32,017 bases of DNA, taken from NCBI GenBank assembly GCA_018004935.1, contig JAGNBF010000023.1, forward strand, positions 45,669-77,685. The letters run 5' to 3'. The first letter of the stretch is position 1; every line of letters starts with the position of its first letter. The position numbers and the translations under genes were made by a program. The notes below the pieces were generated by a model, which was not told where the DNA came from, did not search any database, and was given only the letters and a program-made list of their open reading frames with translations. Origin of the DNA: Chloroflexota bacterium. GTDB lineage: Bacteria > Chloroflexota > Anaerolineae > Promineifilales > Promineifilaceae. Of the stretch, positions 1 to 32,017 are shown in pieces.

Positions 1-639
1 AAACTCCAGGAGTCTATAAACACCTAAACCCAATTGGTACCCCCCAAACCCCAGCAAAGCCAGGACGGAGAGGCCACGCAATCCCCAATTCACTCTGGGG
101 CTGATCTGACCGGTTTTGCCAAAGAGGATAATGATCAGCGCCAGACCGAGGATAAACATGCCATAGAAACCAAGAAGGAAGGCGAGGCCATGCAGGGGAG
201 AAATACGCCAGGCCTCAATCAAGATGGGGCCAAGTAGGGTACTCCAAAAAATGAAGGGAGAGGGGTTCAGGAGGTTGAGCACAACGGCTTTGCCCAGAAG
301 TTGCCAGGAGGTCATGACAACAAGATCATCCGCGGCCGCGTTTTTCCCTCCTACTTGCTCCTGTTGCCAAAAGGCCCGGCCCGCGCTCACGCCCAGGTAT
401 AACACAAACAAGCCACCCCCTATTTGGATCAGGCTGAGACCCCAGGCGGGAAGTTGTGTCAAAACCAATAAAACCAGGAGAATGATGGGGGCATCACTCA
501 GTAGAGGCGCAATAGCGGCAATAACGGTACGCCGCCAGCCCAACGCTAATGCCTGGGCCAGATAAAAGGCCTGAAGTGGGCCAGGGGTACTGACAGCCGG
601 AAATGCGGCCGCGAGGCCACGAATAAAAAATGACCACAT
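1..639 (-). CDS. LysE/RhtB-family amino-acid exporter, partial at left edge
   Basis: The reading frame is open on the minus strand from an ATG at 639 to the window edge and gives 213 residues without a stop. LysE/RhtB proteins are usually about 200-215 aa, so only a few residues are probably missing. Visible family marks are the N-terminal PGP motif (STPGPLQAFYLAQAL, about residues 18-32), a following Gly-rich hydrophobic segment, and LNPSPFIFW in the middle, matching the usual 'LNPK...FW' motif. Alternating hydrophobic stretches suggest five or six membrane helices. The family exports amino acids or related small metabolites from the cytoplasm; the substrate cannot be read from sequence. Two in-frame GCGGCCGC octamers encode Ala-rich stretches. 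No strong Shine-Dalgarno sequence precedes the start. Confidence 0.85.
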   Translation of the reverse strand, partial: MWSFFIRGLAAAFPAVSTPGPLQAFYLAQALALGWRRTVIAAIAPLLSDAPIILLVLLVLTQLPAWGLSLIQIGGGLFVLYLGVSAGRAFWQQEQVGGKNAAADDLVVMTSWQLLGKAVVLNLLNPSPFIFWSTLLGPILIEAWRISPLHGLAFLLGFYGMFILGLALIIILFGKTGQISPRVNWGLRGLSVLALLGFGGYQLGLGVYRLLEF

Positions 640-736
640 ATTTCACTTCTGGAGATGAACGCGAGAGACACGTGTGAGTCGTTAAGAAAAAGGTGGCTTT
701 TCTAACTACCAGGTAATCGTGCAAAAATAACCTTGG

Positions 737-768
737 TAGTGCGGTCAGGAGACCGGCCATAGCAAATC
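737..768 (+). repeat. Short hairpin repeat with AGGA loop (GGTC-AGGA-GACC family), copy 1
   Basis: A small hairpin in which GGTC and GACC flank an AGGA loop, with weaker outer pairing (TGGTAGTGC against GGCCATA). Related copies lie at 24629-24660 and, inverted, at 28203-28228. All are intergenic. Confidence 0.5.
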
Positions 769-800
769 GCTAAATTAATTGCGAACGATTCCTAAGCCGT

Positions 801-890
801 AGCCTGAGCTTGTCGAAGGCAACACCGGGCTTCGACAAGCTCAGCCCCCGAGGGCATGTGGTGTAGCCTGAGCTTGCCGAAGACAACACC
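801..890 (+). repeat. CTGAGCTTGTCGAAG inverted-repeat element, copy 1
   Basis: CTGAGCTTGTCGAAG at 804-818 pairs perfectly over 15 bp with CTTCGACAAGCTCAG at 830-844 across an 11-nt loop. A degenerate half copy follows at about 862-889. The same core recurs at 8191-8271, 19000-19080 and partially at 21730-21765. It lies between the ends of the exporter gene region and pdxT and could act as a terminator-like structure, though it has no T-tract. Similar CTTCGACAAGCTCAG palindromes are widespread in bacterial intergenic DNA (recalled, not checked). Confidence 0.8.
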
Positions 891-919
891 GCACCCCCTT
901 AACACGAGCCGCAAAAGCC

Positions 920-1477
920 CTAAATTAAGCTAAGAAAATATTGATGCAAGCGGGGATCATCAGTTAATTCTGGGTGAAAGGAAGTGACAAGCCATTGACC
1001 CTCCTGCGCCGCTACCGCCGTACCATCAGCCAGACGGGCGATCACCTGTGCCCCGTTATGGGTTTTCACCAGCCGGGGTGCCCGGATAAACACCGCCGGG
1101 AAAGGTTGATCTAACCCGACTATCGGCACATTGGTTTCAAAGCTATCTACCTGGCGGCCAAAGGCGTTCCGTTCAACTTCAATATCCATCAATCCGAGAA
1201 GAGGTTGATCTTGTCCGATTTTTTTGGCCATGAAAATCATGCCTGCGCAAGTGCCCCAAACCGGGTGCGCGGCCGCGAACTCTCGCAACGGCTCCATCAA
1301 CCCATACATCACCGCCAGTTTACCAATCGTCGTGCTTTCCCCACCGGGAATGATCAACCCATCTAACCCATCCAACTCGGCCGGGAGTCGTACTTCTACA
1401 CCTTCTACCCCCAACCGGCGCAACATCTGGATATGTTCGATAAATGCCCCTTGTAAGGCCAAAACGCCAACCTTCAT
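920..1477 (-). CDS. pdxT: Pyridoxal 5'-phosphate synthase glutaminase subunit PdxT
   Basis: This is the class I glutamine amidotransferase subunit of the DXP-independent vitamin B6 synthase. It hydrolyses glutamine and channels ammonia to PdxS. The 185-aa protein begins MKVGVLALQGAF, typical of PdxT. It carries the PGGEST oxyanion-hole motif (about residues 44-49), the nucleophile Cys77 in GTCAGM, and the His168/Glu170 pair in SFHPE, so the catalytic triad is intact. The ATG at 1477 is chosen over an in-frame ATG eight codons upstream because it is preceded by GGAGAGGGG and gives the family's normal N-terminus. It follows pdxS on the same strand after 93 bp, so the two are very likely one operon. 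Confidence 0.97.
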   Translation of the reverse strand: MKVGVLALQGAFIEHIQMLRRLGVEGVEVRLPAELDGLDGLIIPGGESTTIGKLAVMYGLMEPLREFAAAHPVWGTCAGMIFMAKKIGQDQPLLGLMDIEVERNAFGRQVDSFETNVPIVGLDQPFPAVFIRAPRLVKTHNGAQVIARLADGTAVAAQEGQWLVTSFHPELTDDPRLHQYFLSLI

Positions 1478-1570
1478 AACACTTTTCCCCTCTCCAATCA
1501 ATCGTACATCATCCCGAAAATAGGACTTGCGTTTTTAGGACAAAACTTGCTTTGCTCCCACCCTCTATTT

Positions 1571-2479
1571 TTACCAACCACGTGCGGCCAGCCGCTCTGC
1601 CGGAATCAAGCTATCCACATTAATACCCGTCATGGGTGCACCCAAGCCTTCACTGACTTCCGCCAAAATGTCGGCGTTATTAAAATGGGTCGTTGCCTGA
1701 ACAATCGCTTTAGCCCGGCGTGCCGGATCACTACTCTTAAAGATGCCGGAGCCAACAAAAACTCCATCCACACCAATTTGCATCAGGAGAGCGGCATCGG
1801 CGGGGGTGGCAATGCCCCCAGCGGCAAAATTTACTACCGGTAACCGACCTAATTCTTTGGTCTGTTTGAGCAATTCATAAGGAGCGCCGATATTTTTGGC
1901 ATAGGCCATGATCTCTTCGTCGGGCATCAATTGCAGGCGGCGAATGTCGCCTAAAACAGCCCGGGCATGGCGCACGGCTTCCACGACATCACCGGTTCCC
2001 GCTTCCCCTTTGGTGCGGATCATAGAGGCCCCTTCCCCCACACGGCGGAGGGCTTCGCCCAAGTTACGGCAACCACAAACAAAAGGCACTTTGAAGGGGT
2101 GTTTGTTGACGTGATATTCCTCATCGGCGGGGGTCAGCACTTCGCTTTCGTCAATGTAATCCACCCCAATGGCTTCCAAAATTTGCGCCTCGACAAAATG
2201 GCCAATACGACATTTGGCCATGACTGGAATTGTCACCGCGGCCATGATTTCCCGGATCAGCCCCGGATCAGACATGCGGGCCACGCCGCCATTTACGCGG
2301 ATATCTGCGGGAACGCGCTCCAGCGCCATGACGGCTACTGCCCCAGCCTCTTCGGCAATGCGAGCGTGTTCGGCTGTCACCACGTCCATGATGACACCCC
2401 CTTTGAGCATTTGAGCCAGACCCGCTTTTACTTTAAAGCTGGCAACCTCACCTTTTCCGTTCTTGTGTCCGTTATCCAT
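1571..2479 (-). CDS. pdxS: Pyridoxal 5'-phosphate synthase lyase subunit PdxS
   Basis: PdxS is the synthase subunit of the dodecameric PLP synthase. It condenses ribose 5-phosphate, glyceraldehyde 3-phosphate and PdxT-supplied ammonia into pyridoxal phosphate in the cytoplasm. The 302-aa product is slightly longer than the usual ~293 aa because of a polar N-terminal extension. Conserved features include GGVIMDV with Asp32, [13 protein letters not shown] with the Schiff-base Lys89, and [10 protein letters not shown] with Lys157. The glycine-rich phosphate-binding segments [13 protein letters not shown] and GVFVGSGIF follow. The ATG at 2479 has GGAGGT about 7 nt upstream. First gene of the pdxS-pdxT pair. 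Confidence 0.98.
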
Positions 2480-2564
2480 GATAAACCTCCAATCGTTTCA
2501 TATTTGTTTAGTAGTTACCCGATGAGGCATAATTTCTTATCCTGTTTTGGTAACCATTTAGTCA

Positions 2565-2620
2565 AAAAGTTGAACTTTTCTCTGGTAATGTGTCGTTCCG
2601 TAGGGCCAAAAGTTCAATTT
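2565..2620. promoter_or_regulatory. Possible operator pair upstream of pdxS
   Basis: AAAAGTT-G-AACTTTT at 2565-2579 is a perfect 7+7 palindrome around one base. A degraded second copy, AAAAGTTCAATTTC, lies at 2608-2621, about 43 bp away centre to centre. Both lie between the NUDIX gene and pdxS, within 140 bp of the pdxS start, where an operator for the pdxST operon would be expected. No regulator gene is adjacent. The role is inferred from position and symmetry only. Confidence 0.3.
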
Positions 2621-2693
2621 CTTCCGATTGTAATGGGATATTAAGGGTGGGACAAGGCAATTGGCTCTATCAGTTGGTGTGACAGGGAGAAAA

Positions 2694-3248
2694 TTAGGAG
2701 CCAATTTTGTGATTTGTCGTTTGTAGTTGACCCAAAACCGCGGCCGCACGCAAAACGCCAATCACACTCTTGCCATCTATCAACCGGCCATCCAGCGCCA
2801 TTTGCACCAACTCAGCCAGGGGGTACGCTTGCACTTCAATCTGTTCGTCCACATCTGCTGGGAGGGGGTCATAGGTGAGGTCATAGGCCAGATAAAAGGC
2901 CATTAACTCATCGGTAACGCCAGGAGCGGGCCACGCCTGCCCCAATGGCTCTAACCGACCCGCCCGATAGCCCGTCTCTTCACGTAATTCTCGCTGGGCG
3001 CAGGCCAACCACTCTTCATTCCATTCACGGGTTCCTGCCGGACATTCCAAAATTGTTTTTTCGAGGGTAAACCGATATTGATTGAGCATGAGAATTTGCT
3101 GGCCCTGTAGGGGGATAATCACAACGGCACCGGGATGTTGGATGCGGCCGCGAGCCACCACCGATCCATCATCCATCCCCCACTCCTCAGCCCAAAACCG
3201 CCAATTTCGCCCTTCCCAGGCTACATGTGCCCTTTTTCGTTCCATCAT
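2694..3248 (-). CDS. NUDIX hydrolase, ADP-ribose pyrophosphatase-like
   Basis: A 184-aa NUDIX protein with a full Nudix box, GTREWNEEWLACAQRELREE followed by TGY (about residues 96-118), fitting GX5EX7REUXEEXGU. The N-terminal half (RGRIQHPGAVVIIPL, LMLNQYRFTLEKTILECPAG) and the C-terminal PAPGVTDELMAFYLA resemble the NudF/ADP-ribose pyrophosphatase group, which cleaves ADP-ribose to AMP and ribose 5-phosphate. Two adjacent ATG codons (3248 and 3245) are preceded by GAGGAG, so either may start translation. It lies 214 bp upstream of pdxS on the same strand and could share transcripts with it. The family is certain; the exact substrate is inferred. Confidence 0.92.
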   Translation of the reverse strand: MMERKRAHVAWEGRNWRFWAEEWGMDDGSVVARGRIQHPGAVVIIPLQGQQILMLNQYRFTLEKTILECPAGTREWNEEWLACAQRELREETGYRAGRLEPLGQAWPAPGVTDELMAFYLAYDLTYDPLPADVDEQIEVQAYPLAELVQMALDGRLIDGKSVIGVLRAAAVLGQLQTTNHKIGS

Positions 3249-3316
3249 TCACTCCTCATTTCATACCAGAGTGATTGCCCCTGCATTTCACACTGGCGCA
3301 TTTTTAAAGTAATCCG

Positions 3317-3463
3317 CCCGGCGGTCAAACCGCCGGGTTATCAATACCAGGCCCTACGGGCTAAGAGAGCAGGCCAACAGCCTTCGTAACCATAGCCCAA
3401 CCCGTTTTATGGCCGGGCGGCCTCACCATTTTTAGATATTCAAGCCAAATTGAGAATTGCTGT
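3317..3463 (+). repeat. Diverged copy of the AGCAATTCTC-TIR palindromic element
   Basis: The right part, GGCCGGGCGGCCTCACC then ATTTTTAGA and CCAAATTGAGAATTGCTG (3411-3463), matches the right ends of the elements at 21673-21867 and 24388-24596. The left part has a perfect hairpin CCCGGCGG-TCAAA-CCGCCGGG (3317-3337), whose left arm reappears in the inverted copy near 26730. The middle differs from the other copies. It ends immediately before the proposed HMG-CoA reductase promoter. Confidence 0.6.
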
Positions 3464-3467
3464 CATT

Positions 3468-3495
3468 TTGTATTCCCTACCCCATCATTTATACT
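3468..3495 (+). promoter_or_regulatory. Putative sigma70-type promoter of HMG-CoA reductase
   Basis: TTGTAT (3468-3473) and TATACT (3490-3495) are separated by 16 bp and would start transcription about 40 bp before the ATG at 3544. Both hexamers are close to the sigma70 consensus. Confidence 0.45.
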
Positions 3496-3543
3496 CAAGT
3501 TATCCCGTGCAAGGTCAAACCATCATATTTTTTGGAGGTTCCT

Positions 3544-5094
3544 ATGTCCCCAATTCCCAGTTTACTCCTCAAACAGTTATACACCTTTAACAGCTTAAAG
3601 AATATTGGCAACGGCATCGTTTTCTCCTTAAAAAACCGCCTTAGCGATGCCAAAGTCACCAGTGTTCAAAGCATCAAAATTGACGGACAAGATATGCCTC
3701 TAAACCATATCACCTTTGACCTGGGCAATGACCAATTCCTCACCCCTGAACAGATCACCCCAGAAACCCCCATTGATTTTCCTCTGCGTAAAATCCTGAC
3801 TGTGCGAGCCACCTCGGCTCCTTTAAGCCTGGGCAAACACAGTCTGGAAATCAGAGTCACCACAGAGCCTTTTGGGGTGCTCAAATTGGATGTAGACGAC
3901 GCCATTTCCTCTGCCGATGGTATCGTGCGCATCCCGCGTGATCCCAAAGATGATTATAATGAGGAGATCATCAAAACACGCCAGAAATTTGTGTCTGAGT
4001 TTAGCGGCAAACAGTTAGATCACGTCACCCATTACTCCTTCGATCCACACATCCTCAAAGGTAATATTGAACATTTTACTGGCGTGGCTCAAGTGCCGCT
4101 GGGTTTTGCTGGCCCCATCACCATTAATGGAGAACATGCCCAGGGTGAATTTCTCATTCCCATGGCTACCACAGAAGGGACATTGGTGGCTTCGTACAAT
4201 CGGGGCATCAAGGTCCTTAACCTCTCGGGTGGGGTGAAATGCAGTGTGGTGGGAGACGCCATGCAACGTGCGCCCGTCTTTGTGTTCGATGATGCCCGTC
4301 AGGCACGCGATTTTGTTAAATGGGTGCAGGATCATTTGGATAAAATTCGTGAAGAAGCCGAAGCAACGTCCAGTGTGGCCCGGTTGCAATATATTGATTA
4401 TTTTCTGGCCAGTAAGTTTGCTTATTTGCGTTTCAACTACACCACAGGGGATGCCGCCGGGCAAAATATGGTAGGGCGAGCCACCTTCGCCGCCTGTAGC
4501 TGGGTATTAGATCATTATGAGCACAAGGATCATATCCGCCATTTTTATCTGGAGTCGAACTTTGCCACCGATAAAAAAGCCTCCCAGGTGAACCTGATGC
4601 GTACCCGGGGTAAACGGGTCACGGCTGAAGCTGTAGTCAAACGCAATGTTCTTATCGAAACGATGCGTGTGGAGCCAGAAAACCTGGTGTATCACGCCGG
4701 GGTGGCTAATGTCGGCTCGATTCTTTCTGGGGCAAACAACAATGGTTTACACTCAGCCAATGCGATTACGGCCATTTTTATTGCTACCGGGCAGGATGTC
4801 GCCAACGTGGCCGAATCTTCGGCCGGGGTGGTGTACACGGAACTTACTCGTGAAGGGGATATGTATCTTTCTATCACTATTCCTTCATTGATAGTGGCTA
4901 CGTATGGTGGTGGTACGGGGCTGGCGACACAGCGAGAATGTTTAGAACTGCTGGGGTGTGTAGGACGTGGGAAGGTGAATCGGTTTGCAGAAATTGTGGC
5001 CGGTGCCGTATTGGCCGGAGAAATTTCGCTGGCTTCGGCAATTTCCTCGTCGGATTGGGTTTCTAGCCATGAACAATATGGGCGGAACCGGTAG
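3544..5094 (+). CDS. Hydroxymethylglutaryl-CoA reductase with N-terminal extension
   Basis: HMG-CoA reductase makes mevalonate from HMG-CoA, the committed step of the mevalonate isoprenoid route. The 516-aa product has the catalytic domain from about residue 175: GVAQVPLGFAGP, ATTEGTLVAS with catalytic Glu211, TGDAAGQNMV (variant of the usual DAMGMNM), ATDKK with Lys344, GQDVANV with Asp418, and a C-terminal SSHEQYGR with His509. All four expected catalytic residues are thus present. Residues 1-170 form an extension with no membrane helix; I do not recognise it, and it contains a KNRLSDA...IKIDGQDM segment. The ATG at 3544 is chosen because GGAGGT lies just upstream; the frame is open further upstream without a ribosome site. 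No other mevalonate gene is in the window. Confidence 0.93.
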   Translation: MSPIPSLLLKQLYTFNSLKNIGNGIVFSLKNRLSDAKVTSVQSIKIDGQDMPLNHITFDLGNDQFLTPEQITPETPIDFPLRKILTVRATSAPLSLGKHSLEIRVTTEPFGVLKLDVDDAISSADGIVRIPRDPKDDYNEEIIKTRQKFVSEFSGKQLDHVTHYSFDPHILKGNIEHFTGVAQVPLGFAGPITINGEHAQGEFLIPMATTEGTLVASYNRGIKVLNLSGGVKCSVVGDAMQRAPVFVFDDARQARDFVKWVQDHLDKIREEAEATSSVARLQYIDYFLASKFAYLRFNYTTGDAAGQNMVGRATFAACSWVLDHYEHKDHIRHFYLESNFATDKKASQVNLMRTRGKRVTAEAVVKRNVLIETMRVEPENLVYHAGVANVGSILSGANNNGLHSANAITAIFIATGQDVANVAESSAGVVYTELTREGDMYLSITIPSLIVATYGGGTGLATQRECLELLGCVGRGKVNRFAEIVAGAVLAGEISLASAISSSDWVSSHEQYGRNR

Positions 5095-5112
5095 GAAACA
5101 CCAGAGAACGAA

Positions 5113-7209
5113 ATGTCTGATCAATCGTATCGCAACTGTTTATTTGCTTTAACGGCGCTGTTGGGGGCCTTTTTTTGTATTGCTTGTTTAGGAGTGTTGG
5201 CGGTTTCGGGGGGGCTAATTGTCATTGGTGAGGTAATTGCTAACTTGCCTACGTCTACCCCTTACCCACCTCTGGTTTTTGTGCCGACGAATACGCCGAC
5301 ATTGGTTCCTACACAGTCGGTGGCTGTTTCCCCTACACCTATGCCTACGCAGGCCCCGATTGAACAACAACCAACCAGCACCGCGGCCGCGACGCTTACC
5401 CCCATTGCCCCCCGTTTCACCATCACTGATATCCGCTCTGAACCTGCCAACCAGGCTCAATGGGAAGCCCTGGAACGGTTATGGCGTACTACTTACCCCC
5501 ATCGTGATTATTACGAAGCCACTGTTCGTCTGGCCAATCTCCGCCTGGGAGATCGTACCATTACGGCTCCCCCATATAACCTGGGCCAGCGCCAAACTTT
5601 TCATGTGGATGGTGAAGATATTGAAGCGGTTTTGGTGGCCGCCACCGAACATGTTTATTTTTGGGTGCAAGTCGGGCTAGATTTAGATCCGACGGAAGTG
5701 ACCGCGGCCGCGCAACGGTTTGAATCGGAATATTACGCCCGCATCACCGCTCTCTTTGGCCAGGAATGGCGCCCTGGGATGGACAATGACCCCCATTTCA
5801 GCATTCTTCACTTGCAAGACACCGGCGGAGATGAATTAGGTTACTTCGATAGCGCGGATCAATATCCCCAAACTATTAGCGACGCCTCAAACCAGCAGGA
5901 AATTTTCTACCTGAACATGGGTTCCCTGGACTTGAGCGAAGATTTATACTTTGGCACCATGGTGCATGAATACCAGCACCTCATCCAATGGTGGCTCGAT
6001 CCCAACGAGACCGGTTGGATGAACGAAGGCCTCTCCCAACTGGCAGAAACCTATGTTGGGTTAGATACGGTGGAATTTCGGGATTATCTGACTGCCCCGG
6101 AAACGCAATTGAATGACTGGGCGTATGAAGAGGATGAAGAAGATGCGGTTTATGCCCATTACGCCGCCAGCTATCTCTTTTGCCTTTATTTATGGGAGCA
6201 ACTGGGAGATGCGGCTATTCAGGAGTTAGCACGTCATCCTGCGGAGGGCCTGGCGGCGGTGCGTTCGGTTTTGCAAGGTTATCGCCCTGATTTAACCCTG
6301 GAGCAACTGATGGCCAACTTCGCGGCCGCGGTCTGGCTTGATAACCCAACGGCTGGCTCCGCCTACCATTTCCAACACCAAAACCTCAGCCAACCAGACT
6401 CAGCCGAGCGTATCAGTAACACCCCCGTCGAATTCACCAACACGGTAGATCAATACGGCATCAACTACCTGTCCCTCAACCAGAGCGGCTCTTACACTAT
6501 CCGTTTCGCTGGCGATAGTACCGCCGAACTTATCACTGTACCCCCACCCAGTGGGGAAAAAATGTGGTTTTCCCCTGCCCTTGATGATATGAACGCCCAA
6601 CTCACCACTACCTTTGATCTCACGGGTGTCAGTACAGCCGAATTAACCTTTTGGGCCTGGTATGAACTGGAAGAAGAGTACGACTTCGCCTATATCACCA
6701 TTTCCACAGACAACGGGCAAACCTGGGATCTCCTTCTGCCCAACCATTCTTCCAGTGGCGAATATGGACCTGCGTTTAATGGGTTTAGTGGTGATGAAAA
6801 CGACGCGACCAATCAATGGGTTCATGAGGCTATTAGCCTCAATCGTTACGTCGGTCAACCCATCCTGTTGCGTTTTGAAGTGCTAACCGATGGCTCGGTC
6901 ACGGGTCGAGGATTCGCGATAGACGATCTGGCCATTACTGGCCCCGGCATTTCTTATAGTACAGACTTTGAAACGGCGGAAACCACCTGGGATGGAGATG
7001 GTTTTGTCTGGACAGGCTGGCAAATTCCCCAACAATGGGCCTTCCTCTGGATTCAAGAAGGCCAAACACCCCAAATCACCCCATTGCCGTTAGACATCTA
7101 TAATCAGGGAGAATGGTCGCTTCAGGTAGAAAATGATTCTGTTTTGGTGGTGATGCCCCTGACGCCGTTTATCTATGAACCGGCCAATTATTGGTTAGCC
7201 GTTGAGTAG
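5113..7209 (+). CDS. Membrane-anchored gluzincin metallopeptidase-like protein
   Basis: A 698-aa protein expected outside the cell. The N-terminus has a long hydrophobic segment (about residues 10-43) and then a Thr/Pro/Gln-rich linker (about 46-100). A catalytic-type zinc site follows: HEYQH at residues 285-289 fits HExxH, and Glu305 in WMNEGLSQ is placed as the third ligand. After about residue 420 the protein is beta-rich with FDLTG, TISTDNGQTWD, GQPILLRFEV and GFAIDDLAI motifs. This resembles the MAM-like C-terminal part of M6/immune-inhibitor-A type peptidases. It starts 18 bp after the HMG-CoA reductase stop, so cotranscription is likely, although no functional link is obvious. The peptidase assignment rests on the metal-site motif; the substrate is unknown. 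Three in-frame GCGGCCGC octamers occur. Confidence 0.8.
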   Translation: MSDQSYRNCLFALTALLGAFFCIACLGVLAVSGGLIVIGEVIANLPTSTPYPPLVFVPTNTPTLVPTQSVAVSPTPMPTQAPIEQQPTSTAAATLTPIAPRFTITDIRSEPANQAQWEALERLWRTTYPHRDYYEATVRLANLRLGDRTITAPPYNLGQRQTFHVDGEDIEAVLVAATEHVYFWVQVGLDLDPTEVTAAAQRFESEYYARITALFGQEWRPGMDNDPHFSILHLQDTGGDELGYFDSADQYPQTISDASNQQEIFYLNMGSLDLSEDLYFGTMVHEYQHLIQWWLDPNETGWMNEGLSQLAETYVGLDTVEFRDYLTAPETQLNDWAYEEDEEDAVYAHYAASYLFCLYLWEQLGDAAIQELARHPAEGLAAVRSVLQGYRPDLTLEQLMANFAAAVWLDNPTAGSAYHFQHQNLSQPDSAERISNTPVEFTNTVDQYGINYLSLNQSGSYTIRFAGDSTAELITVPPPSGEKMWFSPALDDMNAQLTTTFDLTGVSTAELTFWAWYELEEEYDFAYITISTDNGQTWDLLLPNHSSSGEYGPAFNGFSGDENDATNQWVHEAISLNRYVGQPILLRFEVLTDGSVTGRGFAIDDLAITGPGISYSTDFETAETTWDGDGFVWTGWQIPQQWAFLWIQEGQTPQITPLPLDIYNQGEWSLQVENDSVLVVMPLTPFIYEPANYWLAVE

Positions 7210-7274
7210 AGATAGGATAGTGGCAACAGGCATAATCTGAGGTTTTTTCGCCCTGCCGCTTTATTGCCGTGGCT

Positions 7275-7820
7275 ACCCCCACCCCTAACCCCGCCCCCAG
7301 GGGCGGGGAATTTTTCTCGGCACGGTTTGGGGGCATCTGCCCCCAAACCGTGCCGGTGGGTTTCTTCCCTTCCCTCTGGGATCGCCGGGGGATGGGTCTT
7401 CCGCCTAAACCGACTCAAACTGTTGCCGCAAACAAAATGTCACTTTATGACAGGCCACACCCTCGGTTTGTCGCCAGAAACCCCCACCCCTAACCCCGCC
7501 CCCAGGGCGGGGAATTTTTCTCGGCACGGTTTGGGGGCAGACGCCCCCAAACTGTGCCGGTGGGTTTCTTCCCTTCCCTCTGGGATCGCCGGGGGATGGG
7601 TCTTCCGCCTAAACCGACTCAAACTGTTGCCGCAAACAAAATGTCACCTTATGACAGGCCACACCCTCGGTTTGTCGCCAGAAACCCCCACCCCTAACCC
7701 CACCCCAGGGGTAAGGAACTTTCCCCGGCGCGGTTTTTCGGGGCGAAGGCCCCGAAAAACCGCGCCGCCAGGGTTCCCCCTTCCCCTCGGGAAGGGGGCC
7801 AGGGGGATGGGTCTTCCGTT
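7275..7820 (+). repeat. Tandem array of three variable-hairpin palindromic repeats (204-bp period)
   Basis: The first two units are near-identical and exactly 204 bp apart; the third is diverged. Each unit reads: a C-rich block (CCCCACCCCTAACCCC...CAGGGGCGGGG), a long hairpin, then GGGTTTCTTCCCTTCCC-type sequence ending GGGGGATGGGTCTTCCG. Between units 1/2 and 2/3 lies a further shared spacer (AACCGACTCAAACTGTTGCC to GGTTTGTCGCCAGAAA). Hairpins: unit 1 at 7319-7354 (16-bp stem, ATCT loop), unit 2 at 7523-7558 (same stem with one mismatch, AGAC loop), unit 3 at 7727-7766 (18-bp perfect stem GGCGCGGTTTTTCGGGGC, GAAG loop). The array fills the gap between the metallopeptidase and the YtxH-like gene. 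Confidence 0.95.
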
Positions 7821-7823
7821 TTA

Positions 7824-8039
7824 TCAACCCCCCTGTTTCATCTGTTCATACTGCGCTTCTAACTCGTGCCGTTTCTCTTCCATGGCTTGCCGGGCTTCGC
7901 GCAAAGCATCTTCCCATCGGGCTGTCGCCTCTGCACGCAATTCATTCCCCGACGCTGGTGTTAACAACAAAGCCGCGACACTGCCCACAACGGCCCCACA
8001 CATGGCCCCTGCTACAAAACTAAAGAATTTATTCATCAT
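7824..8039 (-). CDS. YtxH-domain-like small membrane protein
   Basis: A 71-aa protein: a hydrophobic Gly/Ala-rich segment (FFSFVAGAMCGAVVGSVAALL, about residues 5-25), then LTPASGNELR, then a charged helical tail (RWEDALREARQAMEEKRHEL). The pattern of a glycine-zipper-like membrane segment followed by 'LL.P.SG.E.R' is that of YtxH/general-stress-type proteins. The role of that family is poorly known. Two adjacent ATG codons (8039, 8036) are preceded by GGGAGATG, supporting translation. The gene abuts the tandem repeat array at its 3' end. Confidence 0.75.
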   Translation of the reverse strand: MMNKFFSFVAGAMCGAVVGSVAALLLTPASGNELRAEATARWEDALREARQAMEEKRHELEAQYEQMKQGG

Positions 8040-8190
8040 GTTACATCTCCCACAGGTGAAATATTAAAGTCATTATACCATTGCCGGGTAAGGTTGGTGC
8101 AATGGCACCGGGCGACGTTTAGGGCGATTACCTGCTCCCCAGAATAAACCCATCCCCCTAACCATCATTGCCCAATTCAAAATTTAATCG

Positions 8191-8271
8191 TAACGACTAA
8201 GGCTCTCGAGGGCTGAGCTTGTCGAAGCCTCTTGTTGCCTTCGACAAACTCAGGCAACGGCTTAGCCGTTA
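8191..8271 (+). repeat. CTGAGCTTGTCGAAG inverted-repeat element, copy 2
   Basis: Inner arms 8213-8227 and 8239-8253 pair over 15 bp with one mismatch. Outer arms TAACGACTAAGGC (8191-8203) and GCTTAGCCGTTA (8260-8271) also pair, so the whole 81 bp can fold into one long hairpin. The rest of the gap from 8040 to 8340 shows nothing else recognisable. Confidence 0.8.
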
Positions 8272-8357
8272 CATTTAATCAACAATTGCTCCCATTTGGC
8301 CCCCGCATTCTTAGCTGTAGGCATATTTTAGACGTGCCCTTAGCCCGCGGCCGCATG

Positions 8358-8366
8358 TGTTATAAT
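8358..8366 (+). promoter_or_regulatory. Extended -10 promoter of the Nfu-N gene
   Basis: TGT-TATAAT (TG at 8358-8359, TATAAT at 8361-8366) is a perfect extended -10 element; no good -35 is present. Start of transcription would be expected at about 8372-8375, only 3-6 nt before the ATG at 8378. The transcript would therefore be almost leaderless, consistent with the lack of a Shine-Dalgarno sequence. Confidence 0.6.
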
Positions 8367-8377
8367 CTCGGCTCATC

Positions 8378-8656
8378 ATGTCTGAATACATCGAAATCCA
8401 AACCGAAATTTTAGATACACCCCATACCATTCGCTTCCACACCAACCTGCCCCTCACCGCTGAAGGCCAGGAACAGTACCACTCAATTGAAGCGATGGAA
8501 GAAGGTTCACCCGTAGCCCAGTTACTTTCGGGTATTGCTGGCATTGTATCCTGCACCCTGGAACAGGGAGACATCGTTATTCGGCGCGACCCGGAAACGG
8601 AATGGCATAATTTGGTAGCGGATGTCGCGGCCGCACTCAAGGAGTTCTTCCTGTGA
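8378..8656 (+). CDS. Stand-alone Nfu/NifU N-terminal domain protein
   Basis: This 92-aa protein consists only of the domain found at the N-terminus of Nfu iron-sulfur scaffold proteins (the Nfu-N type). Matches to that domain are IQTEILDTPHTIRFHTNLPL, EAMEEGSPVAQLLSGIAGI, GDIVIRR, EWHNLVADVAAALKEFF. It lacks the CxxC-bearing C-terminal NifU domain that binds the cluster, so it is unlikely to be a scaffold by itself; a binding or targeting partner role is inferred. Transcription likely starts a few bases before the ATG. Its TGA overlaps the GTG start of the downstream lipoprotein (GTGA), suggesting translational coupling. Confidence 0.85.
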   Translation: MSEYIEIQTEILDTPHTIRFHTNLPLTAEGQEQYHSIEAMEEGSPVAQLLSGIAGIVSCTLEQGDIVIRRDPETEWHNLVADVAAALKEFFL

Positions 8657-9435
8657 ATGATACCTTCTCTCATATCCCACCCCGCAGGGGTAAAGCCGCT
8701 CCAGTTTCCCGTCTCAGCTTTGCCCTCATCCTTTTTCTCCTTTTTCTGGTTGCCTGTGGGGGCAACGACGAAGCGGCAACCCTCACACCCGATCCTGCTA
8801 TACCTCCCACTGCCACCTTCACCCCGGCAGAAACCCTGGCCCAGGCCGCCGCAGTCATGTTAGCCCTGGAAGGGGTACAAATTGAGTTTAGCCGTACCGG
8901 GGGAAACGTCTATCTAGATGAAGATGGTTTATTGATATTTAGCTCCGCAACCGTCGTCTATGACGCTCCAGATAAGGTACAGGCACGCGTTAAAGCCCTC
9001 ACCAGCAACACCGCCCTGGAGATGGGATTTATTGCCATTGGCGAAGACAAATGGCTGACAAATCCGGCGACGCAAGCCTGGGAGCGATTGCCGGACAATA
9101 TTCAGTTGGACCTGGCCCTGCTTTTTGATGAAACGGAAGGCTGGCGACCTTTGTTAACCAGTGATGCCACCAATATTCAACTGGTCGAGACGACTACCTT
9201 TGGGGATGTGACCCGTAATCATTACCGGGCGACGATTGCTGGGGAACGTGCGGCCGCGATCACCAGCAACCTTGTCCCCCCCCAAGATGTCACCCTGGAT
9301 ATTTTTATGGATCCGGCTACCCTTTACATCACCCAATTGGCCTTCACTACCCCCCTTGCTTCTGGTGAAAACACCGATTGGGTTCTCCAATTTAGTGAAT
9401 TTGGTCTGGATGTGGAGATTGTCGCCCCCAATTAG
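8653..9435 (+). CDS. LppX/LprAFG-like lipoprotein
   Basis: A 260-aa predicted lipoprotein. It has a basic N-terminus, a hydrophobic signal (about residues 21-34) and a lipobox LVAC with the lipidated Cys35. A Thr/Pro-rich linker (TLTPDPAIPPTATFTP) follows, then a globular domain. The order VQIEFSRTGGNVYLDEDG, FSSATVVYDAPDKVQARVKA, GDVTRNHYRATIAG, VTLDIFMDPATLYITQLAF matches the LppX/LprAFG-type fold, which in mycobacteria binds and moves lipids. Similar proteins are common in Chloroflexota. The start is GTG at 8653, overlapping the upstream stop by 4 bp. The frame is the only one with a lipobox. Function beyond lipid binding is not inferable. Confidence 0.82.
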   Translation: MNDTFSHIPPRRGKAAPVSRLSFALILFLLFLVACGGNDEAATLTPDPAIPPTATFTPAETLAQAAAVMLALEGVQIEFSRTGGNVYLDEDGLLIFSSATVVYDAPDKVQARVKALTSNTALEMGFIAIGEDKWLTNPATQAWERLPDNIQLDLALLFDETEGWRPLLTSDATNIQLVETTTFGDVTRNHYRATIAGERAAAITSNLVPPQDVTLDIFMDPATLYITQLAFTTPLASGENTDWVLQFSEFGLDVEIVAPN

Positions 9436-9475
9436 ACTGACGTTTTTATGACCAGTTTCACCCTTGGTTTGTCCC

Positions 9476-9538
9476 CGAAAACCGCGCCACCGGGGTTCCC
9501 CCTTTCCCCCGGGAATCGTTAGGGGATAGGTCTTCCGA
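9476..9538 (+). repeat. Truncated copy of the variable-hairpin repeat
   Basis: The right half only: CGAAAACCGCGCC, then GGGGTTCCCCCTTTCCCCC, then GGGGATAGGTCTTCCG. It matches unit 3 of the 7.3-7.8 kb array downstream of the hairpin loop. The left arm of the hairpin is missing. Confidence 0.7.
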
Positions 9539-9667
9539 CTCAATTTACGACAGGCTTAGGTAAAGCTGTACGAGCCTGTCGTCACAGTTCTATAGGTTGT
9601 TTAGTAAGCGTTCAGTTATCCCGCCCGGGGGTTTTTGTCGTTTAAAAAATTAATCGGGTAATGAGTT

Positions 9668-9806
9668 GATTCGCCCACCCCCCCTGCGATTTCCGGTGGG
9701 AAGAGGGAAACACCAGGCGTGCTGTTATCGAGCGCGGCCGCGCTCGATAACCGGCACAGGAGAAAGTTCCCCGCCCCTGGGGGCAGGGTTAGGGGTGGGG
9801 GAAACC
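9668..9806 (-). repeat. Inverted copy of the variable-hairpin repeat with a NotI-type palindrome
   Basis: Read on the minus strand, it has the C-rich block CCCCACCCCTAACCCTGCCC, the CAGGGGCGGGGAA stretch, a hairpin, then a diverged GGGTTTCCC-type tail. The hairpin at 9724-9751 is a perfect 28-nt palindrome with no loop (arm GTTATCGAGCGCGG), centred on GCGGCCGC. The arm shares no sequence with the hairpins of the array at 7.3-7.8 kb, although the flanks are clearly the same family. Confidence 0.85.
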
Positions 9807-9903
9807 CTATTACCTGACTATTTTTTAAACAACAATTACGGCCAGGCGGGTCTGGTGGATGAATTTATATGACTGAGTCCACTGAAAAAAGGTCAAAACA
9901 GTT

Positions 9904-9965
9904 AAAAGCCCGGTTTCTTTTTCTCTGGAAGCGGCGGTTACATTAGTCAGAAACCGGGCTTTTTG
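9904..9965. terminator. Long-loop inverted repeat with T-run (AGAAACCGGG family)
   Basis: AAAAGCCCGGTTTCT (9904-9918) pairs perfectly with AGAAACCGGGCTTTT (9949-9963), followed by another T. The shape suits a terminator, but the 30-nt loop and a related copy at 24043-24100 suggest it is also a dispersed repeat. The remaining sequence from 9540 to 10021 outside the listed repeats holds nothing I recognise. Confidence 0.5.
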
Positions 9966-10021
9966 CAGTAGACTCAAGACTGAACGCTTACTCCTTGATC
10001 CTTGGTTAAAACATAGATCTT

Positions 10022-10519
10022 ATGGTTATCCTGAAACGCTTCATCGAGACCGCTAAAATGCGCCACGACTTCGGCGACCAGATACAGGTGCGTTATCGCC
10101 ACACCGATGGCGAAGATTATGACACCTGGGTCAGTGGCGAAGAAGCCCGGCAACGGCTCAAAACAGCCGAACGGGAGAAAAAAATCAAAGGATTTCCCTG
10201 GAAATCCATCCTGAATGTGGGCAAAACGTTGCCGGAAAAGGGGAAAGCGGAAGCCAAACGGCAACTATGGGAGCGGTTGGGCGACGCATTGGATGACGTA
10301 GCCGGGGGGAATGTGATTGGTGATAGTTGGGTAGATGCGGTCCGCGGCCGCACTTCGCCCGCCGATCCCTACTCTGCCGAGAAACAAACCTGGCAAACCC
10401 ACCTGCAAGACCCCACCTTTCGCGCCCAAATCCTCGAACTCGCCTGGCTCAACCTTTCCGGCTCCTTCCCCGAAGACCCCACCCCCACCGAACCAGATGA
10501 CTGGGTAGGGGGAGAATAA
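10022..10519 (+). CDS. Unknown 165-aa hydrophilic protein
   Basis: I do not recognise this gene. The product is acidic and hydrophilic with no signal peptide or membrane segment. The N-terminal part (QIQVRYRHTDGEDYDTWVSGEEARQRL, about residues 20-46) looks like a small beta-rich module. A basic stretch follows (KTAEREKKIKGFPWKSI), and the C-terminus is Pro/Glu/Asp-rich. The frame has coding-like composition and one in-frame GCGGCCGC. No Shine-Dalgarno site precedes the ATG at 10022; an internal ATG at 10058 is an alternative. A strong inverted repeat directly follows the stop. It is probably real, but transcription with the downstream VWA gene is uncertain because of that repeat. Confidence 0.6.
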   Translation: MVILKRFIETAKMRHDFGDQIQVRYRHTDGEDYDTWVSGEEARQRLKTAEREKKIKGFPWKSILNVGKTLPEKGKAEAKRQLWERLGDALDDVAGGNVIGDSWVDAVRGRTSPADPYSAEKQTWQTHLQDPTFRAQILELAWLNLSGSFPEDPTPTEPDDWVGGE

Positions 10520-10614
10520 TTAATTGTTGAACAGGTGAATTGTTGAATTGTTAATGAGGCGTATGACCTTGTTCATTAACCCTTAACCGTTCAACAATTC
10601 AACAATTAATTATT
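10515..10614. repeat. AT-rich long inverted repeat (AATTGTTGAA type)
   Basis: AATAATTAATTGTTGAA (10515-10531) pairs perfectly over 17 bp with TTCAACAATTAATTATT (10598-10614). Inside, GAATTGTTGAA (10537-10547) pairs with TTCAACAATTC (10590-10600), and TTAATGA with TCATTAA. It begins within the last codons of the 165-aa gene and may terminate its transcript. Fragments of the same sequence lie at about 21530-21555 and 21890-21925. Confidence 0.75.
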
Positions 10615-10698
10615 CCTTTCCCTCTTGCTCTTCCTTCAAGCCACAAGTAACATATCCTCACAACTGTTGACTGTTTACTGCTCACTGTTTACTCCCCC

Positions 10699-13653
10699 AT
10701 GAACTTCACCACCCCTCTGGCCCTGTTGCTTCTGCTGACTCTGCCCTACTTTTACTGGCTGGCGCGGCCGCAACGCATCACCTACATCCGCCCCCGCTGG
10801 CGTGACTGGGCCAGCCTGGGGTTACGCGTCCTCATCATCCTGCTCCTCACCTTCTCCCTCGCCGGAACCCAAACCGTCCGCGCCGCCGATGAGTTAGCCG
10901 TCGTTTTCCTCATAGATGTGTCCGACTCGATGGGGCCAGAGCAGGTAGCCCAGGCCGAGGCGTTTGTCCGCACCGCCATTGAGGAGATGGAAGCCACCGA
11001 TCAGGCCGCCGTCATCGCCTTTGGGGCCAACGCCCTGGTAGACCGCCCCATGAGCCGTCTGGCCGAACTGGCCCCCGTCACCTCCGTACCCCAAACCCTA
11101 CACACCGACCTGGCCGAGGCGATCCGGCTGGGGTTGGCGATTTTCCCGGCGGGCAGTGCCCGACGCATGGTTATTTTGAGTGATGGCGCGGCCACATTGG
11201 GGGATACCACCGAGGCGGCCCGGCTCGCGGCCGCGTCCGGGGTGCAAATTGATGTTGTGCCCATTGCCAGGGATGCGGCCGCGACCGAAGCCTTCATCGC
11301 CAGCGTCACCGCCCCTAGCCGCGTCACCCAAGGGGAAGCGTTCACCCTCAACATCACCGCCGAAAGCACGGCCAACATGCCCGCCACCCTGCGCGTCCTC
11401 GCCGGAAGCCAGGTCGTCTCCAGCGAAGCGGTGCAACTTAACGCCGGAAGCAACAACTTTGCCATTCGCCTGCTCGCCGCCGAACAAGAATTTGCCCGTT
11501 ACCGGGTAGAACTCGTGCCCGCCCAAGACACCTACTTCCAAAACAACGAATTGGCCGCCTTCACCGAAATCACCGGCCCCCCCCGCGTCCTCGTCGTGGC
11601 CAACGATGGCACATTGGACGACAACGGCGAACCCTACCCCGACGAAGCCCCCGCCCTGATTCTGGCCTTGCAAGCTGTAGGGCTGGAAGTGGATGTGACC
11701 ACCCCCGGTAGCCTGCCCGCCAGTCTGGCCGAACTGAGCAACTACGGCTCCATTGTCCTGGTCAACGTCAACGCCAAAAACCTCTCCCCGCGCAAAATGG
11801 AACTCCTGCAAACCTACGTCCGTGACCTGGGCGGTGGGTTGGTCGCCATCGGCGGGCCGCAAAGTTATGGCATGGGTGGCTACTTCCAAACCCCATTGGA
11901 AGCCACGCTCCCCGTGGATATGCAGATCAAAGATCAGGAACGGTTCCCGGCGGTCAGCATCGTCATCGTCATTGACCGCTCCGGCAGTATGTCCGTCAAC
12001 GAAGGCGGGGTGCAGAAAATCCAGTTGGCGGCGGAAGGGGCGGTGCGCGTAGTCGAACTGCTCAATGATTTCGATGTGATCACCGTCATTCCGGTAGACA
12101 CGGCCCCTAGTGATCCCATTGGACCCATCTCTGTGGCGGAAAGAGAACAAGCTATCAGCCTGATCCGGCAGATTAGCTCCGGGGGTGGGGGGATTTATGT
12201 ACGCACGGGGTTGCAAGCGGCCGCGGACGCCCTGGCCGAATCGCCCAACGAAGTCCAACACATCATCATTCTGGCCGATGGGGCCGACTCTGAGGAGAAA
12301 GAGGGTGTGCCCGAACTGCTCGATTCGCTGGTGGCGCAGGGTGTGACCATCTCCTTCGTCAGCATCGGCAATGGGCCGGATGTGCCCTGGCTCCAGGAGA
12401 TGGCCGAGCGGGGTGGTGGCCGTTTCCACTTCACCGACCGGGCCGCTAACTTGCCGCAAATCTTCACCCAGGAAACGACAGCTATCCAGCGCACCTATCT
12501 CATCGAAGAGCGATTTTTCCCCAGCCTGATCAGCCGTAGCCCCATTTTGGCCGGAATCGAAGCTGTGCCACCCCTGTTTGGCTATGTCGGCACAGCTCCG
12601 AAAGACGCCGCCCAGGTCATTTTGGAAACCCATCAGGGGGATCCGCTGTTGGTGGCCTGGCAATATGGCCTGGGTCGTTCGGTCGCCTGGACATCCGATG
12701 CGACGGGGCGTTGGGCTACGGATTGGGTGTCGTGGGCCGGGTTTGCCCAGTTTTGGGGGCAAGCGGTGCGCTGGACGATTTCCCAAAGCCGGGATACCAA
12801 CGTGGAAACAGTGATTTCCTACCAGGATGAGAATGCCGTGCTGACGGTGGATGCACGAGACAGTAACGGCGTGTTCCTAAACAATCTGACGATGGAAGCC
12901 AATGTCGTCTCGCCCGCCGGGGAAACGACCAATGTGACCTTGCAACAGGTGGCTCCGGGCCGTTATGAGGCCGATTTTAACCCGGAGACGGCGGGAGCGT
13001 ATTTTATCCGGGTGGCCGGAAGCCAGGCAGGGGAAGACGCGGCCGTCGGGCAGACGAGTGGCTGGGTGTTGGGGTATTCGCCGGAGTACCAGCAGTTTGG
13101 CGGGGACCCGCAATTGTTGGCGAGTGTGGCGGAATTGACCCGCGGCCGCGACCTGACCGACAATCCCCTCGCCGCGTTTGAGCACAACCTGCCCAGCGAA
13201 GCCACCACCCGCCCCATCTGGCACTGGCTCACCCTGCTGGCCGTCATTCTGCTTCCCATGGACATCGCTTTGCGGCGGCTCGTTGTCACCCGCACCGATA
13301 TGCAACGGGCCTGGGCGGCCACCGGCGGCCGCGTTCTGCACCGTCTGTTCCCATCACCCATCGTAGACCCGGAGCGGGCGGAGCAGATGAGCAGTCTGTT
13401 TGAGGCGAAAGCGCGGGCGAAGAAAGGGGAGAGGGCAGAGGGCAGAGGTCAGAGTGAAGAGGAGTCGTCGTTTATACGGCCCATTGAGCGGGGGGAATCA
13501 CCTACGACGAAACCAGAAATGCCTGTTACACCATCCACGCCTACCCCTGCGCCCCCTCGCACCCCCGCCACGCCCCGTGACAGCACCGCCCTGGCCTCAC
13601 GCCTGTTAGCCAAAAAGCGAGAACAGCAGGAAGCAAGAAGGGATGAGGAGTAG
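10699..13653 (+). CDS. Large BatA-like membrane protein with two VWA domains
   Basis: A 984-aa protein. The N-terminus has two hydrophobic segments (about residues 5-20 and 40-56), as in BatA/aerotolerance-type proteins. The first VWA domain follows, with MIDAS residues Asp73-x-Ser75-x-Ser77 (DVSDSMG). About residues 290-400 hold a glutamine-amidotransferase-like fold (PPRVLVVANDG, YVRDLGGGLVAIGGPQSYG). A second VWA domain has the MIDAS motif DRSGS at Asp426/Ser428/Ser430. A beta-rich region (FNPETAGAYFIRVAG) and a C-terminal membrane helix near residues 842-862 follow, then a Pro/Thr-rich charged tail. VWA domains bind proteins in a metal-dependent manner; the partner is unknown. No Shine-Dalgarno site is visible before the ATG. 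It carries seven or so GCGGCCGC octamers, the densest gene here. Confidence 0.88.
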   Translation: MNFTTPLALLLLLTLPYFYWLARPQRITYIRPRWRDWASLGLRVLIILLLTFSLAGTQTVRAADELAVVFLIDVSDSMGPEQVAQAEAFVRTAIEEMEATDQAAVIAFGANALVDRPMSRLAELAPVTSVPQTLHTDLAEAIRLGLAIFPAGSARRMVILSDGAATLGDTTEAARLAAASGVQIDVVPIARDAAATEAFIASVTAPSRVTQGEAFTLNITAESTANMPATLRVLAGSQVVSSEAVQLNAGSNNFAIRLLAAEQEFARYRVELVPAQDTYFQNNELAAFTEITGPPRVLVVANDGTLDDNGEPYPDEAPALILALQAVGLEVDVTTPGSLPASLAELSNYGSIVLVNVNAKNLSPRKMELLQTYVRDLGGGLVAIGGPQSYGMGGYFQTPLEATLPVDMQIKDQERFPAVSIVIVIDRSGSMSVNEGGVQKIQLAAEGAVRVVELLNDFDVITVIPVDTAPSDPIGPISVAEREQAISLIRQISSGGGGIYVRTGLQAAADALAESPNEVQHIIILADGADSEEKEGVPELLDSLVAQGVTISFVSIGNGPDVPWLQEMAERGGGRFHFTDRAANLPQIFTQETTAIQRTYLIEERFFPSLISRSPILAGIEAVPPLFGYVGTAPKDAAQVILETHQGDPLLVAWQYGLGRSVAWTSDATGRWATDWVSWAGFAQFWGQAVRWTISQSRDTNVETVISYQDENAVLTVDARDSNGVFLNNLTMEANVVSPAGETTNVTLQQVAPGRYEADFNPETAGAYFIRVAGSQAGEDAAVGQTSGWVLGYSPEYQQFGGDPQLLASVAELTRGRDLTDNPLAAFEHNLPSEATTRPIWHWLTLLAVILLPMDIALRRLVVTRTDMQRAWAATGGRVLHRLFPSPIVDPERAEQMSSLFEAKARAKKGERAEGRGQSEEESSFIRPIERGESPTTKPEMPVTPSTPTPAPPRTPATPRDSTALASRLLAKKREQQEARRDEE

Positions 13654-13771
13654 AGGGGATAGAGATTTCTTTACAACTCTGCGGGTGTACGTCAAATCTG
13701 TGGCTGACCAGAGAATCGCTGTGGCTGGTTTCCTGCCCGTGCCACTTTGTATCTATAAAAGTGATGTGCAC

Positions 13772-13870
13772 CCAGAATAGCGAGTATACCCACGTTTTGT
13801 GGGAGACCTGGCAGTTTTTAAAACCTGTCAGGTCTGTGCCCCACGATTTATGGGTATACTCCAGAATAGC
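13772..13870 (+). mobile_element. 79-bp palindromic MITE-like insertion with 10-bp flanking duplication
   Basis: CCAGAATAGC occurs at 13772-13781 and again at 13861-13870. Between them lies a 79-bp palindrome with terminal repeats GAGTATACCCA (from 13782) and TGGGTATACTC (ending at 13861), and a second inverted pair inside (GACCTGGCAG at 13805, CTGTCAGGTC at 13825). Direct repeats of this length flanking inverted repeats are the signature of a transposed non-autonomous element. It ends 8 bp before the -35 box of the phe promoter. A diverged copy is at 28961-29027. Confidence 0.75.
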
Positions 13871-13878
13871 CGATTTAC

Positions 13879-13907
13879 TTGACACACCTATCCCGCCTGG
13901 ATATAGT
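13879..13907 (+). promoter_or_regulatory. Consensus sigma70 promoter of the phe leader/pheST operon
   Basis: TTGACA (13879-13884), a 17-bp spacer and TATAGT (13902-13907). Expected transcript start is about 13913-13916, at most a few bases before the leader ATG at 13917. This is the best promoter match in the window. Confidence 0.8.
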
Positions 13908-13916
13908 AACTCCATC

Positions 13917-13994
13917 ATGTTAAGTCACCGTTTCTTTTTCTTCTTTAGCCACAACAACCGGGCCGCCACTGCGGAATCGGCTCTTTCTAGCTGA
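13917..13994 (+). CDS. Phenylalanine-rich leader peptide of pheST attenuator
   Basis: A 25-codon ORF begins MLSHRFFFFFSHNN and ends with TGA at 13992-13994. Codons 6-10 (13932-13946) are five consecutive Phe codons (TTC TTT TTC TTC TTT). It starts just after a consensus promoter and is followed 35 bp later by an intrinsic terminator, then by pheS, the gene for charging tRNA-Phe. This is the arrangement of the E. coli pheST leader. The expected role is sensing charged tRNA-Phe: stalling at the Phe run would favour an antiterminator. A candidate pairing is GGCCGC (13961-13966, downstream of the Phe run) with GCGGCC (14035-14040) in the 5' arm of the terminator. The frame stays open upstream through the palindromic insertion, but that would lie before the promoter. 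Confidence 0.8.
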   Translation: MLSHRFFFFFSHNNRAATAESALSS

Positions 13995-14029
13995 CGAAGA
14001 AACAGAACAGAAAGAACCAGGATTTTGCC

Positions 14030-14059
14030 AAGACGCGGCCGCAACGCCGCGTCTTTTTT
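14030..14059 (+). terminator. Intrinsic terminator (attenuator) upstream of pheS
   Basis: AAGACGCGGC (14030-14039) pairs perfectly with GCCGCGTCTT (14046-14055) over a 6-nt loop CGCAAC, followed by TTTT. It sits 35 bp after the leader peptide stop and 136 bp before pheS, so it is the attenuator rather than the end of an upstream gene. The stem contains a GCGGCCGC octamer. Confidence 0.85.
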
Positions 14060-14086
14060 GTTGTCTCTCCAGGGGTATGGTATGCT
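14058..14086 (+). promoter_or_regulatory. Possible secondary promoter downstream of the attenuator
   Basis: TTGTTG (14058-14063) and TATGCT (14081-14086) with a 17-bp spacer. If used, it would give pheST transcripts that escape attenuation. The match is weak. Confidence 0.25.
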
Positions 14087-14108
14087 TTCCGCCGCCAAAA
14101 AGAGAATA

Positions 14109-14178
14109 CGAGTGTGCGAGTTTGCGAGTGTGCGGGCATCAATCACTCGCCTATTCGCAAACTCGCCACTCGCAAACT
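14109..14178 (+). repeat. GCGAGT-rich inverted repeat before pheS
   Basis: AGTTTGCGAGTG (14119-14130) pairs with CACTCGCAAACT (14167-14178), and GCGAGTG also pairs with CACTCGC (14144-14150). A sister sequence precedes pheT at 15229-15307. Both end in CGCAAACT followed within 12 nt by ACGAGGTT, the ribosome-binding region of the next gene. Confidence 0.65.
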
Positions 14179-14194
14179 AAAACGAGGTTGTTCT

Positions 14195-15220
14195 ATGTTA
14201 GATGAACTAGAAAAATTACACACCGAGGCACAAGCTGGATTAAACGCGGCCGCGACCACCGACGCACTTTCTATCTGGTTCCGCGATTACCTGGGAAACA
14301 AAGGGCACATCACCCTGATGACCCGGCAGGTGGGTCAACTCTCCGCCGAGGAGCGACCCGTGTTTGGTCAGCGTATCAACAGTATCAAAAAGAGCCTGCA
14401 AACCGCCTACGAAAGCCGTGAAGCGGAGCTAAAACTGGCCGAACTGGAAGCCAGTATCGCCGCCGACACCCTGGATGTGACGCTACCAGGAAAAATGCCG
14501 GTTCGCGGCCGCTTACACATCACCACCCAAACCCTGCGCCAGATTTACCGCATCTTCGGCGACATGGGGTTCCAGGTGTACCGCTCCCCCGATGTGGAAA
14601 CGGACGCCTACAACTTCGAGCTACTCAACTTCCCGCCCCACCATCCGGCGCGAGAGATGCAAGACAGCTTCTACACCACCACCCCAGATGTGATCCTGCG
14701 TACCCACACCAGCGCGGGCCAGATTCGGGCCATGCGTGAATATCACCCCGAACCGATCCGGGTCATTTTGCCGGGCATGTGCTTTCGCAACGAGCAAATC
14801 ACCGCCCGCAGTGAAATCCAGTTCAACCAGGTAGAAGGGTTAGCCGTAGGCACTAACATCACCTTCGCCGACCTGAAAGGCACACTCACCGAGTTCGCCA
14901 AACGGCTGTTCGGGGCCGACCGCCAGACCCGCTTCCGCGCCAGCTACTTCCCCTTCACCGAACCCAGCGCGGAGATGGATGTCAGTTGTTTTCTCTGCAA
15001 CGCCAAAGGATGTCAGGTGTGTAAATACACTGGCTGGCTGGAAATTCTGGGCTGTGGCATGGTTCACCCCGTTGTGCTCCGTAATGGTGGCTACGACCCA
15101 GACCAGTACACCGGTTTCGCCTTCGGTATGGGGCCAGAACGGATCGCTATGCTCAAATACGGCATCAACGACATCCGGCAATTCTGGGGCAACGATTTAC
15201 GGTTCTTACAACAGTTCTAG
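14195..15220 (+). CDS. pheS: Phenylalanyl-tRNA synthetase alpha subunit
   Basis: PheS is the catalytic subunit of the alpha2beta2 enzyme that charges tRNA-Phe in the cytoplasm. The 341-aa product has the N-terminal coiled coil (about 1-95), then the class II core with RTHTSAGQIRAM (170-180), motif 2 MCFRNEQITARSEIQFNQVEGL, and motif 3 FAFGMGPERIAML. The TGWLEILGCGMVHPVVL segment is typical. A four-Cys cluster (C265, C268, C273, C276; CFLCNAKGCQVC) could bind zinc, as in the subset of bacterial PheS with this insertion. The ATG at 14195 is chosen because GAGG precedes it and it gives the standard N-terminus; a longer frame would begin inside an inverted repeat. It is transcribed from the phe leader promoter through an attenuator and followed by pheT after 99 bp. 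Confidence 0.98.
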   Translation: MLDELEKLHTEAQAGLNAAATTDALSIWFRDYLGNKGHITLMTRQVGQLSAEERPVFGQRINSIKKSLQTAYESREAELKLAELEASIAADTLDVTLPGKMPVRGRLHITTQTLRQIYRIFGDMGFQVYRSPDVETDAYNFELLNFPPHHPAREMQDSFYTTTPDVILRTHTSAGQIRAMREYHPEPIRVILPGMCFRNEQITARSEIQFNQVEGLAVGTNITFADLKGTLTEFAKRLFGADRQTRFRASYFPFTEPSAEMDVSCFLCNAKGCQVCKYTGWLEILGCGMVHPVVLRNGGYDPDQYTGFAFGMGPERIAMLKYGINDIRQFWGNDLRFLQQF

Positions 15221-15228
15221 AGAGTAGG

Positions 15229-15307
15229 CGAGTGAGCGAGTCTGCGAGTAGCGAGTAATTAAAACACGCAGACCCGCCAACTCGCCACTCGCCAACTCGC
15301 AAACTTC
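15229..15307 (+). repeat. GCGAGT-rich inverted repeat between pheS and pheT
   Basis: GGCGAGTGAGCGAGTCTGCG on the left pairs imperfectly with CTCGCCACTCGCCAACTCGC on the right. The right end, CTCGCAAACTTCACGAGGTT, is nearly the same as the sequence before pheS. It has no T-tract, so it is more likely a processing or stability element than a terminator (inference). Confidence 0.6.
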
Positions 15308-15319
15308 ACGAGGTTTACC

Positions 15320-17848
15320 ATGCTCGTCCCACTTTCATGGCTTAAAGATTACGTCACCCTTGATCAGTCTGTCGCGGAGGTCGCTGAACTTTTGACCAAT
15401 GCCGGACTGGAAGTAAAACATATCGAATATACCGGTATCCCTGGCGCCGATTTGGTCTGGGAACGGGATAAGGTGGTTCTGGGGCACATTCTCAAGGTAG
15501 AGCAACACCCGGACGCCGACAAACTGGTTTTGGCGACGGTGGAGTACGGCGGGGCACAGCCGGAAGTCGTTGTGACTGGTGCGCCTAACCTGTTCCAATA
15601 TTTGGCGGAAGGGGATGTCCGCGGCCGCAACCTCTACTCCCCCCTGGCTCTCGAAGGGGCCACCCTGTACGACGGCCACAAAGAAGGGCGCAAGAAAGCC
15701 GTGCTCAAGGGCAAGGCCCTGCGTGGCATCTTCAACCGCTGTATGCTCTGCTCCGAAAAAGAGTTAGGCATTAGCGACGAACATGATGGCATCATTCTCA
15801 TGGTCAAGGATGACCATTCGCCTGACTATCAGCCCGGAACCCCGATACAGGATGTGTTAGGCGACGCCGTGTTGGAAATAGACATCATTCCCAACATCGC
15901 TCGCTGTGCCTCGATGGTGGGTGTGGCGCGAGAATACGCCGCCCTGACCCATCAACCCATGCGTTACCCCTCTTATGATGTGCTCATGGAAGGGGCTGGT
16001 GATGCTACCCAAATGGTCAACATCACCACCGCCGACCCGGAACTGAACCCTCGCTTCGTGGCGCTGGTGATCGAAGGGGTAGAGCAAAAACCCAGCCCCC
16101 ACTGGATGCAACATCGTTTGCGTCTGGCCGGACAACGCCCCATCAACGTCGTTGTGGACATCAGCAATTACGTTATGCTGGAGATGGGCCAACCTAATCA
16201 CACCTTTGACTATGATATGATGCGCCAGCGGGCCAATGAGTACGCCCCGGATGGCCCCATCCACATTCACACCCGTCTGCCCCAGGCCGGGGAAACTGTC
16301 ACCACGTTGGATGGGGCGACCCACCAACTCCAGCCGTTCACCATTCTTGTCACCGATCCAACGGGTAATTTGAGCATCGGTGGCATTATGGGGGGGGAGA
16401 ACAGTGAGATTAAGCCGGAGACGAAGAATGTGTTGTTGGAAGCGGCCGCGTGGAATTTCATCAACATTCGCAAAAGTAGCACCCGGCTCCTCTTGCATAC
16501 CGAGGCCAGCTTTCGCTTCAGCCGGGGCGTCCACCCCAGTCAGGCCCTTCTCGGGGCCAAACGGGGGGCGGAGCTGTTACGGAAATTAGCTGGCGGCCGC
16601 GTTGTGCCCGGCATCGTGGATTACTACCCCAAACCACCCACCAGCATCAAGGTCAAACTCGACCTGGATTACGCCCGCCGTCTCAGCGGCCTGGACCTGA
16701 CCGGCCGCGAAATGGCCGATCTTTTACAACGATTAGAGTTCAAAGCCGACTTACACGCCGATCATCTCCATGTTGTTGTGCCTGATTACCGCATGGACAT
16801 TGAAGGTGGTCATGATCTGGTCGAAGAAATCTGCCGCCTCTACCGGTATGAACGCATCCCCCTGACCGTTTTGGCCGACACTCTGCCGCCGCAACGAGGC
16901 AATCTGAAATTGGAGTTGGAGGAGCGGATCAAGGATGCCCTGGTGCAGATGGGGCTACAAGAGGTCATCACCTACCGGCTCAGTTCGCCCACGCATGAGG
17001 CCAAACTGCTCCCCGGCACACCGCCCGATGATCGGCCCTATGTCACGTTGACCAACCCCATCTCCCCGGAGCGGTCGGTGATGCGCCATAGTTTGCTGGC
17101 CTCGGTGCTGGAAGTCGCGGCCGCGAACACCCGTTATCAATCCCGTGTCGCCCTCTTTGAAATTGGCCCCGTCTACCTGGCGGATGAGGATGCCGTGTTG
17201 CCCACCGAACTGGCCCGGCTGGCTTTAGTGATGACCGGCCAACAACAAGAACTCTCCTGGCACAATCAAGAACCGGAACCGATCACTTTCTTCGATTTGA
17301 AGGGGGTTTTGGAAGGGTTGTTCGGGACGTTGGGACTGGACGTGTCATATGAAGCGGCGACCCATCCGAGTTTCCGTCGCGGCCGCACGGCCCGCCTGCT
17401 CCTCGGTGAAACCCAGATCGGCCTCATGGGCGAACTCCACCCCCTGGCTGTCGAAAATCTGGACATGCGCCTGGAGAAAAACCAGCCCGTTTTGGCCGCC
17501 GATATTGATCTGGAAGCCATCTACCACCGGGTTCCCCCCATCCGGCCCTACACGCCACTCTCCGCCTACCCGGCCATCCATGAAGATTTGGCCATCGTCG
17601 CCCCCCAGACAGTCTCCTCGGATGCAGTGACGCAGGAGATTCGCAAAGCGGGTGGTTATTTGCTCAGTCAGGTGGAACTGTTCGACGTATTCAGCGGCGG
17701 CTCCCTACCGGCGGGGCATCGCAGTCTGGCCTATCACCTCACCTACCAGGCCAGCGACAAAACCCTTACCGACAAAGACGCCCGCAAAGTCCGCCAACGC
17801 ATCATCGCCCAGTTGGAGCGCAACCTCGGCGCGAAGTTAAGAGAGTAA
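15320..17848 (+). CDS. pheT: Phenylalanyl-tRNA synthetase beta subunit
   Basis: PheT is the large subunit of phenylalanyl-tRNA synthetase. The 842-aa product has the full bacterial layout. It starts MLVPLSWLKDYV. The tRNA-binding OB domain is at about 45-165 (EQHPDADKLVLATV), followed by a B3/B4 editing domain (about 225-400; NPRFVALVIEGVEQKPSP, RPINVVVDISNYVMLEMGQPNHTFD). A B5 domain follows (about 425-490), then the catalytic-like domain (TNPISPERSVMRHSLL), and a C-terminal anticodon-binding FDX-ACB domain (about 750-842; YPAIHEDLAIV, GHRSLAYHLTYQASDKTLTDKD). ACGAGG lies before the ATG. The sequence KALRGIFNRCMLCSEKELGI replaces the more common 'KLRGVESQGMLCS'. Cotranscribed with pheS. Confidence 0.98.
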   Translation: MLVPLSWLKDYVTLDQSVAEVAELLTNAGLEVKHIEYTGIPGADLVWERDKVVLGHILKVEQHPDADKLVLATVEYGGAQPEVVVTGAPNLFQYLAEGDVRGRNLYSPLALEGATLYDGHKEGRKKAVLKGKALRGIFNRCMLCSEKELGISDEHDGIILMVKDDHSPDYQPGTPIQDVLGDAVLEIDIIPNIARCASMVGVAREYAALTHQPMRYPSYDVLMEGAGDATQMVNITTADPELNPRFVALVIEGVEQKPSPHWMQHRLRLAGQRPINVVVDISNYVMLEMGQPNHTFDYDMMRQRANEYAPDGPIHIHTRLPQAGETVTTLDGATHQLQPFTILVTDPTGNLSIGGIMGGENSEIKPETKNVLLEAAAWNFINIRKSSTRLLLHTEASFRFSRGVHPSQALLGAKRGAELLRKLAGGRVVPGIVDYYPKPPTSIKVKLDLDYARRLSGLDLTGREMADLLQRLEFKADLHADHLHVVVPDYRMDIEGGHDLVEEICRLYRYERIPLTVLADTLPPQRGNLKLELEERIKDALVQMGLQEVITYRLSSPTHEAKLLPGTPPDDRPYVTLTNPISPERSVMRHSLLASVLEVAAANTRYQSRVALFEIGPVYLADEDAVLPTELARLALVMTGQQQELSWHNQEPEPITFFDLKGVLEGLFGTLGLDVSYEAATHPSFRRGRTARLLLGETQIGLMGELHPLAVENLDMRLEKNQPVLAADIDLEAIYHRVPPIRPYTPLSAYPAIHEDLAIVAPQTVSSDAVTQEIRKAGGYLLSQVELFDVFSGGSLPAGHRSLAYHLTYQASDKTLTDKDARKVRQRIIAQLERNLGAKLRE

Positions 17849-17857
17849 CCTGTAATC

Positions 17858-18021
17858 AATGGTCAATAGCTCATTTGTCGGCTCTTTGGGAATCCAGGAG
17901 GTTGACATCCGATGTACGGGCTGGCCTTGTGCCTGCCCCGTGTGGGGCAACCACAAGGCCAGCCCGTACCCCACGAAATCCTGAAGACCTATTTGTCTTT
18001 GACAATTGGCTATTGACCATT
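17858..18021. repeat. Nested palindromic element (GGGCTGGCCTTGTG family), copy 1
   Basis: The core arms GTACGGGCTGGCCTTGTG (17914-17931) and CACAAGGCCAGCCCGTAC (17952-17969) pair perfectly over 18 bp, and GCCCC-GTGT-GGGGC pairs inside. Outer arms AATGGTCAATAG (17858-17869) and CTATTGACCATT (18010-18021) also pair. The edge GGCTCTTTGGGAAT (about 17880-17893) matches the ends of copies at 24126-24234 and 24993-25097. It starts 9 bp after the pheT stop and may end that transcript. Translation of the element gives a false N-terminal extension to the next gene. Confidence 0.85.
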
Positions 18022-18054
18022 GACCATTTCCCCCTCCCTTGCCCTCCACTCATC

Positions 18055-18975
18055 ATGGCCAAAACCACCGACATCGGTACCAAACGGCTCATCAGCCTCT
18101 CCCCGGTAGCCTGGACTCGCTGGCTGACAGGTGATCCAACGCTTGAAGTGCTTGACATTCTCTCTGGCGAATTTCAATGGCTCAGTCGAAGCAATGACGC
18201 CCTCATCAAAGTCCAATCCGCGACCCACGGCACACATTTGTTAGCCAACGAAATCCAATTCCGCCCTGACAAACGGATGCCGCGTCGTCAGCGGGCTTAT
18301 GTCGCCCTGGCCGAAGAGAAATACGAATTGCCGGTTTACCCGGTCGTCGTCAATATTTTGCCCCCTGCACCCGCCACCCAGATTGATACCAGCTTCCACT
18401 CAGAGTTTCGGGGCATCATGGCGCACCAGGATTTTCATGTCATAAACTTGTGGGAAGAAGACGTTGACCAGGTTTTCCGCGAAAACTTGACCCCCTTGCT
18501 TCCTTTTGTGCCTATTTTGAAAGGGGGGCAGAGCGAATCACGCTTGAAGCAAGCCGTGATCCAGCTTCGTGCCGACAAAACAATGGTTGAGTTTGAATCG
18601 CTACTTGCGTTTTTTGCTAGCTTTGTTTTAGAATCAGAGGTAGTGCAACGTATATTGAGGTGGGATATGTTGGTTTTAAGAGAATCACCCTGGTATCAAG
18701 AAATCTTGCAAGAAGGTATCCAAAAAGGGGTACAACAAGGGCTGGAGCAAGGGCTGGAGCAAGGGCTGGAACAGGGGCTGGAACAAGGCGAGGAGCAAGG
18801 CCAACTTAAATTACTGTTGCGCCTGTTGACCCATGAATTGGGACCACTACCGGCTGAATTAACGGAACGTATTCGACGGCTACTCTCGGAGCAATTACTG
18901 GCTTTGTCGGATCAGTTATTTGATTTGGAGACGGTAGATGATTTAGAAGAAGCCGTTGCCCATTTGGATGTCTGA
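18055..18975 (+). CDS. Rpn-family nuclease-like protein with C-terminal DUF4351-type domain
   Basis: A 306-aa protein of the Rpn/PD-(D/E)XK 'recombination-promoting nuclease or putative transposase' family. The N-terminal core holds RSNDALIKV with Asp48 and LLANEIQFRPDKRMPRRQRAY with Glu66 and Gln68, the usual D...ExQ active-site pattern, then YPVVVNILPP. Residues 229-244 are four GLEQ repeats, encoded by perfect-length 12-bp tandem units (18739-18786) plus a degenerate fifth. The C-terminus (LLRLLTHELGPLPAELTERI to LEEAVAHL) fits the DUF4351-type domain that often ends these proteins. The ATG at 18055 is chosen because upstream codons derive from the palindromic element. No Shine-Dalgarno site is visible. 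The family is linked to RecA-independent recombination; the cellular role here is unknown. Confidence 0.85.
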   Translation: MAKTTDIGTKRLISLSPVAWTRWLTGDPTLEVLDILSGEFQWLSRSNDALIKVQSATHGTHLLANEIQFRPDKRMPRRQRAYVALAEEKYELPVYPVVVNILPPAPATQIDTSFHSEFRGIMAHQDFHVINLWEEDVDQVFRENLTPLLPFVPILKGGQSESRLKQAVIQLRADKTMVEFESLLAFFASFVLESEVVQRILRWDMLVLRESPWYQEILQEGIQKGVQQGLEQGLEQGLEQGLEQGEEQGQLKLLLRLLTHELGPLPAELTERIRRLLSEQLLALSDQLFDLETVDDLEEAVAHLDV

Positions 18976-18999
18976 AACGACGTAAGATCCTCATTTTTT

Positions 19000-19080
19000 G
19001 TAACTATTAACCCTCTCGAGGGCTGAGCTTGTCGAAGCCAATTTGCCTTCGACAAGCTCAGGCAACAGGCTTAGTAGTTG
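19000..19080 (+). repeat. CTGAGCTTGTCGAAG inverted-repeat element, copy 3
   Basis: Perfect 15-bp inner arms at 19023-19037 and 19047-19061. Weak outer pairing exists between TAACTATTAA (19001) and TTAGTAGTTG (19071). It lies between the Rpn-family gene and the terminator at 19098. Confidence 0.8.
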
Positions 19081-19097
19081 CCATTTATTGTTCATTA

Positions 19098-19125
19098 CAG
19101 GCGAGCGTTAGCTCGCCTGTTTTTG
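19098..19125 (+). terminator. Intrinsic terminator after the Rpn-family gene
   Basis: CAGGCGAGC (19098-19106) pairs with GCTCGCCTG (19111-19119) over a GTTA loop, followed by TTTTT. This is a strong, compact intrinsic terminator that isolates the next gene from upstream transcription. Confidence 0.85.
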
Positions 19126-19172
19126 TTGTAAAATGTTTGGGACATTGGTGTGTTGGTTCGTAGACCTTTTTT

Positions 19173-21377
19173 ATGAGTAAACTGCACTTTGATTGGCAAA
19201 CGGATGGGGATAATGATTGGGATGGGCCTGAGACGCTCTTGGAATCAAGTCAGAAGTCTCGCGGCCGCGTTCCTCGCCTGCTACTCCTTTTCCTCTTCCT
19301 ACTTTTCAGCCTGACCGCTGGGGGTCTGTGGCAACTCGCTCATCGGGTCAACACCGTCAACGATGAAACTGTTGCCGCCGTGCGTGCTGTCGCTCAACTT
19401 ATCCACCAATCGGCTTTTACCCAAGACGATGACCTCTTTCACAGTCTGATTCTGCGCCAGGATGGAGCCTGGATCGAAAATCAACAACGGTTGGTACAAC
19501 GGCAACTTTTTCTGGACCGTGCCCCATTGGGACTCTGGGCGGCTCCTCTAAGTGAGTCTGCCCCCATCACTGTTACCCTTTCACCTGATTTGCAGACAGC
19601 GTTAGTCGCGGCCGCGCTCCCCTACACCGCTGAAATTGCTCCCGGCAGTACCCAGCCCATCACCTTGCAACAACTCACCCGCTATGAAAAACAAGACGGT
19701 TACTGGCTAATGACCCCCTTACCCGATGATTTTGCCTTTTGGGGAGAATGGCAGGTTATCAGCCGCCCCTTCCTGCGCCTGACCTACCCCGCCCGTGATG
19801 CTCATCTGAGCCAACGGCTGGCCGATGATCTGAGCCACCAAATTGATCACCTTTGCCAAACGCTCACCTGTCCTTCTGATTTCCAACTGGAACTCCGATT
19901 CACCCGGGATCGTGATGCTTTGTGGCGACTCCAGGAGCGGCCGCAAAACTCTTTGCGCCAGATCATTAACCTGACAACCCTCTACCAAATGTGGCTCCCC
20001 ACCCCAACACTGGTTGGGATACCTTTAGAAGAGGCGGGTTATCAAGCTTTGCTTTATGGATATGGCAACTGGATTGCCACCCGTATGGCTACGGAGTGGC
20101 AAGATTGGTTGCCGGTAGAGTTAGAAGCGTATTTGGTGGGGCAAGGGTTGCATGTACCCTACCCGGTAGGGTATCGGCCCTATCAGGATGTAACCCTTTC
20201 TCTCGCAGATGGTCCCGCCCAGGATGTTTTGGTTTTGTGTGAAACGGATGCCCTTCACCTCTACCGGTATCAGGTCGCGGCCGCGACATGGTCCCTTGAC
20301 CCCGCCAACAGACTTTGGTCACGGCGCTCTCTCTCCAGCCAACGGGCACAATTCCTCCCCCTACCCGACGATGCCAGTCTGCTTTTTTGGTTTGAAGCGG
20401 AGGTTAACGGGCAAAATCAGTCCCAATATTGGCATTGGGATGGGCAAACGGGGGTTCTCCTGGGGCACACTCAACCTGCCTTTACCGCCCAACAATGGCG
20501 CAAAATGCTCCCCCATCCCGATCCGGATAATCGCTATCTGCCCCTGGTAGAGCCTATGGGTGACTCTCTTTTCGCCTATCGCCGCCTGACCTGGAATGGT
20601 GCCGATCCGCTGGGTGCACCCTTTTACGAGCGACCGGTCTGGTCCCCAGGGCTAAACTTTGCTCTTTTGGAAGGTGAAAATAGGGGGCTGGCCCACACTG
20701 ACGCGGCTGGTACCTACCGTGTCTATCTAGGGCAGGGGCACTCGCCCTTCTGGCTGGATGAAGATACGTTTGGCTATGTTCGTTATCTGGATGACAAAGA
20801 AGGGGAAGCCACGGAGGTGGTTGTGGTTAATCGTTTAGATGAGCAGGCCATTCGGTTGCACCAGACAGTAGTCATAACGGGAGAGGATCTGGCCGCGGCC
20901 GCGCCCTTCTTCGGTGAGCGTAGCCCCATGTTTATTTATCAGGCAATCCAGAGTCCGACTGAACCAGCTACCTTGCTCATCCTGGCCCGTACGATCACCC
21001 ATGGCACGGTAGACATGAGTTATCTCTTCACTCTGGATGTGAATGACGGCCACCTGATCCTTTTAGCTCGAGACAAACGTTTAGGCGAACCGATCAGCTT
21101 TAGCTCCGATGGCCGGTATGTAACGCGGTTAGCCTATGAATCCCTTTATTGGATACTGACAGTGCATGATTTGTACACAGGCAATGAGCAACAATGGACG
21201 GCCTCGATTGCTAATACCGTAGCCTGGGAACGGCGTTATGATTGGACTGAGGATGGTCGCTGGTTGGTCCTGGCCGAAGATGATCTCTTACGCCTGTTGG
21301 CGGTAGGTGAAGAGTATGAACAGCGGGTGTTATTGCCGGAGCCGGGTTGTTATGCGGTGGGGTGGGCAGACAGATGA
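19173..21377 (+). CDS. Unknown membrane-anchored protein, 734 aa
   Basis: I do not recognise the family. The protein has a short acidic cytoplasmic start (about residues 1-33) and one strong membrane helix (LLLLFLFLLFSLTAGGLW, about 36-54). The rest is large and probably extracytoplasmic. The middle (about 150-340) has predicted helical stretches with LLYGYGNWIATRMATEW and DWLPVELEAYLVGQGLHVPY, faintly like an inactive gluzincin-type region but without HExxH. From about 350 it has repeated beta motifs (LYRYQVAAATWSLD, YWHWDGQTGVLLG, GLNFALLEGE, ISFSSDGRYVTRL, YDWTEDGRWLVLAED), suggesting a beta-propeller-like C-terminal part. It is transcribed alone after a strong terminator. Coding evidence is good: one long frame with several in-frame GCGGCCGC octamers. 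Confidence 0.8.
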   Translation: MSKLHFDWQTDGDNDWDGPETLLESSQKSRGRVPRLLLLFLFLLFSLTAGGLWQLAHRVNTVNDETVAAVRAVAQLIHQSAFTQDDDLFHSLILRQDGAWIENQQRLVQRQLFLDRAPLGLWAAPLSESAPITVTLSPDLQTALVAAALPYTAEIAPGSTQPITLQQLTRYEKQDGYWLMTPLPDDFAFWGEWQVISRPFLRLTYPARDAHLSQRLADDLSHQIDHLCQTLTCPSDFQLELRFTRDRDALWRLQERPQNSLRQIINLTTLYQMWLPTPTLVGIPLEEAGYQALLYGYGNWIATRMATEWQDWLPVELEAYLVGQGLHVPYPVGYRPYQDVTLSLADGPAQDVLVLCETDALHLYRYQVAAATWSLDPANRLWSRRSLSSQRAQFLPLPDDASLLFWFEAEVNGQNQSQYWHWDGQTGVLLGHTQPAFTAQQWRKMLPHPDPDNRYLPLVEPMGDSLFAYRRLTWNGADPLGAPFYERPVWSPGLNFALLEGENRGLAHTDAAGTYRVYLGQGHSPFWLDEDTFGYVRYLDDKEGEATEVVVVNRLDEQAIRLHQTVVITGEDLAAAAPFFGERSPMFIYQAIQSPTEPATLLILARTITHGTVDMSYLFTLDVNDGHLILLARDKRLGEPISFSSDGRYVTRLAYESLYWILTVHDLYTGNEQQWTASIANTVAWERRYDWTEDGRWLVLAEDDLLRLLAVGEEYEQRVLLPEPGCYAVGWADR

Positions 21378-21554
21378 AAACCGAACCAAAAGTGCGGCCG
21401 CGCCTGAGTGCCAATGGAGAATTGGCCATGGTTCAAAAGTCGTCGGCATACGGTGCTTAACAATACGTAGGGCGATTTGGTAAAAGATCTGTTTCATTTC
21501 AGTGGAGAGGAAGAAAATAATGAATCGGTAAATTCGTGAATTGTTGAATGATTA

Positions 21555-21655
21555 ACCAGGAGAACCCACTCGGCGGGCAAAATCGGGAGTTTCACCCCCG
21601 ATTTTGCCCGTCTTAAAAAAACTCCCCGCCCCTGGGGGTTGGGGGTGGGGGAACT
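21555..21655 (-). repeat. Inverted copy of the variable-hairpin repeat
   Basis: On the minus strand: CCCCACCCCCAACCCCCAGG, GGCGGGGAG, then a hairpin, then GGGTTCTCC. The hairpin arms are CGGGCAAAATCGGG (21574-21587) and CCCGATTTTGCCCG (21597-21610), a 14-bp perfect stem unrelated in sequence to the hairpins of the other copies. Confidence 0.8.
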
Positions 21656-21672
21656 CCACGTAGGCAACAGTA

Positions 21673-21867
21673 CGCTCGAAAAATGGCCCAAGCTGTAGAA
21701 CAGCCTTTCAGGCTGTTCGCCCTGCATAGCCTCGAGGGCTGAGCTTTGCCGAAGTCCGGCTCCGCCTGTATAGAGAGCGCACAGTCTGGAAAGGCTGTGC
21801 TACGCCCAGTTGACGGCCGGGCGGCCTCACCATTTTTAGACGTTCAGGCCAAATTGAGAATTGCTGG
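21673..21867 (+). repeat. AGCAATTCTC-TIR palindromic element, copy with nested insertion
   Basis: From CGCTCGAAAAATGGCCCAA it matches the element at 24388-24596, with hairpins AACAGCCT/AGGCTGTT and GCACAG.CTGGAAAGGCTGTGC. It ends with GGCCAAATTGAGAATTGCTG (21847-21866). The left terminal repeat is missing. In the middle, the CTCGTGAAAACACACTG segment of the other copy is replaced by a piece of the CTGAGCTTGTCGAAG family (21730-21765), so one repeat has landed in another. From 21868 to 22160 I see only AT-rich AATTGTTGAA-type fragments and no gene. Confidence 0.75.
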
Positions 21868-22122
21868 AGCGTCTACCGCTTCATGAACAGTTCAACAGTT
21901 CAATAATTAATTATTCAACTCATTTGAAACACACCCTTTGGTAAATCGCTCACTGGATGAGTTGCCAAATCGTCCTACAAATTTATAAAGCAAACCTGAA
22001 CCATGCCGAGAATTGTTACGGGGCAGGCACAAGCCACTATCCTTCCCCTAAAAATCGCCTCTCCCCCCAAAACTATTTGTGACATTCATGATCTATAGAG
22101 CGGGTTCCCTCTTCCCAAACAG

Positions 22123-22170
22123 GGTTTAGGGAAGGGGTTCATGTTGACGCCAAGGCCGTCTCCCTAAACC
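22123..22170 (-). terminator. Possible terminator overlapping the end of pepF
   Basis: GGTTTAGGGA (22123-22132) and TCCCTAAACC (22161-22170) pair over 10 bp; the right arm includes the pepF stop codon. There is no good T-run on the minus strand, so termination is uncertain. Confidence 0.3.
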
Positions 22171-23969
22171 GGGGCCAAAAGTTGTTCCAGACGATCCACA
22201 TAGCTGGCTAAAACCGCAAACGTCGTTTCAACGGCTTCTGGAGTAGTGAGATCAACCCCAGCCAATTTCAGAGCGTCCAGAGGGTAGAGAGAGCTACCGG
22301 TGCGTAAGAATTGCCGGTAATTGTCTACCGCACCTGGCTTACCGGCCAGAATACCTTCGGCCAGGGCATGAGCACCAGAAATGCCAGTGGCGTATTGGTA
22401 AACATAGAAGTTAGCATACAGATGTTGAAACTGTGCCCAGGTAATACCCACGCGCTCCCGATCAACCGTTACATCGGGACCAAACCCTTCGCTAAACAGA
22501 TCTGCCGCCAGACCGATCATGCTGTCAGCAGTGAGGGCCTGCCCCTTTTCCGCCCGTTCGTGCATTTCTAACTCAAAACGAGCCAGGTTAGGCATAATAA
22601 AAAAGTAACGGTGGAAGTTAGACATCGCTTCTTCGATGAGGGCGATTTGCAGGTGAGGGTCCGGGTTGGTGTGGAGCAAGTGGGCACGAACCAGAGCCTG
22701 GTTGAAGTTAGAAGCCACTTCGGCGACGAAAAGACCATAATTGGCGTAAACGTAGGGTTGTGTCTGGCGGCTGTAGTAGGAGTGCAGGGAGTGACCGAGT
22801 TCATGGGCCAGGGTGCTGAGGCTGAACAGGTCGTTGTGATAACTCATTAGAATGAAAGGGGGGGTGTCGAAGGAGCCGCTGGAGAAAGCGCCCATTCGTT
22901 TGCCCTGATTGGGGTAAACGTCTACCCAGCGCTCTTCTAAACAACCACGCTGTAATACCTGAACGTAGTCATCGCCTAGCGGCCGCATTCCTGCGGCAAT
23001 CCAGGCAACCGCCTGTTCATAGGGCAGGTGGTGTTCCAGGGGGGTAAGGGGGGCTTTGACATCATAGGCATGAAACTGTTCATAACCAAGAGCCTGTTTA
23101 CGGAGCCGCCAATAACGATGCCAGGTGGGTAAATTGGCTTTGTAGGTGTTGATGAGGTTGTGAAATACCTCGGCGGGGATGAAGTTGCTGGTAAGAGCCG
23201 CATCCAATGAGGATTGGTAGCCGCGTACTCGCGCCATAAAAACATCCCGTTTGATGGCCCCCGCCAGACTGGTGGATAGGGTATTTTTGTAGGTCAGATG
23301 GGCGTCGGCATAATTCTCAAAGGCCGTGCGGCGTACTTCCCGGTCTGCATGGGTAATGAGGGCGTCTATGGTTCCCTGGGTGAGTTCGTGAGTGGTTCCA
23401 TCGCTGGCCGTGGCCGGGGCAAATTTCAGGTCAGCATTGAGTAAGATACCCCCAACTGAGGTAGCGGTGCCGATCATATCCTGTGATAAGCCTAATACCT
23501 GTTCGACTTCGGCGGAGCGGACGTGCATTTGTTGTTTTTCTAGTTGGGCAAAATAATGCTCCAGGTGTGCCAGGCGGGGTTCGGCGGTGCGCCATTGGTG
23601 CAAGGTGGTGAAGCCGATGGCTATTAGTTCGGGGCGAACGAAGGCGGTGAGGGCCTGGGTTTTGCCCGCGAGGGTACGGGCACGATCATATTTCGCGGCC
23701 GCGACCTGATCCCCGGTGTCTACAGCCTGAAACATCATGGCATAGATGAGGATTTTGTGGACGTTGCGGGTGGCTTGTTCGACCGCTTCCAGGGCGTCGG
23801 CCAGAGTAGCGGCATTTTCATGGAGATGGTTCTTGTATGCGGCCGCGGTCTGTAACTGACTTTCCAGAGTGGCTATAGCCGCTTCCCAGGCCTCATCGGT
23901 TGGGAAAACGGTAGCGGCGTTCCAGGTGTAGGGGATAGGGACTTCTTGGCGTTTGGGGACAGTGGACAT
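22164..23969 (-). CDS. pepF: Oligoendopeptidase F (M3 family)
   Basis: A 601-aa M3 zinc oligopeptidase that cuts short peptides in the cytoplasm. The zinc site is HELGH (His389, Glu390, His393) with third ligand Glu417 in LFVAEVASNFNQ, the normal M3B spacing. Other family blocks are IPYTWNAATVFPTDEAWEAA at the N-terminus, MGAFSSGSFDTPPFILMSYH before the zinc site, and FYVYQYATGISGAHALAEGI near the C-terminus. The ATG at 23969 is chosen because GAGGAG lies upstream and the protein then has the usual ~600 aa; the frame is open further into repeat DNA. No signal peptide. It is flanked by over 1 kb of repeat-rich DNA upstream. Confidence 0.97.
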   Translation of the reverse strand: MSTVPKRQEVPIPYTWNAATVFPTDEAWEAAIATLESQLQTAAAYKNHLHENAATLADALEAVEQATRNVHKILIYAMMFQAVDTGDQVAAAKYDRARTLAGKTQALTAFVRPELIAIGFTTLHQWRTAEPRLAHLEHYFAQLEKQQMHVRSAEVEQVLGLSQDMIGTATSVGGILLNADLKFAPATASDGTTHELTQGTIDALITHADREVRRTAFENYADAHLTYKNTLSTSLAGAIKRDVFMARVRGYQSSLDAALTSNFIPAEVFHNLINTYKANLPTWHRYWRLRKQALGYEQFHAYDVKAPLTPLEHHLPYEQAVAWIAAGMRPLGDDYVQVLQRGCLEERWVDVYPNQGKRMGAFSSGSFDTPPFILMSYHNDLFSLSTLAHELGHSLHSYYSRQTQPYVYANYGLFVAEVASNFNQALVRAHLLHTNPDPHLQIALIEEAMSNFHRYFFIMPNLARFELEMHERAEKGQALTADSMIGLAADLFSEGFGPDVTVDRERVGITWAQFQHLYANFYVYQYATGISGAHALAEGILAGKPGAVDNYRQFLRTGSSLYPLDALKLAGVDLTTPEAVETTFAVLASYVDRLEQLLAPV

Positions 23970-24042
23970 GACGACTCCTCGGAAATTATTCCACCAAAAA
24001 CGAACGATGATTAAGATTTTAGTAACTTTACAGCCGTGCGGG

Positions 24043-24100
24043 AGAAACCGGGTTTTTGCATAGGCCAACTCAGGCTCTACAAGAGAAAAACCGGGTTTCT
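24043..24100. repeat. AGAAACCGGG inverted repeat, copy 2
   Basis: AGAAACCGGGTTTTT (24043-24057) pairs with AAAAACCGGGTTTCT (24086-24100) with one central mismatch. It is related to 9904-9965 and lies upstream of pepF. Confidence 0.6.
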
Positions 24101-24125
24101 GGTGTGTATAGTTACAGATTTTAGG

Positions 24126-24234
24126 GTCTTTGGGATTTCGCGGGGTACGAGCAACCCTTGTGGTTGCCCCACACTGGGCAGGCACAAGGCCAGCCCCTAC
24201 ATTTGGTGCCAACCCCCTGAATTCCCAAAGAGCC
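24126..24234. repeat. Palindromic element (GGGCTGGCCTTGTG family), copy 2, inverted
   Basis: Ends GGTCTTTGGGATTTCG (24125) and TGAATTCCCAAAGAGCC (ending 24234) are imperfect terminal inverted repeats. The core holds GCAACCCTTGTGGTTGCCCC and GGGCAGGCACAAGGCCAGCC. Confidence 0.8.
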
Positions 24235-24387
24235 AGATTTTATTTGTAAAGGTGGCGTTTGGGCGTTTGTTAGTAGATCGGGTACGGGGATCCGCCTCTA
24301 ACCGTAGGTGTTGACCCGGTGAATTTTCCCAACGCTTTGATTTTATCATGGTGATTATGCCTTGCCCGTGGACGAAAGCAACCTCAA

Positions 24388-24596
24388 CAATTCTCAATTT
24401 AGCCAACGGTTAAACCCGTTGAACTTCAGGCGCACGCTCGAAAAATGGCCCAAACCGTAGAACAGCCTTTCAGGCTGTTCGCCCTCTCGTGAAAACACAC
24501 TGTATAGAGAGCGCACAGCCTGGAAAGGCTGTGCTACCCCAGTTGACGGCCGGGCGGCCTCACCATTTTTAGACGTTCAGGCCAAATTGAGAATTG
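24388..24596. mobile_element. TIR-bounded non-autonomous element (AGCAATTCTC family)
   Basis: The terminal inverted repeats CAATTCTCAATTTAGCC (24388-24404) and GGCCAAATTGAGAATTG (24580-24596) match at 16 of 17 positions. Inside are two strong hairpins, AACAGCCT/AGGCTGTT and GCACAGCCT/AGGCTGTGC, and no ORF. No clear target duplication is seen. An inverted relative is at 26693-26955. Confidence 0.75.
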
Positions 24597-24608
24597 CTGG
24601 ACTAAGTA

Positions 24609-24681
24609 AACGTCTAAAAATAAGCTGGGTGGCGCGGTCAGGAGACCTGCCACAGCAAAAAGGGAAGTTATTCTTAGACGG
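24609..24681. repeat. GGTC-AGGA-GACC hairpin repeat, copy 2, with outer arms
   Basis: GGTGGCGCGGTC, AGGA, GACCTGCCAC (24629-24655) forms the core hairpin. Outer arms CGTCTAAAAATAA (24610) and TTATTCTTAGACG (ending about 24680) enclose it. From 24690 to 24990 I see nothing recognisable. Confidence 0.6.
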
Positions 24682-24992
24682 TTACTAAGAGCTAATTTCT
24701 TGTCCAGGTTAGGGGAGATTGTTTCTAATAAAATAACAACAGTGTGAATTTAAAATAAAGGGTAACTATTCAGGTGTCCCAAAGTATTTTCACGCCCGGC
24801 GTGGCAATTCTCTCTGGGATCCTCACCCCTGGCCCCTTTCCCCAAGCGGGAGAGGGCAGTTAATTCTCTCTCTCCACTGGAACCAGGAAACCAGAAGGCA
24901 GGGATGAGGATGAATAGTTGTGAATAAGGATTATCATCACTGTGGCTCTTTAGGGACTCAGGGGTGATACTTGGGAATGAGAACTAAATAAG

Positions 24993-25097
24993 GGTCTTCG
25001 GGATTTCAGGGGGGTGATACCATCTGGGCAATCCTTGTGGTTGCCCTCGACAGGGAAGGCACAAGGCCAGCCCCACCCCACGAATTCCCAAAGAACC
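24993..25097. repeat. Palindromic element (GGGCTGGCCTTGTG family), copy 3
   Basis: GGTCTTCGGGATTTC (24993) and GAATTCCCAAAGAACC (ending 25097) mark its edges, and CTTGTGGTTGCCC / GGCACAAGGCCAGCC the core. It lies just before the YugP-like gene. Confidence 0.75.
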
Positions 25098-25140
25098 AAT
25101 TATATTTAGCCTTTCAGACAGGTTCTAAGGAGATGTGACA

Positions 25141-25830
25141 ATGTTTTTTGATCCGCTGTATCTGATTCTGGCGTTACCGGCGTTGTTGCTGGGGATGTAT
25201 GCCCAGGCACGGGTGCGAAACAATTTCAGTAAATATTCCCAGGTGCGCACATGGCGTGGCTTGACCGGGGCTGAGGTGGCCCGATCTTTGCTCAATACAC
25301 AAGGTTTGTATGAAGTGCAGGTTGAGGAGTCGCAAGGATTCTTGAGTGATCATTATGATCCTCGGAGTAAGACGTTGCGCCTTAGCCCAGATGTGTACCG
25401 TTCGCCTAGCGTCGCGGCCGCGGGCATTGCCGCTCACGAAATGGGCCACGCTTTGCAACATGCCCATGGTTATGCCCCCCTGCAATTGCGTAGTGCCCTG
25501 GTCCCGGCAGTTCAGTTTAGCAGTAATCTGGCCCCCTGGATTATCATCGTGGGGATGCTCCTACAGTGGACATCGCTGGCCTGGGTGGGGGTCATTCTGT
25601 TTGCGGGGGCCGTGTTCTTTTCGTTGGTTACACTACCGGTGGAATTTGATGCCAGTCGGCGAGCCAAGCAACTCCTGGTGAGTGAAGGGGTGCTTTCGGC
25701 GCAAGAGGTGGAAGGGGTGAATAAGGTGCTGGACGCGGCCGCGTTGACTTATGTTGCGGCCGCGATTGCGGCCGTGGGCCAGTTGCTCTATTGGATTCTA
25801 CGTCTTTCTGGGGCGTCGCGCCGCGATTAA
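25141..25830 (+). CDS. YugP-like zinc metallopeptidase
   Basis: A 229-aa membrane protein of the YugP zinc metallopeptidase family. It has an N-terminal hydrophobic segment (MFFDPLYLILALPALLLGMY), then GLTGAEVARSLL and DHYDPRSKTLRLSPDVY, conserved in the family. The zinc site is HEMGH (His99, Glu100, His103), with Glu168 in LPVEFDASRRAK as the likely third ligand after two membrane helices. A C-terminal helix (YVAAAIAAVGQLLYWIL) ends the protein. AAGGAG lies 8 nt before the ATG at 25141. Its stop overlaps the stop of the convergent NUDIX gene by 4 bp. The substrate is unknown. Three in-frame GCGGCCGC octamers encode alanine runs, two of them only 22 bp apart. Confidence 0.95.
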   Translation: MFFDPLYLILALPALLLGMYAQARVRNNFSKYSQVRTWRGLTGAEVARSLLNTQGLYEVQVEESQGFLSDHYDPRSKTLRLSPDVYRSPSVAAAGIAAHEMGHALQHAHGYAPLQLRSALVPAVQFSSNLAPWIIIVGMLLQWTSLAWVGVILFAGAVFFSLVTLPVEFDASRRAKQLLVSEGVLSAQEVEGVNKVLDAAALTYVAAAIAAVGQLLYWILRLSGASRRD

Positions 25831-26465
25831 CAGCTTCGGGGGTAGCCGACTTCTTCCATCCTTCCCATAAATTCACTTAACATAATCGCCGTTGCTCCCC
25901 ACACCTTATGCTCACCCACTGCGTAATAAGGGATTTGTAACGTCAGACCGTTGAAATCACGCGGCTCCTGGCGTTTTGTGGTGGGGTTTAGCAAGTGGCT
26001 AAGAGGTACTTCGACGATTTCCGCGACTTCCCATTCAGCGGGGTAGAAAGTGGGCGCGGCCGCGAGCCAGCCCACAAAGGGGTGTACCTCAAAATCAGAC
26101 GGGGGAATATAAATAGGGGTTAGTTCCCCTAAAACATGGATTTGTGCCGCATCTACACCTACTTCTTCATGCGCTTCCCGCAAGGCTGTCTGAGTCAGAG
26201 ATTCCCCCTCATCTTGCCGCCCACCAGGGAAAGAGATTTGCCCGGCATGAGAATTCAGATCATCACGGCGTCGTGTGAGAACCAGGTGTAATTGGTCTTG
26301 TTTGGGGTACAACAGAAGCAAAACCGCCCCAATCCGCGGCCGCCCGCTCAAATTTTCTGGCCGCCGAATAGGGCGAGGTACTGGAGCCATCTGGCGTTGA
26401 TGCGTGACCGGATCAAAATCGGTCAGGTTGAGAGCTTGTTGGATTAATTCCAGTGATGCGTTCAT
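25827..26465 (-). CDS. NUDIX hydrolase, CoA pyrophosphatase-like
   Basis: A 212-aa NUDIX protein. The Nudix box GGRQDEGESLTQTALREAHE then EVG is complete, and it is preceded by LNSHAGQISFPGG, the signature of the NudL/CoA-diphosphatase group. That group cleaves coenzyme A to 4'-phosphopantetheine and adenosine 3',5'-bisphosphate. The C-terminal IPYYAVGEHKVWGATAIML also fits that group. The ATG at 26465 gives a normal N-terminus; a further upstream ATG at 26528 would add 21 atypical residues. No strong Shine-Dalgarno site is seen. It converges with the YugP-like gene, the two stop codons sharing TTAA. Confidence 0.92.
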   Translation of the reverse strand: MNASLELIQQALNLTDFDPVTHQRQMAPVPRPIRRPENLSGRPRIGAVLLLLYPKQDQLHLVLTRRRDDLNSHAGQISFPGGRQDEGESLTQTALREAHEEVGVDAAQIHVLGELTPIYIPPSDFEVHPFVGWLAAAPTFYPAEWEVAEIVEVPLSHLLNPTTKRQEPRDFNGLTLQIPYYAVGEHKVWGATAIMLSEFMGRMEEVGYPRSC

Positions 26466-26610
26466 AGCCGGGATTCTACCCTGAAAATGGCCAAGCGGCG
26501 CGGCCCTTGGGTGATGAATATCCCTCAAAGGCCGCGCCGCAAAAGGTTTCTCCCTATGGAGTCAAGCCTTGTCTGTTCCAACTATAGACCTTAAGATAAT
26601 GATTTTGAGT

Positions 26611-26668
26611 AGAGGCTGGCCTTGTGCCTGCCCTGCACTGGAGCAACCACAAGGGTTGCCCGTACAGT
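26611..26668. repeat. Palindromic element (GGGCTGGCCTTGTG family), copy 4, short
   Basis: GGCTGGCCTTGTGCCTGCCC and GCAACCACAAGGGTTGCCCG, matching the core of the element at 17914-17969. The outer ends are lost. Confidence 0.7.
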
Positions 26669-26692
26669 CAAAATCTTTTTCTTAAAAGCTAT

Positions 26693-26955
26693 AGCAATTC
26701 TCATTTTGACCGATAAACGTTCCGTAATCCGCCCGGCGGTTAACTGGGTAGCACAGCCTTTCCAGGCTGTGCGCTTTCTAAACAGTTTGTTTTCACGATA
26801 GGGCGAACCGCCTGAAAGGCTGTTCTACGGTTTGGGTAATTTTTCGAGCGTGCGCCTAGAATCCAACGGTAGACGTTTCGTTAATCCGCTCGATGGTCAA
26901 CCCGCCGGGCGACCTCTACATTTTTAGCGGCCGCCCGGCCCAATTGAGAATTGCT
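26693..26955. mobile_element. TIR-bounded non-autonomous element (AGCAATTCTC family), inverted copy
   Basis: Ends AGCAATTCTCATTTTGACC (26693-26711) and GGCCCAATTGAGAATTGCT (26937-26955) are terminal inverted repeats with three mismatches. The inside is the reverse complement of the 24388-24596 element (GCACAGCCT/AGGCTGTGC and AGGCTGTT hairpins, TTTTTCGAGCG) plus about 80 bp resembling the 3317-3463 copy. No ORF. Confidence 0.75.
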
Positions 26956-26975
26956 GTGTTACAACCGAAATGGTC

Positions 26976-28145
26976 CTATCCCTGGCTACGGAATAACTCC
27001 CGGACAATAATATTGCGTTGAATTTGGCTTGTACCTTCATATATCTGGTAAATCTTGGCATCCCGCATCAATTTTTCTACCGGGTACTCAGCCATATAAC
27101 CATAACCACCAAAAACCTGCACCGCATCTGTCGCAATCTTCATTGCCTTATCAGCGGCATAGGCTTTGCCAATCGCAGAAATTGTGGTGTTTTTAATCCC
27201 TTTATCTATCGCCCAGGCTGATTTCCACACCAGCAAACGGGCCGCTTCCACTTCCATGGCCATATCGGCAATCATGTGTCCAATTGCCTGATGTTGCCAG
27301 ATAGGTTTGCCCATTGCCGAGCGCCCTTTCGCATATTTGATCGCCTCATCCAGTGCCCGTTGCGCCAGCCCCACTGCTCCGGCGGCTGTACCCGGACGGC
27401 TACGATCAAACACCTTCATGGCGGTAATAAAACCCGTGCCTTCGTTGCCCAGACGATGACTGGCTGGAACTTCTACATTGTCAAAAACCACTTCGGCTGT
27501 ATCAGAGGCGTGCTGGCCCATTTTGTTGAATGGTTTACCTACACTAACCCCCGGCCAATCGCGCTCCACAATAAAACAACTCATGCCGTTGTACCGCTGT
27601 TCTGGGTTGGTGTAAGCAAATACCGTGAAGAAATTAGCAACGGTTGCTCCGGTGATGAAGGTTTTATTGCCATTGAGGATATATTTGTCTCCCTCATGGC
27701 GGGCGGTTGTGCGAATACTGGCTACATCAGAGCCAGCTTCTGGTTCGGTGAGGCAATAGGCCGCCATTTGGCCATTGGCCAGGCGGCCGCCATATTCCTT
27801 CTTTTGGCCTTCTGTACCGGCAATCCGAATGGGTAGATAGGCCAACGCATTCACGCCGATTGCGGTACTGACGCCCGTACAACCCCAGGCTAACTCCTCC
27901 GTCACAACCACTTCCTCGAATAGGCTTAGGCCCAGGCCACCATGTTCTTCGGCTACGTTCATTGTGGTCAGCCCCATCTCCTGGGCTTCACGGATGAGGG
28001 GCCAGGGGTATTCGTGGGAATGGTCATACTGTTCGGCGTTGGGGGCAATCTTCTCGCGGGCAAAACGGCGGGCTAATTGTTGAATCTCTTTTTGTTCATC
28101 GGTCAGTTCAAAATGAACCGACAGTCCCTGTGTGTGATTCATCAT
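26976..28145 (-). CDS. Acyl-CoA dehydrogenase
   Basis: A 389-aa flavoenzyme of the acyl-CoA dehydrogenase family. It oxidises an acyl-CoA to the trans-2-enoyl-CoA and passes electrons to ETF, as in fatty-acid or branched-chain amino-acid breakdown. The FAD/substrate motif [11 protein letters not shown] and [11 protein letters not shown] are present. The catalytic base is Glu370 in [12 protein letters not shown], the position used by short-chain/butyryl-type enzymes. The C-terminal [20 protein letters not shown] is typical. Two ATG codons (28145, 28142) follow GAGGAG. The chain-length preference cannot be read from sequence. No beta-oxidation or ETF gene is adjacent. The PRC-barrel gene lies 108 bp upstream on the same strand. 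Confidence 0.96.
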
Positions 28146-28202
28146 TATCTCCTCTACTGGAAACTATATACTGTTTGCGGTCAGTTACGGCGCTTTTTAT
28201 GC

Positions 28203-28228
28203 TGTGGCGATCTCCTGACTGAGCCACC
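28203..28228 (-). repeat. GGTC-AGGA-GACC hairpin repeat, copy 3, inverted
   Basis: On the minus strand: GGTGGCTCAGTC, AGGA, GATCGCCACA. It matches 24629-24660 and lies between the PRC-barrel gene and the acyl-CoA dehydrogenase. Confidence 0.55.
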
Positions 28229-28253
28229 AATATGTGACCGTGATGGGTATAAA

Positions 28254-28760
28254 TTACATGACTGGCCCTTGTTCGGCCTTAGAAATGTCAATGGTCATCG
28301 CCCCATCTTCATTGCCGGTATCCAGTACGGCCGAGCGCATAATCAGCCGCTTTTCGGCAATTGGCCCTTCCACGTATACGCGTGAAAAGGCAAATCCTTC
28401 TACCTCAGCACTATCACCTACGAGCACATCTCCTACCAGAGCGACACGTGTACCGCCGGGGGTATCTACTTGACGTCCTTTCAGGTCGCCTACTTTAATC
28501 CAGCTTTCGGCATCACTATATTCGTTGCTATCGGTGACGACATCGGAACGGTTTACCAGAATGGCATCTATGCCCATTACTTTGACGTTCGGTAAGGGGA
28601 TAATGAGATCTTTGCGTTTCAATAAACCTTCACGCCCCAGGTGTAATCCCATCACCTGGGAAAGTTCTTTATTGAGGTATAAATCTTTTACTTCGCCAAT
28701 ATGACGCCCTTCGTTAATGCTGATAACCGGTTTGCCGATAATGTCCTTACCAAAACGCAT
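28254..28760 (-). CDS. Protein with two PRC-barrel domains
   Basis: A 168-aa protein made of two PRC-barrel-like beta domains. The first reads MRFGKDIIGKPVISINEGRH, IGEVKDLYLN, VMGLHLGREG; the second reads LKGRQVDTPGGTRVALVGDV, FSRVYVEGPIAE. PRC barrels occur in photosynthetic reaction-centre H subunits, RimM and many small proteins of unknown role, where they bind proteins or RNA. There is no signal peptide or membrane segment. AGGAGG lies before the ATG. A possible -10, TATAAT on the minus strand (28882-28877), would give a leader of about 110 nt. Confidence 0.88.
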   Translation of the reverse strand: MRFGKDIIGKPVISINEGRHIGEVKDLYLNKELSQVMGLHLGREGLLKRKDLIIPLPNVKVMGIDAILVNRSDVVTDSNEYSDAESWIKVGDLKGRQVDTPGGTRVALVGDVLVGDSAEVEGFAFSRVYVEGPIAEKRLIMRSAVLDTGNEDGAMTIDISKAEQGPVM

Positions 28761-28832
28761 GGTGAGCCTCCTGTGGAAAAAGTGCTGTGGAGCGAGGATT
28801 GAGAGCTGATTTCTTAGAGATTTCTGCTGGGG

Positions 28833-28916
28833 GTCAAACCTCTTCCTGAACGGGGTTGGGTAAATATGTAGGTGACATTATAACTTGATTTTGTCAGGGA
28901 TGGAAGAGGTTTTGAC
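28833..28916. promoter_or_regulatory. Inverted repeat around the putative PRC-barrel promoter
   Basis: GTCAAACCTCTTCC (28833-28846) and GGAAGAGGTTTTGAC (28902-28916) are inverted repeats that enclose the minus-strand TATAAT at 28877-28882. Paired sites around a promoter suggest an operator, or simply another palindromic repeat. Confidence 0.35.
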
Positions 28917-28960
28917 ACGGTGCGTTATTGGGATAATTTGCGGCCGCGGTACCTTCACGC

Positions 28961-29027
28961 TTTGAGGACACCTGACAGGCTTCCTAAACCCGCCAGTCAG
29001 CGTCCCACGATTTATAAGCATACCCCC
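28961..29027 (+). repeat. Diverged copy of the 79-bp palindromic element
   Basis: ACCTGACAGG, CCCACGATTTAT and GCATACCCC match the element at 13782-13861 in order. The left terminal repeat is lost and no flanking duplication is visible. Confidence 0.55.
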
Positions 29028-29051
29028 GCGTCCCTTTCCCCTTGTCATTCA

Positions 29052-29060
29052 TGCTATAAT
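29052..29060 (+). promoter_or_regulatory. Extended -10 promoter of the radical SAM gene
   Basis: TGC-TATAAT (TG at 29052-29053, TATAAT at 29055-29060), a perfect extended -10; no clear -35. Transcription would start near 29067, leaving a leader of about 220 nt before the ATG at 29286. Confidence 0.5.
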
Positions 29061-29066
29061 TGCGTC

Positions 29067-29285
29067 ATAATCCAAGAAGCAAGGTCTTGGCCCCAACACA
29101 CTTTACCGTGAAAGCCACCCCGTCTCTGACCCCGTAGACGCGATCAAGAAAATGGCTTGACCGTTTCCGCGAAAGCCTCTTGCTACTCTGCCCGTAACCT
29201 GAAACGGGAATAATCCCTAACGTAACCTGTACCATATTTCTTATCTAATCTGCGCCTATCAGCGTTAATCGGCGGACAAAATCTT
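29067..29285 (+). other. Structured 5' leader of the radical SAM gene, function unknown
   Basis: About 220 nt without an ORF. Three consecutive small hairpins can be drawn: CGTCT...AGACG (29121-29140), GGCTT...AAGCC (29154-29177) and CCCGT...ACGGG (29191-29208). There is no T-tract terminator. I do not recognise a known riboswitch class. Confidence 0.35.
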
Positions 29286-31205
29286 ATGACACCAACACAA
29301 ATCGAACTGGCCCTGGAACGTATTTTGCCCCGTGTGACCAAACCGGGCCGCTACACCGGTGGCGAATACAACCAGGTTGTGAAAAACTGGGACGACATCA
29401 ACTGTAAAATCGCCCTGGCCTTCCCCGACATCTACGACCTGGGCATGTCCAACCTGGGACTGATGATCCTCTACGACATCATCAACAGCCACCGTAAACT
29501 CCTGGCCGAACGGGTCTACACCCCCTGGCAGGACATGGAAACTATCCTGCGCGAGAAAAACATCCCTCTGTTCTCCCTGGAAACCAAACACGCCATCCGC
29601 GATTTCGATATCCTGGCTTTCACCCTGCCCTACGAACAACTGTTCACCAACGCCCTCAACCTGATGGACCTGGCCGGGATGCCTATCCGCTCCCTGGAAC
29701 GTGATGAAAGTTACCCGCTGGTCATTGCTGGCGGTCATGCCGTCACCAACCCCGAACCGATGGCCCCATTCATTGATGTGTTCGTCATCGGCGAAGGGGA
29801 AGAGGCGATTTTACGCCTCGCCGGAACCGTGCAGATGATCCGTCACCTGAGCCGCGAGGAACAACTGCGCCACATCGCCCAAATCGAGGGCTGTTATGTC
29901 CCCCGCTTCTATGAAGTCGAATATCACGACGATGGCGCGGTTCGGCGTATTTTCCCCACCGTACCGGAAGCCCCGGCCAAAGTGCTGAAAACCATCGTTC
30001 CCGTCATGCCACCGCCCGTGACCAAATTCATCATTCCCTTCATCGAAACGGTGCATAACCGTGCCCCCATCGAAATCATGCGTGGCTGTACCCGGGGATG
30101 CCGCTTCTGCCATGCCGGGATGATCACCCGCCCGGTGCGCGAGCGTCCGGTGGATGAGGTACTAGAGGCGATGGATCAAATTCTGGAAGAGACGGGTTAC
30201 GAGGAAATCGCCCTGCTCTCCCTGTCATCCAGCGATTACACCCACGTGCTAGAACTGACAGAAAAGATCGGTCAGCGGTTTGGCCCGCTGGGGCTGAACA
30301 TTTCTCTGCCCTCGCTCCGCATCGAATCCGTCTCTACGCAACTGATGGATAACCTGGGCGACAGCAAACGGAGTGGGTTCACCCTGGCCCCGGAAGCGGC
30401 CACGGAGAAGATGCGAAACATTATCAATAAATTTGTGACCCACGAAGAATTGCTGGACACGGCGCGGGAGATTTTCCGGCGCAACTGGCGCACCATTAAG
30501 CTCTACTTCATGATCGGCCACCCCATGGAAGAGATGGAAGATGTGGAAGCCATCATTGACCTGTCCAAACAAGTATTGGCCGAGGGGCGCAAGTTTCATG
30601 GCAAAAAGGCCAGCGTCAATGTGGGCGTCAGCACCTTCATTCCCAAACCGCACACCCCATTCCAATGGGAGCCGATGGACGCCGTAGAAAAGGTTTACGC
30701 CAAGCTGGATGTGCTCAAGCGGGAGTTGCGCGGGCAGGGGTTACTCTTGCGCTGGAATGATCCCAAAGAGTCGTTGTATGAGGGGTTCCTGGCGCGAGGC
30801 GACCGGCGGGTGGCCGAGGTGGTGGAACGAGCCTGGCGCAAAGGGGCCAAATTCGATGCCTGGATGGAACATTTTCATGAGAATCAATGGCTGGAAGCAT
30901 TTGCCGAGGAAGGGTTAGACCCGGCTTTTTACACCCACCGCAAACGGCGCATTGATGAGGTGTTTCCCTGGGAGCATATTGATGTGGCAGTGACGAAGAA
31001 GTTCCTGACGCAGGATTATTTGATGAGCCAGAAACAGGAGACGCGGGTGGATTGCCGTCACCAATGTTTTGCCTGTGGCATTTTGCCCAAGTTTACCGCC
31101 ACCCGCCGGGAAACGGAGCCAGAGGCGTGGGAGTGCCCCCCGGTGACGAAGGTGGCCGACCGACAGAAGCGGGTGGCTTCGATTCCGTTGGCGGTGATGG
31201 GTTGA
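29286..31205 (+). CDS. B12-binding-type radical SAM protein (TIGR03960-like)
   Basis: A 639-aa radical SAM protein. The N-terminal part (about 40-200; CKIALAFPDIYDLGMSNLGL, LVIAGGHAVTNPEPMAPFID, FVIGEGEEAI) resembles the cobalamin-binding-type domain of this group. The radical SAM core has the 4Fe-4S motif C268-TRG-C272-RF-C275. Then come APEAATEKMRNIINK, LYFMIGHPMEEMEDV and FIPKPHTPFQWEPMD, and a C-terminal segment with DCRHQCFACG. The layout matches the uncharacterised TIGR03960 family. Its usual partner, a TIGR03936/DUF2344-type protein, is often encoded next to it but is not seen downstream here. The chemistry is unknown. The gene contains no GCGGCCGC octamer, unusual for its length in this window. 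Confidence 0.9.
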   Translation: MTPTQIELALERILPRVTKPGRYTGGEYNQVVKNWDDINCKIALAFPDIYDLGMSNLGLMILYDIINSHRKLLAERVYTPWQDMETILREKNIPLFSLETKHAIRDFDILAFTLPYEQLFTNALNLMDLAGMPIRSLERDESYPLVIAGGHAVTNPEPMAPFIDVFVIGEGEEAILRLAGTVQMIRHLSREEQLRHIAQIEGCYVPRFYEVEYHDDGAVRRIFPTVPEAPAKVLKTIVPVMPPPVTKFIIPFIETVHNRAPIEIMRGCTRGCRFCHAGMITRPVRERPVDEVLEAMDQILEETGYEEIALLSLSSSDYTHVLELTEKIGQRFGPLGLNISLPSLRIESVSTQLMDNLGDSKRSGFTLAPEAATEKMRNIINKFVTHEELLDTAREIFRRNWRTIKLYFMIGHPMEEMEDVEAIIDLSKQVLAEGRKFHGKKASVNVGVSTFIPKPHTPFQWEPMDAVEKVYAKLDVLKRELRGQGLLLRWNDPKESLYEGFLARGDRRVAEVVERAWRKGAKFDAWMEHFHENQWLEAFAEEGLDPAFYTHRKRRIDEVFPWEHIDVAVTKKFLTQDYLMSQKQETRVDCRHQCFACGILPKFTATRRETEPEAWECPPVTKVADRQKRVASIPLAVMG

Positions 31206-31246
31206 GGGGAGGTGTAATGGTGGGAACGCGGCCGCGACATCCCGCC

Positions 31247-31861
31247 CTATTCATCGTTAAGCAGAAACTGCCAGGTGTACTCTTTCGTTTCGCCCGATGT
31301 CTGCCTGAATTGAAACAAGACGGTATGTATTCCGACATCAAGACCGACCTTGCTGCAGAAAATCATGTCCCCCAATCCTCGGATTGATACCTGCCCATTC
31401 TCATCCAGGGCAGAAATGGCTGTCAAATTTGTATGGCCTCCTGTAACTTCAGGCAATATCAAATTATCAACTTGAAATGTGGCCCGTTTGATGGCATTTT
31501 GATCATCGCTGAAATCATCCCCTGTTTGTGCAAGGAAAATTAAATCGGCTGTCAGACAAACTTGAGACATGTAGCCTAAATCAGGATCACCTGTTGAATC
31601 AACGTAAATGCCAGTCGCCGCTAAAAACTCTTCTGTCCTGTCGGCCTCAAACAGGGCTAAAGAAAGTTGCTGCGATTCCAATGGTGTTACATCTAGCACG
31701 AAATCTGGACGAGGTTGGAGAGTCGGTAAGGCCGCAAATTCTGGTGTGGCGAATGGAATCTGATCAGGCAAGGGCGGTAAGCCGCTATCATTGCGGCAAC
31801 TAACGACGAATATTGAGAGAATAAAGAGGAGAAGGAGCCATATCTGTTGATGGCGAGACAT
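31247..31861 (-). CDS. Unknown lipoprotein
   Basis: A 204-aa predicted lipoprotein. The start MSRHQQIW at 31861 is followed by a hydrophobic signal (LLLLFILSIFVV) and a lipobox VVSC with lipidated Cys22. A Pro-rich linker (LPPLPDQIPFATPEFAALPT) comes next. The globular part has LDENGQVSIRGLGDMIFC and HTVLFQFRQTSGETKEYTWQ, which suggests a beta-sandwich. The frame is open 12 codons further, but that start would lack a proper signal peptide. It follows the partial gene at the right edge by 11 bp on the same strand, so they are probably one transcript. No family recognised. Confidence 0.75.
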   Translation of the reverse strand: MSRHQQIWLLLLFILSIFVVSCRNDSGLPPLPDQIPFATPEFAALPTLQPRPDFVLDVTPLESQQLSLALFEADRTEEFLAATGIYVDSTGDPDLGYMSQVCLTADLIFLAQTGDDFSDDQNAIKRATFQVDNLILPEVTGGHTNLTAISALDENGQVSIRGLGDMIFCSKVGLDVGIHTVLFQFRQTSGETKEYTWQFLLNDE

Positions 31862-31872
31862 ACAACACCTGC

Positions 31873-32016
31873 TTATGATTGGGTTATAGACTGCCACTGT
31901 TCCCGCAACGCCTTTGGCACTCGCGCCGGGCGCAGGGTTTGTAAGTTGCCAAAGAACCCCGTCTGTCTGGCCCAGGCCGCCACTTTATCTTCCACTTTTA
32001 TCTCCGCTTCCACGAT
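31873..32016 (-). CDS. C-terminal end of an unidentified gene, partial at right edge
   Basis: An open minus-strand frame enters from the window edge and ends with TAA at 31873-31875. It gives 47 residues, including KVAAWARQTGFFGNLQTLRP and ARVPKALREQWQSI. The RP.R+P..LRE pattern is seen at the end of some hotdog-fold thioesterases, but this is too short to assign. It lies 11 bp upstream of the lipoprotein gene on the same strand, which supports it being real. Confidence 0.5.
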   Translation of the reverse strand: MVEAEIKVEDKVAAWARQTGFFGNLQTLRPARVPKALREQWQSITQS

Positions 32017-32017
32017 C

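What the first reader, a model, noticed from the sequence alone, without database searches (positions are those of the whole stretch)
7275..7820. Repeat family with conserved flanks but interchangeable hairpin arms
Copies at 7275-7820 (three), 9668-9806 and 21555-21655 share the C-rich CCCCACCCCTAACCCC / CAGGGGCGGGG flank. The central perfect hairpins differ completely: GGCACGGTTTGGGGGC (twice), GGCGCGGTTTTTCGGGGC, GTTATCGAGCGCGG and CGGGCAAAATCGGG arms. Both arms change together, so the pairing and not the sequence is kept. Point-mutation drift would not give this; it suggests arm copying (template-switch or inversion-type events) or selection on a cruciform/RNA stem.
Basis: seen in the sequence. 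Interest (0 to 1): 0.72.

Follow-up and report, generated by a model that had tools for sequence, protein, structure and literature searches.

The report
Self-copying, flipping hairpins in mobile repeats
A bacterial genome carries about 600 copies of a small multi-hairpin DNA module that rides inside several unrelated families of tiny mobile elements, and its central hairpin keeps its two arms matching by copying one arm onto the other, often flipping the loop, which makes it a natural many-copy test bed for how perfect hairpins are made and kept.

Summary
The five window copies are real and belong to a family with 613 flank matches in the 8.0 Mb draft genome; relatives and viral contigs lack the core. 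The 'interchangeable' arms are mostly subfamily markers. One core (stem 1, variable stem 2, stem 3) sits inside at least four miniature-element families with unrelated ends and different integration signatures: TA-type; 10-11 bp duplications; ends of a resident IS630-like element; and a 200-bp type that inserts into loops of other hairpins, mostly with an apparent 1-nt duplication. Arms are divergent but mostly alignable. Within subfamilies stem 2 changes in pairs (85 paired double changes, 58 single-sided, about 6 expected), whereas stem 1 of the same copies does not (2 versus 160). Loops recur as exact reverse complements (GAAT/ATTC, GTCC/GGAC, CTTC/GAAG, GAA/TTC), even between near-identical copies. 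Loop inversion rises with arm length genome-wide and also affects an unrelated hairpin. Wobble pairs are not favoured. Best explanation: replicative template switching between arms, plus divergence and recombination of elements. This mechanism is known in yeast and in rRNA; the many-copy bacterial case, the core shared by several element families and the loop-targeting element appear new. A REP/RAYT origin is not supported.

The parts
7216..7246 (+). degenerate left end of an A-type element (TATACTG..GGCATAATCTGACATTTT type)
   Evidence: 7 mismatches over 31 bases; family defined
7277..7292 (+). copy 1: conserved flank CCCCACCCCTAACCCC
7289..7308 (+). copy 1: stem 1 CCCCGCCCC-CA-GGGGCGGGG
   Evidence: 0 mismatches; folded
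7318..7355 (+). copy 1: variable stem 2, 17-bp arms CGGCACGGTTTGGGGGC, loop ATCT
7387..7396 (+). copy 1: closing GGGGGATGGG, partly complementary to the C-rich flank
   Evidence: read directly
7397..7478 (+). A-type tail (..CTGTTGCCGCAAACAAAATGTCACTTTATGACAGG..) between tandem copies 1 and 2
7482..7497 (+). copy 2: conserved flank
7522..7559 (+). copy 2: stem 2, same arms as copy 1 with one mismatch, loop AGAC, i.e. opposite loop orientation to copy 1 (ATCT, cf. GTCT)
7686..7701 (+). copy 3: conserved flank
7726..7767 (+). copy 3: stem 2 of class C, perfect 19-bp arms CGGCGCGGTTTTTCGGGGC, loop GAAG
7802..7811 (+). copy 3: closing GGGGGATGGG
   Evidence: read directly
9635..9835 (-). complete 201-bp T1-type miniature element (ends TTGTTGTTTAAAAAATAGTCAGG..AAACGACAA) carrying a core; inserted in a CCCGCCYGG..CCRGGCGGG hairpin whose flanks are now imperfect
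9724..9751 (-). stem 2 of class G in the T1 element: arms GTTATCGAGCGC around the palindromic loop GGCC
9769..9788 (-). stem 1 of the T1 element (1 mismatch)
21555..21655 (-). class D core with shortened stem 1; remnant of a D/E-type element
21574..21610 (-). stem 2 of the class D copy, arms CGGGCAAAATCGGG..CCCGATTTTGCCCG

Best explanation
The feature is a multi-hairpin core module (C-rich flank, stem 1, long perfect stem 2 with a 3-4 nt loop, stem 3) carried inside several miniature inverted-repeat element families of one genome. Stem 2 is kept perfect, and made diverse, mainly by replicative template switching. While copying one arm, the polymerase jumps to the complementary arm (nascent strand folded back, or the opposite template strand at the fork), copies it, and returns. 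This makes the arms identical (point changes and length changes alike) and, in the interstrand form, flips the loop. Mutation followed by arm copying yields paired changes; repeated, it yields subfamilies with different but always paired arms. Overshoot or foldback beyond the arm creates longer or new arms. Recombination between elements through the shared core sometimes joins the ends of one family to the hairpin of another. Shown: paired change, loop inversion, its rise with arm length, the near-absence of both in the short stem 1, lack of wobble preference, the shared core and the chimeras. Inferred: that template switching rather than arm-to-arm recombination is the enzymatic route, and the order of events.
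For: (1) Stem 2 against subfamily consensus: 85 paired double changes, 58 single-sided, 2 unpaired doubles; about 6 doubles expected if arms were independent; about 30 distinct compensated variants. Stem 1 of the same copies: 2 paired doubles, 160 singles; odds ratio 117, p = 1e-33. (2) In subfamilies A, B, C, D and E, common loops come as exact reverse complements: GAAT 24/ATTC 13; GGAC 13/GTCC 12; GTCT 19/AGAC 4; CTTC 8/GAAG 7; ATTC 6/GAAT 5; GAA 3/TTC 2. (3) At least 9 flips on the tree of 28 B copies (tree length 1.03 changes per site), no tree signal (shuffled mean 8.9); at least 3 on 16 A copies (shuffled mean 5.7). Tandem copies at L034 7340/7467/7595 and L111 7180/7364/7548, and pairs with only a few flank differences, carry opposite loops. 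(4) Inversion rises with arm length in 2.49 Mb: 10 of 350 copies at 7-9 bp, 3 of 28 at 10-12, 12 of 39 at 13-15, 15 of 59 at 16+ (p = 4e-12 for 7-9 versus >=13). The unrelated hairpin AGACCTGACAGGTTT does it too, so this is a host process and not a property of the core. (5) Arm length changes are often paired (G-runs 5/5 and 6/6, T-runs 2/2 and 3/3). (6) Extended or new arms: 24-bp arms in L147 + 4738; arms built from the 3' flank sequence in L088 - 19101. (7) Mismatches G.T-type 28, A.C-type 25 (p = 0.78): no wobble-tolerant intermediate. (8) The same pattern of arm homogenisation and spacer inversion, with inversions only on arms over 9 bp, is reported in yeast (PMC8604942).
Against: No event was caught in the act; everything is inferred from divergent copies in one draft genome, of which 31% was read. 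Copies are related, so raw counts are not independent events. Reciprocal recombination between arms with mismatch repair, or cruciform processing, would leave similar traces. Many one-sided mismatches also persist (58). Stem 1 is shorter and low in complexity, so it is an imperfect control; about 50 of its 160 singles (C.C, G.G) may be frame slips from small indels.
Confidence: 0.72

Rival explanations
1. Arm-to-arm recombination or cruciform resolution (or an invertase acting on long hairpins) flips the loop, and mismatch repair in the heteroduplex makes the arms equal.
For: Gives loop inversion and arm correction; dependence on arm length fits recombination as well.
Against: Arms of 13-19 bp are short for homologous recombination; paired length changes and arms extended into flanks fit copying better; no dedicated recombinase signal was looked for beyond transposase families.
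Confidence: 0.15
2. Selection on an RNA or ssDNA/cruciform hairpin: compensatory mutations restore pairing one by one, as in structured RNAs or REP-like binding sites.
For: Strong predicted fold (z -6.7); intergenic position of the window copies; arms kept paired.
Against: No excess of G.T over A.C mismatches (28:25); loops flip freely; no Rfam match; stem 1 in the same element decays without compensation; unrelated hairpins behave the same.
Confidence: 0.1
3. No arm evolution at all: the window copies are simply different subfamilies, and new hairpins are swapped in whole by recombination between elements at the conserved flank.
For: Arm class goes with element ends (A, T1, D/E, F) and chimeras exist, e.g. 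T1 left end with A hairpin and A right end in L061, L073, L161.
Against: Does not explain paired changes and loop flips inside one subfamily with otherwise near-identical sequence.
Confidence: 0.03

Closest known systems
Template-switch mutation between inverted-repeat arms (quasipalindrome correction; spacer inversion in S. cerevisiae, PMC8604942; rRNA and microRNA hairpins, PMC8794818)
   Same: Arms made identical, loop inverted, stems extended; inversion favours arms over 9 bp (PMC8604942).
   Different: Those studies have few events per locus, and in rRNA arm correction with loop inversion was extremely rare, loops being highly conserved there; here hundreds of copies of one bacterial hairpin show it at high frequency.
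Minute inversions at hairpins of chloroplast DNA (papers found)
   Same: Loop of a stem-loop flips back and forth and is homoplasious.
   Different: Organelle single-copy loci; here a dispersed bacterial repeat family (comparison partly from my own knowledge).
Bacterial MITEs (70-300 bp, 15-30 bp terminal inverted repeats, no coding capacity; definition in PMC3733652)
   Same: Size, terminal inverted repeats, no coding capacity needed, target duplications, and for the F type the ends of a resident IS630-like element.
   Different: One and the same inner core is shared by at least four families with unrelated ends and different integration signatures.
Insertion sequences that target REP palindromes (IS1397, ISPpu9; PMC1525189, PMC8450116) and GTAG/CGTC repeats lying inside palindromes (PMC3733652)
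   Same: Insertion into palindromic repeats.
   Different: The T1 type here enters the loops of many unrelated hairpins, judged by structure, mostly with an apparent 1-nt duplication; no transposase with its ends was found.
REP/BIME repeats mobilised by RAYT
   Same: High-copy intergenic palindromes, some in tandem arrays.
   Different: No RAYT with an HUH motif was seen in this genome; terminal inverted repeats and target duplications instead of REP signatures.

Membership tests
MITE | short non-coding element with terminal inverted repeats | tested here: met
   A 273 bp, D/E 181 bp, T1 about 200 bp modal lengths with inverted ends
MITE | target-site duplication | tested here: met
   D/E: 10-11 bp in 12 of 29; A: TATA ends consistent with TA; T1: 1-nt duplication best in 24 of 34 sites with an uninterrupted copy
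MITE | related autonomous element with the same ends | tested here: inconclusive
   F ends resemble the ends of an IS630-like element with a 292-aa open frame (L206); none found for A, D/E, T1 in the families and sequence searched
REP/RAYT | linked Y1 HUH transposase | tested here: not met
   single Y1_Tnp hit, regulator-like fusion without HUH motif on reading
REP/RAYT | 20-40 bp unit tagged GTAG or CGTC | tested here: not met
   units are 180-273 bp and none of the printed elements carries such a tag as a conserved terminus (definition PMC3733652)
Template-switch-maintained hairpin | arms change together | tested here: met
   85 paired vs 58 single, control 2 vs 160
Template-switch-maintained hairpin | loop inversion, favoured by longer arms | tested here: met
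Template-switch-maintained hairpin | dependence on replication and exonuclease functions | not testable with these tools
   needs an experiment
Structured RNA family | match to a curated RNA family or wobble-biased covariation | tested here: not met
   no Rfam match; G.T 28 vs A.C 25
Integron attC site | structure-conserved recombination site near an integron integrase | not tested
   considered only because attC also keeps structure over sequence; integrase not searched

The most novel reading that the evidence does not exclude
The core is a parasite of mobile elements: one self-repairing multi-hairpin module that has moved into several unrelated miniature-element families, one of which (T1) recognises hairpin loops by structure and inserts there with a single-nucleotide duplication. 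Nested hairpins are thereby built by repeated loop insertion and kept perfect by template switching.
Probability: 0.35. Interest if true: 0.78.

Novelty: new variant of a known kind. Interest (0 to 1): 0.6.

Why it matters
How compensated changes in hairpins arise, in two steps through selection or in one step through copying, is an old question that is hard to answer in RNA genes because selection hides the process. Here hundreds of dispersed copies of one hairpin, with a built-in control stem, let the rates be measured: flips occur at roughly nine times the per-site substitution rate in subfamily B (at least 9 flips over a tree length of 1.03), and loop orientation is mixed at 13 bp of arm and above but rarely inverted below 10 bp. 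It also shows an inner module shared by several mobile-element families and a miniature element that reads hairpin loops as its target.

Tried and rejected
RAYT link: one degenerate Y1 protein only. RNA family: no Rfam match. Autonomous partner for T1, A and D/E by distant end pairs, DDE_Tnp_1 and IS110-type Transposase_20: none linked (the ends of the two IS110-type hits were not compared). Flanks made palindromic after T1 insertion rather than before: rejected, since 34 of 40 sites have an uninterrupted copy elsewhere. Chance that T1 sites look palindromic: 1.1% of random points reach the score, and A and D/E sites give 1 of 65.

Full report
OBSERVATION. The window is contig 134, 45669-77685, of an 8.0 Mb, 229-contig draft. 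All five copies exist. The flank CCCCACCCCTAACCCC has 613 places at up to one mismatch against 3 for the reversed pattern. I read 2.49 Mb of the genome (31%) and found 339 cores, 223 with a clear central hairpin. In the element's own orientation the core is: C-rich flank; stem 1 CCCCGCCCC-CA-GGGGCGGGG; a spacer AACTTTTCT; stem 2, usually 16-20 bp with a 3-4 nt loop; a C/G stem 3; and GGGGGATGGG. Copy 1 folds far better than shuffles (z -6.7).

WHAT THE COPIES ARE. The core lies inside longer elements. Four end types were found. A: TATACTGTCAAAGGGCATAATCTGACATTTT...AAAATGTCACTTTATGACCGTGGTAAGTATA, about 273 bp, TATA ends suggesting TA insertion; a 74-bp copy without the core exists in L080. D/E: AGGGCGATTGCATACTC...GAGTATGCAATCGCCCT, about 181 bp, with 10-11 bp target duplications in 12 of 29. 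T1: TTGTCGTTTAAAAAATTAATCAGGTAATGG...AACAA, about 200 bp, 116 left ends genome-wide. F: ends like those of a resident IS630-like element with a 292-aa frame (L206). Arm class goes with end type (A hairpins with A ends, B and G with T1, D and E with D/E, F with F), with a few chimeras such as T1 left end plus A hairpin and A right end. So the window's 'different arms' are first of all different subfamilies: A, A and C in tandem, G in a T1 element, and D.

T1 TARGETS HAIRPIN LOOPS. Joining T1 flanks gives a palindrome centred on the insertion in 32 of 40 cases, against 1.1% of random points and 1 of 65 A or D/E sites (p = 2e-18). In 34 of 40 the uninterrupted site is present elsewhere, best matched with a 1-nt duplication in 24, for example CAGCCTTT[T1]TCAGGCTG against CAGCCTTTCAGGCTG. 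Target hairpins belong to several unrelated repeat families. The window copy 9635-9835 sits in such a hairpin, now imperfect.

HOW THE ARMS EVOLVE. Against subfamily consensus, stem 2 shows 85 paired double changes, 58 single-sided and 2 unpaired doubles, with about 6 doubles expected under independence. Stem 1 of the same copies shows 2 paired doubles, 8 unpaired doubles and 160 singles. Mismatches in stem 2 are G.T-type 28 and A.C-type 25, so pairing is not maintained through wobble intermediates as RNA selection would predict. Length changes of the arms are often paired too. Loops occur as exact reverse complements in five subfamilies. On trees built without the loop, at least 9 flips are needed for 28 B copies, the same as with shuffled labels, and at least 3 for 16 A copies. 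Some neighbouring tandem copies differ in loop orientation; in the window copies 1 and 2 read ATCT and AGAC. Across all hairpin families in the sequence read, inverted loops make up 3% of major-plus-inverted copies at 7-9 bp arms, 11% at 10-12, 31% at 13-15 and 25% at 16 or more, including the unrelated AGACCTGACAGGTTT hairpin. A few copies carry arms extended into, or rebuilt from, the flanks: L147 + 4738 (24 bp) and L088 - 19101.

MECHANISM. These are the marks of replicative template switching between arms: one arm templates the other, and the interstrand form inverts the loop. The same marks are described in yeast, with spacer inversion only for arms over 9 bp (PMC8604942), and proposed for RNA hairpins, where arm correction with loop inversion was called the strongest possible support but was extremely rare in rRNA (PMC8794818). 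Arm-to-arm recombination with mismatch repair remains a live rival. Element-to-element recombination through the shared core contributes chimeras. Which enzyme makes the switches, and whether the core has any function, is not shown.

KNOWN OR NEW. The mechanism is known. What I did not find described in the papers searched (eight searches of one open-access library) is a bacterial repeat family with hundreds of copies showing it at this rate, one core shared by several miniature-element families, and a miniature element entering hairpin loops of many sequences. Exact core matches are absent from 58 relatives and viral contigs.

LIMITS.

Noticed in passing
window 804-844, 830-882, 8213-8253, 19023-19061: Another dispersed hairpin repeat, CTGAGCTTGTCGAAG...CTTCGACAAGCTCAG.
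   Followed up: no
window 24457-24537, 26748-26828: Hairpin repeats of the GTAGAACAGCCTTTC / GAAAGGCTGTTCTAC kind; elsewhere in the genome these are common T1 insertion targets.
   Followed up: partly
window 17914-17969: Repeat GTACGGGCTGGCCTTGTGCCTGCCCC with an inverted partner, seen several times elsewhere in the genome.
   Followed up: no
L170 646-1812: Protein with a response-regulator-like N-terminus and a Y1-transposase-like C-terminus that lacks the HUH motif on reading; possibly a domesticated transposase domain.
   Followed up: partly
L206 889-2056: IS630-like element with TAATACTGGTATAG inverted ends and a 292-aa open frame; its ends match the F-type core elements.
   Followed up: partly
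L080 minus strand around 6193: A 74-bp A-type element consisting of little more than its two inverted ends, without the core.
   Followed up: no
genomes G250, G260, G326, G338, G359: Distant members of the phylum hold up to about 64 copies of a similar C-rich flank (CCCCACCCCTAACCCCTCCC); whether they carry flipping hairpins is unknown.
   Followed up: no
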